A stretch of DNA of 64,000 bases from Streptomyces jumonjinensis. GTDB taxonomy: Bacteria; Actinomycetota; Actinomycetes; Streptomycetales; Streptomycetaceae. Below are positions 1 through 64,000 of this stretch, piece by piece (within the stretch, counting starts at the first letter, position 1; every line of letters begins with the position of its first letter). A model generated the notes under the pieces. It was not told where the DNA came from, did no database searches, and worked only from the letters and a program-made list of their open reading frames with translations. The position numbers and the translations under genes are program-made. The stretch is from NCBI RefSeq assembly GCF_009600885.1, contig NZ_VCLA01000157.1, positions 25,760-89,759 on the forward strand, given 5' to 3'.

Positions 1-771
1 CCCGTGATCATCGGTGCGGGCGTCGTCGTCGCGGCCCTGCTGCTCGGCCTCGCCTCCTACACCGCCACCAGGCCCGACGACGACGGCCCCGCGAAGCCGT
101 CGGCCATCTCCGGGGACTCCGGCGACTCAGGGGGTCCCGGCACCTCCGCCGCACCACAGGACGACCCCTACCAGGAGCTCCAGGCCCTGGCCCGGCGCGA
201 GTCCGGGGACCCCCTCTCCGTGGGCCGCGCGGACGCGCCCGTCGTGATGGTCGAGTACGCCGACTTCCAGTGCGGCTACTGCGGAAAGTTCGCCCGGGAC
301 ACCGAGCCCGAGCTGATCGACAAGTACGTCGAGAGCGGGGTGCTGCGCATCGAATGGCGTAACTTCCCGATCTTCGGCGAGGAGTCCGAGGTCGCCGCCC
401 GCGGCGCGTGGGCGGCCGGGCAGCAGGGCCGGTTCTGGCAGTTCCACGCTGCCGCGTACGCCGACGGCGCCAAGGAGAAGGGCTTCGGCGAGGACCGGCT
501 CAAGGAGCTGGCGGAGCAGGCGGGCGTGAAGGACCTGGACGCCTTCGCGGAGGACCTGGAGAGCGAGGCCGCCCGGAAGTCGGTCAAGCGGGACCAGGAG
601 GAGGCGTACGCCCTCGGCGCGACCTCCACACCGTCCTTCCTGGTCAACGGCCGTCCGATCTCCGGCGCACAGCCCATGGACACCTTCGTCCAGGCGATCG
701 AGGCGGCCCACCAGGCCGCGCCGGAGAAGGGCGCCGAGCCCTCGGGCGCCGCCGGGAAGGCCGGGCGATGA
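1..771 (+). CDS. DsbA-family thiol:disulfide oxidoreductase, 5' end outside window
   Basis: The frame is open through the left edge, so the true start probably lies upstream; the GTG at position 4 codes for the beginning of a hydrophobic membrane anchor and is unlikely to be the initiator. After the single transmembrane segment comes a Gly/Asp/Ser-rich linker and then a thioredoxin-fold domain with the active-site motif CGYC (in DFQCGYCGK) and a later TPSF segment that supplies the usual cis-proline. The family forms or isomerises disulfide bonds in exported proteins, so this would act outside the membrane. Its stop overlaps the start of a CcdA-like gene (ATGA), which suggests an electron-supply partner in the same operon. 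Confidence 0.85.
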   Translation, partial: PVIIGAGVVVAALLLGLASYTATRPDDDGPAKPSAISGDSGDSGGPGTSAAPQDDPYQELQALARRESGDPLSVGRADAPVVMVEYADFQCGYCGKFARDTEPELIDKYVESGVLRIEWRNFPIFGEESEVAARGAWAAGQQGRFWQFHAAAYADGAKEKGFGEDRLKELAEQAGVKDLDAFAEDLESEAARKSVKRDQEEAYALGATSTPSFLVNGRPISGAQPMDTFVQAIEAAHQAAPEKGAEPSGAAGKAGR

Positions 772-1640
772 CGGACATCGGCTATCTGGCCGCGTTCCTC
801 GGGGGCCTGCTCGCCCTGATCAGCCCGTGCAGCGCGCTGCTGCTGCCCGCGTTCTTCGCGTACTCGCTCGACTCGGCGGGCAGACTGCTGCTGCGCACCG
901 GGATCTTCTACGCCGGTCTGGCGACCACCCTGGTCCCGCTCGGCGTCGCCGGTTCGTACGCGAGCCGCTTCTTCTACGGCAATCGCGATCTGCTGGTCAC
1001 GGCCGGCGGCTGGCTGATCATCGCGCTCGGCGCGGCCCAGATCCTGGGCCTCGGCTTCGCCTCCCGCCGCCTCGCGCGGCTCTCCGGCCGGATCCGTCCG
1101 ACGACCGCCGCCCCCGTCTACGCGCTCGGCCTGGTCTACGGCCTCGCGGGCTTCTGCGCGGGCCCGATCCTCGGCAGTGTGCTGACGGTGTCGGCGCTCA
1201 GCGGCAGCCCGGTCTACGGGGGGCTGCTGCTCGCGGTCTACGCCCTCGGCATGGCGGTACCGCTCTTTCTGCTCGCCCTGCTCTGGGACCGCTACGACCT
1301 GGGCGGGCGCGGCTGGCTGCGCGGCCGGGAGCTGGCCCTGGGCCGCTTGCGGCTCCACACCACCTCGCTCTTCTCGGGCCTGTTCTTCATCGTCCTGGGC
1401 ACGGTCTTCCTGGTCTTCGACGGGACGACGGCGCTGCCCGGCCTGCTCTCGGTGGACGACTCGTTCGCGGCCGAGCGGTGGGCGGGCGAGGTGGGCCAGG
1501 CGGTTCCGGACTGGGCGCTGCTGATCGGCGTGGTCGCGGTCGCGGCGATGGTGCTGGGGGTACGCGGCTGGAAGCGCCGGGAGGAGAGCGCGGGCGCCAC
1601 GGCGGTCGGGGGCGCGGAGGAGGCCCGGAGGGAGAGCTGA
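768..1640 (+). CDS. ccdA: CcdA/DsbD-type membrane thiol-reductant transporter
   Basis: 290 residues starting at the ATG that overlaps the stop of the DsbA-like gene. The protein is a polytopic membrane protein with about six to eight hydrophobic helices. It has a Cys in the first helix (LISPCSALLLP) and another in a later helix (AGFCAGPILG), the pair that relays electrons in the CcdA/DsbD family. The known role is to carry reducing power from cytoplasmic thioredoxin across the membrane, here plausibly to the adjacent DsbA-like protein. The C-terminal 50 residues end in a cytoplasmic, charged tail. A hairpin follows directly, so the operon probably ends here. Confidence 0.88.
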   Translation: MTDIGYLAAFLGGLLALISPCSALLLPAFFAYSLDSAGRLLLRTGIFYAGLATTLVPLGVAGSYASRFFYGNRDLLVTAGGWLIIALGAAQILGLGFASRRLARLSGRIRPTTAAPVYALGLVYGLAGFCAGPILGSVLTVSALSGSPVYGGLLLAVYALGMAVPLFLLALLWDRYDLGGRGWLRGRELALGRLRLHTTSLFSGLFFIVLGTVFLVFDGTTALPGLLSVDDSFAAERWAGEVGQAVPDWALLIGVVAVAAMVLGVRGWKRREESAGATAVGGAEEARRES

Positions 1641-1645
1641 CGGCG

Positions 1646-1667
1646 AAGGCCCCGGCCACGGGGCCTT
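1646..1667 (+). terminator. Hairpin downstream of ccdA
   Basis: AAGGCCCC and GGGGCCTT form an 8-bp stem with a 6-base loop six bases after the ccdA stop. No U tract follows, which is common for Streptomyces terminators. It also lies between convergent genes. Confidence 0.6.
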
Positions 1668-1693
1668 CCGGCCGTGCCCACGGGGGCCCCTGG

Positions 1694-2365
1694 TCATACC
1701 TCCGGCGCCATGAGCCCCGCGATCTCCTCCGGGGTCCAGGATCCGGCCGCCCCCGGAGCCCGGGACAGATAGCGGGCGACGGCCGGAGCGCTCCAGCAGC
1801 CGGCCGCGAGCAGTCCGGAGGCCAGATGGCGCAGATACACCGCCGACGGTCTGGTCCAGGCCACATCCGTGCAGCGCCCCGGCGAGGTGAACGTCAGAAC
1901 GGGAAGGCCGCCGAGGAAGCCGGGGCACACCACCGTCTCGTACCGTCCGGGGCCCAGGGAGTCCCTGCCCCGGGCGAGCGCCGTCCGCAGGTCCAGGTCG
2001 TCCCCCGGGTCCCGGTACATCTCCTGGGCCGCGATGTCCGAGAACTGCTCAGCCGTGATGAGATGCGCGCGCGCCCATACGCGGCCCTCCGCGCCGGGGT
2101 CGTAGAACGCTCTGCCCCCGGTCCAGACCGGCGATTCGCCCGCGAAGTACAGAGTGCCCGGAAGCTCGATCGGGACGGAGCGCTCGGGGTCGCCGGGATT
2201 TCTGCACCCGGGGTGTGTCCTGGCCGCGCCGGGGGGCCTGCCGCCGGCGAGGTAGCAGCGCAGCCTGTCCGCGTCCATGTTGGAGCCGTAGGACGCGTAC
2301 CAGACCCGGCTGGGCGGGTCGGGAGGCCCGGGGGGTGCGGGGGTGAGCCGGTGGACGGTGCTCAA
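1694..2365 (-). CDS. Gamma-glutamylcyclotransferase-fold protein
   Basis: 223 residues from a TTG start. The segment YASYGSNM near residue 23 is the signature of the gamma-glutamylcyclotransferase-like (AIG2/GGCT) fold, in which the YGSN loop binds the gamma-glutamyl amide. Orthologues in Streptomyces are often labelled histone deacetylase, which this sequence does not resemble. A cytoplasmic role in gamma-glutamyl peptide turnover is the family expectation; the substrate cannot be told from sequence. It is transcribed toward ccdA and appears to be monocistronic. Confidence 0.75.
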   Translation of the reverse strand: MSTVHRLTPAPPGPPDPPSRVWYASYGSNMDADRLRCYLAGGRPPGAARTHPGCRNPGDPERSVPIELPGTLYFAGESPVWTGGRAFYDPGAEGRVWARAHLITAEQFSDIAAQEMYRDPGDDLDLRTALARGRDSLGPGRYETVVCPGFLGGLPVLTFTSPGRCTDVAWTRPSAVYLRHLASGLLAAGCWSAPAVARYLSRAPGAAGSWTPEEIAGLMAPEV

Positions 2366-2431
2366 CTGTCACTCCGCGGCGGCGTCGTTCCGATGGGCGT
2401 ACTGAAGTGAGCGACCTGGGGGTTGATATGA

Positions 2432-2467
2432 GAACAGCCCCACCGAAGATCTTCGGTGGGGCTGTTC
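2432..2467. terminator. 36-bp perfect palindromic hairpin after the tRNA cluster
   Basis: Two 18-base arms (2432-2449 and 2450-2467) are exact reverse complements. It lies 18 bases past tRNA-Phe on the minus strand and upstream of the minus-strand GGCT-like gene. It most likely ends the three-tRNA transcript. Confidence 0.75.
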
Positions 2468-2484
2468 GCCCCAAAGGGCGGCTG

Positions 2485-2558
2485 TGGCTGGGGCCGGGGT
2501 CGAACCGGCGACCTTCCGCTTTTCAGGCGGACGCTCGTACCAACTGAGCTACCCAGCC
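2485..2558 (-). tRNA. tRNA-Phe (GAA)
   Basis: The minus strand folds as a cloverleaf with acceptor GGCTGGG/CCCAGCC, D-arm GCTC, anticodon loop CTGAAAA (anticodon GAA) and T-arm GGTTCGA. The discriminator is A and no CCA is encoded. It is the last of three clustered tRNA genes. Confidence 0.95.
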
Positions 2559-2580
2559 ACGCGACTCCGGAGAATCGCAG

Positions 2581-2655
2581 CGGTCCTGACGGGATTTGAA
2601 CCCGCGGCCTCCACCTTGACAGGGTGGCGAGCACTCCAAACTGCTCCACAGGACC
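2581..2655 (-). tRNA. tRNA-Asp (GTC)
   Basis: Cloverleaf on the minus strand with acceptor GGTCCTG/CAGGACC, anticodon loop CTGTCAA (GTC) and T-loop GTTCAAATC. The discriminator base is G, as is usual for tRNA-Asp. It is the middle gene of the tRNA cluster. Confidence 0.95.
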
Positions 2656-2689
2656 AAATATGCGAGACGAGTCTCGCACAGGTAGTGCG

Positions 2690-2762
2690 TGCCCCCAACG
2701 GGATTCGAACCCGTGCTACCGCCTTGAAAGGGCGGCGTCCTGGGCCACTAGACGATGAGGGC
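2690..2762 (-). tRNA. tRNA-Glu (TTC)
   Basis: Cloverleaf on the minus strand with acceptor GCCCTCA/TGGGGGC (one T-G wobble), anticodon loop CTTTCAA (TTC) and T-loop GTTCGAATC. It is the first gene of the cluster and lies 45 bases downstream of a credible promoter. Confidence 0.95.
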
Positions 2763-2806
2763 TAAGGGCCCACCTGGGCGCTTCTCAGCGCCTCGGGGAC
2801 GTGAGA

Positions 2807-2836
2807 AGCATATGGGATGGCGGGAGGTAACGCCAA
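2807..2836 (-). promoter_or_regulatory. Probable promoter of the tRNA cluster
   Basis: On the minus strand TTGGCG (2836-2831) is separated by 18 bases from TATGCT (2812-2807), a good fit to the housekeeping sigma consensus, upstream of tRNA-Glu. Confidence 0.5.
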
Positions 2837-3270
2837 AACGGTTTACGGAACAGGTGGGCGGGGGCTTCCCGGGCCCGGCTGTTCCGGCGGCGCGGCGGGC
2901 TCGGGAAGCCCTGGCCTCAGGGGCTCCGCGGGCTCCCGGGAGGGCCTTCGGGGGGTCTTCGCCGCCGCCGGGCTGTCGTCGGGCCGTCGTCGGGGTCGAG
3001 CTGGTCCACGTCCACGTCCACGTCGAGCCGGACCGGACCGGACCGGCCCGTTGTGCGAGTCGAGTTCGAGCGCGCCAAGCGGCGACACAAGGTGGGAGTG
3101 GTGAGCCCGGAGCGGTAGCGGAGCCGGAGCCGGGCGGCGGCGCGGACCGGTGCGGAGACTGCGCGGGGGCGTGCCATGGGGCGCGTATGCCCATCCGGGT
3201 GAACCGCAGTGCGACTACGGGCCGGGCTGCCCGGGGCGACCGGCTGTGCGGGGTACGTGACAATGGCCTG
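2837..3270. other. Intergenic region with short tandem repeats
   Basis: I see no convincing gene. The stretch holds short tandem runs such as GTCCAC repeated (about 3003-3020) and GGACC repeated (about 3031-3048). Open frames on both strands here are low-complexity. Confidence 0.5.
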
Positions 3271-3621
3271 GTGCTGGAGATGACGCGCGAGGAGTTCGAG
3301 GAACTGGTCGCTGAGGCGCTGGACAGGATCCCGCCCGAGCTGACGCGGCTGATGGACAACGTCGCGGTGTTCGTGGAGGACGAACCGGCCGCCGACGACC
3401 CCGAGCTGCTCGGGCTGTACGAGGGGACTCCGCTGACCGATCGCGGCGAGTGGTACGCGGGGGTGCTGCCGGACCGGATCACGATCTACCGCGGCCCGAC
3501 GCTGAGGATGTGCGCGAGCCGCGAGGAGGTCGTCGAGGAGACCGAGATCACCGTGGTGCACGAGATCGCGCACCATTTCGGCATCGACGACGAGCGGTTG
3601 CACGCGCTGGGGTACGGGTGA
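3271..3621 (+). CDS. Zincin-like metallopeptidase (PF06262-type)
   Basis: 116 residues from GTG at 3271 (an ATG four codons later is possible). The segment VVHEIAHHFGIDDERL contains the HExxH zinc-binding and catalytic motif followed by a third-ligand candidate. The small size and the TIYRGP segment match the minimal zincin family widespread in actinobacteria. It is presumed to be a cytoplasmic zinc protease; substrates are unknown. Its last four bases overlap the GTG of the first crcB gene, so it heads a three-gene coupled unit. Confidence 0.8.
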   Translation: MLEMTREEFEELVAEALDRIPPELTRLMDNVAVFVEDEPAADDPELLGLYEGTPLTDRGEWYAGVLPDRITIYRGPTLRMCASREEVVEETEITVVHEIAHHFGIDDERLHALGYG

Positions 3622-4265
3622 CCTCTGGGCCGCCGGAGCCGGGCGGGTCCTCCCTGACCGCGGAGGAGACCGGCCGTTCGGCGGCGACTTCCCCGGTCTC
3701 GGGCGAGGCGACCGGCTCGGATGTGGTTCCGGCCGCGGGTACGGATGTTCCGGCCGCGGGTACGGCCGCGGGTACGGCCGCGGGTACGGCCGTGGATACG
3801 TACGCGGGTACGGCCGTGGACACACACCTGGATCCCGCCACGCCCGCTCACCCGGCGGAGCCGTCGGGGGCCCGGCTCTGGCCGGTCCTGGCCGCGGTCT
3901 CGGCGGGCGGTGCGGCCGGAGCCCTGGCGCGGGACGCGATCTCGCGGGCCTGGCCCGCCGACCCCTTCCCCTGGGCCGTCCTCGGGATCAACGCGTCCGG
4001 CTCCGCGCTGATCGGCGTGCTGATGGTGCTGGTGAGCGAGGGCGACCGCCGCGCCCATCCGCTGGTGCGCCCGTTTCTGGGAGTCGGGGTCCTCGGCGGC
4101 TTCACCACGTTCTCGGCGTACGCGCTGGACTTCCGCGAGCTGCTGACGCGCGGGGAGAGCTGGCTCGCGCCCGCGTACGCGGGCGGGACGGTCTGCGCCT
4201 GTCTGGCCGCGGTGTGGGCGGCGGCCTCGCTGACCCGGGCGGCCCTCGCCGGGGGCCGGCGGTGA
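3618..4265 (+). CDS. crcB: Fluoride channel subunit CrcB/FluC with long N-terminal extension
   Basis: 215 residues starting at the GTG that overlaps the metallopeptidase stop (GTGA). Residues 1 to about 80 form an unusual hydrophilic extension with repeated AAGT units. The rest is the four-helix FluC domain with GGAAGALARD, INASGSALIG and the hallmark GGFTTFSAYALD (Thr/Phe/Ser pore residues). The family exports fluoride as a dual-topology dimer. The next gene encodes a second subunit, so the two probably form a heterodimer. The extension is encoded by an imperfect ten-base repeat that may vary in length between strains. Confidence 0.88.
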   Translation: MTSGPPEPGGSSLTAEETGRSAATSPVSGEATGSDVVPAAGTDVPAAGTAAGTAAGTAVDTYAGTAVDTHLDPATPAHPAEPSGARLWPVLAAVSAGGAAGALARDAISRAWPADPFPWAVLGINASGSALIGVLMVLVSEGDRRAHPLVRPFLGVGVLGGFTTFSAYALDFRELLTRGESWLAPAYAGGTVCACLAAVWAAASLTRAALAGGRR

Positions 4266-4624
4266 ACTGGCTGCTGGTGGCCGTGGGCGCGGCCGTGGGT
4301 GCGCCGCTGCGCTATCTGACGGACCGGGCGGTCCGGTCCCGCCTCGACTCGCCCTTCCCCTGGGGCACCCTGGCGGTCAACGCGGCGGGCTGTCTGCTGC
4401 TGGGGGCGCTCGCGGGGGCGGCGGTGTCCTCCCGGGCGTACGCCCTGCTCGGTACCGGCCTGTCCGGGGCGCTCACCACGTACTCGACCCTCTCGTACGA
4501 GACGCTCCGGCTCGCCGAGTGCGGTCGGCGAGCGCTGGCGGTGGTCAATGTGGTCGCGTCCGTGCTGGTGGGGACGGGTGCGCTGATGGCGGGGGCGGAG
4601 CTGGCGGAGCGGCTGGCGGGGTAG
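4262..4624 (+). CDS. crcB: Fluoride channel subunit CrcB/FluC, second copy
   Basis: 120 residues, GTG start overlapping the stop of the first crcB. It lacks the extension and is the usual FluC length. Motifs are GAPLRYLTDR in helix 1, VNAAGCLLLG in helix 2 and LSGALTTYSTLSYET, where Tyr replaces the first Phe of the usual TTFST. Paired, diverged copies are typical of Gram-positive bacteria, where both are needed in one channel. No fluoride riboswitch is visible upstream of the unit. Confidence 0.88.
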   Translation: MNWLLVAVGAAVGAPLRYLTDRAVRSRLDSPFPWGTLAVNAAGCLLLGALAGAAVSSRAYALLGTGLSGALTTYSTLSYETLRLAECGRRALAVVNVVASVLVGTGALMAGAELAERLAG

Positions 4625-4794
4625 CGGCGGGGGTCGCCGGCCGGACGCCGCGCCGAGTGGCGGCCGAGTGCCGCGCCGAGCGGCGGTCGGAGGTCGTGTA
4701 CTTGTCAGGCGTGGGGCGTGTCCCTTGTGGGGCACTGGGAGTTGGGCAGTGAAACCCGTGTTCTGTCCCCGCTCTGTCCCCCGGAGGTGCCCTC

Positions 4795-5376
4795 GTGCGC
4801 CATTTGTCCGCCCCTGGTCGTCTGGCTGTCGCGTTCGCCGCCTCGCTGGCGCTCGCGTCCTCGGCCGGCTGTATGAGCGTGAGCGACGACAAGAGCGGAA
4901 AGCCCGCCCCCAGCAAGTCGGTGGACCGGACCGACACGGTGGCCGAGCCGGACGGCGGGCACGCGGTGGGACCCGGCGGCCGGCAGGCGGGCGGACGGGC
5001 GGAGGTCTCCGGCGAGACGTCCGAGAGTGCGAGCGGTACGCCGAAGGCGTCGCCGAGCCCGAGCGGGAAGGGCTCGCCGGCTCCCACGCCGGGGCCGTCC
5101 TCCGCGAACCGGCCGAAGCCGCCGGGGGCGGCGCCCTCGCCGACCAGAGGCGGCCAGCCCTCCGCCCCCGTGACGCCGTCCGCTCCGCCGCAGCAGCAGA
5201 CCCCGACCGCGGCGCCGCCGGAGAGTCCCACTCCCCAGCCGACCGAGCCGACCGAGCAGCCCACGGCCTCCTCCGCACCGGAGGTGCAGGCCGGGGCGGC
5301 GATGCGGATGACCGAGGCGGACGGCCCGGGGATGCGGGGTGAGCCCCTGGCATCGCCCCGGATGGGACCGGTCTGA
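4795..5376 (+). CDS. Proline/serine-rich lipoprotein
   Basis: 193 residues from GTG with GGAGG eight bases upstream. The N-terminus is a lipoprotein signal peptide: Arg, hydrophobic core, then the lipobox SAGC with Cys at residue 23. The mature part is almost entirely low-complexity Pro/Ser/Thr/Glu sequence with no recognisable fold, as in surface-tethered spacer proteins. No function can be assigned. It lies alone upstream of the helicase gene in the same direction. Confidence 0.7.
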   Translation: MRHLSAPGRLAVAFAASLALASSAGCMSVSDDKSGKPAPSKSVDRTDTVAEPDGGHAVGPGGRQAGGRAEVSGETSESASGTPKASPSPSGKGSPAPTPGPSSANRPKPPGAAPSPTRGGQPSAPVTPSAPPQQQTPTAAPPESPTPQPTEPTEQPTASSAPEVQAGAAMRMTEADGPGMRGEPLASPRMGPV

Positions 5377-5420
5377 CCAGGCCCGGACCCGGGATGTGCG
5401 GGCGGTCACTCGATCGGGGT

Positions 5421-5450
5421 TTGCCTTGAGTGGGGGAGAGTGCGTATGGT
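5421..5450 (+). promoter_or_regulatory. Possible promoter of the helicase gene
   Basis: TTGCCT and TATGGT are separated by 18 bases, leaving a leader of roughly 150 bases before the helicase ATG. A long leader is common for cold-shock-type DEAD-box genes, but no structure was identified with confidence. Confidence 0.35.
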
Positions 5451-5606
5451 GGTAGATCGTTTGATCCCATTGCCCGGCGCCGAAACAGAAGCGCGCCGTG
5501 TGGCGCGTACTCTCCCTAGCCGTGGCTGACCGCATCGAGGCGGTCGAATTGCGAAAATCACGGAGTTTGGGCGCGTGCCGAGACTCCGGAAGGTTTCGCA
5601 TTTCGC

Positions 5607-7877
5607 ATGTCCAATTTCAGTACTGATCACGCTGTCATGCCCGAGAACGACGAGATCCTGACCCTTGAGGTCGTCGAGACGGCCGAGACGGCCGAGACCG
5701 TAGAGGCGATCGAGGTCATCGAGGCCGCTGAGGTCGCCGAGGCCGCTGAGACGGTCCAGGCCGATGAGGCCGACGAGCTCTCCGTCTCCGCCGAGGACGC
5801 CGAGTCGGACTCCGAGGTTGAGGCCGAGGCCGACGCCGAGCCGACCATCACCTTCGCGGACCTGGGTCTGCCCGAGGGCGTTGTGCGCAAGCTCGCCCAG
5901 AACGGTGTGACCAGCCCCTTCCCGATCCAGGCCGCGACCATCCCGGACGCCCTGGCCGGCAAGGACATCCTCGGCCGCGGCCGTACCGGCTCCGGAAAGA
6001 CGCTCTCCTTCGGTCTGCCGCTGCTGGCGACGCTGGCCGGTGGCCACACCGAGAAGAAGAAGCCGCGCGGTGTGATCCTCACGCCGACCCGTGAGCTCGC
6101 GATGCAGGTCGCGGACGCGCTTCAGCCGTACGGCGACGTCCTCGGCCTGAAGATGAAGGTCGTCTGCGGCGGTACGTCCATGGGCAACCAGATCTACGCC
6201 CTGGAGCGCGGCGTCGACATCCTCGTCGCCACCCCGGGCCGGCTGCGGGACATCATCAACCGCGGCGCCTGCTCGCTCGACCAGGTCCAGATCTCGATCC
6301 TGGACGAGGCCGACCAGATGTCGGACCTGGGCTTCCTGCCCGAGGTCACCGAGCTGCTCGACCAGGTGCCGTCCGGCGGTCAGCGCATGCTCTTCTCCGC
6401 GACCATGGAGAACGAGATCAGCACGCTGGTCAAGCGCTACCTGTCCAACCCGGTCAGCCATGAGGTCGACAGCGCCCAGGGCAATGTCACCACCATGACC
6501 CACCACGTCCTCGTGGTGAAGCCGAAGGACAAGGCCCCGGTCACGGCGGCCATCGCCGCCCGCAAGGGCCGCACCATCATCTTCGTCCGCACCCAGCTGG
6601 GCGCCGACCGCATCGCCGAGCAGCTCCGCGAGTCGGGCGTGAAGGCGGACGCGCTGCACGGCGGCATGACGCAGGGCGCGCGGACGCGGACGCTGGCCGA
6701 CTTCAAGGACGGTTACGTCAACGCGCTCGTCGCGACCGACGTCGCCGCGCGCGGCATCCACGTCGACGGCATCGACCTGGTCCTGAACGTGGACCCGGCC
6801 GGTGACCACAAGGACTATCTGCACCGTTCCGGGCGTACCGCCCGTGCGGGCAAGTCCGGCACGGTCGTCTCGCTGTCGCTGCCGCACCAGCGCCGCCAGA
6901 TCTTCCGGCTGATGGAGGACGCGGGCGTGGACGCCTCGCGTCACATCGTGGGCGGCGCCGGCGCGTTCGACCCCGAGGTCGCCGAGATCACCGGCGCGCG
7001 TTCGCTGACCGAGGTCCAGGCCGACTCCGCGAACAACGCCGCCAAGCAGGCCGAGCGCGAGGCCGCCGACCTGGTCCGGCAGCTTGAGCGGGTGCAGCGC
7101 CGGGCGACCGAGCTGCGCGAGGAGGCCGACCGTCTGGTGGCCCGCGCTGCGCGCGAGCGCGGCGAGGACCCGGAGACGGCGGTCGCCGAGATGGCCGAGG
7201 CCGCTGAGGCGGAGCTGGAGGCCGCCGTGGCGGCGGCCACGGTGCCGGAGCAGTCGGCCGAGCGCCGTGACGACCGTGGGAACTTCGAGCGCCGGGGCCG
7301 TTCGTTCGACCGCCGTGACGACCGTCGCGATGACCGTCGTGACGACCGCGGTGTTTCCGCCGGGACGAGCGTCGTGACGACCGTCCGTCGGGCGGCTTCC
7401 GCCGTGACGACCGCAGGGACGACCGTCGTTCGTTCGACCGTCGTGACGACCGCCCGTCGGGCGGCTTCCGCCGTGACGACCGCCCGTCCGGTGGTTTCCG
7501 CCGCGATGAGCGTCGTGACGACCGCCCGTCCGGTGGTTTCCGTCGGGACGAGCGTCGTGACGACCGTCCGTCGGGCGGCTTCCGCCGTGACGACCGTCCG
7601 TCCGGTGGTTTCCGCCGCGATGAGCGTCGTGACGACCGCCCGTCCACCGGCTTCCGCCGCGACGACCGCCCGAGCGGCGGCCACCGCGGCAGCGACCGTC
7701 CGTTCAACCGCGACCGCCGCGACGACCGCCCCTCCGGCGGCTTCCGCGCCGGCTCCGGCTCCGCGGACCGTCCGTACGCCCGCCGCGACGACCACCGGAG
7801 CACCGGCCCCAACTCCTCCGGTTCCTCCTTCGGCCGCCGCGACGAGAAGCCGCGCTGGAAGCGCAACGGCTGATTGA
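5607..7877 (+). CDS. DEAD-box ATP-dependent RNA helicase, tail frameshifted
   Basis: The N-terminus is an acidic Glu/Ala/Val extension of about 80 residues. The helicase core follows with GRTGSGKT (motif I), PTRELA (Ia), TPGR (Ib), DEAD (II), SAT (III) and RTARAGKSG (VI). The role is ATP-dependent RNA unwinding, as in RhlE/CsdA relatives, in RNA decay or ribosome assembly. After SFDRRDDRRDDRRDDRG the encoded protein turns into an Ala/Val/Thr repeat that makes no sense for this family. In the frame one base back, the DNA encodes a GGFRRD/RRDDRPS repeat tail ending in RRDEKPRWKRNG at 7873. A single G therefore seems to be missing near 7350-7353. A hairpin terminator follows. Confidence 0.88.
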   Translation: MSNFSTDHAVMPENDEILTLEVVETAETAETVEAIEVIEAAEVAEAAETVQADEADELSVSAEDAESDSEVEAEADAEPTITFADLGLPEGVVRKLAQNGVTSPFPIQAATIPDALAGKDILGRGRTGSGKTLSFGLPLLATLAGGHTEKKKPRGVILTPTRELAMQVADALQPYGDVLGLKMKVVCGGTSMGNQIYALERGVDILVATPGRLRDIINRGACSLDQVQISILDEADQMSDLGFLPEVTELLDQVPSGGQRMLFSATMENEISTLVKRYLSNPVSHEVDSAQGNVTTMTHHVLVVKPKDKAPVTAAIAARKGRTIIFVRTQLGADRIAEQLRESGVKADALHGGMTQGARTRTLADFKDGYVNALVATDVAARGIHVDGIDLVLNVDPAGDHKDYLHRSGRTARAGKSGTVVSLSLPHQRRQIFRLMEDAGVDASRHIVGGAGAFDPEVAEITGARSLTEVQADSANNAAKQAEREAADLVRQLERVQRRATELREEADRLVARAARERGEDPETAVAEMAEAAEAELEAAVAAATVPEQSAERRDDRGNFERRGRSFDRRDDRRDDRRDDRGVSAGTSVVTTVRRAASAVTTAGTTVVRSTVVTTARRAASAVTTARPVVSAAMSVVTTARPVVSVGTSVVTTVRRAASAVTTVRPVVSAAMSVVTTARPPASAATTARAAATAAATVRSTATAATTAPPAASAPAPAPRTVRTPAATTTGAPAPTPPVPPSAAATRSRAGSATAD

Positions 7878-7882
7878 CCTTC

Positions 7883-7918
7883 ACGGGGCCCGTATTCCAC
7901 CTGGAGTACGGGCCCCGT
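7883..7918 (+). terminator. Terminator of the helicase gene
   Basis: ACGGGGCCCGTA (7883-7894) pairs with TACGGGCCCCGT (7907-7918) across a 12-base loop, followed by GCCTTTTCC. Confidence 0.8.
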
Positions 7919-8109
7919 GCCTTTTCCTCCCCCCGCCTCCGCACGGCCCTCCAGGCCGTCTCCCACCGCCCTGCGACCGCCGTTCACCGGGGGCCGCACC
8001 CGCTGAACCGCGGTCGGAATGGTGACATCGGAGGACTCCGGCCCTCCGTGATCGGATACCCGATCGGCTCACGCGCCGGGGCCAGCTATGCTCGGGGATG
8101 ACTCGCCGA

Positions 8110-8182
8110 GGGCCGTTAGCTCAATTGGCAGAGCAGCGGACTTTTAATCCGTTGGTTGTGGGTTCGAGTCCCACACGGCCTA
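8110..8182 (+). tRNA. tRNA-Lys (TTT), likely integration target
   Basis: Cloverleaf with acceptor GGGCCGT/ACGGCCT (G1-U72 wobble), D-arm GCTC, anticodon loop CTTTTAA (TTT), T-arm GTGGG/CCCAC and discriminator A. A TATGCT -10 element lies about 18 bases upstream. Its 3' half is repeated nearly exactly at 12142-12179. Confidence 0.95.
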
Positions 8183-8183
8183 C
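8147..8183 (+). repeat. attL-like copy: 3' end of tRNA-Lys
   Basis: 37 bases from the anticodon stem to just past the tRNA end recur at 12142-12179 with one inserted T and one C-to-T change. This is the pattern left when an element integrates into a tRNA 3' end. Confidence 0.7.
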
Positions 8184-8223
8184 CCGGTCCGAGCAGCGTC
8201 ATTGCTGCTCTGACCTGCGTGTT

Positions 8224-8266
8224 CTGTGGTCCGACCGGTTGCATCCGGTCGGACCACAGCCTTTTT
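8224..8266 (+). terminator. Rho-independent terminator after tRNA-Lys
   Basis: A perfect 15-bp stem (8224-8238 with 8245-8259) and a six-base loop are followed by CC and five T residues. Confidence 0.88.
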
Positions 8267-8545
8267 GGCGGCTGTTCGGGTGCCCTGCGTGCCCGAGGCG
8301 CCGAACGAGTCTCGGACTGTTGGGGTACGAGGCCGGCCATGTCGTCCGGCACCCGTTCTTCGAACCGTGTCCTCCGCAGGGACGCACGATCGGATGCGCC
8401 GTCGCCAAGCGCGGGCGGTACCCCGTGCGACTACCGCTCGGGAGGACGGCACACCGGTTCTCCTGCCGTACGCCACCTCGACAGCGCGCCGCGAGCCGCG
8501 ATGGCCACCGACCGTCCCGGCTCGCGGCCACGGAGGACGTACGCC
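8267..8545. other. Intergenic, no gene seen
   Basis: About 280 bases between the tRNA-Lys terminator and the 3' end of tgmC. No supported coding frame, hairpin or repeat was found. Confidence 0.4.
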
Positions 8546-9706
8546 CTAGACCGGCAGCGCCCAGCCCGGTCCGTCCGGTGCGCCGAGCCAGACCCGCTGG
8601 GCGTCGGGCGTGATGGTTACGCCGAATTCGGACAGGTGGGGCGAGCCGTGACCCTGCCAGACGGCGATGGCGTCCTCGACGGCGCTCCAGAGTTCCAGCG
8701 GGCCTCGCTGGGTCACGGTCCATCCGCCGTTCCCGTCCGGCTGGGTCCGGGCCTGTGATCCGGTGGCGACGTCGAGCAGGATCTGCTCGGCTCCCATGCC
8801 GAGCCGTTCGGCAGAGGGGGTGGCGAGCTGGGCGACGAACCGGCCGGACCAGTCGTCCAGCAGGGCGGGGTCGATGCGGCTGGGCCGGTTCTCGCCCGGC
8901 AGCAGCTCGAACGGCCCGTGCGGGGGCCGGTCGTGCGGCCGGGCCATCATGAACGAGGTGTACCCGGACAGGAATCGGCCCGTCGCCCCGCCGACCCCAT
9001 CGGCGGTGAGAAGTACCAGGCCGTGCCCGAATCCCCATCCCGCGAGGGTGACGAGCAGGGTTCCGCCCTCCCGGATCTGCCGCAGCAGTCCGTAGGGGAT
9101 GTGCCGCATCGAGCAGAAGGCGATCACGACGTCGTACGGGGCCCGGTCCGCGTGTCCCCGCAGCCCGTCGGCGGTGATGAGGGCCGGGGTGTATCCGGCC
9201 TCGTCGAGGGCCTTCCGAGCGCGCGCCGCGGCGGCTGGGTCGGTCTCGATCGCCGTCGTGTTCTCCTCCCCGGCGATCTCGCTGACGTACGCGGTGGACA
9301 GCCCCGTACCGGCCCCGATGATCAGCACCCGCTTCCCACGGGCGACGCCGGCCTGTTCGAGCATCCACAGGACGACCCCCGGGAGCGTCGAGGACGACGT
9401 CGGGGTGCCGCCGGTCACCGGGCCGGTGGCGTCCTCGGCGAGGACGCCGTCGAGCTGCGTCACCCATGTGGTGTTCTCGTAGGTCAGCCGCAGCCATTCC
9501 CCGGCCGGAACGTCGGCACGGCGGGTGGGGGTCCAGACCGTGACCCCCGGAGGCGCGCTGGGTTTGTAGATCGCGGGGCCGAGGAACGTCTCGCGGGCGA
9601 CGGTCTCGGCTGCACGGCGCAGCTCGGGGTCGTGCAGCAGGTCGTCCGCGACAAGCTGCTCGACGAGTCGTCGGCGCAGCGTTCCGGCGGTGTCGGTGGT
9701 GGTCAT
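8546..9706 (-). CDS. tgmC: Graspetide-associated O-methyltransferase (PIMT-like, TgmC type)
   Basis: 386 residues. The ATG overlaps the stop of the ATP-grasp remnant (ATGA), which fixes the start. The first 90 residues are an extension ending in a NTTWVTQLDG segment. They are followed by a Rossmann methyltransferase with VLIIGAGTGLSTAY (SAM-binding motif I) and FCSMRHIP downstream. In actinobacterial tgm-type graspetide clusters such a protein methylates an aspartate of the macrocyclised peptide. Here its ligase partner is truncated and no precursor gene is visible, so it is probably an orphan. Confidence 0.78.
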   Translation of the reverse strand: MTTTDTAGTLRRRLVEQLVADDLLHDPELRRAAETVARETFLGPAIYKPSAPPGVTVWTPTRRADVPAGEWLRLTYENTTWVTQLDGVLAEDATGPVTGGTPTSSSTLPGVVLWMLEQAGVARGKRVLIIGAGTGLSTAYVSEIAGEENTTAIETDPAAAARARKALDEAGYTPALITADGLRGHADRAPYDVVIAFCSMRHIPYGLLRQIREGGTLLVTLAGWGFGHGLVLLTADGVGGATGRFLSGYTSFMMARPHDRPPHGPFELLPGENRPSRIDPALLDDWSGRFVAQLATPSAERLGMGAEQILLDVATGSQARTQPDGNGGWTVTQRGPLELWSAVEDAIAVWQGHGSPHLSEFGVTITPDAQRVWLGAPDGPGWALPV

Positions 9707-10068
9707 GCGGTGGTGCCCTTCTGGAGGGTGTCCGCGAGCGCGGTCGTGATGGCCTTGGTCGTCGGCTGGTCGACGAACGCCCACTGGCCGTTCGGGTTGC
9801 ATTCGAGGAACCACCATCGGCCGTCGCCGTCGAGGGCGAAATCGAATGCGCCGAAGACGAGCCCGAACGCGTCGAGGTAGGACCGGGCCGCTTCACGGAT
9901 GTCCGGTGGGACGAAAGGTACGGGCGAGCAGGTGGTCAGCCGCTGGTCCTGGCGCCAGTCGAGGTGGTCGCCGTCGGTGTCGATCCGGGTCGCGAACACC
10001 TGGTCGCCCACTGCGGCAAGGCGGATGTCGGCGACCTTGCGTACGCACGACTGGAAGGCTGCGCAGTG
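9703..10068 (-). pseudogene. tgmB: 3' remnant of graspetide ATP-grasp ligase (TgmB/MvdD type)
   Basis: About 120 C-terminal residues remain. VRKVADIRLAAVGDQVFATR leads to FGAFDFALDGDG and the ECNPNGQW block that holds the metal-binding and catalytic residues of graspetide ligases. Full-length ligases are about 320 residues, so the peptide-recognition and N-terminal ATP-grasp parts are missing. The frame stays open upstream to 10176, but that stretch is unrelated sequence that overlaps the start of the next gene. The break lies just before 10,070, next to the divergently read mannosyltransferase gene. The family makes ester or amide cross-links between peptide side chains. Confidence 0.78.
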
Positions 10069-10094
10069 ATCACCGACGCGCGATATTCTCCAGC

Positions 10095-11297
10095 ATGCCC
10101 GAGCCCAAGGCCGTCCCCCTCTTACGGGCCATCGCCCTGCGGCCGGGTTCCGCGGCCCATTCGCTGACGATTTCACTCCGCTACGCCGCGCCCGCGCTGC
10201 TGGGCTACATTGCCGTACGGCTCACCGGTCTTGCGATCCTCATGATCAGCGCCTCCGTCACCGGCAAGGACGGAATGCGCCGGCTGACAGGCCGCTGGGA
10301 CTCGGTCTGGTACCAGCGGATCGCCGAACACGGATACGGCTACGAGGTCCGGCTTCCGGACGGCACCCTCCACTCCGACCTGGCCTTCTTCCCGCTCCTG
10401 CCCGCGTTGGAGCGGGGCCTGTCCGTCTTATTCCCGCCCCTCGGCGTAGCCGGCGCGGGCCTGTTGATCTCATGGCTCGCCTCGCTCGCCGCCGCCTGTG
10501 GCATCTTCGCCGTGGGTGCGCGGATATACGGGCGCCGGGCGGGCACACTGCTGGCCGTGCTCTGGGGGGCGTACCCGACGGCGTTCGTGCAGTCCATGGC
10601 GTACACCGAGACGTTGTTTACGGCGCTGGCGGCTTGGGCGCTGTACGCCGTTCTGACGGACAGGTGGATCACGGCGGGTGTGCTGTGTGTCGGCGCTGGG
10701 CTTACCCGGCCGGTCGCGGCTGCGCTGATCGCAGCGATCGGCGTCACGGCGATGTGGCGTCTGGTCACCGAACGGGGCGGAGGTGAACCGCTCCGGAGGC
10801 ACTGGCGGATGGCGGTGGGGGTCTGTCTGGCCCCGCTGGGCTGGCTGTCGTACATCGTCTTCGTGGCCGTGTGGGAGGGGAACCCGTTCGCCTACTTCGA
10901 TATCCAGGCGGATTGGAACAACCGGATCGACGGGGGTGCGGCGCTTGCCGTATTCGTGGCGGAACAATTCGGCCGCAGCGTCCTCGCAGGGCTCGGACTG
11001 TGCGCAGCCTTCGCCTTACTCCTCTGGGTGGTGTGGCTGTGCGTACGGCAACGGCCGCGCCAACCGTTGCCCGTGATCGTCTACTGCGTCATGGTGGTCG
11101 TGATCTCGTTGATCGGGTCCGGCTACTTCGGCTCCCGGCCCAGGCTGATGATGCCCGCATTTCCGTTGCTGCTGCCGGCTGCGGTGGCGCTGGCGAGTGC
11201 CCGGCGAAGGGCGCTTCCGGCGGTGATCGTGGGCGTGGCGGCGCTCGCGTCGGGGGTGTACGGAGCCTTCAATCTGCTCGGTTCCGGGCCTCCGTAA
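10095..11297 (+). CDS. GT-C type membrane mannosyltransferase (PIG-V-like)
   Basis: 400 residues with about nine to ten hydrophobic helices. The first extracytoplasmic loop carries RWDSVWYQRIAEHGYGYE and then FFPLLPALERGL, the pattern of actinobacterial GT-C enzymes related to eukaryotic PIG-V. A TRP motif follows in the fifth helix region. The family transfers mannose from polyprenyl-phosphate-mannose outside the membrane; the acceptor is unknown. The ATG at 10095 was chosen because an upstream start would run into the ATP-grasp remnant. A hairpin terminator lies 42 bases downstream. Confidence 0.75.
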   Translation: MPEPKAVPLLRAIALRPGSAAHSLTISLRYAAPALLGYIAVRLTGLAILMISASVTGKDGMRRLTGRWDSVWYQRIAEHGYGYEVRLPDGTLHSDLAFFPLLPALERGLSVLFPPLGVAGAGLLISWLASLAAACGIFAVGARIYGRRAGTLLAVLWGAYPTAFVQSMAYTETLFTALAAWALYAVLTDRWITAGVLCVGAGLTRPVAAALIAAIGVTAMWRLVTERGGGEPLRRHWRMAVGVCLAPLGWLSYIVFVAVWEGNPFAYFDIQADWNNRIDGGAALAVFVAEQFGRSVLAGLGLCAAFALLLWVVWLCVRQRPRQPLPVIVYCVMVVVISLIGSGYFGSRPRLMMPAFPLLLPAAVALASARRRALPAVIVGVAALASGVYGAFNLLGSGPP

Positions 11298-11339
11298 CAC
11301 TCTTCTGACAGGGGCTGCCGACACGTATAGTCAGCTGCG

Positions 11340-11384
11340 AAGGGTGCCCCGGTCGGTATGCACAGCCAGGCTTCGGGCACCCTT
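11340..11384 (+). terminator. Hairpin after the mannosyltransferase gene
   Basis: AAGGGTGCCC (11340-11349) pairs with GGGCACCCTT (11375-11384) across a 25-base loop and is followed by TGCCTTG. Confidence 0.55.
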
Positions 11385-11779
11385 TGCCTTGCCCGGATCG
11401 GTCCCCAGTCCTCCGTGTGGCTCCAGCGGCAGAGCGGAGCGGAAGAGGATCTGACGGTAGCAATCCCAACCACCGAGTTGATCTTCATGGCGGTCTACGG
11501 GAGACACTTGGCGCCTGCGCTCAAACCGGACGAGTTCCCATTGCTCGTATGCGTGCGTGGCGTCATTGCCTGTACCGCCTGCCGTGCCAGACAGCAGCTT
11601 CGGGCCGTCCAGACCTGAATGTTCACCAGCGTAAGCAGATGTGACAAGTCGCCAGCACAGGGTCCGCCGAAGATGCCGCCGCGTGATCAATGGTGACCTT
11701 CCTCAACAGTGGCTGACACAGTGAGGTGGATCGGGCCTGGTTGCCGTATTCGGGGCGGGAGTCGAGCGTTTGGTCTGGC
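11385..11779. other. Degenerate intergenic DNA
   Basis: No supported gene. Frames are short and interrupted; the sequence runs into the transposase remnant on its right. Confidence 0.4.
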
Positions 11780-12125
11780 ATGGGGGCATCGCCGTGGATC
11801 GTGTCGGATGAGCTGTGGGGCCGAGAGTCGGCTGCCGCCGCAGCGAGTGCGGCGCTTGCGGTAACCCGGGCCGAAAGCCGTTGCCGGACCGGGAGATGCT
11901 GCGCGGGATCCTGTACGTGCTGCACACCGGAATCCAGGGGGAGTGCCGGCCCAGGGAACCGGGCTTCGGCTCGGGCATGATCTGCTGACGCAGGCTGCGC
12001 GACTGGAACGAGGCCGGCGTCCTGTAGCGGCTCCGCGAAGTCCTGCTCGCCGTGCTGAACGCAGCCTCACGCGTGGACCGGTCCCGCTGCGTGGTCGACT
12101 CCTCCCACGTCAGGGCCCTAGAAGG
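11780..12125 (+). pseudogene. IS5-family transposase remnant
   Basis: Reading from the ATG at 11780 gives ASPWIVSDELWGR, the typical N-terminus. The frame then shifts through LPPQR. Further on one finds EMLRGILYVLHTGIQ, GFGSGMI, RRLRDWNEAGV and SRCVVDSSHVRAL, which includes the first catalytic Asp region. Stops interrupt it (TGA near 11986, TAG near 12025) and everything past DSSHVRAL is lost. The remnant ends about 17 bases before the tRNA-Lys 3'-end repeat. Confidence 0.75.
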
Positions 12126-12141
12126 GGAGCGGGCTCCTCTC

Positions 12142-12179
12142 ATCCGTTGGTTGTGGGTTTCGAGTCCCACACGGTCTAC
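12142..12179 (+). repeat. attR-like second copy of tRNA-Lys 3' end
   Basis: 38 bases match 8147-8183 with one extra T in the T-loop and CGGTCTAC for CGGCCTAC. There is no 5' half, so it is not a tRNA gene. Confidence 0.7.
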
Positions 12180-12220
12180 GAGTCAGGGGAAGGGTTCGCG
12201 CCCTCATCCCGCTGTGGAGG

Positions 12221-12248
12221 GCCCCGCCCGGTTTCGGCCGGGCGGGGC
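12221..12248. terminator. GC-rich hairpin, probably bidirectional
   Basis: GCCCCGCCCGG (12221-12231) pairs with CCGGGCGGGGC (12238-12248) around a six-base loop; CTCTTC follows. It probably ends the minus-strand dehydratase transcript. Confidence 0.65.
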
Positions 12249-12306
12249 TCTTCGGCGTCGGGGGAGCGGCGGGGGTCGTCGGCCGGATGTCCCGCCGGGT
12301 GGGGCG

Positions 12307-12621
12307 TCAGCTGTCTACGGGGCGGGCCCTGTGTTCGGCGGCGAGGGCGGTGATGCGGGTGGCCATGGCGGTGTCCCGGGCGGTGATGGCGCCCCCGGCG
12401 TCGTGGGTGGCGAGGGCGAAGGCGATGGTTCCGTAGAGGATCCGGATCTCGGCGTGGTGGTTGGCCTCGTCCTCGGCGGCGGCGACGGCCGCGTAGAGGG
12501 TGGGGACGGCGGCGCGGTCGGCCTTGAAGGCGGCGGTGAGCTTGCCGTTCTGGACCGTCCAGCCGGGGAGGCCGGTGAGGGCTTGGGCGAGTTCGGCGTC
12601 GGTCAGCGGGGTGGCGGCCAT
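12307..12621 (-). CDS. 4a-hydroxytetrahydrobiopterin dehydratase (PCD/DCoH)
   Basis: 104 residues, the usual family length, with AAGGAG seven bases before the ATG. The signature NHHAEIRILYGTIAFALATHD carries the paired His residues and is followed by GGAITARD. The enzyme dehydrates the 4a-carbinolamine pterin cofactor after aromatic hydroxylation, or serves in pterin recycling. The Pro usually found in NHHPEW is Ala here, a modest departure that leaves the catalytic His residues intact. It stands alone. Confidence 0.85.
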   Translation of the reverse strand: MAATPLTDAELAQALTGLPGWTVQNGKLTAAFKADRAAVPTLYAAVAAAEDEANHHAEIRILYGTIAFALATHDAGGAITARDTAMATRITALAAEHRARPVDS

Positions 12622-12839
12622 GTGTGCGTACTCCTTCGATTCGGGCGAGCCGGTCGCCCATGGGGTCGTTCGACCTGCTCATACCTTGGCGCAGGGGCGC
12701 CGGTTCCTCACGGTGGTCGCCAGGGTTGCGGGGCGCCCGGCAGGACGGGCGAGAAGTGGGTCACATCGCCGCCGTATGGCCGCCCATTGGCTTGCACACA
12801 GTCGATGATGGGTCGGATTCGTACAACTACGGGGGAAAC

Positions 12840-13190
12840 ATGCGTACATCCACAGCGGCGGCGATCACGGCTGCCCTTCTGCTCGCGCTCACGGCATGCG
12901 GCGGCGGTGGCGGTGGCGGCGAGGGCTCCAAGCCCGACGCCGCGGCCTGCAAGGACGCCATGACCGAAGCGATCAACAAGAGCGTCGACGCGGGGTCCGC
13001 CGTCAAGGGCGCGGACGATCTGAGGGATGGCAGGAAGCCCAAGCCGTGCGAGGGGCTCGACGACAAGACCCTGGAGAAGATCACCGGGGAGGTCACCACC
13101 GCCTTCGTGAAGGACCTTGAGAAGAATCTGGAGTCCGACGCGGAGGACATCGGCAAGGACATCGAAAAGGAGCTCTCCGAACTCGGCTGA
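12840..13190 (+). CDS. Small lipoprotein
   Basis: 116 residues from ATG. The signal peptide ends in the lipobox LTAC (Cys at about residue 20), followed by a glycine run. The mature region is acidic and mostly helical by composition, with CKDAMTEAI and CEGLDDKTL giving two Cys that could pair. It is probably membrane-anchored on the outer face. No function is recognised. Confidence 0.7.
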   Translation: MRTSTAAAITAALLLALTACGGGGGGGEGSKPDAAACKDAMTEAINKSVDAGSAVKGADDLRDGRKPKPCEGLDDKTLEKITGEVTTAFVKDLEKNLESDAEDIGKDIEKELSELG

Positions 13191-13294
13191 ACCATGTTGC
13201 CGTGGCCGGTTACGAAGGGCCGTGGCCGTAGGGCGGGGCGGACCGTGTGGGCCCTGTTCCGCCCGGCGGCGCAACAGGGCCCGTCATCCGCTGA

Positions 13295-14005
13295 TTACGG
13301 TGCGGTCTCCCAGGTCACGGTGGTGCCGGTGCACCCCGCCGCGACGAGGAAGAGGCGGTCCTGCTCGTTCTCGTCGACGGTGAGGTCCCAGCGGAGTTTG
13401 GTCGCGGTCCACTCCGATACGTAACGGCAGAGCGCGCTTTCGGCCGGGGGAAGCCATTCGGCGGGGTCCTGGTCCGACTTGGAGCGGTTGGAGCGGGCGG
13501 TGACGGCGACGAGCGAGGACGCCTGGCCCTGGTCGTTGGCGTACGCCTCCCGGCGGGCCGCCGTCCAGCCGTCCGCGCCGGAGTCCCACGCCTCGGCGAG
13601 GGGGACCATGTGGTCGATGTCGAGCGTGCCGGCCGAGGTGACGGTCTGCTCGTCGTAGTACGACCACCAGGAGCCGCCCGTCAGGGCGCAGCGGGCGCCG
13701 ATCGCGGGGGCCTCGACCGCCTCGGCGATCAGCACCTCCGCCCGGGTGTTGCAGCCGTCCGCCGGATCCAGACCGGTGTTCCAGTGCCGGAACTTGTCCC
13801 GGTCGTACCCCGTCCGGTCCTCCACCCCGACCGGAAGCAGTGCCACCGCGGCGGCGAACGGGGTGCTCTCGGCCAGCGCGGCAGTAGTCGGGGCGGAGGA
13901 GGAGGCACCGGGTGCGGCGCCGGCGGGTGCGGCAAGAGTGAGAGGAAGGACGGCGGCCGTGCACACGGCGGCGGCCAGTACGGCGCGCTTCAGACGGGTG
14001 ATCAT
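13295..14005 (-). CDS. Secreted HNH nuclease (DUF1524/GmrSD C-terminal type)
   Basis: About 236 residues from the chosen ATG at 14005; an ATG nine codons upstream (14032) is possible. The N-terminus is a clear Sec signal peptide ending in AGAAPG. The nuclease core has TLDIDHMVPLAEAWDSG, where DH and the His supply the HNH metal site, then NDQGQASSLVAVTARSNRSK. These are typical of exported HNH proteins common in actinobacteria. Cys pairs around CNTRAE, CALTGG, LCRYV and AGCTGT fit a disulfide-stabilised extracellular enzyme. The likely role is scavenging or killing by DNA cleavage. Confidence 0.82.
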   Translation of the reverse strand: MITRLKRAVLAAAVCTAAVLPLTLAAPAGAAPGASSSAPTTAALAESTPFAAAVALLPVGVEDRTGYDRDKFRHWNTGLDPADGCNTRAEVLIAEAVEAPAIGARCALTGGSWWSYYDEQTVTSAGTLDIDHMVPLAEAWDSGADGWTAARREAYANDQGQASSLVAVTARSNRSKSDQDPAEWLPPAESALCRYVSEWTATKLRWDLTVDENEQDRLFLVAAGCTGTTVTWETAP

Positions 14006-14101
14006 GCCGGTGACGAAAGCAGTCCGCCGCATTTTGGGGGCTGGAACGACGATCGGATCACCTCAACGAGCTCCAGACTCGAACAGGCGTACTATTTAGC
14101 C

Positions 14102-14455
14102 ATGGCTGAAAGCGACTTTCCCGCAGACCTCCGCGACGCGCAGACCCGGCTCCACCGGACGCGGGCCGAGTACGAGGAGCTGTGCCGGGAGTTGCCCTGG
14201 TCGGTCGAGCCGATGCCCGGGTGGGAGGGCGACAAGCAGCTGCACAGCGACCGGATCGGCGCGATGCCGGACAGTCCCGGCTACACCGGCCAGCAGAAGA
14301 CAGAAGTGGCGCGGCTGCGCGGGCTGCTGCTGGAGCTGACCGAACAGGTGACGGTGCACCCGTTCTGGCAGGAGCTGCGAGGGCCGGACCTGGTGGAGGC
14401 CAGGATGGCCCTGAAGCGCACTACTACCACCGAGCGCGCGGCGCCTGCGGGCTGA
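14102..14455 (+). CDS. Conserved hypothetical protein, mobile-element type
   Basis: 117 residues from ATG. The protein is hydrophilic and probably helical, with the segment PMPGWEGDKQLHSDRIGAMP in the middle and a coiled, Leu-rich stretch VARLRGLLLELTEQVT. I have no functional name for it; similar small proteins are common next to DUF6233 genes on Streptomyces integrative elements. The next gene, a frameshifted DUF6233 member, starts five bases downstream, so the two are probably coupled. Confidence 0.65.
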   Translation: MAESDFPADLRDAQTRLHRTRAEYEELCRELPWSVEPMPGWEGDKQLHSDRIGAMPDSPGYTGQQKTEVARLRGLLLELTEQVTVHPFWQELRGPDLVEARMALKRTTTTERAAPAG

Positions 14456-14460
14456 GTGCC

Positions 14461-14825
14461 GTGTCCGGCCCGTACGACGCCGAGCGGCTGGAAATGCTGT
14501 ACTTCCTGCGCCGCGTCCAAATCAAGGACTTGGAGCGCACGGAGCGCTGGATCCGGGAAGCCGAGCAGCAGCGCCAGTCCCGTCGCTCCTCCTGGCCGGC
14601 TCGCAGCCGGCCTCGGCCGGGCCGTCGCGCCCTTCGCCACCCTCACCCGACTGGCTCGTGGAGAAGAGCATCGCCGGGCCGATCCGTCTGCACACCGGCG
14701 AGTGCTGGATGCCCGCGCCCGGCGGCCGCGCCCTGACCCGCGACGAGGCCCGCCGCGCTCTCGCCGAAGGGCTGCCCGCGTGCTCCGACTGCAAGCCTGA
14801 TGCCGCCTTGGGCTTCCTCGACTGA
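14461..14825 (+). pseudogene. DUF6233-type protein, frameshifted
   Basis: The N-terminal half (from GTG 14461) reads DAERLEMLYFLRRVQIKDLE and then falls into low-complexity sequence. In the frame one base back the C-terminal half reads SPDWLVEKSIAGPIRLHTGE, ECWMPAPGGRALTRDEARRA and CSDCKPDAALGFLD, which is the family's conserved end with its Cys pair. A one-base deletion near 14575-14585 explains both. The family is a small cytoplasmic protein of unknown role found mostly on mobile elements. Confidence 0.7.
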
Positions 14826-14841
14826 CGACGTCACGCAGACA

Positions 14842-15174
14842 TCACCTGGGCAGTTGGTTGGCGCGCCGCGCAGAGTGGAGGTGCGCCGGAACCCTGCTAC
14901 GAGGTGCCGGGCCGCGTTCGCAGTCGACGAGAACCCGTGCGACATCCTTCTCCAGCTCGGCGATCCACCCGTCGTTGAGCCGAGCGCCGGCGAACCTGTC
15001 CGCCACGAAGTCGGCGGCGACCGGCTCGTGGGTGACCACCGAGGTGACGAACACCCCCGGCTCCTGCTGCCCCCAGTCCAGGCGCACCCGGGCGAAGCAC
15101 CCGTCCTGCAGCAGCAGGATCACCGTGCGTACCCGGCCAATGCCGTCGACCGCGCGGTGCTTCACATCGCGCAT
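14842..15174 (-). CDS. Conserved hypothetical protein
   Basis: 110 residues. The ATG overlaps the stop of the upstream gene (TGATG), which supports the start. The sequence DGCFARVRLDWGQQEPGVFVT and the following LNDGWIAELEKDVARVLVD look like a compact alpha/beta domain. I do not recognise a function. It forms a two-gene unit with the next gene upstream. Confidence 0.6.
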   Translation of the reverse strand: MRDVKHRAVDGIGRVRTVILLLQDGCFARVRLDWGQQEPGVFVTSVVTHEPVAADFVADRFAGARLNDGWIAELEKDVARVLVDCERGPAPRSRVPAHLHSARRANQLPR

Positions 15175-15434
15175 CAGCCAGCACCACTGACCGTCCGCCT
15201 CCCGGTACGTCCTGCCCCGGGCCCGGTCACGGTGCCCACCGGGGAAGGCTGCACGACATGGAGGTACTGCGCGGTCTCCCGGCGCGCGTACGGGGCGAGC
15301 CTCTTGGCCGCGTCGGCGGCCAGTTCCAGCAGCCGCTCCTGGGTGCGCTCCTGCCGTCGCTGCTTCTCCCGCTGCTCGGCATCCTGTGCGTCCCGCTCCA
15401 CGCGAGCCTTCTCGATCTCCTCATCCAGCGCCAT
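15174..15434 (-). CDS. Small coiled-coil protein
   Basis: 86 residues from ATG 15434. The first 45 residues are a highly charged Glu/Lys/Arg/Gln helix (EEIEKARVERDAQDAEQREK), a probable coiled coil, followed by a Pro/Gly-rich tail. Its function is unknown. It is translationally coupled to the downstream 110-residue protein. Confidence 0.55.
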   Translation of the reverse strand: MALDEEIEKARVERDAQDAEQREKQRRQERTQERLLELAADAAKRLAPYARRETAQYLHVVQPSPVGTVTGPGAGRTGRRTVSGAG

Positions 15435-15688
15435 GGGCCGACGGTAGCCACCACCGCCGACACCCGGGCCCGATCCGGCCAACGCTCCACTCAGGGGCGA
15501 TTCAGGCGTTCGGCGGTGCCTTCCGGCCCGTGCACCCGGCCCGTTCAGCCGCGCGCCTCGTGCAGCCACTCGTTGAACGCCGAGCGGTAGACCGGTCCGG
15601 CCGGGTCCGGGCCGGGCGTGCCTTCGTAGGCCTCTGCGCTCCCGCGCCCCTGGGCCCAGGGGCGCGGGAGCGTGGTCCGGCGGGTTGT

Positions 15689-16531
15689 TCAGTGGGTCGC
15701 GGCTCCGTCGATTTGGTGGTAGATCCGCAGTGCGGGCCAGGTGGCGTCTCGCCGCAGGCCCGGGCGAGCGTGTGGGCGTGCGGGGAGGTCGCTGGGTCCG
15801 TCGGGCCCGTCGGCGGCTGCGGCCAGCAGGACGCGGATCTTGCAGGCGAACCCGGGTCCGGGCAGGGGAAGTTCGCTTTCTGGTTCGCGGAGATAGCCGA
15901 CGGCGACGGCGGTGGGCATGTAGGTCATCAGTGCGGTGACCACGGCGGACCGGGGGCGGCTGACGTTTCGTGCCAGGCTGCGCAGGAGGCGCAGGATCGT
16001 GGTGGTGGCGACCTCCTCCTCGCGGTGGAGAACGCCCGGCTCGTCGCCGCCCCAGTAGATGGCGGTACGCACCTGGTGAGCCTGCGGGTCCGTCTCGCTG
16101 GCCTGCACCTCGTCGGTCTGGGCGTGCCACCAGCGGGCGGTGTGGGTCTCGCCGAGGGCGAGGTGGTGGAGGTAGAGGCAGTAGGCGGCGGCGGGCTGAC
16201 CGGCGCCGGCGGCGTACTGCCACCAGAACCTGGCTCCGTCGTCGGTGTCGGTCAGCTGGAGGACGCATGCCAGGATCAGTGCGCTGCGGGGCTCGGGGAC
16301 CTGCTCGGTGACGAAGGCGGCGACGGCGACGGCAGGTGTGTTGCGGACCAGGGTCTCGCACAGTGCCCGCAGGTCCTCGGCCGCGGCCACCGCCGCGGCG
16401 TTCGGTGCCGGGCCCGGGATGACAGCGGGGCGGGGGGGAGGGTCGGCCTCGCCGGGTGGGACGGCGTCGCGGGGCACGGCGCGGTCACGGACGAGCAGCG
16501 CCCTGGAAAGGATGTGGTCGAGTGTGGTCAT
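15689..16531 (-). CDS. Hypothetical protein coupled to a sigma-like factor
   Basis: 280 residues; the ATG overlaps the stop of the sigma-like gene (ATGA). The sequence has a helical, tetratricopeptide-like feel in the middle (LTDTDDGARFWWQYAAGAGQ, then AAYCLYLHHLALGETHTARW), where a two-helix unit recurs. Its N-terminal third is Pro/Ala-rich. No enzyme motif is visible. Coupled translation with the sigma-like protein suggests that the two act together, perhaps as regulator and effector or anti-sigma, which is inference only. Confidence 0.6.
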   Translation of the reverse strand: MTTLDHILSRALLVRDRAVPRDAVPPGEADPPPRPAVIPGPAPNAAAVAAAEDLRALCETLVRNTPAVAVAAFVTEQVPEPRSALILACVLQLTDTDDGARFWWQYAAGAGQPAAAYCLYLHHLALGETHTARWWHAQTDEVQASETDPQAHQVRTAIYWGGDEPGVLHREEEVATTTILRLLRSLARNVSRPRSAVVTALMTYMPTAVAVGYLREPESELPLPGPGFACKIRVLLAAAADGPDGPSDLPARPHARPGLRRDATWPALRIYHQIDGAATH

Positions 16532-17442
16532 GGGGTTGCTCCTCCGGTCTGGGGCGGCAGCACGTGGGTCTCGATGGTGTCGTCCAGGAAGCGTTCGGCG
16601 TGGCGCTCGTCGGAGCGTACGGCGGCCAGGGGGATGCCGAGGAGGTCGGAGACCTCCTCGGCGGTGAAGCCGCACAGGCGCCGCAGGACCATGACGTCGA
16701 GCTGGGCGTCGGGCAGCCGGCTGATCGCCGCGAACAGTTCCAGGCTCTCGGTCAGCTGCGCGGCCTGGCCCTCGGTGGAGGTCCGGGTGCGCAGGGCGAC
16801 GGTGTCGAAGGCCGCATCCGTGAGCACGGGCCGGTCGTCGCGGAAGCCGGCCCTGGACCTGACGGTGGTGCGCAGGATGTTCCAGGCGTAGCGGCGGGTG
16901 TCGGGGCTGGCCAGGGCCTCGTCCCAGGTGAGCCAGAGCATGGCGAAGGTGTCCTCCACTGCGGCGTCGCGGGCCTCGCCGTACAGGAAGTTCCCGGCGT
17001 AGAGGCGGTAGTCCTCCGTGACCATGATGCGCAGGGCGCCGTGGTCGAGGGGCGGTCCGGAGCGGGCGGTGGTGAGGGCGATGGCACCTTCGGTGGAGCG
17101 GTCTACCCAGTCCCGGCTCTTGCCGACGTCGAGGGCCGCCTCCTTCCACAGCCGGTGCAGGGGCCAGACGGGGATGTCCAGCTCGCGGGCCAGGCGGTGG
17201 ACGACCTCCCAGCGCGGGTAGTGGCCCACACCGCGCAGCAGTTCGGAGAGCTTGGACTTGGCGAGCGGGACGCTGAGGCCGAGTTCGCTGAGGGTACGGC
17301 CGGAGGCGAGGTAGCGCTCGCGGGTCGGTACCAGCCAGGCCCGGTGGGCGCTGCCGGCCGTGTCCACGATGCGGCCGAGTTTGCGGCCGGGGCGGGCCGG
17401 GGCCGGCTCAGAGGCCGGCCCCGGCTCGTTCGACGACATCAC
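16528..17442 (-). CDS. XRE-type HTH fused to ECF-like sigma-70 protein
   Basis: 304 residues. Residues 30-100 look like an XRE-type helix-turn-helix (RTLSELGLSVPLAKSKLSEL). Residues 145-200 resemble sigma region 2 (DAAVEDTFAMLWLTWDEALA), and residues 230-300 resemble region 4 (ISRLPDAQLDVMVLRRLCGF, then TAEEVSDLLGIPLAAVRSDE). The combination suggests a transcription factor that can bind its own operator and possibly RNA polymerase. It overlaps the genes on both sides by four bases in a three-gene operon. Confidence 0.7.
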   Translation of the reverse strand: MMSSNEPGPASEPAPARPGRKLGRIVDTAGSAHRAWLVPTRERYLASGRTLSELGLSVPLAKSKLSELLRGVGHYPRWEVVHRLARELDIPVWPLHRLWKEAALDVGKSRDWVDRSTEGAIALTTARSGPPLDHGALRIMVTEDYRLYAGNFLYGEARDAAVEDTFAMLWLTWDEALASPDTRRYAWNILRTTVRSRAGFRDDRPVLTDAAFDTVALRTRTSTEGQAAQLTESLELFAAISRLPDAQLDVMVLRRLCGFTAEEVSDLLGIPLAAVRSDERHAERFLDDTIETHVLPPQTGGATP

Positions 17443-17663
17443 GGGGCGCTGTCCTCCTCGTCGGGCACCACCGTCACACGGTGCCCAGAGGCAGTGCGCG
17501 AGCGGACGCCGCGCAGGACCTGGACCACCGTCAGGCCCAGGACCGGGGCCAGCACGGCGATGAGGGCCGCGTGGCCCATCGCCGCCATCACCGTGCTCCA
17601 GCCGAAGACCACCAACGTCACCAGCGCCAGCGCCGTTGCTGCCGCTATCTGCTTGCTGCTCAT
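17439..17663 (-). CDS. Small membrane protein upstream of sigma-like gene
   Basis: 74 residues from ATG 17663. Two adjacent hydrophobic helices (residues about 5-27 and 30-48) are followed by a charged tail ending in PDEEDSAP. A longer frame reaches 17810, but its extra residues are not protein-like. Its stop overlaps the start of the sigma-like gene, so it may be the membrane sensor or anchor of that regulator; this is inferred from position only. Confidence 0.55.
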   Translation of the reverse strand: MSSKQIAAATALALVTLVVFGWSTVMAAMGHAALIAVLAPVLGLTVVQVLRGVRSRTASGHRVTVVPDEEDSAP

Positions 17664-18647
17664 CACCAGTCCTTGGTGTCGTGCCGCAGTCATCCGGAAG
17701 ACCACGTCAAAGGGGGGACCCCTGCAACGAGCGGGTGCCGAGCCGCTGTTGGTGGGGGTCCTCAGCATGGACCGGCAGCAGTACATAACGCTACGTGATC
17801 TTTGATTCACGGAACATTAGGAGTCGCGGACGGTCAGCCGTACGGCCGGAGATGACCGTTCCGGTGCACGTCGAGCACGCCGGACGCCGTCCGGCGGGTG
17901 AAGTTCCCGGTTTTCCTTGCAATCCCACCGGGAACCCCCTCATATGGAGACAGGACACCTCGGTGTCGCCCTTCCATCCGGAAGAGGCCCGGCCCCCGTG
18001 CCGAAAAAGGGGGCCGTGCCGGCCCGTTCCCGCCCGGCCCGGGCTAGAGGCCGGGCGGGAACGGAACACCCCCTTTACGGGGAGACGACCCTAAAGCAGG
18101 GCACTGACAACACCCTCACCTCCACCCGATCAGCCGCCCACGCGGGCTTCCCCCACGAGTGCCTCAGGTTCACCGCGCCCTATCGGCAGGAGGTCGCCGG
18201 GTCAGGAACAACCGCGCGAGAGCCGACTGCCCGCCCTTGACCAGCGACGCTGATCAGCTCCTGAGCCCGAGGCGCGGCACCAGGCCGTCCGGCCCGGGCA
18301 CACCGCACACCCAGGCCAGTACGCAACCCCGGGATGCGGCTGCCCGTTCCCGTCATCAACCGGGGTTCCGGCCGGGGCGCTGCACGCCCGACCCGCCGGC
18401 ACGACGTCGCCATCCACGGTCTTGTCTGCCACGGCCGTGAGCCGGCCCGCTCCACCGATCCGGCCTTCTACGACGCGGTCGCTCAGGACATGGGCACCAG
18501 CGGTGTCCCGCTGCTCGGGGACGGCTTCGTCGCGGCGTACACCGCCACTGCACAGAACATCCTCGCCGTGCTGCCCGGCAACCGCCCGACGGTATCCGCC
18601 CCGCCTGGGTAACCACGGGAGTCGGCCCAACCGGGATGGTCACCGCG
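17664..18647. other. Long intergenic stretch with possible gene relic
   Basis: Nearly 1 kb without a supported gene. It begins with the promoter side of the sigma-like operon. It contains one strong hairpin (listed separately) and, at 18420-18610 on the plus strand, a protein-like frame (FYDAVAQDMGTSGVPLLGDG) that may be a relic of a larger gene I cannot name. Confidence 0.4.
18026..18062. terminator. Strong hairpin in intergenic region
   Basis: GTTCCCGCCCGGCC (18026-18039) pairs perfectly with GGCCGGGCGGGAAC (18049-18062) around a nine-base loop. Confidence 0.5.
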
Positions 18648-19688
18648 TCATGATGCTTCGAAGTCAGCAGCTGGCGGTTTGGGCCAGTCGAGATCCATGA
18701 ATCCTGTTTGCTGATCGACCCATGAACGTCGCAGGTCGCGCACGAACTGATCTGGTGTGATCGGTTTTTCCGCGTTCAGGTCTCCCTGGATCGAAAAGTA
18801 GAGAGACGTACCCGGTTCGTTCATGAACGGGGGGAGGGCGAAGACGTCGCTCCAGATTCCGTACCCGCCGCGCGCCAGGTCGCGAACAAACCAGATCAGG
18901 TATTCAGTGGCCACCCAGCCGTCACGGTGAGGGCCGGCGTAGTACTCGCCCACTCCCTCCTCTGCGGGAAGGATTTGCCAGCCGATTGACCACAGGCCGG
19001 AACGGTCAGGTGATTCCTGAATGTTGGGTGTCCCGAAGTGCAACGGCAGGATGCCAGGCAGGACGGCGAAGACGGCAGCCGCATTGCGCATGGCCTCGGG
19101 AACGTGATCTTCATCGGTGCTTTCCCCGGCCGGTGACGGTGCCTCTACGCCTGCCGAACGCTGGATACGACGCGCCCTGTCCTCGGACTGTTCCAGAACG
19201 GCATACTCGTCATCATTGATCGTTTCGGCGTTGTAGCTGCCGCATCCTCGGAGCAGGACTCGGGCCTGGACCAGCACGTCCCTCGCCCGAAGACCGGGTG
19301 CCAGCTGATCTGCCGGGACATCGCTCACACCCGGCCGCATGAGAATCTCCAATGCGCTCCGGAACAGTTGACGGTCCTGAGAGCGGGATGCGGAGACGGC
19401 GGCGGAGACGGCCTTGGCGCTGATGCCGAGTTCTGCGGCAACGGATTCACCTGTGTGTCCGGGGCGCAGTGTCGCCTCGTAGATCGCCTGGCGGCGCACT
19501 CGCCCGATGTCTCCTTGAACGCTGCGTGCGTGTTCGGCGAGGGCGTCGGCGCTGCGAACGCGGTCGATGGGGTCCGGAATCGCCACCAGCCATGCCAGTG
19601 CGCGCTCGGTGCGCAGGCCCTGGGTGTAGTCGTCGGCGCGTTCAGAAGGCATGGTGCGGCGCCCGCCGCCATCCCGTCGGTCAGTCAT
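18648..19688 (-). CDS. Hypothetical protein with N-terminal HTH-like region
   Basis: 346 residues from ATG 19688 (an ATG 12 codons later is possible). Residues 70-110 (GESVAAELGISAKAVSAAVS) look like a helix-turn-helix. The C-terminal half (GLWSIGWQILPAEEGVGEYY and YLIWFVRDLARGGYGIWSDV) is a compact, Trp-rich domain that I do not recognise. It is divergent from the zeta-toxin gene with a 236-base gap and could regulate it. That link is positional only. Confidence 0.6.
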   Translation of the reverse strand: MTDRRDGGGRRTMPSERADDYTQGLRTERALAWLVAIPDPIDRVRSADALAEHARSVQGDIGRVRRQAIYEATLRPGHTGESVAAELGISAKAVSAAVSASRSQDRQLFRSALEILMRPGVSDVPADQLAPGLRARDVLVQARVLLRGCGSYNAETINDDEYAVLEQSEDRARRIQRSAGVEAPSPAGESTDEDHVPEAMRNAAAVFAVLPGILPLHFGTPNIQESPDRSGLWSIGWQILPAEEGVGEYYAGPHRDGWVATEYLIWFVRDLARGGYGIWSDVFALPPFMNEPGTSLYFSIQGDLNAEKPITPDQFVRDLRRSWVDQQTGFMDLDWPKPPAADFEAS

Positions 19689-19924
19689 TGAGATCCCCGC
19701 TGTTCTGTCTGCAGCACCCCGGCAAAGTCTTAGGTTACCCCCGGGCTGGACTTTGTTCCAGGGTGGGTCTTACGATCGGCTGGCGGGTAGATCCATACCA
19801 ACTCGCACCCGCCGGGCCATGCCCAGGCACGCCCGGCGACCCTCAGTCCGAGCAGAACTGCCCTGCCCCGCGCACCCGGCAGACCGGTCCCCGGCCGCGC
19901 CGTGATCCGTTTCTGGAGGAGTAC

Positions 19925-21754
19925 GTGAGCTCGCCGCCCCCGCCCCCGCGTCGGCCTCCGGCCGCGCCGACTCTCGCGGAAGCGCTGCACGCCGCAGTGC
20001 CGCAGGAGTGTCCGGTGGTGGTGTTCGTCCTGGGCCAGGCCGGGAGCGGCAAGACGTTCGTCATGGACCTGGTGCATGCGGCCCTCAGCCGGCGCGGTGG
20101 TGTGGTGCGGGTGGACCGCGATGCCTACAAGGCTGTTCATCCCGGTTACACCGCCTTCCTCGCGGAGGACGTGCGGACGGCGGGTGTACGGGTGCGGGAG
20201 GAGACCTATCGCTGGCGGGCCGAAGTCGAAGAGCGAGCGAGGGCCGGCCGGTTCGATGTGGTGGCGGAGGAGGCCCTGCCCGACCCGGCGGGGTGGGAGG
20301 CGGCGCTGTCCGGGTGGCGGCGGGCGGGGTACCGGGTCGAGGTGGTGGCGCTGGCGGTGCCGGCGGCGGTGAGCCAGCTCGGTGTGCTGGACCGGTATCT
20401 GCGGCTCGCCGAGGAGGGCCGGGCCCGCTATGTGTCCTGGACCAACCACGACGCCTGCGCCGCAGCGCTGCCCGGCGCCCTCGCGGCCATCGAGACCAGG
20501 CGCCTGGTCGACCGGGTGACCGTGGTCCGCCGCGGCGCCGACGTGGTGTACGTCAACGAGCTCGGCCCTGACGGCCGGTGGTGCCATCCGGCCGGTGCCG
20601 CAGAGGCGGTGGTCGCCGAGCGGGCCCGCCCGTGGACCGCGGCGGAGACCGGCGCCTTCCGCCGCCAGCTCGCCGACGCCGACCGGCGCGCCCACGATCC
20701 GCAGCTCTCCTCGGACTGGGCGCTGGCGGTGCGGCGGGATGCCGAGCGGGCCGCCGCGCTCGCGGAACCGGTCCGCCGCACCGCCCAGGCCCGGCACCAG
20801 GCGCCCGGGGTCGACTACCACCGGCTCTCTGCGGAGGAACACCGGTGGATCTTCGACCATCTGATCGTTCCGGACCTGCTGGCGAACGTCACGCCGCAGG
20901 AGAGACCGGTTGCCGTGTTCCTCATGGGGCAGCCCGGCGCGGGAAAAACCGGGATGACCCCCATGATCCGGCGGACGCTGCGGGGGCGGCCGGTGAAGAT
21001 CAACGGCGACGACTTCAAGACCGCCCACCCCGACTACCTCCAGCTGCTGGGAGAAGAACCGCGCACGGCCGGGGAGCGGATCCGGCCGGACTACCGGGCG
21101 TGGCAGGCGATGGCCGAGGAGCTGGTGCGCGAGCGGCGCGCGGACGTCGTCGTCGAGATCGCTCCTGCCAGCGCGGCTTCGTTCGTGAACACCGCGATGC
21201 TCTACCAGCAGGCGGGCTACCGGGTGGAGCTGGTGGTCCTGGCCGTGCGCGCGGCCGACTCCCTTCAGGGCACCGCCGATCGCTGCGCCCGGATGATCCA
21301 GCTCGGTGTTCCCGCCCGGTTCACCACCACGCACGGGCACGATGTCCACTTCGCGGTGCTGGCCGAGGCGGTAGCGATGGCCGAGCAGGCGGGGGTGGCC
21401 GACTCGGTGATGGTGCTGCGGCGCGACGGCACGGTCCTCTACCGCAACGGACGCACCCGCCAGGGGCGCTGGGAGCGCCCGGCACGCGCCGCTGCCGCAC
21501 TGCTCGTCGAGCAGTCCCGCCCCTACACCGACGCAGAGGGCGCACGGTTCTGGGCCGTGCACCGCCGACTGTGCACGGTGCTGCCGCACTACCGCGAGGC
21601 GCTGTGTCACATCGCCCGGGTCGCCCGGCCACTGATGCCCGCACACATGCAGCCGCACCGCCTGCCCGGGCCCATCCCTGCGGCCGCCCTGCCCGCCTGC
21701 CCTTACGAGGCCGGGGACCCCCGCTCCTTAAGTTCCTTGAGGCGGGCGGTGTAA
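19925..21754 (+). CDS. Double-domain zeta toxin-like kinase
   Basis: 609 residues from GTG 19925 with GGAGGA four bases upstream. There are two zeta-type P-loop kinase domains. The first has GQAGSGKT at about 38-45 and RVDRDAYK at 62-69; the second has GQPGAGKT at about 335-342 and KINGDDFK at 358-365. In the family the Asp after the beta strand and a downstream Arg act in phosphorylating UDP-N-acetylglucosamine, which blocks wall synthesis. The first domain keeps VDRDAYK but lacks the canonical DDF, so it may have diverged. No epsilon-type antitoxin precedes it. Its 3' end overlaps a convergent 103-residue gene by 52 bases. Confidence 0.82.
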   Translation: MSSPPPPPRRPPAAPTLAEALHAAVPQECPVVVFVLGQAGSGKTFVMDLVHAALSRRGGVVRVDRDAYKAVHPGYTAFLAEDVRTAGVRVREETYRWRAEVEERARAGRFDVVAEEALPDPAGWEAALSGWRRAGYRVEVVALAVPAAVSQLGVLDRYLRLAEEGRARYVSWTNHDACAAALPGALAAIETRRLVDRVTVVRRGADVVYVNELGPDGRWCHPAGAAEAVVAERARPWTAAETGAFRRQLADADRRAHDPQLSSDWALAVRRDAERAAALAEPVRRTAQARHQAPGVDYHRLSAEEHRWIFDHLIVPDLLANVTPQERPVAVFLMGQPGAGKTGMTPMIRRTLRGRPVKINGDDFKTAHPDYLQLLGEEPRTAGERIRPDYRAWQAMAEELVRERRADVVVEIAPASAASFVNTAMLYQQAGYRVELVVLAVRAADSLQGTADRCARMIQLGVPARFTTTHGHDVHFAVLAEAVAMAEQAGVADSVMVLRRDGTVLYRNGRTRQGRWERPARAAAALLVEQSRPYTDAEGARFWAVHRRLCTVLPHYREALCHIARVARPLMPAHMQPHRLPGPIPAAALPACPYEAGDPRSLSSLRRAV

Positions 21755-22014
21755 AGAGTGAAGAGGCGCGCTGTCTCCTGGCTGTCCGCGTCCTCCAACC
21801 GGTCCCGGTCCTTCACACACGCCTGCCGCTGCAAGGTCAGTTCCCGGAGGACCTCTGGGGTCGCGCCCGCGCGCCGTTCGGCCAGGATCCGGGAGCTGTA
21901 CCAGGCGATCACCCCGCCCACCGCTTCGACGGCGGCCTCGTAGCCGACCGGATCGGCCGGGTCGAAGCCGCCGGGGGCGGGCGCTGGTCCGTCCACGAAA
22001 AGTCCATCCTTCAC
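21703..22014 (-). CDS. Small helical protein convergent with zeta toxin
   Basis: 103 residues from ATG. After FDPADPVGYEAAVEAVGGVI comes a long helical hairpin (RILAERRAGATPEVLRELTL, then ADSQETARLFTLYTARLKEL). The size and all-helical make-up are like epsilon antitoxins, which are three-helix bundles, but I cannot see direct similarity. It overlaps the zeta-toxin 3' end on the opposite strand and begins 148 bases upstream of the divergent ATPase gene. Confidence 0.6.
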   Translation of the reverse strand: MKDGLFVDGPAPAPGGFDPADPVGYEAAVEAVGGVIAWYSSRILAERRAGATPEVLRELTLQRQACVKDRDRLEDADSQETARLFTLYTARLKELKERGSPAS

Positions 22015-22161
22015 AACGGGAAACCGACGGCAAAGGGCCCATTCTCGCTCTGCGGCCGGGCCCGGTCCACCACCGCCGCATCGTCATGCCCGGCAGGATG
22101 CCGCCGCCCGCCCCGGTACGGCATAGGTTGGTCCCCCGAGGCGATCACCTGTGGGGGGACC

Positions 22162-24864
22162 ATGGCCGCGGCCGACCTTCGTGCGCTGTTCAGCTCCAAC
22201 GACCCGTCCTTCGACGCCAACGAGGCGTTCACCAACCGGGAGCACCAGTGGGCCCTGGTGGCCGGCGCGCTGGAGCAGCATCTGCGGCGCACCGGCGAGC
22301 CGGGCTTCGACGTGGAGGATCTCGAAACGCCCCGCACCAATGTGATCGTCTTCCACGGGGTCGGAGGGGTCGGCAAGTCGACCCTGCTCCGCAAGATCGA
22401 GGCCGCGCTCACCGCGGCCGACCAGCGTCCCGCGCAGTGGGGCGCACCGTCATGGACCGAGCGGCTGCTGCCGGTCCGGATCGACCTGGCCCGCTCCGCG
22501 GCGGCCGGCTCCGACTTCGAACGCGTCATCCTCACCATCCGGCTCGCCCTCGCCGGAACCCCGGGCCGTCCGCTGCCCTCATTCGACGTGGCCCTGCGCC
22601 AGTACTGGGAGCACACCCACCCCGGAGAACCGCTCGACGAGTACATGCGGCGCACCGGGCTGATGGGCCGCTTCGCCACCGCGCTGCCCCACCAGCTGCA
22701 GACCGCGGTGAGCGAGGCCGCCGCCCTGCTGCAGCTGCCCGGCGGAGCCACCGCCGGGCAGGTCACCGGCGCCCTGGCCCAAGGACTGCGGGAGCGCCGC
22801 GAACGCGCCCGCGCCCTGGCCGGCTGCTCCCACGCGGCTGCGCTGCTGGAGGCCACTCCCGACCTGGAGGCTCTCTCCTACTACCCGCACCTGCTGGCGT
22901 GGGAACTCGGTCAGCTGCCCGCGAAGCACAAGGTCACCCCGGTGGTCCTGCTGGACACCTTCGAAGAAACCGCCGACCGCCACCGTGACCTCGAGCGCCT
23001 GCTGCAGCGCCTGGTCTATCTCATGCCCAACGTGCTGTTCGTGATCAGCGGGCGCAGCCGCCTCGCCTGGGCCGACCCGGCTCTGCACGGACAGCTCGAC
23101 TGGACCGGCCCGACCGTCTGGCCCGGCCTCGCACCCGGCGCCGGTGCCGGGGCGGGCGGGCGTCAGCGCCTGGTCGGCGACCTCTCCCCCGAGGACTGCA
23201 ACGATCACCTCGCCCGCCGTCTGGTCCAGGACGGCCGGCCCCTCATCGAGCCCGGTGTCCGGGCGGCGATCACCGCCCGCTCCCACGGCCTGCCCCTCCA
23301 CCTCGATCTCGCCGCCGCTCGTTTCCTGGAGATCCGCCGCACCGGCCGCACGCCCGAGCCGGCCGACTTCGACTGCACCTTCCCCGCTCTCCTCGCCCGG
23401 ATCCTGTCCGACCTCACCCCCGAGGAACGGCACGTGCTGCGCTCCGTGACCCTGCTCGATGCCTTCGACCTCGATCTGGCCACCCGCGCCGCCGGGCTCG
23501 ACCGCCAGGCCCCGGCCCGCCGGCTGGCCGAGAGGCCGCTGGTCTCCGAAAACCCCTACGCGCTGTGGCCGTACCACCTGCACGGCGCGATCCGCTCCGC
23601 CGTCCACGCCGACCAGAGCGAGGACCGCTGGACTGCCGCCGACTGGCACCAGGCCGCCGGCCGCGCCCTGACCGCCCTCGGCGAACAATGGACCACCAGC
23701 AGCGCCACCGCCACGGGCCGGATGCTTCTCGTGGCGTGCCTGCGCCAGGGCCTGCGCCTGGCCCGCGACCACCGCCTCACCGATCTCGGCTGGCTCACCG
23801 ACGCCGCCCACGCCTACACCGACGACTCCGTCTGGGAGCCCCTCGCCCCGCCCGCCGGAGGCCCGGGTGCCGGCGGCGGGACCCGGGACGCCACCGCGGG
23901 CGGCGCGGGGGGCGACGGCACCGGCCCGGAGACGGCCGCCGACGCCCTGGCCGAACTGCTGACCGCCATCGCCCGCCGCCAGCACGAACACCGCGCCCGC
24001 ACCGCCGAACGCCTCACCGCCGTCCTCGACACCGGCCTCCTCAACCGGGAGCTCACCGCGCTGGCCCTGTACTACCGGGCCAAGGCCCACAAGGACCTCG
24101 GCCACACCCAGGAGTCCCGTACCGGCATGCAGCGCGTCGCCGACGCGGGCGGTCGGCTCGCACCCAAGGCCCGCCGCGGGCTCGCGAACCTGGCCAGGAT
24201 CGCCGGGGACTTCCCCGCCGCCCTGGCCGCCGTCCCCACCCTCGGCTGGAAAGGCCGCCACCACCGCGTCGCCGGAGACATCCACTGGCCCCACGGAAAC
24301 ATCGACCAAGCCGTCGCCGCGTTCGGGGCGGCGCGCGCCGAAGCCGAACAACACGATGCCCCAGGTGAGCGCGCCATCGCCCAGGTCCGCCTCGCCCTCG
24401 CGCTCGCGTTCGCCGACCCCGTCCGCGCCGGTGACGAGCTCGACCTTGCCCACCAGCTCCTCGCACCCCTCGACCAGCGCGCCACCACCCTCCTCGCCCA
24501 CATCGCGGCCCTCGTCAAGGACGCCGGGGACACCGGCGCCGACGTCCCCGGCCGCGCCCACGGACTGCGCCGCGAGATCACCGACGCGGGGCTGCCCTGG
24601 CTGTCCCGGTTCCTGGAGATCGCCCTCGCCTTCCACCACGCCGTCCGCGACGAGCACCAGGACCTCGCCGACCTCATCGACCGGCTCCACACCCTCACCG
24701 CGGGCGGCGACTTCGCCTACTTCACCGATATCGCCGCCGCCATGGGTGACCTCCCCCGTCCACCCCGGCCCACCGTCCGCTGGCTCGACGGCCACGACCC
24801 TGTGCGGGAACGCTGGCACGCGCTCGTCACCGACCGCCGCGACCGCCTGAACGCTTCGTTCTGA
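22162..24864 (+). CDS. STAND-type NTPase with helical repeat C-terminus
   Basis: 900 residues from ATG 22162. The N-terminus (AFTNREHQWALVAGALEQHL) leads to a P-loop GVGGVGKST at about 66-74 and a Walker B VVLLDTFEE at about 261-269. Next come a sensor-like VLFVISGRSRLAW segment and a winged-helix-like part. After a Gly-rich linker near residue 575, the C-terminal 300 residues are TPR-like helical pairs (ALALYYRAKAHKDLGHTQES). STAND proteins are signal-gated switches, and in bacteria many are defence or toxin-release sensors. Its place between the zeta-toxin cluster and a terminator suggests an accessory conflict role, which is inference. Confidence 0.72.
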   Translation: MAAADLRALFSSNDPSFDANEAFTNREHQWALVAGALEQHLRRTGEPGFDVEDLETPRTNVIVFHGVGGVGKSTLLRKIEAALTAADQRPAQWGAPSWTERLLPVRIDLARSAAAGSDFERVILTIRLALAGTPGRPLPSFDVALRQYWEHTHPGEPLDEYMRRTGLMGRFATALPHQLQTAVSEAAALLQLPGGATAGQVTGALAQGLRERRERARALAGCSHAAALLEATPDLEALSYYPHLLAWELGQLPAKHKVTPVVLLDTFEETADRHRDLERLLQRLVYLMPNVLFVISGRSRLAWADPALHGQLDWTGPTVWPGLAPGAGAGAGGRQRLVGDLSPEDCNDHLARRLVQDGRPLIEPGVRAAITARSHGLPLHLDLAAARFLEIRRTGRTPEPADFDCTFPALLARILSDLTPEERHVLRSVTLLDAFDLDLATRAAGLDRQAPARRLAERPLVSENPYALWPYHLHGAIRSAVHADQSEDRWTAADWHQAAGRALTALGEQWTTSSATATGRMLLVACLRQGLRLARDHRLTDLGWLTDAAHAYTDDSVWEPLAPPAGGPGAGGGTRDATAGGAGGDGTGPETAADALAELLTAIARRQHEHRARTAERLTAVLDTGLLNRELTALALYYRAKAHKDLGHTQESRTGMQRVADAGGRLAPKARRGLANLARIAGDFPAALAAVPTLGWKGRHHRVAGDIHWPHGNIDQAVAAFGAARAEAEQHDAPGERAIAQVRLALALAFADPVRAGDELDLAHQLLAPLDQRATTLLAHIAALVKDAGDTGADVPGRAHGLRREITDAGLPWLSRFLEIALAFHHAVRDEHQDLADLIDRLHTLTAGGDFAYFTDIAAAMGDLPRPPRPTVRWLDGHDPVRERWHALVTDRRDRLNASF

Positions 24865-24914
24865 CCGCCGGATGACGTCTTCCGCGGCGAGCACGGCCGA
24901 GGTGGCGGGCAGGC

Positions 24915-24960
24915 GGCTGCGGGCCCGCCACCGGTACTTTCCGGTGGCGGGCCCGCAGCC
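24915..24960. terminator. 20-bp perfect hairpin between convergent genes
   Basis: Arms at 24915-24934 and 24941-24960 are exact reverse complements with a six-base loop (TACTTT). It probably ends both the NTPase gene and the convergent coiled-coil gene. Confidence 0.85.
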
Positions 24961-24972
24961 GTACAGGAACAC

Positions 24973-25305
24973 TCAGGACGCGTCGGGGTCCTTGCCCGTG
25001 AGGGTGGACAGCAGCTCGACGAGGGTCGTGTTCACGCTGCGCTGCTCGGTGAGGAAACCGTCGATCTTCTGCTCCAGGCCGTCCAGACGCTGGCCGATGA
25101 CCGCGCTGGCCTCGCGCTGCTCGGCGATGAAGCCGTCCAGCTTCTCCTCCACCGTCATCAGCCGGTTGTCCATCGCGGCGATATCGCCGCGCACGATCTG
25201 CAGAGCGTTCTCGTAGCGCCGGGTCAGGGCAGCGATCTCACCCTGCGCGATGGGATCCTCGGCCACGCGGAGCCCTCCTGCCAGATCATGAAAAGAAACG
25301 GTCAT
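24973..25305 (-). CDS. Coiled-coil protein
   Basis: 110 residues from ATG 25305. Almost the whole length is helical with heptad-like spacing; two near-repeats are visible (VEEKLDGFIAEQREA and LEQKIDGFLTEQRSV). The repeat KxDGFxxEQR suggests a rod or oligomerisation protein. No function is assigned. Confidence 0.6.
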   Translation of the reverse strand: MTVSFHDLAGGLRVAEDPIAQGEIAALTRRYENALQIVRGDIAAMDNRLMTVEEKLDGFIAEQREASAVIGQRLDGLEQKIDGFLTEQRSVNTTLVELLSTLTGKDPDAS

Positions 25306-25415
25306 CAGGTGCTCCACGATATCGCGGCCACCTGGTGCCGTACCGCGCTGTGAAGGAACCGGCCCATGATCACAGAGAGAGCACCAGTCGGCCCGTATCC
25401 GCCGACGGTAGGCCG

Positions 25416-25793
25416 TCACGGGTTCAGGTCGAGGACACGGACTGGTTGACCGTCCCACCGTTTCGGTGCGGTGGTGGCGATGACCGCCCCGTCGGGGCGG
25501 TCCGCGGTGGGCTGCGCCGCGTGCCGGCTGTGGGCCGCTGCCCATGTCTCTTGCTGGGCGACGGCCAGGGCGGCGGACAGGTCGAGGTCGAGGACGGTGA
25601 TGCCGGGCAGCGCGGCCAGGTGCTCCGCCGTGCCTGGTCGGGCCCGGTCGGCCTCGACCAGCGCACACGCGGGGGCGTAGAGAAACCAGCCCGACTCGGC
25701 GTGGGCCCGGTGGATCAGGCGGGACGCCAGGATGTTGCCCTGCCCGGCCGCGACCATCGCCGTCTCGTCCAGAACGATGTGCATGGTGCTCAC
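25416..25793 (-). CDS. PIN-domain toxin (VapC-like)
   Basis: 125 residues from a GTG that overlaps the antitoxin stop (GTGA). The PIN acidic residues are visible as VLDETAMV near the N-terminus, ALVEADRA mid-protein and DGAVIATTA near the C-terminus, matching the usual D-E-D spacing. The family are Mg-dependent ribonucleases. It forms a type II module with the upstream RHH-like gene and is expected to be held inactive by it. Confidence 0.8.
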   Translation of the reverse strand: MSTMHIVLDETAMVAAGQGNILASRLIHRAHAESGWFLYAPACALVEADRARPGTAEHLAALPGITVLDLDLSAALAVAQQETWAAAHSRHAAQPTADRPDGAVIATTAPKRWDGQPVRVLDLNP

Positions 25794-26047
25794 AGACCGC
25801 CCGCCAGCCCAAGACGCCGGTCCAGCTCGCTGTCCAGCTCCCGCTCCTCGGCCGCGGTGGGGGCGTAGCCGTTCCACGCCGTCAGCGCGGCCCGGGCCTG
25901 CTCCGCGCGCTCGGCCCGCTCGGCCGGGGTGAGCAGAGTCTCGGCGAGCCGGGCGAGATAGGCGCGCAGCGACAGGCCCTCGGCTGCGGCGATCGCGGCG
26001 AGCCGGTCCTTGGCTTCCTCGGGGATACGGACATTGGCATCGGACAT
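25790..26047 (-). CDS. RHH-type antitoxin of the PIN pair
   Basis: 85 residues from ATG 26047, chosen because AAGGAG lies seven bases upstream. The first 45 residues (DANVRIPEEAKDRLAAIAAA, then SLRAYLARLAETLL) have the strand-helix-helix pattern of ribbon-helix-helix DNA-binding proteins. The remainder is the acidic toxin-binding tail. It overlaps the PIN gene and probably represses the operon from the palindrome immediately upstream. Confidence 0.78.
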   Translation of the reverse strand: MSDANVRIPEEAKDRLAAIAAAEGLSLRAYLARLAETLLTPAERAERAEQARAALTAWNGYAPTAAEERELDSELDRRLGLAGGL

Positions 26048-26072
26048 CAGTGTGCTCCTTCCCATCCCCCAA

Positions 26073-26107
26073 GGGTACGGGTACGTACCCGTACCCGTAT
26101 CCGTACC
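26073..26107. promoter_or_regulatory. Palindromic operator of the RHH/PIN operon
   Basis: A perfect 24-base palindrome made of GGGTAC units (arms 26073-26084 and 26085-26096) is followed by two further GTACCC-like units (to 26107). It lies 25 bases before the antitoxin start. Ribbon-helix-helix repressors usually bind tandem short palindromes like this. Confidence 0.65.
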
Positions 26108-26341
26108 CAGGACCTTGTGGGGGTTTCTTCAGGTCACACCCTTGTTGCATGGCTGAAACGAGTGCCATGCTGAGACCGCGGTGATCCTCCAGCCCTCAGA
26201 CGGAGGCCCCTCGCCCGTGTGCTGCCGCACGGGCCGCGCTGTCCCTCCCGGCCTCCCCACGGGAGGGCCGACGCCTGCACGGGTACTGGCCCGGCACACC
26301 GAGGGGGGCCGCCACCGCGATCATGTTCGTTCAGTGGAGGG

Positions 26342-26689
26342 GTGTTGGACAGCTACAGGATCGCCCGGGAGAACGAGCTGCCGCCGTGCTCGCGCTGCGG
26401 AGGCGAGATCATCATCGGTGCCGACGGGCCCGTCGACGGTGTTCCGGTGAGGCTGGAGCTGTGCCCGGTCTGCGACACGGACGCGCCCGCCGGCGGACGA
26501 CTGATCGCCTTCCTCGACGCCGGCGGCGGGCGGGACGCATCCCGGGTGGAGGAAGCCACACGGCTGATGTGGGCATGGCAGCGGGAGGCGATGGCGGCTC
26601 ACGGATTCCACTGGGTCCCCGGTGCCGGTGCCGCGGGAGCGGTGACTGCCCCGTCCCACACCGGCCCCCGCCCCCGCGGCCACGGCTGA
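26342..26689 (+). CDS. DUF6300-like zinc-ribbon protein
   Basis: 115 residues; GTG 26342 is assumed, though GGAGG lies very close and TTG 26345 may be used. Two CxxC pairs (PPCSRCGGEI and ELCPVCDTDA) form a probable zinc ribbon, followed by GGRLIAFLDAGGG and a short helical tail. The family is small and of unknown function, common in Streptomyces. A diverged fragment of the same gene recurs at 30585-30650. Confidence 0.65.
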   Translation: MLDSYRIARENELPPCSRCGGEIIIGADGPVDGVPVRLELCPVCDTDAPAGGRLIAFLDAGGGRDASRVEEATRLMWAWQREAMAAHGFHWVPGAGAAGAVTAPSHTGPRPRGHG

Positions 26690-26814
26690 CCCGGACGCGT
26701 GCGTTATCTAGGGGAACAAGGCACTTCACGCAGGTCAGGCGGCATGATCTGCTGTTAGGGAAGTAAGGCAAGTGCGACGTCTCAAGCGTCTCGGTCGAAA
26801 CGTTTCCAGAGCTC

Positions 26815-26850
26815 GTCCAGGAAGTGGTGCGACCGAACCACTTCCTGGAC
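26815..26850. repeat. 14-bp inverted repeat upstream of a hypothetical gene
   Basis: GTCCAGGAAGTGGT (26815-26828) and ACCACTTCCTGGAC (26837-26850) are exact reverse complements with an eight-base spacer, 43 bases before the next ATG. It could be an operator or a leader hairpin. Confidence 0.5.
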
Positions 26851-26892
26851 TCCCGTTCGGTGCATATCGCCCTCACGCTCGTTGTGCAGAGC

Positions 26893-27324
26893 ATGAGTAC
26901 AGGTGATGCCCGGACACTGGCGGAGAGCGTGCTGAGGGAGGAGTTCCGGCGGCGGCTGGTGGCGGATCCGAAGGAGGCGCTGGCCATGGTGGAAGAGCTG
27001 GTGCTCTCCCTGCACGTGGAGAGCCTGCATGCCACGGCACCCGCGCTTGGATCCGGGGTGACTTGGAGGGAGATCGGCCGAGCCCTGGCGCTGGTCGACG
27101 ACGCCGGGATTCTGCTCCGCCAGGCCGCCGCGCTGCTCCTGGGCTTGCCCGCAGCTGATCGTGCGGCGGAACACGAGATGGTCGCCCAGGCGCTCGCAGA
27201 GCACGGAGAGCAGGAGGAAGGCGAGACCGGGGAACTGCTCAGCAAGGCGAAGGGCCAGGAGCCGGATGTCTGGGCGGCTGCTGTTGATCGGTTCCGGCGC
27301 GGGGTGCGCGGTCAGGTGCTGTGA
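26893..27324 (+). CDS. Hypothetical helical protein
   Basis: 143 residues from ATG 26893 (the frame is open further upstream through the inverted repeat). Largely alpha-helical, with GVTWREIGRALALVDDAGIL, which resembles a helix-turn-helix recognition segment, and a Glu-rich C-terminus. No family is recognised. It stands alone, 290 bases before the next gene. Confidence 0.55.
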   Translation: MSTGDARTLAESVLREEFRRRLVADPKEALAMVEELVLSLHVESLHATAPALGSGVTWREIGRALALVDDAGILLRQAAALLLGLPAADRAAEHEMVAQALAEHGEQEEGETGELLSKAKGQEPDVWAAAVDRFRRGVRGQVL

Positions 27325-27615
27325 CGGGTCCTGCGCCACGAACATGCCGTACTTGCCTGAACACCGCTGATATCTGTAAGGCACGGGCTCCTGGCGGTAC
27401 TTGCCAGACATACACCTGACGCTCAAAATGCACCCGAGATAAGCGCCGAACCCGGGAAGTGCAAGGCCGCCTGTGGGTGGGTTTGGTCTACGGCCGCCGC
27501 TCCCGGCACAGAGACGTGAGTCGTAGCCCGGTGTGTGGTCTTCGGCCGGGAGCCCGTGGACACCCGCACGGCCGGCGGATGTCCCGCCTCCACGGGCCGG
27601 CCTCACCGGGTGGGC
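27325..27615. other. Intergenic, nothing recognised
   Basis: Roughly 290 bases of somewhat lower G+C content between convergent genes. No hairpin of note and no supported frame. Confidence 0.35.
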
Positions 27616-28101
27616 TCACCAGCCGGTGAGGTCCATGACCCGGGCGCAGTGCGGGTCGGTGTCGTCGACCGTCATGCGCTCCTCCTTGGCGATCAGGGAC
27701 GGCAGGGCCGCGATGAGGGCGGTGAGCGCGCCGGAGGTCCGTACGTCGGCGGCGACTGCTCCGTCAGCTTCCTCGGTGTCGAAGTACAGGCGCAGCCGGT
27801 TCTTGCCGTTGAGGAGGAAGCCGAGCAGGCGTGGTTCGGGCTGTTCTTCGCGGAAGGCCCGGGCGTGCAGGAAGGTGAGGGCTGTGTCTTCCGGTGTGGG
27901 ATCGGCCGGTTCGAGGCTCGTGAGTTCCACATGCACGAGGGTCATGCCCATGACGCTGCTGATGCTGCGGCTGGGGTGGATGTGGGTTCCGGTGTGGAGG
28001 GTGCGCAGGATTCCGGTGAGGGTGGAGGGCGGGAGGATGTCGTCTCCGTTATCCGTATGCAGGACCGGCATACGCCGGATCCGCGTGCAGAGGGCGTCCA
28101 T
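27616..28101 (-). CDS. Hypothetical protein divergent from radical SAM gene
   Basis: 161 residues from ATG 28101; an ATG ten codons later is possible. The middle (VMGMTLVHVELTSLEPADPT) and LGFLLNGKNRLRLYFDTEEA suggest a compact beta-rich domain. No catalytic motif is seen and I do not recognise the family. It shares a 51-base divergent upstream region with the radical SAM operon, so the two may be co-regulated. Confidence 0.6.
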   Translation of the reverse strand: MDALCTRIRRMPVLHTDNGDDILPPSTLTGILRTLHTGTHIHPSRSISSVMGMTLVHVELTSLEPADPTPEDTALTFLHARAFREEQPEPRLLGFLLNGKNRLRLYFDTEEADGAVAADVRTSGALTALIAALPSLIAKEERMTVDDTDPHCARVMDLTGW

Positions 28102-28152
28102 TATGGGGCCGGGAGCGTCCGATCGGCGGGTGTCCGGAGATGGAGCGTCAGT

Positions 28153-29553
28153 ATGGATCAGGAAATGGCCCGGAGGTCAGCTGTTCGTCTGGCCGGGGCC
28201 GGGGCCGTAGCAGTGGCCGTAAGCGACCAGCGCTTCCACGTCATCGTGCTGTCGAACTTCGCGAGGGGTTTCGACAAGTACGCGTTCGCTTACGGTAAGG
28301 CGGGGATTCCGGAGAGTACCTTCCCCGACCGGTTCCACCTGCTGACCCGTGCGGAGTTGGGAATCGGCATCGGCAAGGCGGGGCGGCTGCTGGACCGTCT
28401 GGCCATTCCGGGCGACCGGCTGCTGGTGCTGGAGACCATGGTGGACCCCGACAAGCTGGTGCCCAACGTGTCGACCGGCCTCGGCATGGAACTGCACGAG
28501 GCTCGCATCCGGTTGTCAGCAGTCCACGAGCTCGACCAGGTAGGCGACGAGTTCGCTCTGCGCCCGACAACCGTCGAGGACGCGATGGCGGCCTCCCTCT
28601 CCCTGCACGGATCGGCGCAGCGTCCCTACGCCGACACGCGACCGCGGACCGTTTCAGTTCTGCCGGTCGCCGTCGCCTGCCAGGCCCGGTGCGCTTTCTG
28701 CTTCTCCTCAGCGTCGATCTCCGCCGACCAGGCGCCGGCACCGGTCCCGTGGGACGCGATCGACTACTGGCTGGAGCGCGCCCGTGCGGCGGGCGCCGAG
28801 CGCGCAGTGATCACCGGCGGCGGAGAGCCCACCCTCATACCGGCCGACCAGCAGCTGCGCCTGGTGTCCGCCTGCTCGGCGATCTTTCCGAAGGTGGTCC
28901 TGATCACCAACGGACACAGGCTGGCGAAACAGGGGCACGCTGACCGGGCCGGCCACCTCGCGGCCCTGAGCGAGGCAGGCCTGAGCGTGCTGGCGGTCTC
29001 CCGGCATCATCATGACGACGACGCCAGCGAGCGGCTGATGATGCTGCGCACACCCGTGAGCTCTGTGATCGACACCTGGCGCGAGGACCGTGACCGCTGG
29101 CCGGGGCTGCGGATGAGGCTGATCTGCGTGCTCCAGCGCGGCGGCGTCGCCACCGCGGCCGATGTCGCCGACTACCTTTCCTGGGCCGCGGATTGCGGTG
29201 TTGAGGAGGTCTGCTTCAAGGAACTCTATGTGTCTACCAGCACGGAGTCGCTCTATTTCGACCGCGCCGCCAACGTCTGGAGCCGAGAGCGCCAGGTTCC
29301 GCTGTCCATCGTCACCGAGCTCGTCGAGCAGCGCGGCTTCGACCTGGCGAGCCGTCTGCCCTGGGGCGCGCCGGTCTACCACGGCAGCTGGGACGGACGG
29401 CCGATGCGGATCGCCGCGTACACCGAGCCCAGCCTGCTCTGGGAACGCACCAACGGGATCGCACGGAGCTGGAACGTCCTGGCCGACGGACGCTGCTACG
29501 CCTCCCTGGAAGACCGGGCCAGCGAGATCGTGCGGGAAGGTGCAGCCGTATGA
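28153..29553 (+). CDS. Radical SAM enzyme of unknown substrate
   Basis: 466 residues from ATG 28153. The first 165 residues are an additional domain (FHVIVLSNFARGFDKYAFAY) without a cluster motif. The radical SAM core follows with C176, C180 and C183 in the order CxxxCxxC (CQARCAFC), GGGEPT at about 222-227, and barrel strands after it. No SPASM cysteine cluster is evident at the C-terminus, but WNVLADGRCYASLEDRA there resembles the end of SPASM-like radical SAM proteins with one Cys. The enzyme cleaves SAM to make a 5'-deoxyadenosyl radical. The ATGA overlap with an aminotransferase gene implies a joint pathway. Confidence 0.8.
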   Translation: MDQEMARRSAVRLAGAGAVAVAVSDQRFHVIVLSNFARGFDKYAFAYGKAGIPESTFPDRFHLLTRAELGIGIGKAGRLLDRLAIPGDRLLVLETMVDPDKLVPNVSTGLGMELHEARIRLSAVHELDQVGDEFALRPTTVEDAMAASLSLHGSAQRPYADTRPRTVSVLPVAVACQARCAFCFSSASISADQAPAPVPWDAIDYWLERARAAGAERAVITGGGEPTLIPADQQLRLVSACSAIFPKVVLITNGHRLAKQGHADRAGHLAALSEAGLSVLAVSRHHHDDDASERLMMLRTPVSSVIDTWREDRDRWPGLRMRLICVLQRGGVATAADVADYLSWAADCGVEEVCFKELYVSTSTESLYFDRAANVWSRERQVPLSIVTELVEQRGFDLASRLPWGAPVYHGSWDGRPMRIAAYTEPSLLWERTNGIARSWNVLADGRCYASLEDRASEIVREGAAV

Positions 29554-30578
29554 GGTTCGAGGAGTTCCAGGAATTCCGGCAGCGCCAACTCAGTGCTTCC
29601 CCGTCGCTTCTGGACGCCGCCGAGACCAACGTGTACCGGGCGCTCGCTCCCATGCGGCCGGAACCGCCGTCCGACATGAGTTCCGACATGCGTACGGTGC
29701 ACCGGTGCGATCTCGCCCGTGCCTGGCTGCGGCACTACATGCTGCCGGAAGAGTGGTCCAGCCGGGCCATGGTCTGCCGGGGGGTCCGGCACGGGCTCAG
29801 CCTGGTGTTCCACTGGCTGCGCGCCGAGGGGGCGCGGCTGTGGCTGCCCAGCGACGTGTACCCGGTGTACTTCGAGCTGGCCCGCGCCGCGGGCCTGGCG
29901 CCCGCGTCCTACCCGACGCTACCGGCACCGGCCCTGCCGAGGTCGCCGGCGGACCACCGGCCCGACTACCTCCTGCTCGCCAACCCCAGCAGACCACTCG
30001 GCCGGTACTGGTCCGATGCCGAGTGCGCCGCGGTGATTTCGTGGCTGCGGGAATCACCACACCGCCGCCTGCTGATCGACAGCGTCTACGATCTGGGAGC
30101 CCCGTTCGCTCCCGGAACACGGCGATTGCTGGACACCGGTCGTGCAGTCCTGCTGCATTCGGTCACCAAGGGGTGGCTGTGGCCAAGAACGTTCGGCGTG
30201 GTCCTGCTGGGCCCGGCGCAAACCGAATTAGCTGAAGCGTTCCGGGCGGATCCGCCGACGTCGGCACAGCTGACGCTCGCCGACCGTCTGCTGACCGAGC
30301 ACACCGACGTGCCCCGGCAGGCCGCCGCCGCCCTGGCCGCACGGGCTGAGCGGCTGTTCGAACGGTTGCCGGACGACGTGCTCGGGGCGATTCCCACGGC
30401 GAGCCGGACGTGTCCCGGCAACTACTTCTTCCCGGTCGAAATCCCAGCCGAGACGCTCCAGCACGAGCACGCCGTGCTCGCCATGCCGGTCAGCGTGTTC
30501 GGGGAGAGCAACTGGTCCGGCTCCATCCTGACCAGCCTTGCAGACGCTTTCGGCCCGACACCGGCGGTGGCACGATGA
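29550..30578 (+). CDS. PLP-dependent aminotransferase, fold type I
   Basis: 342 residues, ATG overlapping the radical SAM stop. Class I/II aminotransferase landmarks are in order: NPSRPLG at 145-151 (PLP-facing Asn), IDSVYD with Asp177, and SVTKGW with Lys207 as the Schiff-base lysine, followed by GNYFFPVEI near the end. It is shorter than the usual 380-400 residues, mainly at the N-terminus. Substrate is unknown. Coupling to the radical SAM protein suggests that it transaminates or decarboxylates the same small molecule or peptide residue. Confidence 0.8.
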   Translation: MRFEEFQEFRQRQLSASPSLLDAAETNVYRALAPMRPEPPSDMSSDMRTVHRCDLARAWLRHYMLPEEWSSRAMVCRGVRHGLSLVFHWLRAEGARLWLPSDVYPVYFELARAAGLAPASYPTLPAPALPRSPADHRPDYLLLANPSRPLGRYWSDAECAAVISWLRESPHRRLLIDSVYDLGAPFAPGTRRLLDTGRAVLLHSVTKGWLWPRTFGVVLLGPAQTELAEAFRADPPTSAQLTLADRLLTEHTDVPRQAAAALAARAERLFERLPDDVLGAIPTASRTCPGNYFFPVEIPAETLQHEHAVLAMPVSVFGESNWSGSILTSLADAFGPTPAVAR

Positions 30579-30584
30579 CACCAC

Positions 30585-30650
30585 TGAATCGGCGCGGACG
30601 GGCCCGTCGGCCGTCATGGCGTTCCGGTGAGGCTGGAGCTGTGCAGAAGG
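30585..30650 (+). pseudogene. Fragment of a second DUF6300-like gene
   Basis: GACGGGCCCGTCG and a 24-base block (30621-30644) match 26423-26435 and 26441-26464 inside the DUF6300-like gene, with six extra bases between the blocks. Reading gives IGADGPVGRHGVPVRLELC. It begins seven bases after the aminotransferase stop and loses similarity after the Cys codon. Confidence 0.6.
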
Positions 30651-30799
30651 TGTCGTCCTGGCGATGGTGTCGGAAGGCGTCCAGCTCGATCGCCTCCTCC
30701 GAGTCCGCGTTCCCCAAGACCGCCGTCTGAATCTGCCGCCTGTCCCCCCCTGCTGACGCCCCTCTCTGCCCGACTCGCCTTGCTGTTCGCCTGCCGACT

Positions 30800-31245
30800 G
30801 TCCGGTGTGACCGTCAGGAGGCTGCGGACAGCCAGTGCGACGGGGCCGGGGTTTCCCACGCCGCTTGTAGGCAAGCGCAGCCCGGACTCTGGCTTCCAAC
30901 GCCTCCTCCGGTTCCTGGTTGCGCAGTAGTGCCTGGACCTGGCTTTCGTCGGCGGCGCGGACACGGGTGTCCATCTCGCTGTCGCGCGTGGTGACGGCGA
31001 ACTCCTGCTCCGCCGGGGCGAAGCGGGAGAGGGCGTCGACTTCCCGGAGCAGCCCCTGCGCGGTGACCTAAGGCCGGTGCTCTGCAAGATGCCGGAGACG
31101 ACGTCGTACTGCATGAGGAGGGAGCGGCGGGCGCATGCGAGCTGGTCCGGTGTCAGGTGCGCGAGGTGTCCGGCGACCTCGGCTATCCGGGTGCATCGAC
31201 CGCCGCCGGACACCCCGGGGACCGGGGACTCCGGCGCCCCGCGGA
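30800..31245 (-). pseudogene. Frameshifted hypothetical gene
   Basis: One frame reads AEVAGHLAHLTPDQLACARR and SLLMQYDVVSGILQSTGL (about 31190-31070). A second frame, starting one base off near 31068, reads VTAQGLLREVDALSRFAPAE and VRAADESQVQALLRNQEPEE. Both are coherent helical protein sequence, so a single gene with a frameshift is likely. The family is not recognised. The downstream part dissolves into low complexity. Confidence 0.5.
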
Positions 31246-31283
31246 GCGCCTGCGACCACGCACGGCAGCAGTGGGATAGAACC

Positions 31284-31326
31284 TGTGGCACCCCTACCAC
31301 AGATAGGGCATGGTAGGGGTGCCACA
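31284..31326. repeat. 16-bp perfect inverted repeat
   Basis: TGTGGCACCCCTACCA (31284-31299) and its exact complement (31311-31326) flank 11 bases, between a minus-strand pseudogene and a plus-strand gene starting at 31377. It may be an operator or a plasmid-type control site. Confidence 0.55.
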
Positions 31327-31376
31327 GTGACTGTTTCGGGGCGGCCGACACCCCCAACACCACCCAGGAGCACGCC

Positions 31377-31982
31377 ATGCGGGCACTCACCGGCACCGAC
31401 ATCATCAACTTCGACATCAGCTACGCCGACATCCTCGCCCTCACCACGGCCGGGCGGTACGTCTACCTCAACGCCGACGACGTCCCCGGCCGCTCCGACG
31501 CCTACACCCACACCACCACCACCACCGACGGCGCCGACGTCCAGATCCTTCTGGACCGCACCACCCTCACCGACGGCGAATGGTTCCCGGACGCTCTCGA
31601 CGACAGCGGCGCCCTCATCCCCTCCGTCGCCGACGAGATGGCCGCCATCATCACCGGCGACGGCATCCTCCCCGGCCGCATCCGCAAGGCCGCCGCGGCC
31701 ACCGAGGCGTGGGAGAGGGCCATGGACCCGGTGCACGGTCTCGCCGCGGTGCGCGCCGCAGCCGTCCGCGAGGTGGCCATCTACGCCGGAACCCAGTCGG
31801 AGGCCGCCCGGCTCCTCAACATGGACCCGTCCACCGTCAACAAGCTGGTCCGCGAGGACGCCCTGCCCGAGGGATGGGCGCACATCGGTGTGATCATCGA
31901 CGCCGACGACGAGACCGTGGTGGTGGACCTGGACGACGGTCACCGGCAGGAACTGCCCAGGGACGAAGTCACCGCCATTTGA
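31377..31982 (+). CDS. Hypothetical protein with HTH-like segment
   Basis: 201 residues from ATG with AGGAG eight bases upstream. Residues 125-160 (AVREVAIYAGTQSEAARLLN, MDPSTVNKLVRED) form a convincing helix-turn-helix. The N-terminal half has INFDISYADILALTTAGRYV and a Thr-rich turn. The C-terminus ends in an acidic beta hairpin. It may be a DNA-binding regulator acting on the inverted repeat just upstream; this is inferred from position. Confidence 0.6.
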   Translation: MRALTGTDIINFDISYADILALTTAGRYVYLNADDVPGRSDAYTHTTTTTDGADVQILLDRTTLTDGEWFPDALDDSGALIPSVADEMAAIITGDGILPGRIRKAAAATEAWERAMDPVHGLAAVRAAAVREVAIYAGTQSEAARLLNMDPSTVNKLVREDALPEGWAHIGVIIDADDETVVVDLDDGHRQELPRDEVTAI

Positions 31983-32271
31983 CCCTGCCGCCAGCCAGGC
32001 CGGTTCGACCGTCAGCACCCGGACCCCCGCAGGAGTACGTGGCTCTGAACTGGCGAGTCCCCCTGGAAAGGCGAGCGCCTGGCGCAGTCACAGCCGGGAC
32101 GGAAGACGCGGGCGTCACACCGTCCTCGCCTTTCATCCGGGCCGGTCGGCATGCCGCTCATCCGCTCCCCGCATGACGCCACGCGCTGGGCGCCACGCCG
32201 GGCACGAGCCACGGCGATCACCACCCTCGCCGGGCCCGCAGCGCGAGAACCACCGTGCTCGACGCTCTACG
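31983..32271. other. Intergenic, nothing recognised
   Basis: About 290 bases between convergent genes with no supported frame or strong hairpin. Confidence 0.35.
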
Positions 32272-32733
32272 TCAGCAGGCCGTGGTCGGCGACGACCGCC
32301 AGGAACTCCTTCGTCTGCACCACCGGCGTCCCGCGCAACGTCGGACCTGCCTGCGGCGAACGTCCAGAGCCGAGTACCTCGCGGACACGCGCTCGACTGC
32401 GGCCCGCATCTGCCGCTGTCGGTGTTCCTCCACAACCTGTGCGTACGGCTCCGGAATCTCACGCCTGTCGTGGATGCCGATGAGCGCCACCGCTCGCTCC
32501 TGGCTGCCGCCGAACCCGTACGTGCCGAACTTCCAGCCCAGCTCACGCGCCGCCTTGCGCAGCGCGGCCCGGATCAAGTCCAGACCACCCAGCTGCTCGG
32601 CCGTCTCGCTCGGCACGTGTACCTGGAGCGTCCCGCCGTACCCGCCGGCGCCTTCGGGCCCACTGCGTTCCAGAAGCGGCACCAGCGCCTTCGCCAGCGC
32701 CACACACCGTTCGTTCTTCGCGTGCGACACCAT
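32272..32733 (-). CDS. Hypothetical protein, C-terminus possibly altered
   Basis: 153 residues from ATG 32733. The first 115 residues are well-formed (AKALVPLLERSGPEGAGGYG, GTLQVHVPSETAEQLGGLDL). The last 35 become an Arg/Ser-rich run typical of reading in a wrong frame, so a late frameshift is likely. No family is recognised. It lies in a stretch of broken genes. Confidence 0.5.
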   Translation of the reverse strand: MVSHAKNERCVALAKALVPLLERSGPEGAGGYGGTLQVHVPSETAEQLGGLDLIRAALRKAARELGWKFGTYGFGGSQERAVALIGIHDRREIPEPYAQVVEEHRQRQMRAAVERVSARYSALDVRRRQVRRCAGRRWCRRRSSWRSSPTTAC

Positions 32734-32805
32734 GGCGGCGAACCTACCGGTAACGGACGGCCCGGTTCTCCGTGATCAAGTGCCTAGCGCCGTCGGCTGC
32801 CCTGG

Positions 32806-32885
32806 TCAGGCGTCCGGCCGCAGGTCGGGTGCCTCGACGCCCGGGTACAGATCCCTGTACTGATCCAGGTGTTCGGTGTAGTAGG
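32806..32885 (-). pseudogene. C-terminal gene fragment
   Basis: The frame ends YYTEHLDQYRDLYPGVEAPD LRPDA before a stop at 32806. That is protein-like, while the sequence upstream in the same frame (above about 32885) is the antisense of the HEPN-like fragment. It looks like the 3' stub of a lost gene. Confidence 0.4.
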
Positions 32886-32889
32886 CGCG

Positions 32890-33468
32890 GCCGCGTGCTC
32901 GGACCGGCCGACCAGGCCCGCCAGCTCCTGGACCGGATGACCGCCCGGTCGGAGTTCCTGCGCAACCGGCGCCGCGGCGTCGTACCACTGCCGCAGATCT
33001 GGGTCGCCGGACACGAGACCCCCGTCCCGCTCGAACCCCCGGCACGCGGTGTCGACGTCCTCTCCCTCGTCTACGAGGGTCACCTCTACAAAGTCGACGT
33101 CCGCGGACGCGTCGACGACGCCCTCGAACTCGCCGCCGTCAGCAACCGGGGAGCCCTCGCCCCCGCCGTGGCCGGCGGCTGGGCAGCCGTCGAATCCCTC
33201 CTCGTCCACCCCGGACGACCCCAAGGGCGACGGAGAACGGTCCGGGAAAGCCATCGCCGCCTGCACGAACAACCGGGAACGTGCCCGCCTGGTCGCCGCC
33301 GCCCTCCGCGACCACGGCCCAGAAGCCCTCGCGCTGAAGTACACCGACACCGCCGCGGCCCAGCGGATGACCGCCCTCGTCAACGAACCCCGCAAGCAAC
33401 TCGACGAGGTCAACAAGGCATTCCGCATCGGCATGCGGCGCCTCTACCGCACCCGCAACATTGGCTGA
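32890..33468 (+). pseudogene. HEPN-like protein fragment, frameshifted and truncated
   Basis: The first frame reads ADQARQLLDRMTARSEFLRN, VVPLPQIWVAGHETPVPLEP and GVDVLSLVYEGHLYKVDVRG up to GGWAAVESLL. The other frame, from about 33210, reads TPDDPKGDGERSGKAIAACT and ends VNKAFRIGMRRLYRTRNIG. The RNI at the end is where HEPN-type RNases continue into their RNxxxH motif, but here the frame stops. Loss of the catalytic His region and the frameshift make it non-functional. Related full-length proteins occur in Streptomyces. Confidence 0.5.
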
Positions 33469-33648
33469 CGCCCGGTAGAGCGCGAACTGCTCGTCGGCCC
33501 ATGCCAGACGGACCGAGGCGTCCTCCGGCGCATGTACCTCGGGCGGAACGGCCCGGCTGAGGGCAGGGAAGAACCCGGACATCGCGGCCGGGGCAGGCGA
33601 CTGGGAGACTGCGTGCAGCAGGCCCCGCTCGTGGATGCTCAGCTCCAT
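33469..33648 (-). pseudogene. N-terminal gene fragment
   Basis: From ATG 33648 the frame reads MELSIHERGLLHAVSQSPAP, then LSRAVPPEVHAPEDASVRLA and WADEQFALYRAS, a coherent protein start. At about 33465 it runs into the antisense of the HEPN-like fragment and loses sense. The family is unrecognised; it is a truncated 5' stub. Confidence 0.45.
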
Positions 33649-33735
33649 CGCGTCAGCGTAGAGGCCCCGAGCGCCCGTGTGGTGGAGTTCGCCGCGCACG
33701 CGGTACGGATGGTGCGGGCGGGCGTTGATCACCGT

Positions 33736-34119
33736 GTGACCACACCCTCCCGGCGACACCCCGGAATCCTGCGGCCCGCCTCCCCAGGCCAGCGCTACGT
33801 CCTGCTGGACAACCACCTCTGGGGCGCCCACGAGCACGATCCGCACCTGCTGGAGTGCGTGGCCCGCAACCATCGTGGAAGGCGCTGCTCGGATCCCCTG
33901 GAGTGGGGCGTGACGCTGGCCAGCGTCGTCGTGCTGATCGGTGAGCAGCTGACCGTCGTGTACCACGGCCGGTCCTACGAGGGCGCCGACCGGTGGAAGG
34001 CGCAGCGCTGTTCCGGGCACTACGGGTCGGCGATCCCCGACTGTGTGCCGCGCGAGCTCGTGCCGTGCGCGGCCGACGGCACGCTCCTGGCCGCGGCTGG
34101 CGGTCTGTACGGGCCCTGA
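33736..34119 (+). CDS. Hypothetical protein
   Basis: 127 residues from GTG 33736 (ATG 33709 is an alternative). The core YVLLDNHLWGAHEHDPHLLE and CSDPLEWGVTLASVVVLIGE has a beta-rich look, with two Cys pairs possible later (QRCSGHYGSAIPDCVPRELV). No function is recognised. Confidence 0.5.
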   Translation: MTTPSRRHPGILRPASPGQRYVLLDNHLWGAHEHDPHLLECVARNHRGRRCSDPLEWGVTLASVVVLIGEQLTVVYHGRSYEGADRWKAQRCSGHYGSAIPDCVPRELVPCAADGTLLAAAGGLYGP

Positions 34120-34155
34120 CGACACCCCGCCCCGGTTCCCGTGTGTGCCGCTACG

Positions 34156-34767
34156 TCACGAAGGAAAGACGGGCATCACGGAACCCGCCCAGCCGGCTCT
34201 GTCCGCGTTCCACTGCATCAGCAGGCGAGCGGGCACGTCCCCGCGCTCGAGGATGCGGACCGCCACAGGGTTGATCCAGACGCCCCTGGCGCCGACCCTC
34301 TCGACGAAGCCGCGGGCGTCGAGCCGGTCCACCGCCTCGACGAGCTCGCCGGGCGTCAGGAAGAACACCGGCGCGAGCAGGAAGCCCAGCTGGAAGTTCC
34401 TGATCTCCGGCGGCCCCCCGGGCCGGCGCAGCCCCTCCTGTTGCAGGGCCAGCCACAGCAGAGCCGTGGCCTCGTAGGGGGAGCCGCACAGCTCCCGGAG
34501 CACGTCCCTGTGCAGCGACACCACCAGGGTGTCATCGCAGTCGGCATCCAGTGGCATGAACTTTCGATCCTGGTCCGTGCCCGGGGGCAGGATCCGGTAC
34601 GGCGGCAAGGGTGCCATGGCGCGCTGGGCGTCCTGGATCCGGCCCCGGTGCAGTTGAGAATGTCCGGCCCGGTCCGGCACGCACTTCTCCCCCGGCGCGG
34701 CCTGGCAGTCCGGACAGGTGCGGTTGCGGGCTTTCTCGCGTACGGCCGACGGAACAGCTCGGCTCAC
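34156..34767 (-). CDS. Zinc-finger plus winged-helix-like protein
   Basis: 203 residues from GTG 34767. The N-terminus CPDCQAAPGEKCVPDRAGHS has two CxxC-type Cys pairs and His like the short zinc-binding module found in mycobacterial and phage-borne proteins. The C-terminal part (LTPGELVEAVDRLDARGFVE and VGARGVWINPVAVRILERGD) is a winged-helix pattern. It is probably a DNA-binding regulator. It follows two bases after the stop of the 156-residue gene upstream, so the two are an operon. Confidence 0.62.
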   Translation of the reverse strand: MSRAVPSAVREKARNRTCPDCQAAPGEKCVPDRAGHSQLHRGRIQDAQRAMAPLPPYRILPPGTDQDRKFMPLDADCDDTLVVSLHRDVLRELCGSPYEATALLWLALQQEGLRRPGGPPEIRNFQLGFLLAPVFFLTPGELVEAVDRLDARGFVERVGARGVWINPVAVRILERGDVPARLLMQWNADRAGWAGSVMPVFPS

Positions 34768-34769
34768 CG

Positions 34770-35240
34770 TCAGCGGGAAAGGCTGGAGAGGGAGGGCACG
34801 GTGAGGTAGCCGCCGTTGATGTCCGTTCCGAGGAAACCGTCGGCGATGAGCCGGCGGGTGGAGTCGAGCAGGGCGGGCAGCGAGCTGCCGTCCAGTCCGG
34901 GCAGCGGAAGGGCTGCTTCTTCGAGGAACGCCGTCACGGCTTCGCCGGCGACGTCGGCGGCCTCGCCCGTCAGTTTCCCCTCGGCCAGGGCGTGCAGGGC
35001 CGCGGCGAAGTCGAAGTCGATGACCTCACCGCTCAGCCGCAGCGTGCTGGTCGCCAGGTAGAGGCGCCCTTCGCAGACCTGCGGCGTCTCGCGGGCGAAG
35101 AGCGGCTGCGGAAATTGGGAGAGCGGTCCGGTGGCCGCGGACCGGTCCTGGGTGGAGGCCGGCTTTCGCGTGCTGGCACGCCGGGCGCGAGCGGGGTGAC
35201 GGACCTGGGGCGGCTTCTTGCGTCGGTTCTTGCTGCTCAC
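34770..35240 (-). CDS. Hypothetical protein upstream of winged-helix gene
   Basis: 156 residues from GTG 35240. The first 45 residues are strongly basic (SSKNRRKKPPQVRHPARARR), possibly nucleic-acid binding. The rest is a globular domain (GRLYLATSTLRLSGEVIDFD and AADVAGEAVTAFLEEAALPL). No function is recognised. It is co-transcribed with the next gene. Confidence 0.55.
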   Translation of the reverse strand: MSSKNRRKKPPQVRHPARARRASTRKPASTQDRSAATGPLSQFPQPLFARETPQVCEGRLYLATSTLRLSGEVIDFDFAAALHALAEGKLTGEAADVAGEAVTAFLEEAALPLPGLDGSSLPALLDSTRRLIADGFLGTDINGGYLTVPSLSSLSR

Positions 35241-35929
35241 CAGGGAGCCTTCCACTGCGGTCGGGTAGTGGCGCTCAGCATGGCGGCGCTCCGGGACGGC
35301 GAGGTGCAGCGGCCCCGTGCGCCTGCGCGTTTTCGCCCGATCGTGCGAGTCCACTGAGGCCCGTTGCTGACGAACCTCGGCCGCCCCGGCATGCCGTGAG
35401 CCCCGGACGGGCGCATACCGTGACCGAGCTCGACCGTTATCCGGGCATGGAGCGGACTGAGCAGTTGACCGAACTGGCGCGCTGTATCCAGGAACACAAT
35501 GCCCTGTCGAGAAGCGCGCGCGATCTGTGGGCTCAGGCGCAGGCCCAAAGCCGGGCGGGGTAATAGCGGCGGTGGCGCGCAGGTCCCGCAGCTCCGGCTC
35601 GACGTCGGCCTGCGGGCACGGGTCGACAAGTGCTCCAGCTGTCCTCGGGAGCATGTGGCCGGTTCAGTGGAGCGGCGGTGAGATCGTCGGTGATAGGCGA
35701 GCGATTTGTAGCCGTCGAGTGGGGGTTCCGTCAAGCGTTTGTGCCGGTGGGGGTTCCGACTGGGTGCGGTCGGCTGTGCGCCGGGGCAGTTGGCTCTCGT
35801 GTAACTCCCTTGCATGGTGGTCTTGTTGATCGCCTACGGCCTTGCAAACCATGATCTCGGTCATACGATCGGAGTCGCGTTCCTGATGGGCTTGCATCGA
35901 ACATTAGAGCGATCTAGGAGGATGTAAGC
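35241..35929. other. Intergenic region with gene relics
   Basis: About 690 bases. A short frame at 35420-35563 is the only protein-like stretch (listed). From about 35800 the base composition drops, as expected for the promoter region of the secreted nuclease gene. Confidence 0.4.
35420..35563 (+). CDS. Possible 47-residue protein or relic
   Basis: From GTG 35420: TELDRYPGMERTEQLTELAR, then CIQEHNALSRSARDLWAQAQ, ending at TAA. It is helical and codon use fits the genome, but there is no clear ribosome binding site and it may be the remnant of a longer gene. Confidence 0.3.
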   Translation: MTELDRYPGMERTEQLTELARCIQEHNALSRSARDLWAQAQAQSRAG

Positions 35930-37900
35930 TTGATCCGCAGACACTCCATCCTGGCATTGCGCTGCCTCGCCGCAGGGGCAGCCATCGCGTTACTCGCGGG
36001 AGCGGGCACGGCCGGCGCCGCCGATTTCACCCCCAACGCCTCCACTAAGGCAGCGCCGTCCACACGGCCGGCCGCCGGACCAGAGAGCGCGGCCGCCGGA
36101 GCACGACCGGTCTCGGGCAAGAACCCCTCGGCCGGGCCCCAGTTCTCCAAGAGCGGCAGCACCTGGCAGGTCATCGCCCCGGAGACGGTGCTGCGCAACA
36201 CGGTCACCGACGCCGACGGCGACAGGAGCAACCTGAGTTTCGAGGCCTGGACCACCGACGCCAGCGGCAAGCCGAAGACGCAGGTCAAGCTGACCGACGC
36301 CAACCCCCACGGTGTTCTGGTCTCGCCGTTCGTGGCCTCCGGCCAGACCGCCCAGGTCACCGTCGACTACGGGAAGCTGAAGCCGGGCGTCCTCTACACC
36401 TTCCGCACGTCGGCCTTCGACGGCAGCCTCTATGAGACGTCCTGGTCTCCGTGGGCGAACTTCAAGATCAACCCCTATGCGACCTTCCCGGCCCCGCAGG
36501 CCTCGTCCACCATCGACCCGATGGCCCAGAGCGTACGAGAGGTCACGCGAAGCGACCCGGGCCCCGTGACCGCAGCCCGCAAGGCGAAACCGAAACGCAC
36601 ATGCTCCCCGGCCGACGCCCAGGGCCGCACGCTGTGCATCGAGGTCAGCCCACCGTCCAAGCAGGCCAAGAGGACCCCGCCCTCCTCCGCGCCCGCCGTC
36701 GAACTGGTCGACTGGTGCGTGACCAAGCCGCACGGCAAGGACTACATCACCCGCTCCGAAGCCTGTCTGAAGAGCGTCGGCCAAGCCACACTGATCTTCC
36801 TCGACACGGACCCGACGAGCCCCGCGCTCGGCACCGCCACCTTCGACATCGAGCAGTCGATCAAGACCTACCCGAACAAAGGCTCCAGCGGGAGCAACTT
36901 CGCCGAGTTCGACCAGCAGCTCATCCTGACCCCGCGCCACATCGACGCGGCGCTTCAGGGCGTCACCCTCAAGTGGAACGTGGGAATGGCCTGCAGCTCC
37001 TGCGTCACCTCGCAGACCAAGTGGGTGGACAGCCTGAACAAGCCGTCCGACGCCCACTGGGCCTACGCCAACGACGGCCGGCCGTACGAGTCCAGCTGGG
37101 GCACCGTCCAGACGACCTGGTCCGGAACGGGCAAGGAGACGATCGACCTCGGCTGGTCCATCACCGCCACCGTGGACGCAAGCAGCGCCGCGACGGCCAC
37201 CGCCGACTTCGGCACGAGCGGCAAGGCGCCTGTCCGCGAACTCGCCCCGCGATGCGACGACATCCTCAAAGGCGCCGCCCCCGGCTGCGCCCTGCCGTTC
37301 TACAGGCCGGTCTACACCATCGACACCAACCTCTACCCGGCCGCCGGCGCCTACTACTGGCTGATGCAGGAGAAGATGCCCGGCCACCCCGGCTCCCTGA
37401 AGTGGGACTCCTTCCTCCGCTACCTGGGCCCGGACACCACGGTGAAGCATCCGGTCACCGGCGCCCCGTGGACGTCGAACGACAGCCGAGGCAAGGTCTG
37501 CCCCTCAAGCTGGACCGCGCACCCCAGCGATGCCGACCTCGGCGCTCTGAGCTGTGACGAGTACGCCATGGCCTCCACCCATGAGAGCGGAGGCTTCCCG
37601 GGCGGCCCCAACCAGGTCGCCTCCGGCAACGAATGCGCCCAGCTCTACGCCGACAGGCTCGGCGACGGCAGCAGCAACTTCGGTCTCCTCGCCGACGTCC
37701 GCGCCGCGAAGGGCGGCCCCTCCTGGAAGGAGAAGTGCGGCCGGGCCGCCGTCCCGGCGAAGCAGAACTCCGAAGCGTTCAAGAACCTCAACCCCGCCAC
37801 CCTGCGTCTCCTCGACAGCGACGGCTTCTTCGTCAGCAACCCCGGCTTCGAGCACTGCGCCAACGCCAACACCACCTGCGCCTGGCGCAAGGTCGGATAG
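35930..37900 (+). CDS. Secreted protein with C-terminal NucA/NucB-type nuclease domain
   Basis: 656 residues from a TTG preceded by AGGAGG about eight bases upstream, a strong site that decides the start. A Sec signal peptide ends at AGTAGAADF. Residues 60-180 resemble an exported beta-sandwich (VTVDYGKLKPGVLYTFRTSA). The middle domain is Cys-containing. The C-terminal 150 residues carry SCDEYAMASTHESGG, the DEYxxAST-E-GG signature of sporulation-type DNases NucA/NucB, followed by NECAQLYADRL. The enzyme likely degrades extracellular DNA. A SUKH-domain gene faces it across a shared terminator. Confidence 0.75.
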   Translation: MIRRHSILALRCLAAGAAIALLAGAGTAGAADFTPNASTKAAPSTRPAAGPESAAAGARPVSGKNPSAGPQFSKSGSTWQVIAPETVLRNTVTDADGDRSNLSFEAWTTDASGKPKTQVKLTDANPHGVLVSPFVASGQTAQVTVDYGKLKPGVLYTFRTSAFDGSLYETSWSPWANFKINPYATFPAPQASSTIDPMAQSVREVTRSDPGPVTAARKAKPKRTCSPADAQGRTLCIEVSPPSKQAKRTPPSSAPAVELVDWCVTKPHGKDYITRSEACLKSVGQATLIFLDTDPTSPALGTATFDIEQSIKTYPNKGSSGSNFAEFDQQLILTPRHIDAALQGVTLKWNVGMACSSCVTSQTKWVDSLNKPSDAHWAYANDGRPYESSWGTVQTTWSGTGKETIDLGWSITATVDASSAATATADFGTSGKAPVRELAPRCDDILKGAAPGCALPFYRPVYTIDTNLYPAAGAYYWLMQEKMPGHPGSLKWDSFLRYLGPDTTVKHPVTGAPWTSNDSRGKVCPSSWTAHPSDADLGALSCDEYAMASTHESGGFPGGPNQVASGNECAQLYADRLGDGSSNFGLLADVRAAKGGPSWKEKCGRAAVPAKQNSEAFKNLNPATLRLLDSDGFFVSNPGFEHCANANTTCAWRKVG

Positions 37901-37911
37901 CCCCTCCCGCC

Positions 37912-37955
37912 GACATCGGGTGGGGGCCGGCGACGGCCAGCCCCCACCCGATGTC
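37912..37955. terminator. Shared terminator of nuclease and SUKH genes
   Basis: GACATCGGGTGGGGGC (37912-37927) pairs perfectly with 37940-37955 around a 12-base loop; it overlaps the stop of the convergent gene. Confidence 0.8.
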
Positions 37956-38847
37956 AGCCGGCGAGCGGCGTCCAGCCCTCGGGAGGGTCACCCCGGTACC
38001 CCCACGCCAGACCGCCGTCAATCAGCCCGGGCTCCAGACCGGGGAGAAGGGACGGGGCCTCCAGACGATCCGCCGTCTCCTCCAGATAGACGGACAGCGA
38101 CGCGAACCGGGGCACCCGCTCGCCGAATTCGCCCCACCAGCAGACCTCACCGCTCTCCGCGTCGAGATACAGGCCGGAAGAGGCGTCGACGGAGGTGTAG
38201 GACGCGAACGGAATCCAGTGTGCCTTCCACAGACCATCGCCGGCCGTCTCCATGCGGGCCCGGTACACCCCCATCGCGGCGTCGAGGTCCATCAACGCCC
38301 AGTTGTCCAGCAGGAACACCGCCGGGCCTCCGCCCCGGACCCCCGCGCACAGACGCCACAGAGCCGTCAACGACGGCGGAAGGACCCGGCCGAACGCCCC
38401 CTCCGCCACGGCAAGGTCCTCCTCCCCCGCACCCGGACACAACGTCGCGAACGACGCCGGGGCGTGCGCGGGCAACCACGACTCGACCCGCCGCCACGCC
38501 GCAGCCGCCTGACGCGCCTCCCACTCCCCCAGCCCCGAGTCCGGCGCATCGGCAGGATCTGGCCCCTCAGCGCCGGACGCGAGCGGCCGCGCCGCCTCGA
38601 CGGCCCTGACCTGCACCCGCCCCTCCTCCAACAAGGGCGGGCCGTAGGCGTAGCGAACGATCAGCTCCGGGCAGTCCTCGAACATCTCGCCGTCGACCCT
38701 CACCGCGTACAGAGGCTCGCCGCCCGCCTCCACCGGATCACCTAACTCCGGATCATCCTCAAGCTGCCCGCACACCACCTTCACGGCGTACTCCACGCCT
38801 CTGCCGAGCTCCCTGCACCGCTCCTGCACGTCCGCCGACACATCCAC
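37954..38847 (-). CDS. SMI1/KNR4 (SUKH) family protein
   Basis: 297 residues. Residues 110-290 form the SUKH fold: AWRRVESWLPAHAPASFATL, VAEGAFGRVLPPSLTALWRL, ALMDLDAAMGVYRARM, then SSGLYLDAESGEVCWWGEFG. The first 100 residues are an extra domain with an acidic character. SUKH proteins are the commonest immunity proteins against bacterial nuclease toxins, although many have other roles. The convergent neighbour is a secreted nuclease, which makes an immunity role plausible but unproven. Confidence 0.75.
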   Translation of the reverse strand: MDVSADVQERCRELGRGVEYAVKVVCGQLEDDPELGDPVEAGGEPLYAVRVDGEMFEDCPELIVRYAYGPPLLEEGRVQVRAVEAARPLASGAEGPDPADAPDSGLGEWEARQAAAAWRRVESWLPAHAPASFATLCPGAGEEDLAVAEGAFGRVLPPSLTALWRLCAGVRGGGPAVFLLDNWALMDLDAAMGVYRARMETAGDGLWKAHWIPFASYTSVDASSGLYLDAESGEVCWWGEFGERVPRFASLSVYLEETADRLEAPSLLPGLEPGLIDGGLAWGYRGDPPEGWTPLAG

Positions 38848-39033
38848 AGCACGCTCCCCTCAGTCGCCGGCCCCCAGACTCTCAGACTGAACCCAGCCTC
38901 CCGGAAGGGGATCCGGCAACGGTCTTCACGGCCTGGCGGCGACCGGGCGGCAGCGCGGAACCTGCCCTTGCTGACACGTCCCGGCGGCGCGGGCCTGCTC
39001 AAGAACGACCCCCGCGCGGGCGGGGACGACAGC

Positions 39034-39123
39034 GGAGTATCCCCGCGCAAGCGGGGACGACCACGAAGCCGGCGCGGCTCCCGCGGAGGACACGGGGAGT
39101 ATCCCCGCGCAAGCGGGGACGAC
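39034..39123. CRISPR. Two-repeat CRISPR remnant, type I-E-like
   Basis: Two identical 28-base repeats (39034-39061 and 39096-39123), each with the palindromic core CCCCGCGCAAGCGGGG and ending GGGACGAC, surround a 34-base spacer. A degenerate third copy lies directly upstream (about 39007-39030) with only three bases between, as if a spacer had been deleted. Repeat form is that of actinobacterial type I-E arrays. No cas gene is in the window. Confidence 0.75.
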
Positions 39124-39448
39124 ACTTCCTGACCTGGAGAGTTGTCACGTGATCATGCTGATTTCCTTTACATGTATCAGGACAGCTCCCCGGCGCTGAT
39201 GCTGTGCCGACACTGACGACGCCAGGTTCGGTAGTACCCCGTATCTGCCGACATGGCTGCCGCGCCGCCGGTTTCCCACATCGTTCACCGACATCACCGC
39301 CAGCCCACAATCCGCAGACCAGCAGCGCTGGCTCACCCGAACCATCGGGAATGACTCAGCCCGACCGTACAGACATAATGCCAGCGCCGAACGAGCCCGC
39401 CGCACCTGCGGGGTTGACACTGGGCTCGTCCCGCGAGCTGGTGTTGTT

Positions 39449-40012
39449 TCAGCGTCGGGTGAGGCGGGCGGGATCGATGTCGAAGGTGAACGGTTCGGTG
39501 AGCGCGGTGGTCTCCCCTGTCTGGACGACTCGGTCTGTGTAGCTGCCGCGTTCGAGGCGGCCGAGGTAGAGACGGGGCGCGGGCTCAAGTTCCAGCCGCC
39601 AGTAATACGGAATACCCGCCGCGGCGTAGAGGGCGGGTTTCATCTTCCGGTCGGTGACCCGGGTCGAAGGCGAGGCGATCTCGACGACGACCAGGACGTC
39701 GTGTGCATCGACGGTCAGGCCGGCGTCTGCCGCAGCGTCATCGTCGATGACCGCGATGTCCGGGATCAGCAGTCCGTCCGGGACCACCACATTGACGGCC
39801 TCCAGCACCTCCACCGGAGCACTGGCTGCTTCGACAGCCGCATCGAGGAGGGCAGCGAGCCGATGACTGGCCCGCTGATGCGGGACGCCGGGGCTCGGGC
39901 TCATCACCAGCGCACCCCCGACCAGCTCGATTCGGTTCCGAGGGTCTTCAGGCAGGGCCAGGACGTCGCTAAGCGTCCAGGGACCGGAATGACCATTCGT
40001 TGCAACACTCAC
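39449..40012 (-). CDS. Uma2-family PD-(D/E)XK endonuclease
   Basis: 187 residues from ATG. The order RIELVGGALVMSP, PDGLLIPDIAVID and DVLVVVEIASPST..DRKMK..LYAAAGIPYYW is the Uma2 pattern, with Asp in PDI and E-x-(A/S) then Lys as the likely metal and catalytic residues. These proteins are abundant in Streptomyces and their role is unsettled. It is monocistronic. Confidence 0.85.
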   Translation of the reverse strand: MSVATNGHSGPWTLSDVLALPEDPRNRIELVGGALVMSPSPGVPHQRASHRLAALLDAAVEAASAPVEVLEAVNVVVPDGLLIPDIAVIDDDAAADAGLTVDAHDVLVVVEIASPSTRVTDRKMKPALYAAAGIPYYWRLELEPAPRLYLGRLERGSYTDRVVQTGETTALTEPFTFDIDPARLTRR

Positions 40013-40913
40013 CTCTTACCTCCGGTGCGCTCTGGTACCGAGTCTGCCCCGCCGCCCGGCGTGATGTCCGCCAGAACGGCATACAGCCCGCGATCAGCCT
40101 CAAAACCGTCCGGCTGACGACCCCGGACAGTCATAATGAACCCCGGGGGACGTGACAGCTGCCGGCACTGCGTGGTCCTACCCGCCATGCTGTCGTTCAG
40201 ACGCCGGAGCCGCCACCACCGAGCCGCACCATATAGAGACCGCTTTCAAGGATCTGCGCCCCGCAGCCGGCCCGAAGGACGACCGCCGCTCATGCCCCGC
40301 CCGGGCAGGCCGCTCTCCGCCCCGGGGCTGCGGTTCATGGCCGCCCCGAAGCGCGACCGCTACCTCCCCGTCGGCAGGCCCCAAACGAGCACTACGCCGG
40401 CGGCCTGATCCCCGACCGCTTGGAAAGGCGACCCGCCGCACCCTGGACCGGACACCGCCACGCCAGCGGGGACCCGACTGGGTGTAGAGCATCTGCTGGA
40501 ACGCATCCACAGGAGCATCCCTGCGGGGCGGTCGCCTCCCTCCGTCCGGACATCTCGGTCATATGCGCTTGGACCCTGCTCCGCCCTGTCATTGCCAATT
40601 GTTTGCTGAACATTTTCGGGGAAGAGGGGATGGCGGTGAGGAATCTGCCTTCAGTAGCATGTTCACAAACAAGCCGGTGTGTCTTCCGTTTGGCGAGAAG
40701 TAGCTTCATTCGATGATCATTTTCCGCCTCCTGTGTATACGTCAAAGGCGAAGATTCGGAATCTGCGATCTGAATCCCCGGGAATCGGCAGCCCTCCGCG
40801 CGATCGCTGCTGCGCGGAGCGTCAGCCGAGCCCGTCAGCTCTTCGAGCGCCGGAGGGTTGGCCGGCTCGCGCTGCACGGAAAGGGTGCTCTGCCAGGAGG
40901 TTAGGAGAGCCTT

Positions 40914-40947
40914 CCCAGACCGCGCCCTCGCACGGGTGCGGTCTGGG
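40914..40947. terminator. Hairpin in low-G+C intergenic DNA
   Basis: CCCAGACCGC (40914-40923) pairs with GCGGTCTGGG (40938-40947). No gene is apparent on either side that it would terminate. Confidence 0.35.
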
Positions 40948-41160
40948 CGGTGTGAGCGGATTCTCGGAATGTCCCAAGAGCGCCCAGGAGCAAAAGAGGA
41001 GACAAAGCGTCAGACTGTGACCGGCATATGACCTGAACGGGCACATGATCATCCTTGGATGGCGCTACCCTGAATGTCCATTCGCTCACTTCCGGTTCAG
41101 ACCCGGAGGTGACTGCGGCATGCCCAGACGCCGCACCATGGACTAATCCAGGAGACGACG

Positions 41161-41367
41161 ATGAACCGACCGCACACTAGCAATCCCGCACGTCTCGGCG
41201 AAAGGGTCAGGTCTAGTCCAATTCTCCGGATCCTGAGGGCCCCCGGACAACCACGCCGAATCCTGCAGGTGCGATCGGACACACCCCGCCTACGGCACGG
41301 AGAGCGGGGTCCGCACGCACGGAACCGCCAGGAGGCTGACGCTCACTCGAGCAGAGCGTATCCGTGA
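41161..41367 (+). CDS. Possible 68-residue basic peptide
   Basis: ATG 41161 is preceded by AGGAG at a good distance, which is the main support. The product is Arg/Pro-rich and without a recognisable fold, so this may be chance. Confidence 0.2.
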   Translation: MNRPHTSNPARLGERVRSSPILRILRAPGQPRRILQVRSDTPRLRHGERGPHARNRQEADAHSSRAYP

Positions 41368-41658
41368 ACAGCCCTGGTCAACGTCATAGTTGGAGACCGA
41401 CGGCACCCGTTGGCGGTACCCGTCCTCGACCCGGCGCATCACCCGTCAGGTGTAACGTGGAGTCACCGTCCGTTGCTGGGGGCGCAACAGGCGAAACGGA
41501 AGCAGCAAGCCTTCGACGGGTCCCCCCATCGACGGCCGGACCCAGAGGAGACACGCCTCCAGTGAGGCACGACGGCGAAGAGCGCTGCCTCGCAGCGCCG
41601 TTGGGCGGTGGTGGAATTGACCACCGCGCTTGACCCGCTGCTCCGCTCGGCGCTCAGC

Positions 41659-42414
41659 ATGCGTCCGAGGCTGAACGTGTACGTGGACGAGACCGGCGAC
41701 CGGGGCTTCGGCGAGAAGTCCTCGCCCTTCTTCGCGATGACCGCGCTCCTCGTGCCTGAGGAAGATGACAGCGACGTCCGCTTCACCGCCGGCGGGCTGC
41801 GCGCGTTCATCGGGACCGGTAAACCGCTGCACTGGGTGGACCACTTCAAGGCGAAGAAGCCCGACAGGCGGCGCATCGCGGCGCAGAAGCTGGCCCTCAT
41901 GCGCACGGCGAAGGTCATTCACGTGATCACACCGAAGGCCGAGGTCGCGACGGACGCCGGCGTCCGAGACGGAACCCGCTTCTACAACTACAGCACCAGG
42001 CTCCTGCTGGAACGAGTCGCGCACGCCGCCCGCAACTGGCCGGGAGGATCACGGCTCGCCGTCACCCGGCTGGGAATCGTGAAGGGAATGGACCACGCCG
42101 TCACGGCCGCCTATCTCGACCATGTACGGCGTACGGCACAGCACGCGAGCGTCCCCTGGAACCACATCAAGTGGCCTCTCGCATGGCGGGGAACCGACTG
42201 GGACGGCATCCAGCTCGCAGACATCCACGCCGGACTCCTGAACGTGGCGCTCAGCGGGAAGCCGTCCGACAGCGCCTGTGCCAAAAATCTCCTGGAATGC
42301 CGTCACCAGCTGTACCGTCCCAACGGGACCGCCCTCGGCTGGGGCGTGAAGGTGTACGGGAACACCGGCTTCGTGACCGATCGCTCCTGGTGGCCGGAAT
42401 GGAACAGGATCTAG
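41659..42414 (+). CDS. DUF3800 protein (RNase H-like fold)
   Basis: 251 residues from ATG 41659; the frame is open to a GTG at 41608. The start NVYVDETGDRGFG and the end WDGIQLADIHAG are the two acidic signatures of DUF3800, a predicted RNase H-fold nuclease. KPLHWVDHFKAKK lies between. The family occurs on many phages and islands, and its substrate is unknown. A weak hairpin follows. Confidence 0.8.
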   Translation: MRPRLNVYVDETGDRGFGEKSSPFFAMTALLVPEEDDSDVRFTAGGLRAFIGTGKPLHWVDHFKAKKPDRRRIAAQKLALMRTAKVIHVITPKAEVATDAGVRDGTRFYNYSTRLLLERVAHAARNWPGGSRLAVTRLGIVKGMDHAVTAAYLDHVRRTAQHASVPWNHIKWPLAWRGTDWDGIQLADIHAGLLNVALSGKPSDSACAKNLLECRHQLYRPNGTALGWGVKVYGNTGFVTDRSWWPEWNRI

Positions 42415-42426
42415 CGGCATGACAAA

Positions 42427-42449
42427 GCCCCCTGGCGGGCTCCGGGGGC
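42427..42449 (+). terminator. Short hairpin after the DUF3800 gene
   Basis: GCCCCC (42427-42432) and GGGGGC (42444-42449) can pair around an 11-base loop, 13 bases past the stop. Confidence 0.4.
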
Positions 42450-43162
42450 CACTGCCACTCTACGGTGGAGGATCCAGTCACCTGGTTCCGGCCTGATCCC
42501 GGCAGCCCTCCAAGGGGCTCTGTTTTACCTTTAGACAATACCGAACACTGAGGCTGATCACTCCTCCAGGGGGCCTTCATTCTCGGAATTCACCCATGTG
42601 CGCCACCCAGAACACATCCACTGCACCTGTGTGGTCACTCTGCGTGCCCTTCTGCAGAGTGACCGCGAATGCTTCGGCAGAGAGCCGCACCGCAGGCGCG
42701 GCAGAGCGAGAACAACGGCATTCCTCAAGCGGAGGCCTTTGTTTCGCGACTTCTAACGGCGGATGACCCGCGACCTCACCGGCCTCGAAGTCCAGTCCAG
42801 CGGCACTACCTCCACGAGTCAGGACTGAACCCTGCCCTTCCGTTGCCCCAGGCCCGCCCCCGCGATTCCCGCCTGGCCTCCTACGACATTCGGCTCCGCC
42901 TGGCGGCGGCCGAGAGGGCTTCGCACGAAGCCGCCCCTGCTCCGCGTTCCGTCAGCGCGCCGACGCGGGCACCTCACGTGCTGCGGTCGAGTGCAGATCA
43001 CCGGCTGGCGGATACCCGCCTATGGCCGTCTCCGACGCCGATCGCGGCCTCCCAGAGATCAGCCGCCTCGCTGCCGCTCTGCCGCACGGTGCAAGGAACA
43101 TCCTCGCGCAGGCGGGGCACCATGCGAGCGTTCAACCCACTCTCAGGAGTAGGAACGGGCTA
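42450..43162. other. Intergenic region left of the IS cluster
   Basis: About 700 bases with no supported gene. At 43096-43118 there is a degenerate repeat-like unit (ATCCTCGCGCAGGCGGGG) that resembles the CRISPR repeat at 39034. Confidence 0.4.
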
Positions 43163-44031
43163 AGGGTTGTCCCGTAATTGATCTCCGGCGTGCTGGATGA
43201 CCTGTTTGTTTCTTCGTTATCCGGCGAGGGTGAGGTTGTGCAGGCGGGCGATGCCGAGCATGGCGTGGTGGACGCCGTCGCCTTTGAGACGGCAGTCGCG
43301 GAGGATCTTCCATGCCTTCATGCGGGCGAAGGCATGCTCGGCGCGGGCGCGGACCTTGCGGTGGGAGGTGTTGTGGTCCTCTTTCCAGGCGGGGAGTTCG
43401 GACTGGCCGCGTTCGCGGCGGTGGGGGATGACCAGGCCGGTGCCCCGGTAGCCGCCGTCCGCGATCACCGTCGTTCTGCCGACGGCGGCCTTCGCTCCGG
43501 AGAGCTCCCACGCCTTGCAGTCGTTCCGGTTGCCGGGCAGGGGCCTGCCGACGGCGACGACGAGCCTGGTGTCCGCATCGATGACGACCTGGTGATTCGT
43601 CGAGTACCGGTAGTTCTTCGACTTCTCGGCCACCTGATGGTCCCGGGTGGGGACCAGAGTGCCGTCCACGATCAGAACGGTGTCCTTACGGAACCGCTTA
43701 CGCGGCTGGAGCGCAAGCGCCGGGCCGAGATGGTCGACGATGCGGTCCGCCGCCGACTTCGACACCCCGAACAGCGGGGCGAGCTGCCGCAGGGTCAGGT
43801 TCGTCCGCCAGTACGCGGCGACCAGCAGCACACGGTCCTCCAGCGGAAGACTCCACGGCCGGCCCCTGCGCACCGGATCGGCACCCTCCCGCCGCAGCGT
43901 GGTCACCAGCCTGCCGAACTGCCGCGCACTCAACCCGGTGAACGGACCTATCCAGGACGGCTCCGACGCCGTAATCACACCAGCCACAACAAGATCATCT
44001 CACCCGTGACCTGAATTTACGGGACAACCCT
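43163..44031 (-). mobile_element. Complete IS5-group insertion sequence, 869 bp
   Basis: Terminal inverted repeats AGGGTTGTCCCGTAA (43163-43177) and its exact complement (44017-44031) enclose one transposase gene. TA lies directly outside each end within C-TA and TA-G, as expected for a 2-bp duplication in a CTAG target. Confidence 0.85.
43217..43987 (-). CDS. IS5-family transposase
   Basis: 256 residues, intact. An N-terminal helix-turn-helix (LRQLAPLFGVSKSAADRIVD) is followed by the DDE domain: VDGTLVPTR (first Asp), VIADGGYRG (second Asp) and EHAFARMKAWKIL (Glu). It is the only gene of the element and probably active, since both ends are perfect. Confidence 0.9.
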   Translation of the reverse strand: MAGVITASEPSWIGPFTGLSARQFGRLVTTLRREGADPVRRGRPWSLPLEDRVLLVAAYWRTNLTLRQLAPLFGVSKSAADRIVDHLGPALALQPRKRFRKDTVLIVDGTLVPTRDHQVAEKSKNYRYSTNHQVVIDADTRLVVAVGRPLPGNRNDCKAWELSGAKAAVGRTTVIADGGYRGTGLVIPHRRERGQSELPAWKEDHNTSHRKVRARAEHAFARMKAWKILRDCRLKGDGVHHAMLGIARLHNLTLAG

Positions 44032-44034
44032 TAG

Positions 44035-45640
44035 CTTGATCTTTAACGTACGGTGTCGAACGGTGTGTCGTACTTGATCACTCGGTTCGGTAACCGCCGT
44101 ACACGGAAGCGGCCTTCGTCTGGATCATGTGCTCCGACCAAGGACCACACACGTCCAGAGCGAAGGCCGTGAGGATGCGTCTGGCGCATCGTGATGCCCG
44201 GCGGGAGCCGCTGGCGGAACTGTCACGTTTCCGAGGCGAGTTCTATTCGTGTCTCACCGCTCGTTCGGATGCGCTGTTCGCGCTGGCCGACACGGTTCTG
44301 TGCGGTGACGGGCCGGTGAGATCACTGGTCGAGCTGTCGCTGGTGGGCGAACACCGCCGTGGTCACGGAGGGCTCTACGCCGCTGTCGCCCGGGGCCGAG
44401 TCGACGCGGACCGGATGCGGCGGGCCCTGGCCTCCGTGTCCCTGCCGGGGGCCTTGGACGGTCGGCTGGTCCTGGCCGTCGATGTCACGTGCTGGCTGCG
44501 GCCCGACGCCCATACCTCACCGCAGCGGATCCTGTGTCACACCTATGGCCGGGGCAAGGACCAGCACATCCCCGTTCCCGGGTGGCCGTACTCGATCGTC
44601 TGCGCGCTGGAGCCCGGCCGCAGCTCGTGGACCGCGCCTCTGGACGCGCTCCGCCTCGCCCCCGGGGACGACGCCGCCACCGTCACCGCACGGCAGTTGC
44701 GCGAACTCCTCGAGCGGCTGATCGCCACCGGGCAGTGGCAGTCCGGCGACCCGGATGTGCTGGTCATCGCAGACGCCGGATACGACGCACCTCGCCTGGC
44801 CCACCTCCTGCGAGACCTGCCGCTCCAGGTCCTGGCCCGGATGCGTTCGGACCGCGTACTACGCAGGCCCGCACCGCCGCGGCAGCCCCACACCATGGGC
44901 CGGCCGCCGCGGCACGGCGGCGAGTTCGTCTTCGGGCAGCCTGCGACCTGGTGCACGCCGGACACCGCCACCGTCGCCGATACGCGCCTCTACGGCACCG
45001 CCACCGCCCGGTCCTGGGATCGGCTCCACCCCAAGCTCACGCACCGCTCTTCCTGGGCCGCAGCCGACGGCGCCCTCCCGGTCGTCGAGGGGACGGTGAT
45101 CCGCCTGGACGTCGACCACCTGCCCAGCGGAGCGACCCCGAAGCCGGTCTGGCTTTGGTGGTCAGGCACCGGCGCCACCGAGGCGGACACCGACCGTCTG
45201 TGGCAGGCATACCTACGGCGCTTCGACATCGAGCACACCTTCCGCCTGTTCAAGCAGACCCTCGGCTGGACCTGCCCGAAGATCCGCACCCCCGAGGCGG
45301 CGGACCGCTGGACCTGGCTGATCCTCGCCGTCTACACCCAACTGCGACTGGCCCGGCCACTGGCAGCCGACCGGCACCGTCCATGGGAGAAACCCACGCC
45401 GTCCCACCGCCTCACACCCGCCCGCGTCCGCCGCGACTTCCGCCACATCCGCCCCAAGACCGCCTGCCCGGCCCGAGCACCGAAACCCACCCGACCCGGA
45501 CCTGGACGACCTCCGGGGCGCAAGAACACACGGCCCACCCCACGCCATGACGTCCACACACCCAACAAAACGGGCACCACGACATCCCTCAAAACAAAGT
45601 CGACGACCCCACGACCCCGCCGCACAAGTTAAAGATCAAG
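44035..45640 (+). mobile_element. Second insertion sequence, about 1.6 kb
   Basis: Ends CTTGATCTTTAAC (44035-44047) and GTTAAAGATCAAG (45628-45640) are exact inverted repeats. CTAG lies outside the right end (45641-45644 reads CTAG with its flank), and the left CTAG is split by the IS5-group element. This indicates a CTAG target duplication. Confidence 0.8.
44127..45632 (+). CDS. DDE transposase of the second IS
   Basis: 501 residues, intact. DDE residues are suggested by LAVDVTCWL, DVLVIADAGYDAPRL and RRFDIEHTFRLFKQTLGW. The C-terminal 80 residues are a basic, Pro-rich tail (RPGPGRPPGRKNTRP). It resembles the Streptomyces family annotated as NF041680 putative transposase (from memory). An ATG 15 codons downstream could also serve as the start. 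Confidence 0.82.
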   Translation: MCSDQGPHTSRAKAVRMRLAHRDARREPLAELSRFRGEFYSCLTARSDALFALADTVLCGDGPVRSLVELSLVGEHRRGHGGLYAAVARGRVDADRMRRALASVSLPGALDGRLVLAVDVTCWLRPDAHTSPQRILCHTYGRGKDQHIPVPGWPYSIVCALEPGRSSWTAPLDALRLAPGDDAATVTARQLRELLERLIATGQWQSGDPDVLVIADAGYDAPRLAHLLRDLPLQVLARMRSDRVLRRPAPPRQPHTMGRPPRHGGEFVFGQPATWCTPDTATVADTRLYGTATARSWDRLHPKLTHRSSWAAADGALPVVEGTVIRLDVDHLPSGATPKPVWLWWSGTGATEADTDRLWQAYLRRFDIEHTFRLFKQTLGWTCPKIRTPEAADRWTWLILAVYTQLRLARPLAADRHRPWEKPTPSHRLTPARVRRDFRHIRPKTACPARAPKPTRPGPGRPPGRKNTRPTPRHDVHTPNKTGTTTSLKTKSTTPRPRRTS

Positions 45641-45698
45641 CTAGGCCGTGTTTTAGAAGTGGTCTCGTTCTCTTGTCTCACGCCGTGATGATCTTGGG

Positions 45699-45850
45699 GT
45701 GGGACGAGGGGATCTTTCTGACGGGCAGTGGGCTGCGCTGGAGCCGCTGCTGCCGGTCGCGGTGCTGGGCAGGCCAGCGACGGGCCGGCGGAAGCTGATC
45801 GACGGCATCCGGTGGCGGGTGCGGACCGGTGCTCCGTGGTTCGACCTCGG
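45699..45850 (+). pseudogene. 5' fragment of a third, IS5-type transposase
   Basis: From GTG 45699: GRGDLSDGQWAALEPLLPVA, then RKLIDGIRWRVRTGAPWFDL, the classic IS5/IS4 N-terminus. It ends abruptly after about 50 residues, where the next gene's 3' end begins. The flank 45644-45698 looks like the left end of this older element. Confidence 0.75.
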
Positions 45851-45879
45851 ATCATGGGGAGGGCGGCCGTGTTCCTGGG

Positions 45880-46386
45880 TCAGGTCCGGAGCAGAGAGGC
45901 GTGGATACGGGCGATGGCCCTGAGCACCTCGTCGCGGTTCTTGGCGTGCTGCATCCATGCGGGCAGGCGGGCCACCACGGTCATCTTCCGGCCGTGGTCG
46001 TGCCAGGGAATCCCTTCGCGCAGCGACGCCTGCACGAATCGTTTGATCAGGTCCAGGTGTTCCGGGTTGTAGGCCCACACCCACCCGTGCCGGGTCCCGG
46101 TCTGCAGCCACAGGCGGGCACCGAAGTACGGGTCTGTGGCCGACTCGTGCGGGTCCCAGTGCAAGGCCACATATCCACTGCTCCACTCCCTCGCCGTCCC
46201 GCAGTTCCGGCAGACGAGACGCCTTGGCGCAAAGAGGTCCGGATCGTGCACTCCGGTCGGCTCCGGTCCTGCCACGACGTGCGCGACCTTGTCGCAGCTG
46301 GGGCAGCGTACGAGAACGGAGGTGAGGAAGTCGTACTTCGTGCTCCGTGGGTCCCGGAACCGATGGCGTGTGGAGATCGGACTCAT
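45880..46386 (-). CDS. TFIIB-type zinc-ribbon protein
   Basis: 168 residues from ATG 46386; a longer frame to 46458 is unlikely. CPSCDK and CRNCGT are the two zinc knuckles. The rest includes DPYFGARLWLQTGTRHGWVW, NPEHLDLIKRFVQASLRE and WHDHGRKMTVVARLPAWMQHAKN RDE. The family is conserved in Streptomyces and many other bacteria with no known function. The third-IS fragment abuts its 3' end without damaging it. Confidence 0.75.
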   Translation of the reverse strand: MSPISTRHRFRDPRSTKYDFLTSVLVRCPSCDKVAHVVAGPEPTGVHDPDLFAPRRLVCRNCGTAREWSSGYVALHWDPHESATDPYFGARLWLQTGTRHGWVWAYNPEHLDLIKRFVQASLREGIPWHDHGRKMTVVARLPAWMQHAKNRDEVLRAIARIHASLLRT

Positions 46387-46510
46387 CGGACCAGTATGCG
46401 AGCCGAGCAGCGAAGACCCCCTACGGGTTAGATGCCAAGTTGAGAGCCTGTGCGACATCTCGCCACTACGTGCCCTGTCGATGCTGGAGTAGGCATGGTC
46501 AACTAGCGGA

Positions 46511-46945
46511 GTGGATCAGGTACTTACGACCTTCATCGCAGTGGCGGGAACGCTCATCGGTTCTCTTCTGGGGTACCAGTTCCAGAAGCGTGTGGCAGAC
46601 CGGAGCGAACGCCGCAGCGCCGTCCTCGCCTTCACCGCTGCGACCAACGAATTCATACGGAGCCAACACGACTGGTGGCATCGCCAGCACGAGGAACAGG
46701 ACGGTCCGGCGCACGTGGCAGCCAGAACGGAAGCCTTCCGGATCCGCGGCCAGGCCTTCCAGGCCGTTCACCAGCTCCGCCTGCTCGTGCCCGATGACGA
46801 CCTGCATGCACGGGCAGAGCAGACCATCGGGATGATCGGTGCCCTTCACCGCGCAACAGACCGCGAAGAACTGCGGACGAAGTCGGTCGAGGCACGGGCG
46901 TCCCTCAACTCCTTCGTCGTACACGCTTCAGCCCAGATCAGGTAG
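46511..46945 (+). CDS. Single-pass membrane protein of unknown function
   Basis: 144 residues from GTG. One N-terminal transmembrane helix (LTTFIAVAGTLIGSLLGYQF) is followed by a basic stop-transfer and a long helical cytoplasmic domain. A paralogue with the same plan is encoded at 48853-49293. It is possibly a small regulatory or element-maintenance protein; no function is known. Confidence 0.65.
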   Translation: MDQVLTTFIAVAGTLIGSLLGYQFQKRVADRSERRSAVLAFTAATNEFIRSQHDWWHRQHEEQDGPAHVAARTEAFRIRGQAFQAVHQLRLLVPDDDLHARAEQTIGMIGALHRATDREELRTKSVEARASLNSFVVHASAQIR

Positions 46946-47130
46946 ACGGCCGACGATTCTCGAACAGGTACTGACGCCTCAGGACCACCAACCAGAGCCC
47001 GAGCATTTCGCAACCTTGAGTCGGACGATCCAGCACCGCTTCGTCCGAATGAACACTGCGAGCCACAGGCCACCAGCAGACGTCTCGCAACCTCAAAGCG
47101 GACAGGACACCGTTGGTGGACCTGGACCGC

Positions 47131-47219
47131 GAGCTACCCCCGCACGGGCGGGGACGACGGCGCTGTGCTGGGCTGGGGCTGCAACGCGGCGGAGCTACCC
47201 CCGCGCGCGCGGGGGTCGG
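47131..47219. CRISPR. Second two-repeat CRISPR remnant, type I-E-like
   Basis: A 28-base repeat (47131-47158, GAGCTACCCCCGCACGGGCG then GGGACGAC) is followed by a 33-base spacer and a partly decayed copy (47192-47219). The 61-base period is the classic type I-E spacing. The repeat differs in its stem loop from the remnant at 39034. There are no cas genes nearby. Confidence 0.65.
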
Positions 47220-47243
47220 GAGCATCCCGCGGGCGCGATCGAC

Positions 47244-47366
47244 ATGATCACCCTGCCGTGGCGCGCTCACCCCGACTTCAACACCGCCCGCTGGCGCTCC
47301 CCCGACTTCTACGACCCCGCACACGAGGGCGAGATGGCCGCCTACCACCGGAGAAACCTCCGGTGA
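47244..47366 (+). CDS. Possible 40-residue protein or 3' relic
   Basis: ATG 47244 reads ITLPWRAHPDFNTARWRSPD, then FYDPAHEGEMAAYHRRNLR. The peptide is protein-like and may be conserved, but it could be the 3' end of a lost gene, since the CRISPR remnant lies directly upstream. Confidence 0.35.
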   Translation: MITLPWRAHPDFNTARWRSPDFYDPAHEGEMAAYHRRNLR

Positions 47367-47930
47367 GCGCCCCGTTCAGGCCGCTGACCAATCGGATAGC
47401 CAGAAGATCTGGGTTCCGCCCGAGTGCGGGTCTCTTCGTCGTACGCGGTGGCGGCGACTACCGCGGAGATGGCGGGCTGGCGGGCGTCCCGTGCTGACGG
47501 ATCTCTCGCCGTGGCCTGGGCCATCGGCTACCGTGGCATCTACGCGACTCCGTGGGTGCACCTGTCGGAGAAGCGGCTCCCACCCCGGGCGGGAACCCCA
47601 GGATGGGAGCCACACAGGAGGGTTTTCCGGCCTGAGCCTCATAAGTCGGGGCTCAGGTCGCCCCTTAGCGCTTCAGCCACCTCCCCAGCTTCCACGCCGC
47701 CCGGACCATCAGGTCCTCACAGCGCTGCCACAGAGTCGGCTTCCGCTTCCTGCGACGCCCCATGGGCGCCTCCCCTCAGACCGGCCACCGAAATTCCCGG
47801 CTGGCGGCCCTTCCTTCGGGCTCGGGCCGGGCCCCGAAGGCGGGGGCCCGGACACGTCCGTTGAGGGGAGGCGCACCGCAGTGCGTACCGGCACCGTACC
47901 GGTGCCGCACCACGCTCTTCTGCCGCTCCG
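47367..47930. other. Intergenic, no gene seen
   Basis: About 560 bases. One short hairpin (CCTGAGCC/GGGCTCAGG near 47632-47659) is present. No supported frame. Confidence 0.4.
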
Positions 47931-48653
47931 TCAACCCGGCCGAAAGTCGATCACCCGTACGTGGGCCCGCGGCGGACGAGCTTCGTCATACCACCGCACC
48001 GGACGCCTGCTGCGGTGAGAGTGGCCCCGGCGCAGCGCGGCGGCCTCGGTCGCCGCGGCCTGGCGGCGCCGCTGGACGCGGGCCTGCTCGATCGCGGTGG
48101 GCGCATCGTCCGCGACGACGTCGGGCTCGGGGAACGCCCGGCGCGACAGCTCCCGCATCGCCTTCGTCTGCCGCTCCACCGCTGCCGCGATCCCCGGATC
48201 CACCCGGGACGGCTGGGCGGCCTGGCGGTGCGCCTCGACCGCCCGGCGGTAGCCGTCCGACAGCGTCCGGCGCTCCACCGGAACGTCGGGCGCGGCCGGC
48301 TGCGTGACCGGGTCGGGGCTGGCCCTCATGGGCACGGGCGCCAGGACGTGCAGGGCGCGGACGTTCGCGTTCGGCACCCGCTCGTTGGCCGCCACGATCA
48401 GCTTCGGCGCGTTCCAGCGCAGCTTCGTGCCGCAGGGCGGGGCGTCGGGGACGACGTCCAGGCGGCCGGTGTCCGCGTCGAACGCCACGCTCCTGGCCCG
48501 CCCGGTGAGCTCGGGCACGACCGCGGCGAGGATGGCGTCGAAGCAGGCGAGGACGCTTCCGCCGGCGGCCGGGGCGACCATGCCGCGCTCGGTCATCATC
48601 CGGCTGATCGCACTGCCCAGTCCCAGCGGCTCGCGGCCACCGCGCCGTACCAC
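47931..48653 (-). CDS. DciA-like (DUF721) protein with extended C-terminus
   Basis: About 240 residues from GTG 48653; the frame is open to 48749. Residues 5-110 resemble DUF721 (REPLGLGSAISRMMTERGMV and ACFDAILAAVVPELTGRARS, then GTKLRWNAPKLIVAANERVP). The C-terminal 120 residues are a basic, helical extension (AAVERQTKAMRELSRRAFPE). DciA proteins load the replicative helicase; element-borne versions may aid element replication. The start nearly coincides with that of a divergent frame, so the exact N-terminus is uncertain. Confidence 0.6.
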   Translation of the reverse strand: MVRRGGREPLGLGSAISRMMTERGMVAPAAGGSVLACFDAILAAVVPELTGRARSVAFDADTGRLDVVPDAPPCGTKLRWNAPKLIVAANERVPNANVRALHVLAPVPMRASPDPVTQPAAPDVPVERRTLSDGYRRAVEAHRQAAQPSRVDPGIAAAVERQTKAMRELSRRAFPEPDVVADDAPTAIEQARVQRRRQAAATEAAALRRGHSHRSRRPVRWYDEARPPRAHVRVIDFRPG

Positions 48654-48852
48654 TGTGCCGGTGCGCCGCGTCGGCGAGCACGGCGACACGTACGAGGTGC
48701 TCGACATCGACCGGGGGCCGCGCGCGACCTGGCCCTCCTGGCAGATCACCGTCCGGTGGCTGGGCGGCGACCGGACCGTCCCGCACTACGCGCGCCGGGA
48801 CGACCGGAGCGCACCGTGGTCAGCCAGCCGACCGCCACCGGGGGGAGGGCTC

Positions 48853-49293
48853 GTGCTGAGCACCGTGATCGCGGTCGTCGGCACGCTGCTCGGTGCGGCC
48901 GTCGCGGGGATCCTCCAGCACCGCACCGCACGCACCACCCGCAGCGAGGCCCGGGACGACCACCGGCGCGACCGGGAGCTGGAGGCCATCACCGCCGTCG
49001 CCAGCCACCTCCGCGCCATGGCCCTACGGGAAGACCTCCGGCTGTCCGACGCAGGCCCGGAGGCCATCACCGCGGCCCGTGCCGAGTCCCACGCCACCCG
49101 GTCCGCCATAGAGGCACCGAAAGTTCAGGTGGCGATCCTGGTGCCGTCGCTCGCCGCGGCCGCCGAGGACGCGATCCACGCGGCGCTCGCCCTGCGCGTC
49201 GCCGCCGACCACCAGACGCTCAACGCTCTCCGCAAAGACGCCATCACCGCGACGGACCGGTTCGTCACGGCCGCCGCCAGGCACTTCGCCTGA
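48853..49293 (+). CDS. Single-pass membrane protein, paralogue of 46511
   Basis: 146 residues from GTG 48853. The N-terminal helix (LSTVIAVVGTLLGAAVAGIL) and the cytoplasmic helical domain ending in DAITATDRFVTAAARHF match the plan of the 144-residue protein at 46511. The same frame is open upstream from 48655 and encodes VGEHGDTYEVLDIDRGPRAT, WPSWQITVRWLGGDRTVPHY, which may be a separate small gene fused by a lost stop. Confidence 0.6.
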   Translation: MLSTVIAVVGTLLGAAVAGILQHRTARTTRSEARDDHRRDRELEAITAVASHLRAMALREDLRLSDAGPEAITAARAESHATRSAIEAPKVQVAILVPSLAAAAEDAIHAALALRVAADHQTLNALRKDAITATDRFVTAAARHFA

Positions 49294-49336
49294 CCCGACC
49301 ACCACCCAGAGAAGTGCGACCGAGAGGACCAACAGC

Positions 49337-50266
49337 ATGACCAGCGCCCTGACAGCCCTTGCCGAGGAAGCCGCCCAGCAGCTCGCCCGCCCCGATTCCT
49401 GGTTCGGGCTGAGCGGCCAACAGCTGACCGGGGAGGCCGTTGCCTCGCACCTCGAAGCCGCCAGCCGCCTGATGGAGCGCGAGGGCTGGGACCCCCAGCT
49501 GTACGCCCCCTTCTCCGGCCACCACCCCCGCGACGCCCTCGACAACGCCGTCAAGGACGGCATGGGCGACGCCGACACCCGGTATGTGGCCCGCACCGTG
49601 CTGGAGACGCTGCTCCGGCTCATCACCGGCGCACCGTACGTCGACTACGAGGTGTGGAGCGAGCACTCCACCCGGACCCTCGACGAGGTGCTGACGCCCT
49701 GCCGGACGGCCGCACGGGTCGCTCGGTCAGACACCCGCAGGGCCCGCCGTGCGGTGACGGCGAGTCCTGCGGGCCCGAGGCCTTCGCGCAGCTCTCTGGG
49801 GCTGCTCTGGCCGGGTCAGGGGCCGTGGCCCTTGCCGCGGCCGGGCTCGGGGCCGGGCTCGGGGCCGGAGGAGCGCCGCAGGTGCGACGGCTGCTCGGCA
49901 GCCTTGGGCGAGGCGGGCTTGCCCTGCCCTGGTTTTCGGCGGGTCGTGGTGGAGCGGGACCGCGCCGCAGTAGTGGACATCCGTGGGGCCTGCCCCCGCT
50001 GCAGCGGCAGCTGCACCGATAGGGCTTCGGCTATGTGTCGGCTCGTTGTGGATGAGCCGTCTGGGGCGATCTTCCCGATCTCCCGCAAGACGTTGTTCGC
50101 TGCCGTCACTTCGATGACGGAGGAGGCAAACTTTGCGCGTTCCGCGTCCGTTAGGGAGACAAGCCTCAGATCGCGCAAGCAGCGATCCTTGAAGGCATCA
50201 TTTCCCAGTATTCCGTGCAGGGCCGCAGTAACAGCGGTTCCGCGGTCTCGGGGGGCGGCGGCGTAG
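49337..50266 (+). CDS. DUF6197-like protein, C-terminus replaced
   Basis: ATG 49337 has GAGAGG upstream. Residues 1-130 are conserved-looking (AASRLMEREGWDPQLYAPFS, DNAVKDGMGDADTRYVARTV, VDYEVWSEHSTRTLDEVLTP). After about 49730 the frame merely continues as antisense of the minus-strand gene, so the last 175 residues are probably not native. Most likely the real gene was cut at its 3' end by acquisition of the neighbouring gene. Function unknown. Confidence 0.45.
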   Translation: MTSALTALAEEAAQQLARPDSWFGLSGQQLTGEAVASHLEAASRLMEREGWDPQLYAPFSGHHPRDALDNAVKDGMGDADTRYVARTVLETLLRLITGAPYVDYEVWSEHSTRTLDEVLTPCRTAARVARSDTRRARRAVTASPAGPRPSRSSLGLLWPGQGPWPLPRPGSGPGSGPEERRRCDGCSAALGEAGLPCPGFRRVVVERDRAAVVDIRGACPRCSGSCTDRASAMCRLVVDEPSGAIFPISRKTLFAAVTSMTEEANFARSASVRETSLRSRKQRSLKASFPSIPCRAAVTAVPRSRGAAA

Positions 50267-52125
50267 GCGGCAGCTATGGCTGTGCGGTCGACCCCCTGGC
50301 CGTTCAGGTCGACGTGGTATCCCGCGTTCACATATGCGTCACCAACTGCGCTGTCCGTGGGATGGACCATGCCGTTCAGGGCGAGTGTGATTGCCTCGTA
50401 TCGACGGGACGCGACTCCCCAGTCGGTCGTCTCCACTTGCGTCCACTGCTGGATCTGTCCTGCGTAGTACATGCTCGCCCGCCAGGTTTCATCGCTCCAT
50501 CCCGGGTCGAACACGCGCGCCATGTCGGCCAGCCCGCCGTTCTCCACGAGCGTGCTGATCTGGTCGACTCCCACCGTGATATTTCCGGGGTAGTAGGCAG
50601 TGATCGGCTCTGCGTCTACATCCGCGGGTTCGGGCAAATCGGGCCCGAACTCGACACGTCGAACGCTCATCAGCGGGGGTGGGTAGGTCTCTCCCGACCG
50701 GTCGAACCGCTTCACCGGTCGGCCTGAGGCGAAGAACTTCTTGCTGCCGTCCTCTTCTACCGCTACCCGGCTCTCACCGAACGACCACTTTGCCCAGTAC
50801 AGCTGCCAGCGTGTGCCCTTGTCCGCAACGTGCTCGTTAGCTTGGAAGTAGACAGTCGGGACGCCGAGACATATGGCACTCTCAAGCGCCCCACTCTCGA
50901 TCCCCACCTGGACGATGTCGGCGTCCGTATTGAGGTAGTGCAGGAAGAGTGCCTGCTCGCCGTGTGTGAGTGCTGTCCCGTCATTCTTCTCCGCAGCCCA
51001 GAAGCGGATGAGTGTTTGTGAGTCAACGCCATCAAGAACGCCCTCGTTTTGGAAGGCGGAAAAGAGATTCGGGCGGCCCTTAAAAAGGTCGTCTCCGATG
51101 AGGAAGATCTTCCGGTCCGGATCTGTGGCGCGCAGCACCTCGATGGACTGCTTGAGGATCTCCGGCTTCGTGTCCATGAAGGCGGCCTGGTCGCGGTTGT
51201 CGCGCACCCACAGCAGTGCGTACTTCGACGCCGGCGTGTTTGCGCCATCCGACCTGCTGGCTTGCATGACCCGCTCGATCGCGGCCCGCGCCCGAGCTTC
51301 GCGGTTTTCGCCGAACTCTCCCGTGCCGCGCATGCTTGCGGCAATGGACTCCCGGGCGGCGAGGGGAGACTCACGGATCACGGGGAGCGCGTGGAGGTGC
51401 GCACGCCGGAACTTTGACTTGGTGTAGTTCACCTCGTACGGCTGGTCGTCGTAGGAGAGGCGAATCCGGTGTGGCTCGATGCTGTATTCGTCGATGAAAC
51501 GGCGACGCATCGACAGTGCCCCGCGGAGAGAATCGAGATAGATGTCCGACAAGTCATCAAGAAACTCGGCGTCATTCGTGGCGAGGGGGCTCTTCCCTCG
51601 TTGGATGCGCCAGACGGCTACGGCATTTCCTTCGTCCTGGGAGATTCCGCGAGGGAGTTCTCCCAGGTAAGTGATATTGCGGTGATCCGACTCCAGCAGG
51701 AGGCGCTTGATGCGGCCTTCTGGCTCGTAGGTGACTTCGAGCGTCGTCTCCGGGTCAAGAATCATTGCCGCCGAGTGGATGTATATCTCGCCCCGCTGCC
51801 ACTCGTACATGCGGAGGTTCTTGCGGTCCAGTTCTCCGCCGACATAGGAGGGCTCGTACGCGGGGTCGCGTAACGTCCGGTCCTTGAGCTGCTGGAAAAA
51901 TGCTGGGCCAGCAGATGCCACCTGTTCCTTCACTCGGCGGGATAGTTCCTCGAAATTTCCCTCAAGAGCGTCCCATTCGGCCATTTCCTCCCGAGCCGCG
52001 AAGTCTTCCGACGGGATGCCTTGGCCCGTGGCGGCGATTTCGGAGACCGGCAAGTCCTCATAGTGGACCTCGGCGGCGCGAAATATGTCAGGGGGCGGCA
52101 AATTCGCAGGTTTGTCGTTGTCCAA
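49816..52125 (-). CDS. Large protein with glycosyltransferase-like segment, unknown role
   Basis: 769 residues from ATG. The first 260 residues are an uncharacterised domain (FIDEYSIEPHRIRLSYDDQP). Residues 290-440 look like a GT-B Rossmann half: KYALLWVRDNRDQAAFMDTK, then KIFLIGDDLFKGRPNLF and IVQVGIESGALESAICLGVP, where G-x-E-S-G-x-x-E is typical of nucleotide-sugar binding. The last 90 residues become a basic, low-complexity tail. The gene is visibly less G+C-rich than its neighbours, pointing to transfer. It is divergent from the Nudix gene. A true family could not be assigned. Confidence 0.65.
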   Translation of the reverse strand: MDNDKPANLPPPDIFRAAEVHYEDLPVSEIAATGQGIPSEDFAAREEMAEWDALEGNFEELSRRVKEQVASAGPAFFQQLKDRTLRDPAYEPSYVGGELDRKNLRMYEWQRGEIYIHSAAMILDPETTLEVTYEPEGRIKRLLLESDHRNITYLGELPRGISQDEGNAVAVWRIQRGKSPLATNDAEFLDDLSDIYLDSLRGALSMRRRFIDEYSIEPHRIRLSYDDQPYEVNYTKSKFRRAHLHALPVIRESPLAARESIAASMRGTGEFGENREARARAAIERVMQASRSDGANTPASKYALLWVRDNRDQAAFMDTKPEILKQSIEVLRATDPDRKIFLIGDDLFKGRPNLFSAFQNEGVLDGVDSQTLIRFWAAEKNDGTALTHGEQALFLHYLNTDADIVQVGIESGALESAICLGVPTVYFQANEHVADKGTRWQLYWAKWSFGESRVAVEEDGSKKFFASGRPVKRFDRSGETYPPPLMSVRRVEFGPDLPEPADVDAEPITAYYPGNITVGVDQISTLVENGGLADMARVFDPGWSDETWRASMYYAGQIQQWTQVETTDWGVASRRYEAITLALNGMVHPTDSAVGDAYVNAGYHVDLNGQGVDRTAIAAAYAAAPRDRGTAVTAALHGILGNDAFKDRCLRDLRLVSLTDAERAKFASSVIEVTAANNVLREIGKIAPDGSSTTSRHIAEALSVQLPLQRGQAPRMSTTAARSRSTTTRRKPGQGKPASPKAAEQPSHLRRSSGPEPGPEPGRGKGHGP

Positions 52126-52330
52126 CGTGTCACACTCCTTGCTCGCGAGGGGGTATTGCGTAAGAGGTGGGCCGCTCTCGGAGTCGAGGGTTGCCCTAAT
52201 TCACTTCGTTTTGTATCAAGTGTCACTTTGCGGGGTTACGGTCGCCCAACTCTGTTATACTCAAAGCGAGCTGACGTATCGTACACCTTCCCAAAGTATC
52301 ATTTCTGTAGGCTGGAAGAAGGGGGGTTCG

Positions 52331-52891
52331 GTGTCAAAGGCGTCAAAAGCCATCGTGTCGGCCATAATCGAACAGAACGGCTGCCTGCTGATGGTGCGCG
52401 AACGTCTGCCCGGAGAGAAGGAGCAGTGGGTTTTCCCCGGTGGCGTGGCTGAGGCGGAGGAGCTGGCGCACGATGCCGTCGCCCGGGAGGTCTACGAGGA
52501 AACCGGCCTGACGCTGACAGGGCCGACGAGCCTGGTCTGCGTCTCGCAGCACGTGGTCACCGGCGATCCGGCCTGGGATGGCACGTGGAGCGTTTTCACC
52601 TTCCTTGCGGGAAGCGTGCAGGGGACGCTGCGCCCCCAGGACCCCGACGAACTGGTCCAAGAGGCCGCGTGGGTCCCCTTCGTCGAGGCGGTAGCCCGCG
52701 TGGCCGCGCACCCCTCCCGTCGGCGCGCCGAGCCGCTCCTCGCCTACCTGCACGGCATGGCGCCCCCCGGCACGCTTTGGCTATGGCCCGGCGGGCCACA
52801 GGACCCACCGGTCGTCATTCCTGCTGCGGGCGCTGATGCCATGCCTGCGCCCCGGCAGCAGAAGCCGAGCGTTCCTGTATCCCCCCGCTGA
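52331..52891 (+). CDS. Nudix hydrolase
   Basis: 186 residues from GTG 52331 with GAAGGGGG upstream. The Nudix box is complete: GGVAEAEELAHDAVAREVYE followed by ETG, with all Gly, Glu and Arg positions conserved. The family hydrolyses nucleoside diphosphates linked to another group; the substrate is unknown. The C-terminal 40 residues are Pro-rich. It lies 18 bases upstream of the WD40 gene and opposite the glycosyltransferase-like gene, so a nucleotide-sugar or signalling-nucleotide substrate is conceivable. Confidence 0.85.
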   Translation: MSKASKAIVSAIIEQNGCLLMVRERLPGEKEQWVFPGGVAEAEELAHDAVAREVYEETGLTLTGPTSLVCVSQHVVTGDPAWDGTWSVFTFLAGSVQGTLRPQDPDELVQEAAWVPFVEAVARVAAHPSRRRAEPLLAYLHGMAPPGTLWLWPGGPQDPPVVIPAAGADAMPAPRQQKPSVPVSPR

Positions 52892-52909
52892 CGAAAGGAG
52901 ACCGAGACC

Positions 52910-55168
52910 ATGCCATCCTTCCCGACCGTCCCCTCTCAGCCCGCCACCTCCCGACTTCGGTACGAGGTCGTTGGGGCGCAGCCGCGAGAGGGTTTTCCGG
53001 AGCGTTTCACGCTCGACCTGTCCGGCGACGGGCACGCGCACCTCGCCTATGAACATGGACCGACCCGGCGGTCCTGGACCGCGCGCACCGAAGACGTTGT
53101 GTGGAGCCGCTTGTGGAAGGCGGCGGAACGCCTGCCCTCCGACGGTGACCCGACCGCCCGGCCTGCCCAGGAATCGGGCCGCCGTCGCCTTGAGGTGTAC
53201 GGTGGCGCCCCGTTACAGCGAACGGTGTTTTGGAGTGAAGCAGCCGCTGCCGGCGTCGGTGCGCTCTTGGACTCGCTGGTCGCCCAGATCAGCGGCCTGC
53301 CCTTGATTGTAGTCACCAACAGTCTTCCCCCGCTGACGCACCGGAGCCAGGCGACGGCGGAGGACGGTCTGCCAGGGCAGGAGGCCGCCGCTGCCTTCGG
53401 GACGGTCGGCGGGCAGCCGGCGTTCGCGCTGGCCCGCAGCGGCGGCGGCTTCGGCGTCTTCTCGGTCGACCCCCTGAAACTGCTCGGGGAGACCGCCGAA
53501 GCGGGACAGCCCATCCGAGCCCTGGCACTGGGAGCGGATGGCGAGCGCGACCTCCTGCTGACGGGCGGCGACGACAACACCCTGTGGACCTGGGACTTGA
53601 CGGGCGATGAGGGGCTGCTGCACGCGCGAGGAGGCCACGGCGCTGTCCGGGCGGTTGCGACAGGCGGCGTCCTGGACGACGACGAACTCCTGTACTCGGG
53701 CGGCGACGACGGCAACATCTGCGGCTGGGATGGCCGGGATGGAGCCGAGCTCGGCGCACTGACCGGGCACGACCAAGCGGTCAATGCGCTGGCCACCGCC
53801 CGCGTCAGCGGCCTGAACCTGCTCGTCTCCGGCGGAGATGACGGGACGGTGCGGATCTGGAACACCGACACGGGTGAGAGACTGCGCCCCTTCGCTCCGA
53901 AGCTGGAATGGGTCAACGCGGTGGCCATCACCGACGTCCACAGCCGGGGGCTGGTCGCCGCGGCAGGCTCCGACCACGTGGTCAGGGTGTGGGACATCGC
54001 CACCGGCGCCCCGACTCAGGCCCTGTCTGGCCACAGCGCGGCCGTGACCGGACTGGCCTTCCTCGACCTGGAGGACCGAGCGGTCCTGGCCTCATGCTCC
54101 TACGACGGCACGATCAAGACCTGGGACGTCGAGGCCGGGCACGTCCTTCACTCATGGCCCGCCCAGGACGACTGGCCGGCGGCCCTGGCGGCAACCTCTT
54201 CGGCAGAGGGAACCCTCCTTGTCTCCGCGGGCGTGACCGGTGCGGTGCGCGTCTGGGACTCGCACGGCACGGCACAGCAGGTGCTGGCGGCGGATCGCGG
54301 TCCGGTCCAAGCGCTCGCGCTGACCACGTACAGGGAGACGACGACGGCGGCCGCGGGAGGCCTTGATGGCTCGCTCACGCTCTGGGATGTCGAGAGTGCC
54401 TCCGCGCGCTACACACTCGCCCCGGATGACGGCCCCATCACCTCGGTCTCTTTCGGCCCGGCAGGCGACACGGTCATCTGCGGAACCGGTCGAGGCACTG
54501 TCCGGGTGCACGCCACCGCGGACGGAGCACTCAAGCAGGTGCCGACCCCCCACACTGACCGGATTCTCTCCCTCGTCTACCTTCCCCTGGGCGGAGGCAT
54601 CGTCGCTTCTGCTGGCGCCGACCGGACGGTACGCACCTGGGAGACATCCACTGGCCGTCCCCTCCTGCGCCTGCGCGGCCATGAGAGCGCAGTGACGGGG
54701 CTGGCAGCCGGAGAAGCCGACTCGACCACGGTCCTGGCCTCGGCGGACGAGGACGCCAAGATCCTGGTGTGGGACGCAGCATCAGGTCGACGCCTGGCGG
54801 ACCTGCACGCTGCGCGTCCGCTCAGCGCCCTCGCCTTCGGGACCGTGAACGGCACCGGTGTCCTCGCCGCCGCGGAACAGGACGGCCCCGTCCGGGTGTG
54901 GGAGGTGCTCTCAGGGGAGGAGCTGGCGACGCTCGACACCACCGACATGGCTGTCACCACACTCACCGTCTGCACGATCGCGGGCACCGCCGCCGTACTG
55001 GTCGGCACACGCGCCAAGACGGTGCACGCCTGGCAACTGCCCGGGGGAGCCGCGATGGGAATGGTCCCCGTCGAGCAGGTTCCGCTCGCCCTGTCCTTCT
55101 CCTCGACTGGATTCCTGCACGTCGCGGGGAGCGCTGGCCTGACATCGATCCACCACTTCTCATCCTGA
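52910..55168 (+). CDS. WD40 beta-propeller protein
   Basis: 752 residues from ATG with AAAGGAG upstream. The first 135 residues are a separate domain (RYEVVGAQPREGFPERFTLD) that is not WD40. From about residue 190 there are about 12 to 14 WD40 blades, seen as LLLTGGDDNTLWTWDL, LLVSGGDDGTVRIWNT, AAAGSDHVVRVWDI, ASCSYDGTIKTWDV and so on. That number fits two seven-bladed propellers. Such proteins are scaffolds; the partner here is probably the Nudix protein encoded 18 bases upstream. Confidence 0.85.
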   Translation: MPSFPTVPSQPATSRLRYEVVGAQPREGFPERFTLDLSGDGHAHLAYEHGPTRRSWTARTEDVVWSRLWKAAERLPSDGDPTARPAQESGRRRLEVYGGAPLQRTVFWSEAAAAGVGALLDSLVAQISGLPLIVVTNSLPPLTHRSQATAEDGLPGQEAAAAFGTVGGQPAFALARSGGGFGVFSVDPLKLLGETAEAGQPIRALALGADGERDLLLTGGDDNTLWTWDLTGDEGLLHARGGHGAVRAVATGGVLDDDELLYSGGDDGNICGWDGRDGAELGALTGHDQAVNALATARVSGLNLLVSGGDDGTVRIWNTDTGERLRPFAPKLEWVNAVAITDVHSRGLVAAAGSDHVVRVWDIATGAPTQALSGHSAAVTGLAFLDLEDRAVLASCSYDGTIKTWDVEAGHVLHSWPAQDDWPAALAATSSAEGTLLVSAGVTGAVRVWDSHGTAQQVLAADRGPVQALALTTYRETTTAAAGGLDGSLTLWDVESASARYTLAPDDGPITSVSFGPAGDTVICGTGRGTVRVHATADGALKQVPTPHTDRILSLVYLPLGGGIVASAGADRTVRTWETSTGRPLLRLRGHESAVTGLAAGEADSTTVLASADEDAKILVWDAASGRRLADLHAARPLSALAFGTVNGTGVLAAAEQDGPVRVWEVLSGEELATLDTTDMAVTTLTVCTIAGTAAVLVGTRAKTVHAWQLPGGAAMGMVPVEQVPLALSFSSTGFLHVAGSAGLTSIHHFSS

Positions 55169-55216
55169 GGCTGCAAGGCGCCGCCTGACACGAGGTGGCG
55201 CAGACGAATGCCGAAC

Positions 55217-55251
55217 AGCGGGGCCCGCCGTCAGTGACGGCGGGCCCCGCT
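55217..55251. terminator. Terminator after the WD40 gene
   Basis: A perfect 17-bp stem (55217-55233 with 55235-55251) with a one-base centre, 48 bases past the stop. Confidence 0.75.
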
Positions 55252-55509
55252 GGCGCGATCTGTGGTGCACCCGCCCACTGCCCAAGGCCGTGTAGGCGGT
55301 GTCCCTGAGTTGCATATGTCCCAGTAGTCCTAGCTCGGACACCAGGGAGCAAGTAATCCGCCGGTAGGTTTGAAGGGCCGTTTCCTGGCGCTGGGGAACT
55401 TCGTTGAGCTGATCGGGTGAATGCCCGAAAGGCCGACGACACGGGCCAACACAGGGCGGACCCCCAGGGGCCTCCCTGCACCCGTTCACCGACACCGAGG
55501 AGACCGACC

Positions 55510-55668
55510 GTGACAGCGCACCTCACCGCGACCTGGGTACGGGTGGGCGCCCAGTGGGTGCGGGCCGACCACAACCTGCGGGGCACCCACGCCCCCGACT
55601 GCCGCCCCTGCCGCATTCGGGGTGCGGTTCCCGGCCGTGGAGGACCGCACGGAGGCGCGGCGGCTTGA
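55510..55668 (+). CDS. Small protein, element-borne
   Basis: 52 residues from GTG 55510 with GAGGAG upstream. TAHLTATWVRVGAQWVRADH, then HAPDCRPCRIRG with a CxxC-like pair. Small proteins like this precede conjugation modules on Streptomyces elements; function unknown. Confidence 0.5.
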   Translation: MTAHLTATWVRVGAQWVRADHNLRGTHAPDCRPCRIRGAVPGRGGPHGGAAA

Positions 55669-55688
55669 TCTCGTTCGTCGGCCTGGTG

Positions 55689-56285
55689 TCAGGCCTCGGT
55701 GTGGCTCCAGGCGCTGGGGACCACGCTGGGGAGGCGGTGGCCGATCTGGTGCTCGCCCTTGGTGCAGCCGGAGAACGGTCCGGAGGAGCCGCGCAGCTGG
55801 GCCAGGGCGGGGTCCAGGTGGTCGCGGTGCCATGCCGAGGGCCCGGTGTATCCGCAGGACACCGGGTCGGTCAGCTCTTGCCAGGCCAGCCAGACCGCGT
55901 GCAGTCGGGCGATGGCCACCGTGTGCTCGAACCAGAGGTGGCACCATCGGGCATCGGCGCTCGGTTCCGCCAGGTAGCCGGGGACGAGGACGCCCTCGAC
56001 CCACTCGATCAGGGCCCTCAGCTCGTCGTCGTAGAGCGGGGATTCGAGCAGCAGGATGAACGGCGGGTACTGCCACTCGTCCTCGTCCTCCGGCTCGCCG
56101 CCGGCCTCCCCCTCGCCCTCTTCTCCGTCGGCGGCGGAGGCCTCGCCCGGCTCTCCTCCCCCGCGGCCGGTGAGCGCGGTGACCTGGGCCGTCAGGTGCG
56201 CGATCTTAGCCTTGAGATCCTCGATGTCCTTGAACATGCCGATCGGCACGGCCAGGTCCGGATCCTCGTCCGGCTCATCGGCCAT
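55689..56285 (-). CDS. DUF4913 protein
   Basis: 198 residues from ATG. The N-terminus is a helix (DIEDLKAKIAHLTAQVTALT) and an acidic linker. Then the DUF4913 domain follows: PPFILLLESPLYDDELRALI, WCHLWFEHTVAIARLHAVWL, and SCGYTGPSAWHRDHLDPALA. It is a regular companion of VirD4/VirB4-type genes on actinobacterial elements. Its start overlaps the TraG stop by 11 bases, so it is the last gene of the conjugation operon. Confidence 0.82.
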   Translation of the reverse strand: MADEPDEDPDLAVPIGMFKDIEDLKAKIAHLTAQVTALTGRGGGEPGEASAADGEEGEGEAGGEPEDEDEWQYPPFILLLESPLYDDELRALIEWVEGVLVPGYLAEPSADARWCHLWFEHTVAIARLHAVWLAWQELTDPVSCGYTGPSAWHRDHLDPALAQLRGSSGPFSGCTKGEHQIGHRLPSVVPSAWSHTEA

Positions 56286-58020
56286 CGCGGGCCGCCTTCC
56301 GCTCCTCGTACGCCGTGACCGCCCGCTCGGTGATCGCCTTCTCCTCGGCCTTCATCTGCGGGCCGATGTGTGCCATCGCCTTCTCCGCGTACCAAGGGCG
56401 CAGACCGATCTGGGCGACCGGCATACCGGTGGCCAGCAGCAGAGCGCTCCCCTTCTTCATGGCGCGGATCTCGGCGGGGTCGAGCACCTGCTCGCGCTGC
56501 TCGGACCAGCTGCGGCTGCCGCCGTCCTTGCCCTTGGAATACGAGCCGCGCTCCACGAAGTGGGCGCCGGTCAGGCTGCTGATGTCCTGGGCGAACTTGG
56601 CATCGTCCAGGCCGACGCCGATAACCTTCTTGGTGGCCGCGCTCCACATCGAATCCATGCCGACCTCCCCCCACGCTTTCACGCCCTGGCGGTAGGACTG
56701 GAGGATGACGAACGGTGTGATGCCGCGGGAGCCCAGGTGGGAGTAGAGGTCGGGCAAGTCGGCGATCTTGCAGATGTTGGCGGCCTCGTCCAGCACGGCG
56801 CGCATCGGCTCGGGCAGACGGCCGCCATGGCGTTCGCCCGCCTCCGCGCCGGCGGTGAAGACCGCGTCGGCGACCGCGGCGACGAGCGCCGAGGACGGGC
56901 CGCCCTTCTTCGACAGGAGATAGAGCGTGTCCTTGCTGGTGGCGAAAGCCTCGGGGTCGAAGCGTGCCCGGTGTTCGTCCGGGGTGACCCATGCGAGGAC
57001 CTTCTCGTCGCGCAGCGCGGACATCGCCGTACGGGCGTTCTGAAAGATGCCCGACTGTGTCTCCTCGGCGATGTTGACCGAGGAGTCCACCTGCTCGGCA
57101 AGAACGGGCTCGTGCTCGTAGAGGACCCTGAGCGGTGCCTTCTCCTTCGGGTCGGCCAGCCAGCGCATGACCTCGCGGACGGTCGCGCCCTCCCACCACG
57201 CGGCCCGGAACAGGCCGGTGAGGAGATCTCCGGCGGCCTGGGACCAGAACGGATCGCCCTGCTCTGACGTGATCTGGCAGACGAAGTGGCTGGCGAGCCG
57301 CTCGGCACCTTCCAGGGTCTCGGCCTGGGCGACCAGGTCGACCCACACGCTCCGCTCGGCCTGGGCCACGCCCTGGGTGTCGAACAGGAAGGTCTGCCCG
57401 ATCTTCGCGCGGGAGCCCTGCGTTGCGGCGTAGACGTCCGCTTTGTTGCTGGTCATCAGCAGAGCGCCGGGGGCTTCCTCCGCCACGGGGATGGCCAGCG
57501 AGGTCGATTTCCCCGCGCGGGGGGCCATGATGGCGACGTAGGTGTCCTCGTCGGATCCACGCAGCTCGACGCCGGAGGGCAGGTGGTCGCCGAGGAGGAC
57601 GCCCCGGTCCCGGGCCGGGATCGCCCTGGGGTCCGTGGCCTTCAGCGAGGCACGGAGCCGGGTGGCGGTCCGGGCGGCGTGCTTTGGCGTCAGCTCGCGC
57701 ACCTGGTGCAGGGTCGCCAGACTGGACGGATTGCGGAACCAGCGGATCACCCAGCGCAGACCCCACACGACGAAGACGACGACGGCCAGGTCCGCCACCG
57801 TGGCGCCGATGGCGGACGCGGTCTGCGAGTGCGGCCAGACCGTCGGCCACTGGGTGGCCATCTCGTACGCGCCCACCAGGGACAGGGGGAAGTCGGCGAC
57901 TTCCTCGCCGGTGACGAGCGCGCCGACCGCAGCCCCGGCCCAGGTCGAGACGGACAGCGCGACGGCGCCGCCGAGGGCGATGCCGCCGGCCGCCCATGCC
58001 CGGTCGTTGTCCGTCATCAT
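56275..58020 (-). CDS. TraG/VirD4-type coupling protein
   Basis: 581 residues from ATG 58020 (a second ATG follows at once). Two or three N-terminal membrane helices lead to the ATPase: PRAGKSTSLAIPV (Walker A) and MRAVLDEAANICKIADLPDL (Walker B and following helix). The DEAANI pattern is the signature of TraG/TraD/VirD4 proteins, which bring the DNA substrate to the secretion channel. Its start overlaps the VirB4-like stop. Confidence 0.9.
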   Translation of the reverse strand: MMTDNDRAWAAGGIALGGAVALSVSTWAGAAVGALVTGEEVADFPLSLVGAYEMATQWPTVWPHSQTASAIGATVADLAVVVFVVWGLRWVIRWFRNPSSLATLHQVRELTPKHAARTATRLRASLKATDPRAIPARDRGVLLGDHLPSGVELRGSDEDTYVAIMAPRAGKSTSLAIPVAEEAPGALLMTSNKADVYAATQGSRAKIGQTFLFDTQGVAQAERSVWVDLVAQAETLEGAERLASHFVCQITSEQGDPFWSQAAGDLLTGLFRAAWWEGATVREVMRWLADPKEKAPLRVLYEHEPVLAEQVDSSVNIAEETQSGIFQNARTAMSALRDEKVLAWVTPDEHRARFDPEAFATSKDTLYLLSKKGGPSSALVAAVADAVFTAGAEAGERHGGRLPEPMRAVLDEAANICKIADLPDLYSHLGSRGITPFVILQSYRQGVKAWGEVGMDSMWSAATKKVIGVGLDDAKFAQDISSLTGAHFVERGSYSKGKDGGSRSWSEQREQVLDPAEIRAMKKGSALLLATGMPVAQIGLRPWYAEKAMAHIGPQMKAEEKAITERAVTAYEERKAARDGR

Positions 58021-59606
58021 CAGGTGGTCACCTCTGTTCGTGCCGGGCGCCGGTTGTTGTCGGTGCGGTACAGGCGCCGTTCGGTGGCGGTCAGCTCCAG
58101 CGATGCCGCGATCCCGGGCCGCGCACCGACCTTGATCAGGTACTTTCCGCGGCCGGGGTGCCGGGCGCCCTCGTCGTCGGCGCTCGCGGTGCCGTCCTCC
58201 GCCGTGTTGCCGGGGTCGATGTCCAGCCCGGTGGAGGTCGCCGACGACCACGAGCCGATCATCATCCGCTCCTGTTCCGTCAGGCTCCGCTTGCCGGTGA
58301 CCCGCCGCAGCTCCTCCTCCGAAGAGGCGCCGATGACCCAGGTGTCGCACCTGTCCATCAGCCCGCGCGCTTTCGCGCGGTCCATCTCGGTCGGCAGAGC
58401 TTCCACGTCGAGCAGCGAGTGTGTGACGTAGATGGTGACGTCGTCGGTGACCCGGTTGAGCCGGGAGATCGCGTCCATCGCGTCCACCAGGCCGGGGCCG
58501 CTCCTCAGGGCCCTCCACATCTCGTCCATCGGCAGGACCAGCTTGCGGTCCATCAGGCCGATGGACCGGGCGGAGTCCACCGCGCTGTAGGTGTACGCCC
58601 AGGTGGCGATCATCCCCGCGCTAACCACGTCGTTTCCGCGGGCGCGGAGCGCGCTGATGTCCACGGACACGGCCGGGGCGGAGATGTCGAGCGGGGTGGT
58701 CGTCGGGCCGTCGAAGAGCCCGCGGAGCGGCCCGCCGACCAGGTTGTCGAGCCCGGCGACGACGGACCGGGTCAGATCCTGGTAGCGATCCCCTTCGGCG
58801 GCCAGCTTCGACCGCAGTTCCTCCGGCGCGGCCCGGAGCACCAGGGCAACGTCGGCGACGACGGGGTCATTCCCGGACCGCTGGGCGGCGGACGCGACCT
58901 GCACGGCGGTGTCCAGCGCGGACCGTTCGATCTCGTCCGGTGCCCTGCCCAGCCCGTGCTTGGTGGACAGCAGCGCGACCAGGGTCCCCATCCGCCGGCC
59001 GTTGAGGACATCGAGCAGGGCCTGGCGGCGGGTGGGGTCGAGCGACTGCACCCTGCCCTTCAGCGGCCCGCTGTCGAGCGGATTGATGCGGCCGATCCCG
59101 TCGCCGATCTTGACGACGGAGCCGCCAAGCTCGCGCACCAGCTCGCTGTACTCGCCCTTCACGTCCCCGGGGACGCACATCATGTGCCCGTAGGCGCTGT
59201 AGACCAGGCAGATGCGTTTGACCAGCGCGCTCTTGCCCGCGCCCGGCTGTGACATGACCCAGACACCCGGATTGGTGGTGATCCGCCCCGTCCAGCCGGA
59301 CGGGTCCACGCACACCAGCTCGCCCGTGAGGACATCCCGGCCGACGGGGACACCGCGCGCCGGGAGGCCGGATCCCAGGAGGAAGGGATAGATCGAACCG
59401 GCCTGGCTGGTGGGGCCGGTGTAGACGGTGCCAGCGTCCTCCACGGGTGCCCGGCCGCCGAACCGGCCGCCCCAGCCGAGCCGGGCCGCGTACCGGTCCT
59501 TCAGCTTCTTCTCGGTCCGCCGTTCGTCGCGGGTCGGCTTCGGCTCGACGGTCCGGCTCACCCGGCGGGGGCTGGTCATGCTCGGCGGCTTCTGCTTGCG
59601 TACCAC
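58020..59606 (-). CDS. VirB4-like conjugation ATPase
   Basis: 528 residues. A basic N-terminus (PTRDERRTEKKLKDRYAARL) precedes the ATPase with SQPGAGKSALVKR (Walker A) and KLVLPMDEMWRAL (Walker B, DE). TIYVTHSLLDVEALP and TWVIGASSEEELRRV follow. This is the motor of type IV secretion channels, shortened relative to VirB4 by lack of the N-terminal half, which the SCO6880 family protein may provide. Confidence 0.85.
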   Translation of the reverse strand: MVRKQKPPSMTSPRRVSRTVEPKPTRDERRTEKKLKDRYAARLGWGGRFGGRAPVEDAGTVYTGPTSQAGSIYPFLLGSGLPARGVPVGRDVLTGELVCVDPSGWTGRITTNPGVWVMSQPGAGKSALVKRICLVYSAYGHMMCVPGDVKGEYSELVRELGGSVVKIGDGIGRINPLDSGPLKGRVQSLDPTRRQALLDVLNGRRMGTLVALLSTKHGLGRAPDEIERSALDTAVQVASAAQRSGNDPVVADVALVLRAAPEELRSKLAAEGDRYQDLTRSVVAGLDNLVGGPLRGLFDGPTTTPLDISAPAVSVDISALRARGNDVVSAGMIATWAYTYSAVDSARSIGLMDRKLVLPMDEMWRALRSGPGLVDAMDAISRLNRVTDDVTIYVTHSLLDVEALPTEMDRAKARGLMDRCDTWVIGASSEEELRRVTGKRSLTEQERMMIGSWSSATSTGLDIDPGNTAEDGTASADDEGARHPGRGKYLIKVGARPGIAASLELTATERRLYRTDNNRRPARTEVTT

Positions 59607-59613
59607 TATTGCA

Positions 59614-61059
59614 TCACCCCTTCACCAGCGGGTTGTAGCCGAGCGGGAGCCCGGCCGCGAACACGGCGGCCTGGGCCCCGTACGCGGGCCGGAGCCGGAT
59701 CGAACGCATGGCCTTCGTCGCCCGTTCCAGCTCCTGGCGTGCCGCGGGCAGTTCACCGGCGCTGCGGGCGGTCACGGTGACCATGAGGGTCCAGTCGACG
59801 ACCTGGTCGCCTGAGGCGGCCTGGGCGGCGGCCCTCTCCGCGCGCTGCGAGTCCGCCCTCTGTGACCACTTCGCGCGTCCCTTCATCTCGGCGGTCGCCT
59901 GCTCGCGTTGCCGCGCGTGGCTGATCTCCCGCTCCAGCACCGCCTCCCCCTCATAGGGGTCGAGCACCCGGTAGGCGATCGTGATCCTGCGCTGGAACCT
60001 GCCCGGCGCGAGCAGGGGGAGGAGAACGGAGTAGGGGATGGGGCGGCGGGGCATCTCCTGGAGCACCCAGGAGATGGAGACGCCGCCGTCGTGAGCGTAC
60101 TCCTCCCATCCGTCGTCGGCCGCGACCGGCCCGCACTCGCCCCACTGGAGTTCCTCGAACTGGGCGTTCCTCGCGGTGAACACGGCCGGGTCGTACGCGG
60201 CCCGGACAATGCGCCGCAGGTCGATGTCGCTCGCGCGCCGCTCGATGTCGGTCCCGGTGCCGGACAGGTCGAGCCCGTCGACCACCTTGAGCGTCTCGGC
60301 GACCTGCTCGGCGAGGTCGACCGGGGGGTTGGCCGAGGCGGAAGGGTCGACGGTCACACTCATCCACGGCGCAACGCTCGCAGTGGCGTGCGGGGTCGTC
60401 CGCACCAGCTCGTCAATGACCCGCTTCGCCAGATCCGGAGCGCCGGGGTCCTTGCGGGCCTGAACGTCGTCGCCCAGGGCCTCGCCCGCGCCCGGGGTGA
60501 TCTGGATCGTCACGCTCGCACCCAGGATCTGCTCGTCGGTCGACATCGCGTCCAGCACCGCAGACCAGGTCCGCAGGCTGCTCTGCACCGCCCCGGTGGG
60601 CGCCATCAGGCTCCCACCGGGCGAGAGCAGGGTGGTGACCGTCATCCGTCCGGTCGCCCGGTCGTGGACCACCCCGACCGACTGACCCGTCGTCGGATCA
60701 TGGGCCTTGATCAGCGTGGAGCTGGCCCCGACGCCGGGCAGATCGAGCCGGTAGGGGTGCGGAAGAAGGAGACGCCGGTACGCCGTGCCCTCGTACCGCG
60801 ATGCCCGCCGCCAGGACAGCTTCGCCCAGTAGTACGACAGCGCACTCATGCCGTGGCGGCGGGCGGCGGCCAGTACAAGGACCGCGACCGTCGCGGGCAG
60901 GGTGACGAGCAGGCTCAGCGGTGCCTGGGTGGCGATCAGTCCGTCCGCCGCCAGGACCACCGCCCCGGTCATCGTCGCGCCCTTGGACAGTCCTGCGACA
61001 CCGCTCCTGCGAGCGCGGAATCCGTCAACCATCAAGGCCCGCGGCACTTCGTGGCTCAT
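59614..61059 (-). CDS. SCO6880 family protein
   Basis: 481 residues from ATG. Two adjacent N-terminal membrane helices (TGAVVLAADGLIATQAPLSL onward) are followed by a cytoplasmic domain (YYWAKLSWRRASRYEGTAYR, RTTPHATASVAPWMSVTVDP). The family always accompanies VirB4-like and VirD4-like genes in Streptomyces. Its arrangement resembles a fusion of a PrgI-like membrane unit with the N-terminal domain of VirB4. It overlaps the VirB6-like gene by four bases. Confidence 0.85.
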   Translation of the reverse strand: MSHEVPRALMVDGFRARRSGVAGLSKGATMTGAVVLAADGLIATQAPLSLLVTLPATVAVLVLAAARRHGMSALSYYWAKLSWRRASRYEGTAYRRLLLPHPYRLDLPGVGASSTLIKAHDPTTGQSVGVVHDRATGRMTVTTLLSPGGSLMAPTGAVQSSLRTWSAVLDAMSTDEQILGASVTIQITPGAGEALGDDVQARKDPGAPDLAKRVIDELVRTTPHATASVAPWMSVTVDPSASANPPVDLAEQVAETLKVVDGLDLSGTGTDIERRASDIDLRRIVRAAYDPAVFTARNAQFEELQWGECGPVAADDGWEEYAHDGGVSISWVLQEMPRRPIPYSVLLPLLAPGRFQRRITIAYRVLDPYEGEAVLEREISHARQREQATAEMKGRAKWSQRADSQRAERAAAQAASGDQVVDWTLMVTVTARSAGELPAARQELERATKAMRSIRLRPAYGAQAAVFAAGLPLGYNPLVKG

Positions 61060-62600
61060 TGCTGGCCTCCGTTCCCGATCTCTCCGCTCGCCTGCTGGAC
61101 TGCGGAGTTGACACCATCCAAAACCTGGATGCCGATGGCGACCGCAGCTCCGGCAGGCCCGGCCGCGGCTGCGGCACCCGATCCGGCACCAGCGGCAGCC
61201 CCTCCCCCGGCGGCACCGGTCCCGGCACCGGCTGTGGCACCGGCGGCTTCCGCACCTCCGCCTGCGGCCTGCCCCGGCACCTTCGCGCCGGCCTCGGTCC
61301 GGGCGGCCTGGGCCTGGGCGTCACCGCCCCCGGAACCGCCTCCGGGACCGTCGCCACCAGTCCCGGCACCTTCCGCTCCGCCGTCGCCCTGCTGGTTGCC
61401 CATGCTCTGGGCGACGCGCTGCGCGTGGCTGACCGGGCTGTCGGGGGCTTCGCCCCCGCCACCGCCGTCCCCGCCATCGGAGCCATCACCGGATTTGCTG
61501 CCCATGTAGCTCGCGGCCGCCGCGCGCGCACCGCTCGCTCCCCCGGCGGCCATCCCGCCGCCGACCGCCGCGCCGAACGGCGCGAAAATCTTGGTGAGCG
61601 GCGCTGGCGCGAGGATGCCGAGGACGAGCGTCGCGCAGCCGCGGAGCCACTCGACCATGGTGCTGGAGTGCCCGAACTGGCTGAACCCGGTGCAGATGAT
61701 GATGGTCAGAATCGGCTTGTAGGCCACGATGACGAACCCGCTCGTGATGAGCTTCGGGGCCCACTGCCGGGTCGCGTCGCCACCGGTCCGGCCGCCGCCG
61801 GCCACCGGGATGAGCAGACAGATGATGGGGATGGCGCTCTGCCGCAGGAAGATCATGACCATCTGGATGAAGCCGACCAACAACAGGACGGCGACGATGC
61901 ACAACACGGTGATGGGGTTGGAGACCCCGATGGGGAGCATCACGGCGACGATGCGTTCGTAGGCCTCGCCGTCCGTGGAGAAGACCGACTCGACCAGACC
62001 GGCGGAGAAGGCGTCCCCGATGATCAGCAGCAGCGCGAACAGACTGACGCCGAGCGTGCTGAGGATCAGGTTCTCGATCCACCCCGTCATCGCGCGTCCG
62101 GCGTGTTTGACCTGCCCGGTCAGCGCCATCTTCGCCAGTTGCCAGATCACTCCCGCCACGGCGATGAGCAGGCCCAGCCACACGAGCATTCCCGCGAGGG
62201 TCGACTCACCGCCCCACAGGCCGGTCCCCTTCAGGTCGAGGGAGGGGCCGAGGAGCGCGAGCGTCAACGTCTTCTTGATGATCCACTTGGTAGCGTCGGT
62301 GGCACTGTTGATGAAGTCGCCCAGGATGGAACCCCAGACGGCCTCCCACGCTTTCTTGATCGTCTTCGCGGCCGCTTCACCGATCGGATCGCACAGCTCG
62401 CTTCCGGCGAGCCCGCCGATGCCGGTGACCTTCCCCCCGGTCTTGAGGATCGTGCCCAGGACCGGGCCGGTGGCGACCCGGCACGTCATCTCGATGCCGT
62501 CGCTGATGATGCCGTCGGCCGCGGCGGGTTTGGCAGCGGACACCGACAGTCCGGCCACGGCGACCAGAGCGAGGAGCAGCGCTATCAGCCGCCGCTTCAT
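61056..62600 (-). CDS. VirB6/TrbL-like channel membrane protein
   Basis: 514 residues from ATG. A signal peptide ends near AKPAAADG. Then about seven hydrophobic helices (VWLGLLIAVAGVIWQLAKMA, ISTL-type repeats, ITVLCIVAVLLLVGFIQMVM) lead into a 150-residue Gly/Ala-rich cytoplasmic or external tail. This is the plan of VirB6/TrbL proteins, which line the inner-membrane channel. Overlaps the adjacent genes by ATGA. Confidence 0.8.
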   Translation of the reverse strand: MKRRLIALLLALVAVAGLSVSAAKPAAADGIISDGIEMTCRVATGPVLGTILKTGGKVTGIGGLAGSELCDPIGEAAAKTIKKAWEAVWGSILGDFINSATDATKWIIKKTLTLALLGPSLDLKGTGLWGGESTLAGMLVWLGLLIAVAGVIWQLAKMALTGQVKHAGRAMTGWIENLILSTLGVSLFALLLIIGDAFSAGLVESVFSTDGEAYERIVAVMLPIGVSNPITVLCIVAVLLLVGFIQMVMIFLRQSAIPIICLLIPVAGGGRTGGDATRQWAPKLITSGFVIVAYKPILTIIICTGFSQFGHSSTMVEWLRGCATLVLGILAPAPLTKIFAPFGAAVGGGMAAGGASGARAAAASYMGSKSGDGSDGGDGGGGGEAPDSPVSHAQRVAQSMGNQQGDGGAEGAGTGGDGPGGGSGGGDAQAQAARTEAGAKVPGQAAGGGAEAAGATAGAGTGAAGGGAAAGAGSGAAAAAGPAGAAVAIGIQVLDGVNSAVQQASGEIGNGGQQ

Positions 62601-63388
62601 GACGCCTCCCGGATCGCCGTCCATCCGTTCGCGTTGAACGCGGCGTCGCCCGGCGCGGCCTGCTTCGGTTCCGGCTTCCCCTTCACATCCGTGAGGGCGC
62701 GCTCGGTCGCCGCGCCGGTGAGGCGCCAGTCCCCGTTCTGCCACTGGGCGCCGGCCAGAGTGCGGGTGTAGGCGGTCGTCTCCCGCGAGGTCTCCCCGGT
62801 CTTCGTCACCACGCGGGCCAGCAGCCAGGCGCTGACCTCGGTCGGCGACTTCTTGATGACCTGGTAGCCGATGACAACGTTGCGGACGTACGCGCCCGGG
62901 GGAAGCTGCTGCCCCGGCTTCACGCCCATCTGACGGGCCAGCTGCTTGTCCGTCTCCAGCGCGGTCAGCTCGATCTGCTCCGCGTTCAGCTCGGACTTGT
63001 CGGCCTTGCCGATGTACGAGTGGTAGATGCGCAGCTGCTCGTCTGTCGCGCTGGTGCCGCCTTCGATCGCGCTCCGGTTGGCGGCCGCCATCATGCCCAC
63101 CGCGCCCTCGGTCGTCTCCGGGTATCCGACCAGGCTGCCCCGGGTGTCCGTACGCTCCCCCCGCGGAAGCGCCGACCACCGTACGGGTTCAGTCCAGTCC
63201 TCGGGCGCCTGGTACGTCGGCGCGGGACTCGCCGACGCCGACGCGCTCGGCCCGCCCTTGCCCGTGGCGGCGGTATCCGGCTCGTCGTCGCCGGACAGGA
63301 TCGCGTACCCGGTCAGGGCCAGTACGACGGCGCCGGCCCCTCCGGCGATCCACGCCACCGTCTTCCTGTTGTCCCTCCTGCGTGCCAT
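62597..63388 (-). CDS. VirB8/TcpC-like conjugation protein
   Basis: 263 residues from ATG. One N-terminal membrane helix (TVAWIAGGAGAVVLALTGYA), a Ser/Ala/Pro linker, and an extracytoplasmic domain that ends in NGDWRLTGAATERALTDVKG. The topology and the QWQNGDWRL segment fit TcpC/VirB8-type proteins that brace the channel outside the membrane. Confidence 0.7.
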   Translation of the reverse strand: MARRRDNRKTVAWIAGGAGAVVLALTGYAILSGDDEPDTAATGKGGPSASASASPAPTYQAPEDWTEPVRWSALPRGERTDTRGSLVGYPETTEGAVGMMAAANRSAIEGGTSATDEQLRIYHSYIGKADKSELNAEQIELTALETDKQLARQMGVKPGQQLPPGAYVRNVVIGYQVIKKSPTEVSAWLLARVVTKTGETSRETTAYTRTLAGAQWQNGDWRLTGAATERALTDVKGKPEPKQAAPGDAAFNANGWTAIREAS

Positions 63389-63392
63389 GCCG

Positions 63393-63683
63393 TCAGCCCG
63401 CGATGCCGTTGAGGATGGTGATCAGGGACCCGGCCAGCAAAATGGCCGCGATTCCGCCGCCCATCCATTTGAAGGGCTCGGACCCGCCGCCGTTCCTGCT
63501 CTTGTCGCTCACGGCGAGCTTGTAGACGCCGAAGCCGGCGCCACCGGCCCCGGCGAGGATCAGCAGCCACAGGGCATACCCGAAGATCGTCGCAACCGGG
63601 CCGTCCATGCCCGGGATCTTCGTCGGCGTGGCAGGCGGAATCAGGGCGGCGAGCGTCGTCATGTCCGTCAGTGCGCTGTTCAT
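63393..63683 (-). CDS. Small two-helix membrane protein (VirB2-like position)
   Basis: 96 residues from ATG. Two membrane helices (TIFGYALWLLILAGAGGAGF and GGGIAAILLAGSLITILNGI) with a short charged loop between. The size and topology match VirB2/TrbC pilins, and the place in the operon agrees; direct sequence similarity is not evident. Confidence 0.6.
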   Translation of the reverse strand: MNSALTDMTTLAALIPPATPTKIPGMDGPVATIFGYALWLLILAGAGGAGFGVYKLAVSDKSRNGGGSEPFKWMGGGIAAILLAGSLITILNGIAG

Positions 63684-64000
63684 CAGTTCCCCTCGATCGT
63701 GTGCCGCAGTGCCTCCGCTGCGGCTCGGACGTCCTTGTGCTCCAGAGCCTCGTCCGCCCCTCTGACGGCCCGGAGGACCGGGAGGTACGGAACCCTCGCC
63801 ACACCGGCGAGACGGCTCTCCAGAGCGCGTACCAGGTAGCGGGCATCAGAAACCGGGCGGGCCGGGGCGTCCGCGATCAGCACCAGCCAGGGCCGGGGCA
63901 GCGCGGTCGTCCAGCGGCGCATCAGGGTCTCCACGCAAGTGGCGCCGTAGACCGTGGTGTCAGACACGACCACGGGCATCACCCCGAGCGGCAGATGCTC
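63683..64000 (-). CDS. DUF6668-like protein, 5' end outside window
   Basis: The frame is open through the right edge, so only the C-terminal 105 residues are seen. VSDTTVYGATCVETLMRRWT, RPWLVLIADAPARPVSDARY, then VARVPYLPVLRAVRGADEAL EHKDVRAAAEAL resemble the C-terminal half of DUF6668, a P-loop protein of actinobacterial conjugation operons. The stop overlaps the next gene's ATG. Confidence 0.65.
   Translation of the reverse strand, partial: EHLPLGVMPVVVSDTTVYGATCVETLMRRWTTALPRPWLVLIADAPARPVSDARYLVRALESRLAGVARVPYLPVLRAVRGADEALEHKDVRAAAEALRHTIEGN

Follow-up and report, generated by a model that had tools for sequence, protein, structure and literature searches.

The window, a 64,000-nucleotide stretch of Streptomyces jumonjinensis DNA, contains a radical SAM (rSAM) gene that runs into the gene of a short PLP enzyme. 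Do these two genes belong to one pathway, is the pair complete, and on what kind of substrate would it act? The rSAM reading frame (28153..29553, plus strand, 466 codons as read) matches Pfam family PF04055 (E 1.4e-10, 42.1 bits against a cut-off of 29.5), and the CxxxCxxC codons of its predicted SAM-binding [4Fe-4S] cluster lie at 28678..28701 on the same strand. The PLP enzyme (29550..30578, plus strand, 342 residues) matches PF00155 and no other family (E 9.2e-10, 38.7 bits against a cut-off of 19.7). The rSAM stop and the PLP-enzyme start overlap in the four bases ATGA at 29550..29553 (plus strand), as read from the sequence. A preliminary description of this DNA had claimed both frames, the overlap and the motif, and all of them are present.

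The same description proposed that the two enzymes share a pathway. We compared the pair across 42 loci: 39 from a pattern-based scan of a species-genome collection, which detects close relatives only (rSAM identity in these loci is 43–95%), two from plasmid records, and the window. The PLP gene adjoins the rSAM gene in 41 of the 42, the exception (L039) being an rSAM 5' fragment only. A four-base overlap joins the genes in 39 of the 40 loci checked (ATGA in 37, GTGA in two; L006 and L039 fall outside this count). In the remaining one, L038, a single ORF encodes both domains, with the PLP enzyme ahead of the rSAM part; this is a metagenome-type assembly, where a missed stop is possible. In L083, a further gammaproteobacterium, the two ORFs overlap by 23 bases. 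Because adjacency, overlap and the single ORF of L038 all point the same way, the coupling of the pair is far beyond chance. A shared pathway is thus well supported, and the reservation that the two genes might rarely be adjacent elsewhere turns out to be false.

A divergent gene of 161 residues (27616..28101, minus strand), with no Pfam match at E ≤ 1, does lie 51 bases from the 28153 start, as described, and had been proposed as a possible partner. We rejected this candidate: among 49 loci tested, the gene is present at one, the window's own (L040), and it occurs in genomes that lack the cassette. At E ≤ 0.001, relatives of it occur in 21 of the 150 genomes searched, including S. jumonjinensis, which carries a second copy, 81% identical, on another contig (C201). 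Thirteen of the 20 other genomes with a relative were searched for the rSAM enzyme, and those 13 gave no strong match. Conversely, one genome (G013) carries the cassette and no relative of the 161-residue protein.

Is the pair, then, a whole unit, as it had been taken to be? The wider set of loci does not support this. A class I methyltransferase ORF follows the PLP gene intact in 16 of 41 loci, each time with a four-base overlap (ATGA in 14 loci, GTGA in L021, and a further one in L027); these loci include a Tenacibaculum MAG and Dyella choica. Pieces of the gene remain in three others: L005 has lost an internal part of it, L006 keeps some 27 codons and L050 keeps 84. The other 22 have no methyltransferase, and methylation is therefore not essential. 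At twelve scored loci without an intact methyltransferase the PLP gene still ends in ATGA, which looks like the ghost of the start of the third gene. On a tree of 38 cassettes, presence and absence of the intact gene needs at least 8 changes (mean after shuffling, 12.2); most forks of this tree are weak (6 of 35 inner branches are starred), and its well-supported branches force only 2 changes. The methyltransferase is present in the outgroup, Dyella, and in the earliest Kitasatospora branch. The ancestral unit seems to have been the trio, with the third gene lost repeatedly; that some lineages gained it instead is possible.

The window copy itself seems to be in poor condition. The block homologous to the cassette spans 28222..30586 (plus strand) with 91% DNA identity to locus L031. 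Likeness to L031 begins three codons past the GTG at 28213, and the start codon of the family is therefore missing; the in-frame starts at 28153, 28165 and 28213 are none of them homologous to it. The described 466-residue rSAM protein is thus correct as the length of an ORF, while its first 23 codons lie outside the conserved protein, which begins at codon 24 and is 446 residues long in most relatives. The extra N-terminal domain, said to have 165 residues, has about 140 by the same measure. In the Streptomyces-type set an upstream element, GCATGATG, stands no more than 160 bases before the rSAM gene in 34 of 38 loci, for a chance expectation of 0.007 per locus; it is missing in the window, L017, L026 and L034. 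At the other end, a stump of the lost methyltransferase (30575..30586, plus strand) consists of a start overlapping the PLP-gene stop and three further codons. The best-scoring of 24 methyltransferase matches in the S. jumonjinensis genome is 34% identical, so the genome has no orthologue elsewhere. Estimates of dN/dS between the window rSAM gene and four relatives range from 0.33 to 0.41, against 0.14–0.31 for nine pairs among the others, the pairs not being independent. Because start codon, upstream element and methyltransferase are missing and dN/dS is raised, the window copy is probably a relic, decaying though still open. Decay of the cassette shows elsewhere too: in Streptomyces griseus NRRL WC-3645 (L009:7536-8375), close to 60 codons are missing from within the PLP gene.

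The cassette as a whole recurs in changing surroundings. DNA likeness to L031 spans it and ends just outside it at most loci; the conserved block comprises two or three enzyme genes only, and its ends differ between loci. Flanks were long enough for grouping at 41 loci; when those that share 300 bases or more are joined, they form 31 groups by upstream context and 33 by downstream context. In the one group for which cassette dS was calculated (L005, L010, L013, L018 and L031), the rSAM gene has a dS of 0.09–0.13, the first syntenic flanking gene 0.30–0.52 (10 of 10 pairs) and the second 0.36–0.58 (6 of 6 pairs), so that the cassette is 2–5 times less diverged than its flanks. In two Kitasatospora groups (L027–L029 and L001/L011/L016/L034) cassette and flanks differ to a similar degree by DNA identity, and the cassette seems to have stayed put; recent transfer is therefore shown for one group only. 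In the 38-cassette tree, Embleya cassettes nest within those of Streptomyces. No inverted repeats pair the two ends of the cassette, either in L036 (Streptomyces fildesensis, with an intact trio) or in the Dyella block. Integration linked to tRNA genes was considered and rejected: 32 loci contained three tRNA-like genes, none of them closer than about 2.5 kb. Elsewhere in the window, a DDE transposase (43217-43987) and a SUKH-1 (SMI1/KNR4) protein (37954-38847) fit a variable chromosomal region; at 52910-55168 there is a 752-residue protein with many WD40-type repeats.

How widely is the cassette spread? A first search of 100 genomes gave ten rSAM matches at E ≤ 0.001, three of them strong (S. 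jumonjinensis included) and seven weak, to the core domain. In larger samples the enzyme occurs, at E ≤ 1e-30, in 34 of 394 Streptomycetaceae genomes, again counting S. jumonjinensis; among these 34, one gene is in two pieces and one has an internal stop. Outside this family it is rare in the samples: 2 of 346 Actinomycetota genomes have it, both of them Streptomyces and one being S. jumonjinensis; so do 2 of 321 from the class of D. choica, that species included, and 1 of 345 from the phylum of the Tenacibaculum MAG, which is the MAG itself. Plasmid carriage was seen on two large linear Embleya replicons and, for a distant relative, on a plasmid of Hymenobacter swuensis. There the rSAM relative (L052:5638-7253) is 30% identical over a third of the query and overlaps a 171-residue gene that is nucleotidyltransferase-like by eye and has no Pfam match. 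Phage records held no rSAM relative and viral contigs no confirmed one, and PHROGs gave matches to the rSAM core only.

We then considered what the enzymes themselves reveal. In the rSAM protein the cysteines of the CxxxCxxC motif (C176, C180 and C183 in the window ORF; C156, C160 and C163 in the 446-residue numbering) do not vary in any of the 24 aligned rows. Three further cysteines, C305, C334 and C428, are equally invariant and could bind a second cluster. No SPASM/twitch family model matched, and models of SPASM/twitch enzymes such as PqqE, PapB and MoaA matched the core only, below cut-off; the two-electron rSAM oxidases BtrN, PqqE and SuiB have SPASM/twitch domains, according to the available part of PMC9012708. 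The missing family match counts against the oxidation step proposed below. The structural model (mean pLDDT 85) has GDGT-MAS (Z 20.4), MoaA (18.5) and SuiB, viperin and BlsE (about 17–18) as its best VIA neighbours. GDGT-MAS, MoaA, viperin and BlsE are thus among the closest rSAM folds, at Z of about 17–20 over about 230–275 residues with an rmsd of 3.1–4.1 Å, but they share 10–20% identity, and most align from about residue 136 (the GDGT-MAS rows from 17), so that the fold match barely tests the N-terminal domain. That domain has no Pfam match (best E 0.15). Its motif, HV[IT]VLSNF...DKY, offers a genome-mining handle for the cassette.

The PLP enzyme is of fold type I with the class I/II aminotransferase fold (model pLDDT 91; VIA Z of about 25–27 to class I/II enzymes); its Tenacibaculum member has no Pfam match at E ≤ 0.01. 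Lys207, Asp177 and Tyr180 are invariant in 20 of 20 aligned rows, and we take the first two to be, respectively, the PLP lysine and the aspartate that meets the PLP nitrogen. The presumed PLP lysine (codon 30168..30170, plus strand) aligns with the SK of 3euc. In an ordinary alpha-amino-acid aminotransferase, a C-terminal arginine binds the alpha-carboxylate of the substrate. We presume that its place would be within the C-terminal motif PxSVFGxxxWxGSILTSL, where the 20 chosen rows have no conserved arginine; the enzymes of L016, L021 and L036 have one before the W of the motif. In the Tenacibaculum member (P0005, 292 residues), arginine is absent from the whole stretch beyond residue 152. By the alignment of these 20 sequences and by P0005, the PLP enzyme does not look like an ordinary alpha-amino-acid aminotransferase; the missing arginine fits an acceptor without a free alpha-carboxylate.

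Among NCBIfam models, the methyltransferase scores best against NF041820, the family of daptide methyltransferases, with 97.8 bits where the cut-off is 175. The next-best models (CpaM, MenG/UbiE, UbiG and BioC) belong to other acceptors, so N-methylation is not secure. Its PDB profile matches include 9sot and 9ri2; two N-methyltransferases, CcbJ and the cypemycin N-terminal methyltransferase, are among the better ones.

Using this information, we read the window pair, tentatively, as the decaying remainder, two genes long, of a compact small-molecule cassette that spreads by horizontal transfer and consists of rSAM enzyme, PLP enzyme and SAM-dependent methyltransferase. The comparisons above show the coupling of the genes, their spread and changing flanks, the losses and the residue patterns; each chemical step and the class of substrate we infer, as follows. 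The rSAM enzyme would abstract a hydrogen from an unactivated carbon in some common metabolite of the cell and leave that carbon oxidised, either as a ketone or as an aldehyde, and CO2 may be lost in the process. The PLP enzyme would transfer an amino group onto it, and the methyltransferase would then add one or two methyl groups to the amine. We propose this order of oxidation, amination and N-methylation by analogy with the daptides, in which ketone formation is followed by transamination and dimethylation (available part of PMC10036551).

The cassette probably acts on a ubiquitous small molecule and not on a dedicated peptide, since the block leaves no space for a further coding sequence, the genes around it vary from locus to locus, and the search beside it for a conserved ORF resembling a peptide gene gave none. 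Among short ORFs (18–100 codons, 2.5 kb on each side), none was conserved as a peptide across contexts. A first comparison, which began 900 bases beyond the PLP gene, gave one cluster of 129 ORFs, of which three inspected were Arg-rich; a second used a complexity filter and, at 23 loci scored at that stage as having no intact methyltransferase, started from the end of the PLP gene. Its larger clusters (up to 12 ORFs from nine contexts) are conserved DNA just upstream of the rSAM gene, which is read from either strand and in more than one frame, so that only some 14 residues at the end are shared. The others are groups of two to four members, some in shared synteny; the 8 and 10 largest clusters were inspected.

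These results bear directly on an unlikely alternative, a RiPP-like system in which the target of the trio would be a peptide or protein whose gene lies at another place in the genome, and the rSAM enzyme replaces the daptide oxidative decarboxylase. The best match of the methyltransferase, to the daptide family, would suit it, as would the alignment of the rSAM core with the peptide maturases SuiB, SkfB, PqqE, anSME and others, and the N-terminal rSAM domain could bind a leader. It would, however, have to accommodate unrelated flanks at most loci, the absence of a conserved precursor ORF near the cassette and of any RRE/PqqD-type model among those listed, and an aminotransferase of PF00155 in place of the class III PF00202 of daptides. 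An unlikely reading of another kind would make the PLP enzyme a decarboxylase, a lyase or a C–C-bond-forming enzyme acting before or after the rSAM enzyme. CobD threonine-phosphate decarboxylase is indeed its best NCBIfam match, a weak one (E 7.7e-5) tied with a tyrosine/nicotianamine aminotransferase model (8.2e-5), and its Foldseek list includes CobD/CobC decarboxylases and C–S lyases. The missing carboxylate arginine also agrees with such an activity, and at the position where 3euc has its phosphate-binding arginine the alignment shows a threonine, preceded by a variable residue. Nevertheless, aminotransferases make up 11 of the 13 solved-structure profile matches and most of the 50 VIA rows, which also include ACC synthases.

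Could the substrate be a nucleotide? In D. choica, L035:5373-11121 encodes, in a row, NMNAT-Nudix, NAMPT, rSAM enzyme, PLP enzyme and methyltransferase. The trio forms the downstream half of this run, with the genes for NAMPT and the bifunctional NMNAT-Nudix directly upstream on the same strand across a 75-bp gap. Across 16 Dyella genomes, NAMPT (E ≤ 1e-50) is found in one and the trio in one, the same one. The only relative with matching synteny on both sides (L097) lacks the run: a zinc-ribbon remnant, the tail of the left-hand gene (alignment score 54, against a best of 35 in 200 shuffles), adjoins the right-hand MocR gene. Three other loci share the peptidase side alone with D. choica and are not informative. 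The Dyella run weakly suggests nicotinamide-nucleotide chemistry, and the trio might act on a nicotinamide nucleotide or some other nucleotide, with the PLP enzyme perhaps joining SAM and NAD in the manner of SbzP; MoaA, viperin and BlsE, among the close rSAM folds, are nucleotide or nucleoside enzymes. We consider this quite unlikely. It is a single case, no NAMPT or NMNAT gene was found at the loci of other genomes (many with flanks of only 1.5 kb), co-acquired genes need not share a function, and fold neighbours are no certain guide to substrate. A viperin-like antiviral cassette making a modified nucleotide would account for a patchy, mobile and short operon, and PADLOC pVip models match the rSAM core (E 3.8e-9; 1.3e-10 for the Tenacibaculum homologue). 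That match, however, covers the core only, where TrsS, YydG, PqqE and MoaA models score alike, and with no relative in phage records and none confirmed in viral contigs we regard an antiviral role as highly improbable. Membership in the viperin/pVip family was rejected, NF038283 scoring 34.3 bits against a cut-off of 180.

Returning to the small-molecule cassette, a set so small and tightly coupled, kept from Streptomyces to a Bacteroidota genome, would be expected to make a single tractable product. If the logic of ketone, amine and methylamine holds with rSAM oxidation, it would be a new three-protein route for placing an amine on an unactivated carbon. In the boldest version, which we think quite improbable, the trio would be a minimal pathway, so far without a name, that roams as a three-gene unit between Streptomycetaceae, Gammaproteobacteria and Bacteroidota. 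Its rSAM enzyme, with an N-terminal domain peculiar to it, and a PLP enzyme blind to carboxylates would convert a ubiquitous metabolite of nucleotide type (possibly NAD or NMN) into an N-methylated amine. The window itself, seemingly showing a decaying copy, is of less value.

How does the cassette compare with known systems? The preliminary description knew of no named pathway with this layout, and our survey of the open PMC literature (titles and the starts of abstracts, with subscription papers and most preprints outside its scope) agrees: among the papers listed there was none on the pair or the trio and no characterised cassette of this kind. The logic is of a known kind; the combination of rSAM enzyme, PLP enzyme and methyltransferase, and its roaming as a unit, we did not find described there. 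In butirosin biosynthesis, BtrN is reportedly paired with an aminotransferase. As described in the available part of PMC9012708, BtrN is an rSAM enzyme that carries out a two-electron oxidation of an alcohol carbon, so that oxidation followed by amination resembles the logic proposed for the cassette; it differs in having four Cys ligands on its auxiliary cluster, whereas the cassette enzyme has three extra invariant cysteines and no twitch-type match. SbzP, by the description in the available part of PMC10491745, is a PLP enzyme that joins SAM and NAD; it is a PLP enzyme that can draw on NAD, and NAD-salvage genes adjoin the cassette in D. choica; it is unlike the cassette in that this part of the source mentions no rSAM partner. 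Daptides are made by an oxidative decarboxylase (MpaB/MpaC), an aminotransferase (MpaD) and a methyltransferase (MpaM), according to the available part of PMC10036551. We rejected membership of the cassette in this RiPP class: the methyltransferase falls below the family cut-off, the PLP enzyme belongs to PF00155 and not PF00202, and at the locus the block holds enzyme genes with no precursor or DUF-RRE protein beside them. The cassette thus differs in having no precursor peptide, no RRE protein and, in place of the alcohol-dehydrogenase-type decarboxylase, an rSAM enzyme, and its aminotransferase is of class I/II where the same part of that source gives class III. What it shares with daptides is the proposed order of oxidation, amination and N-methylation, together with a methyltransferase whose best NCBIfam model is the daptide one, at a score short of the cut-off.
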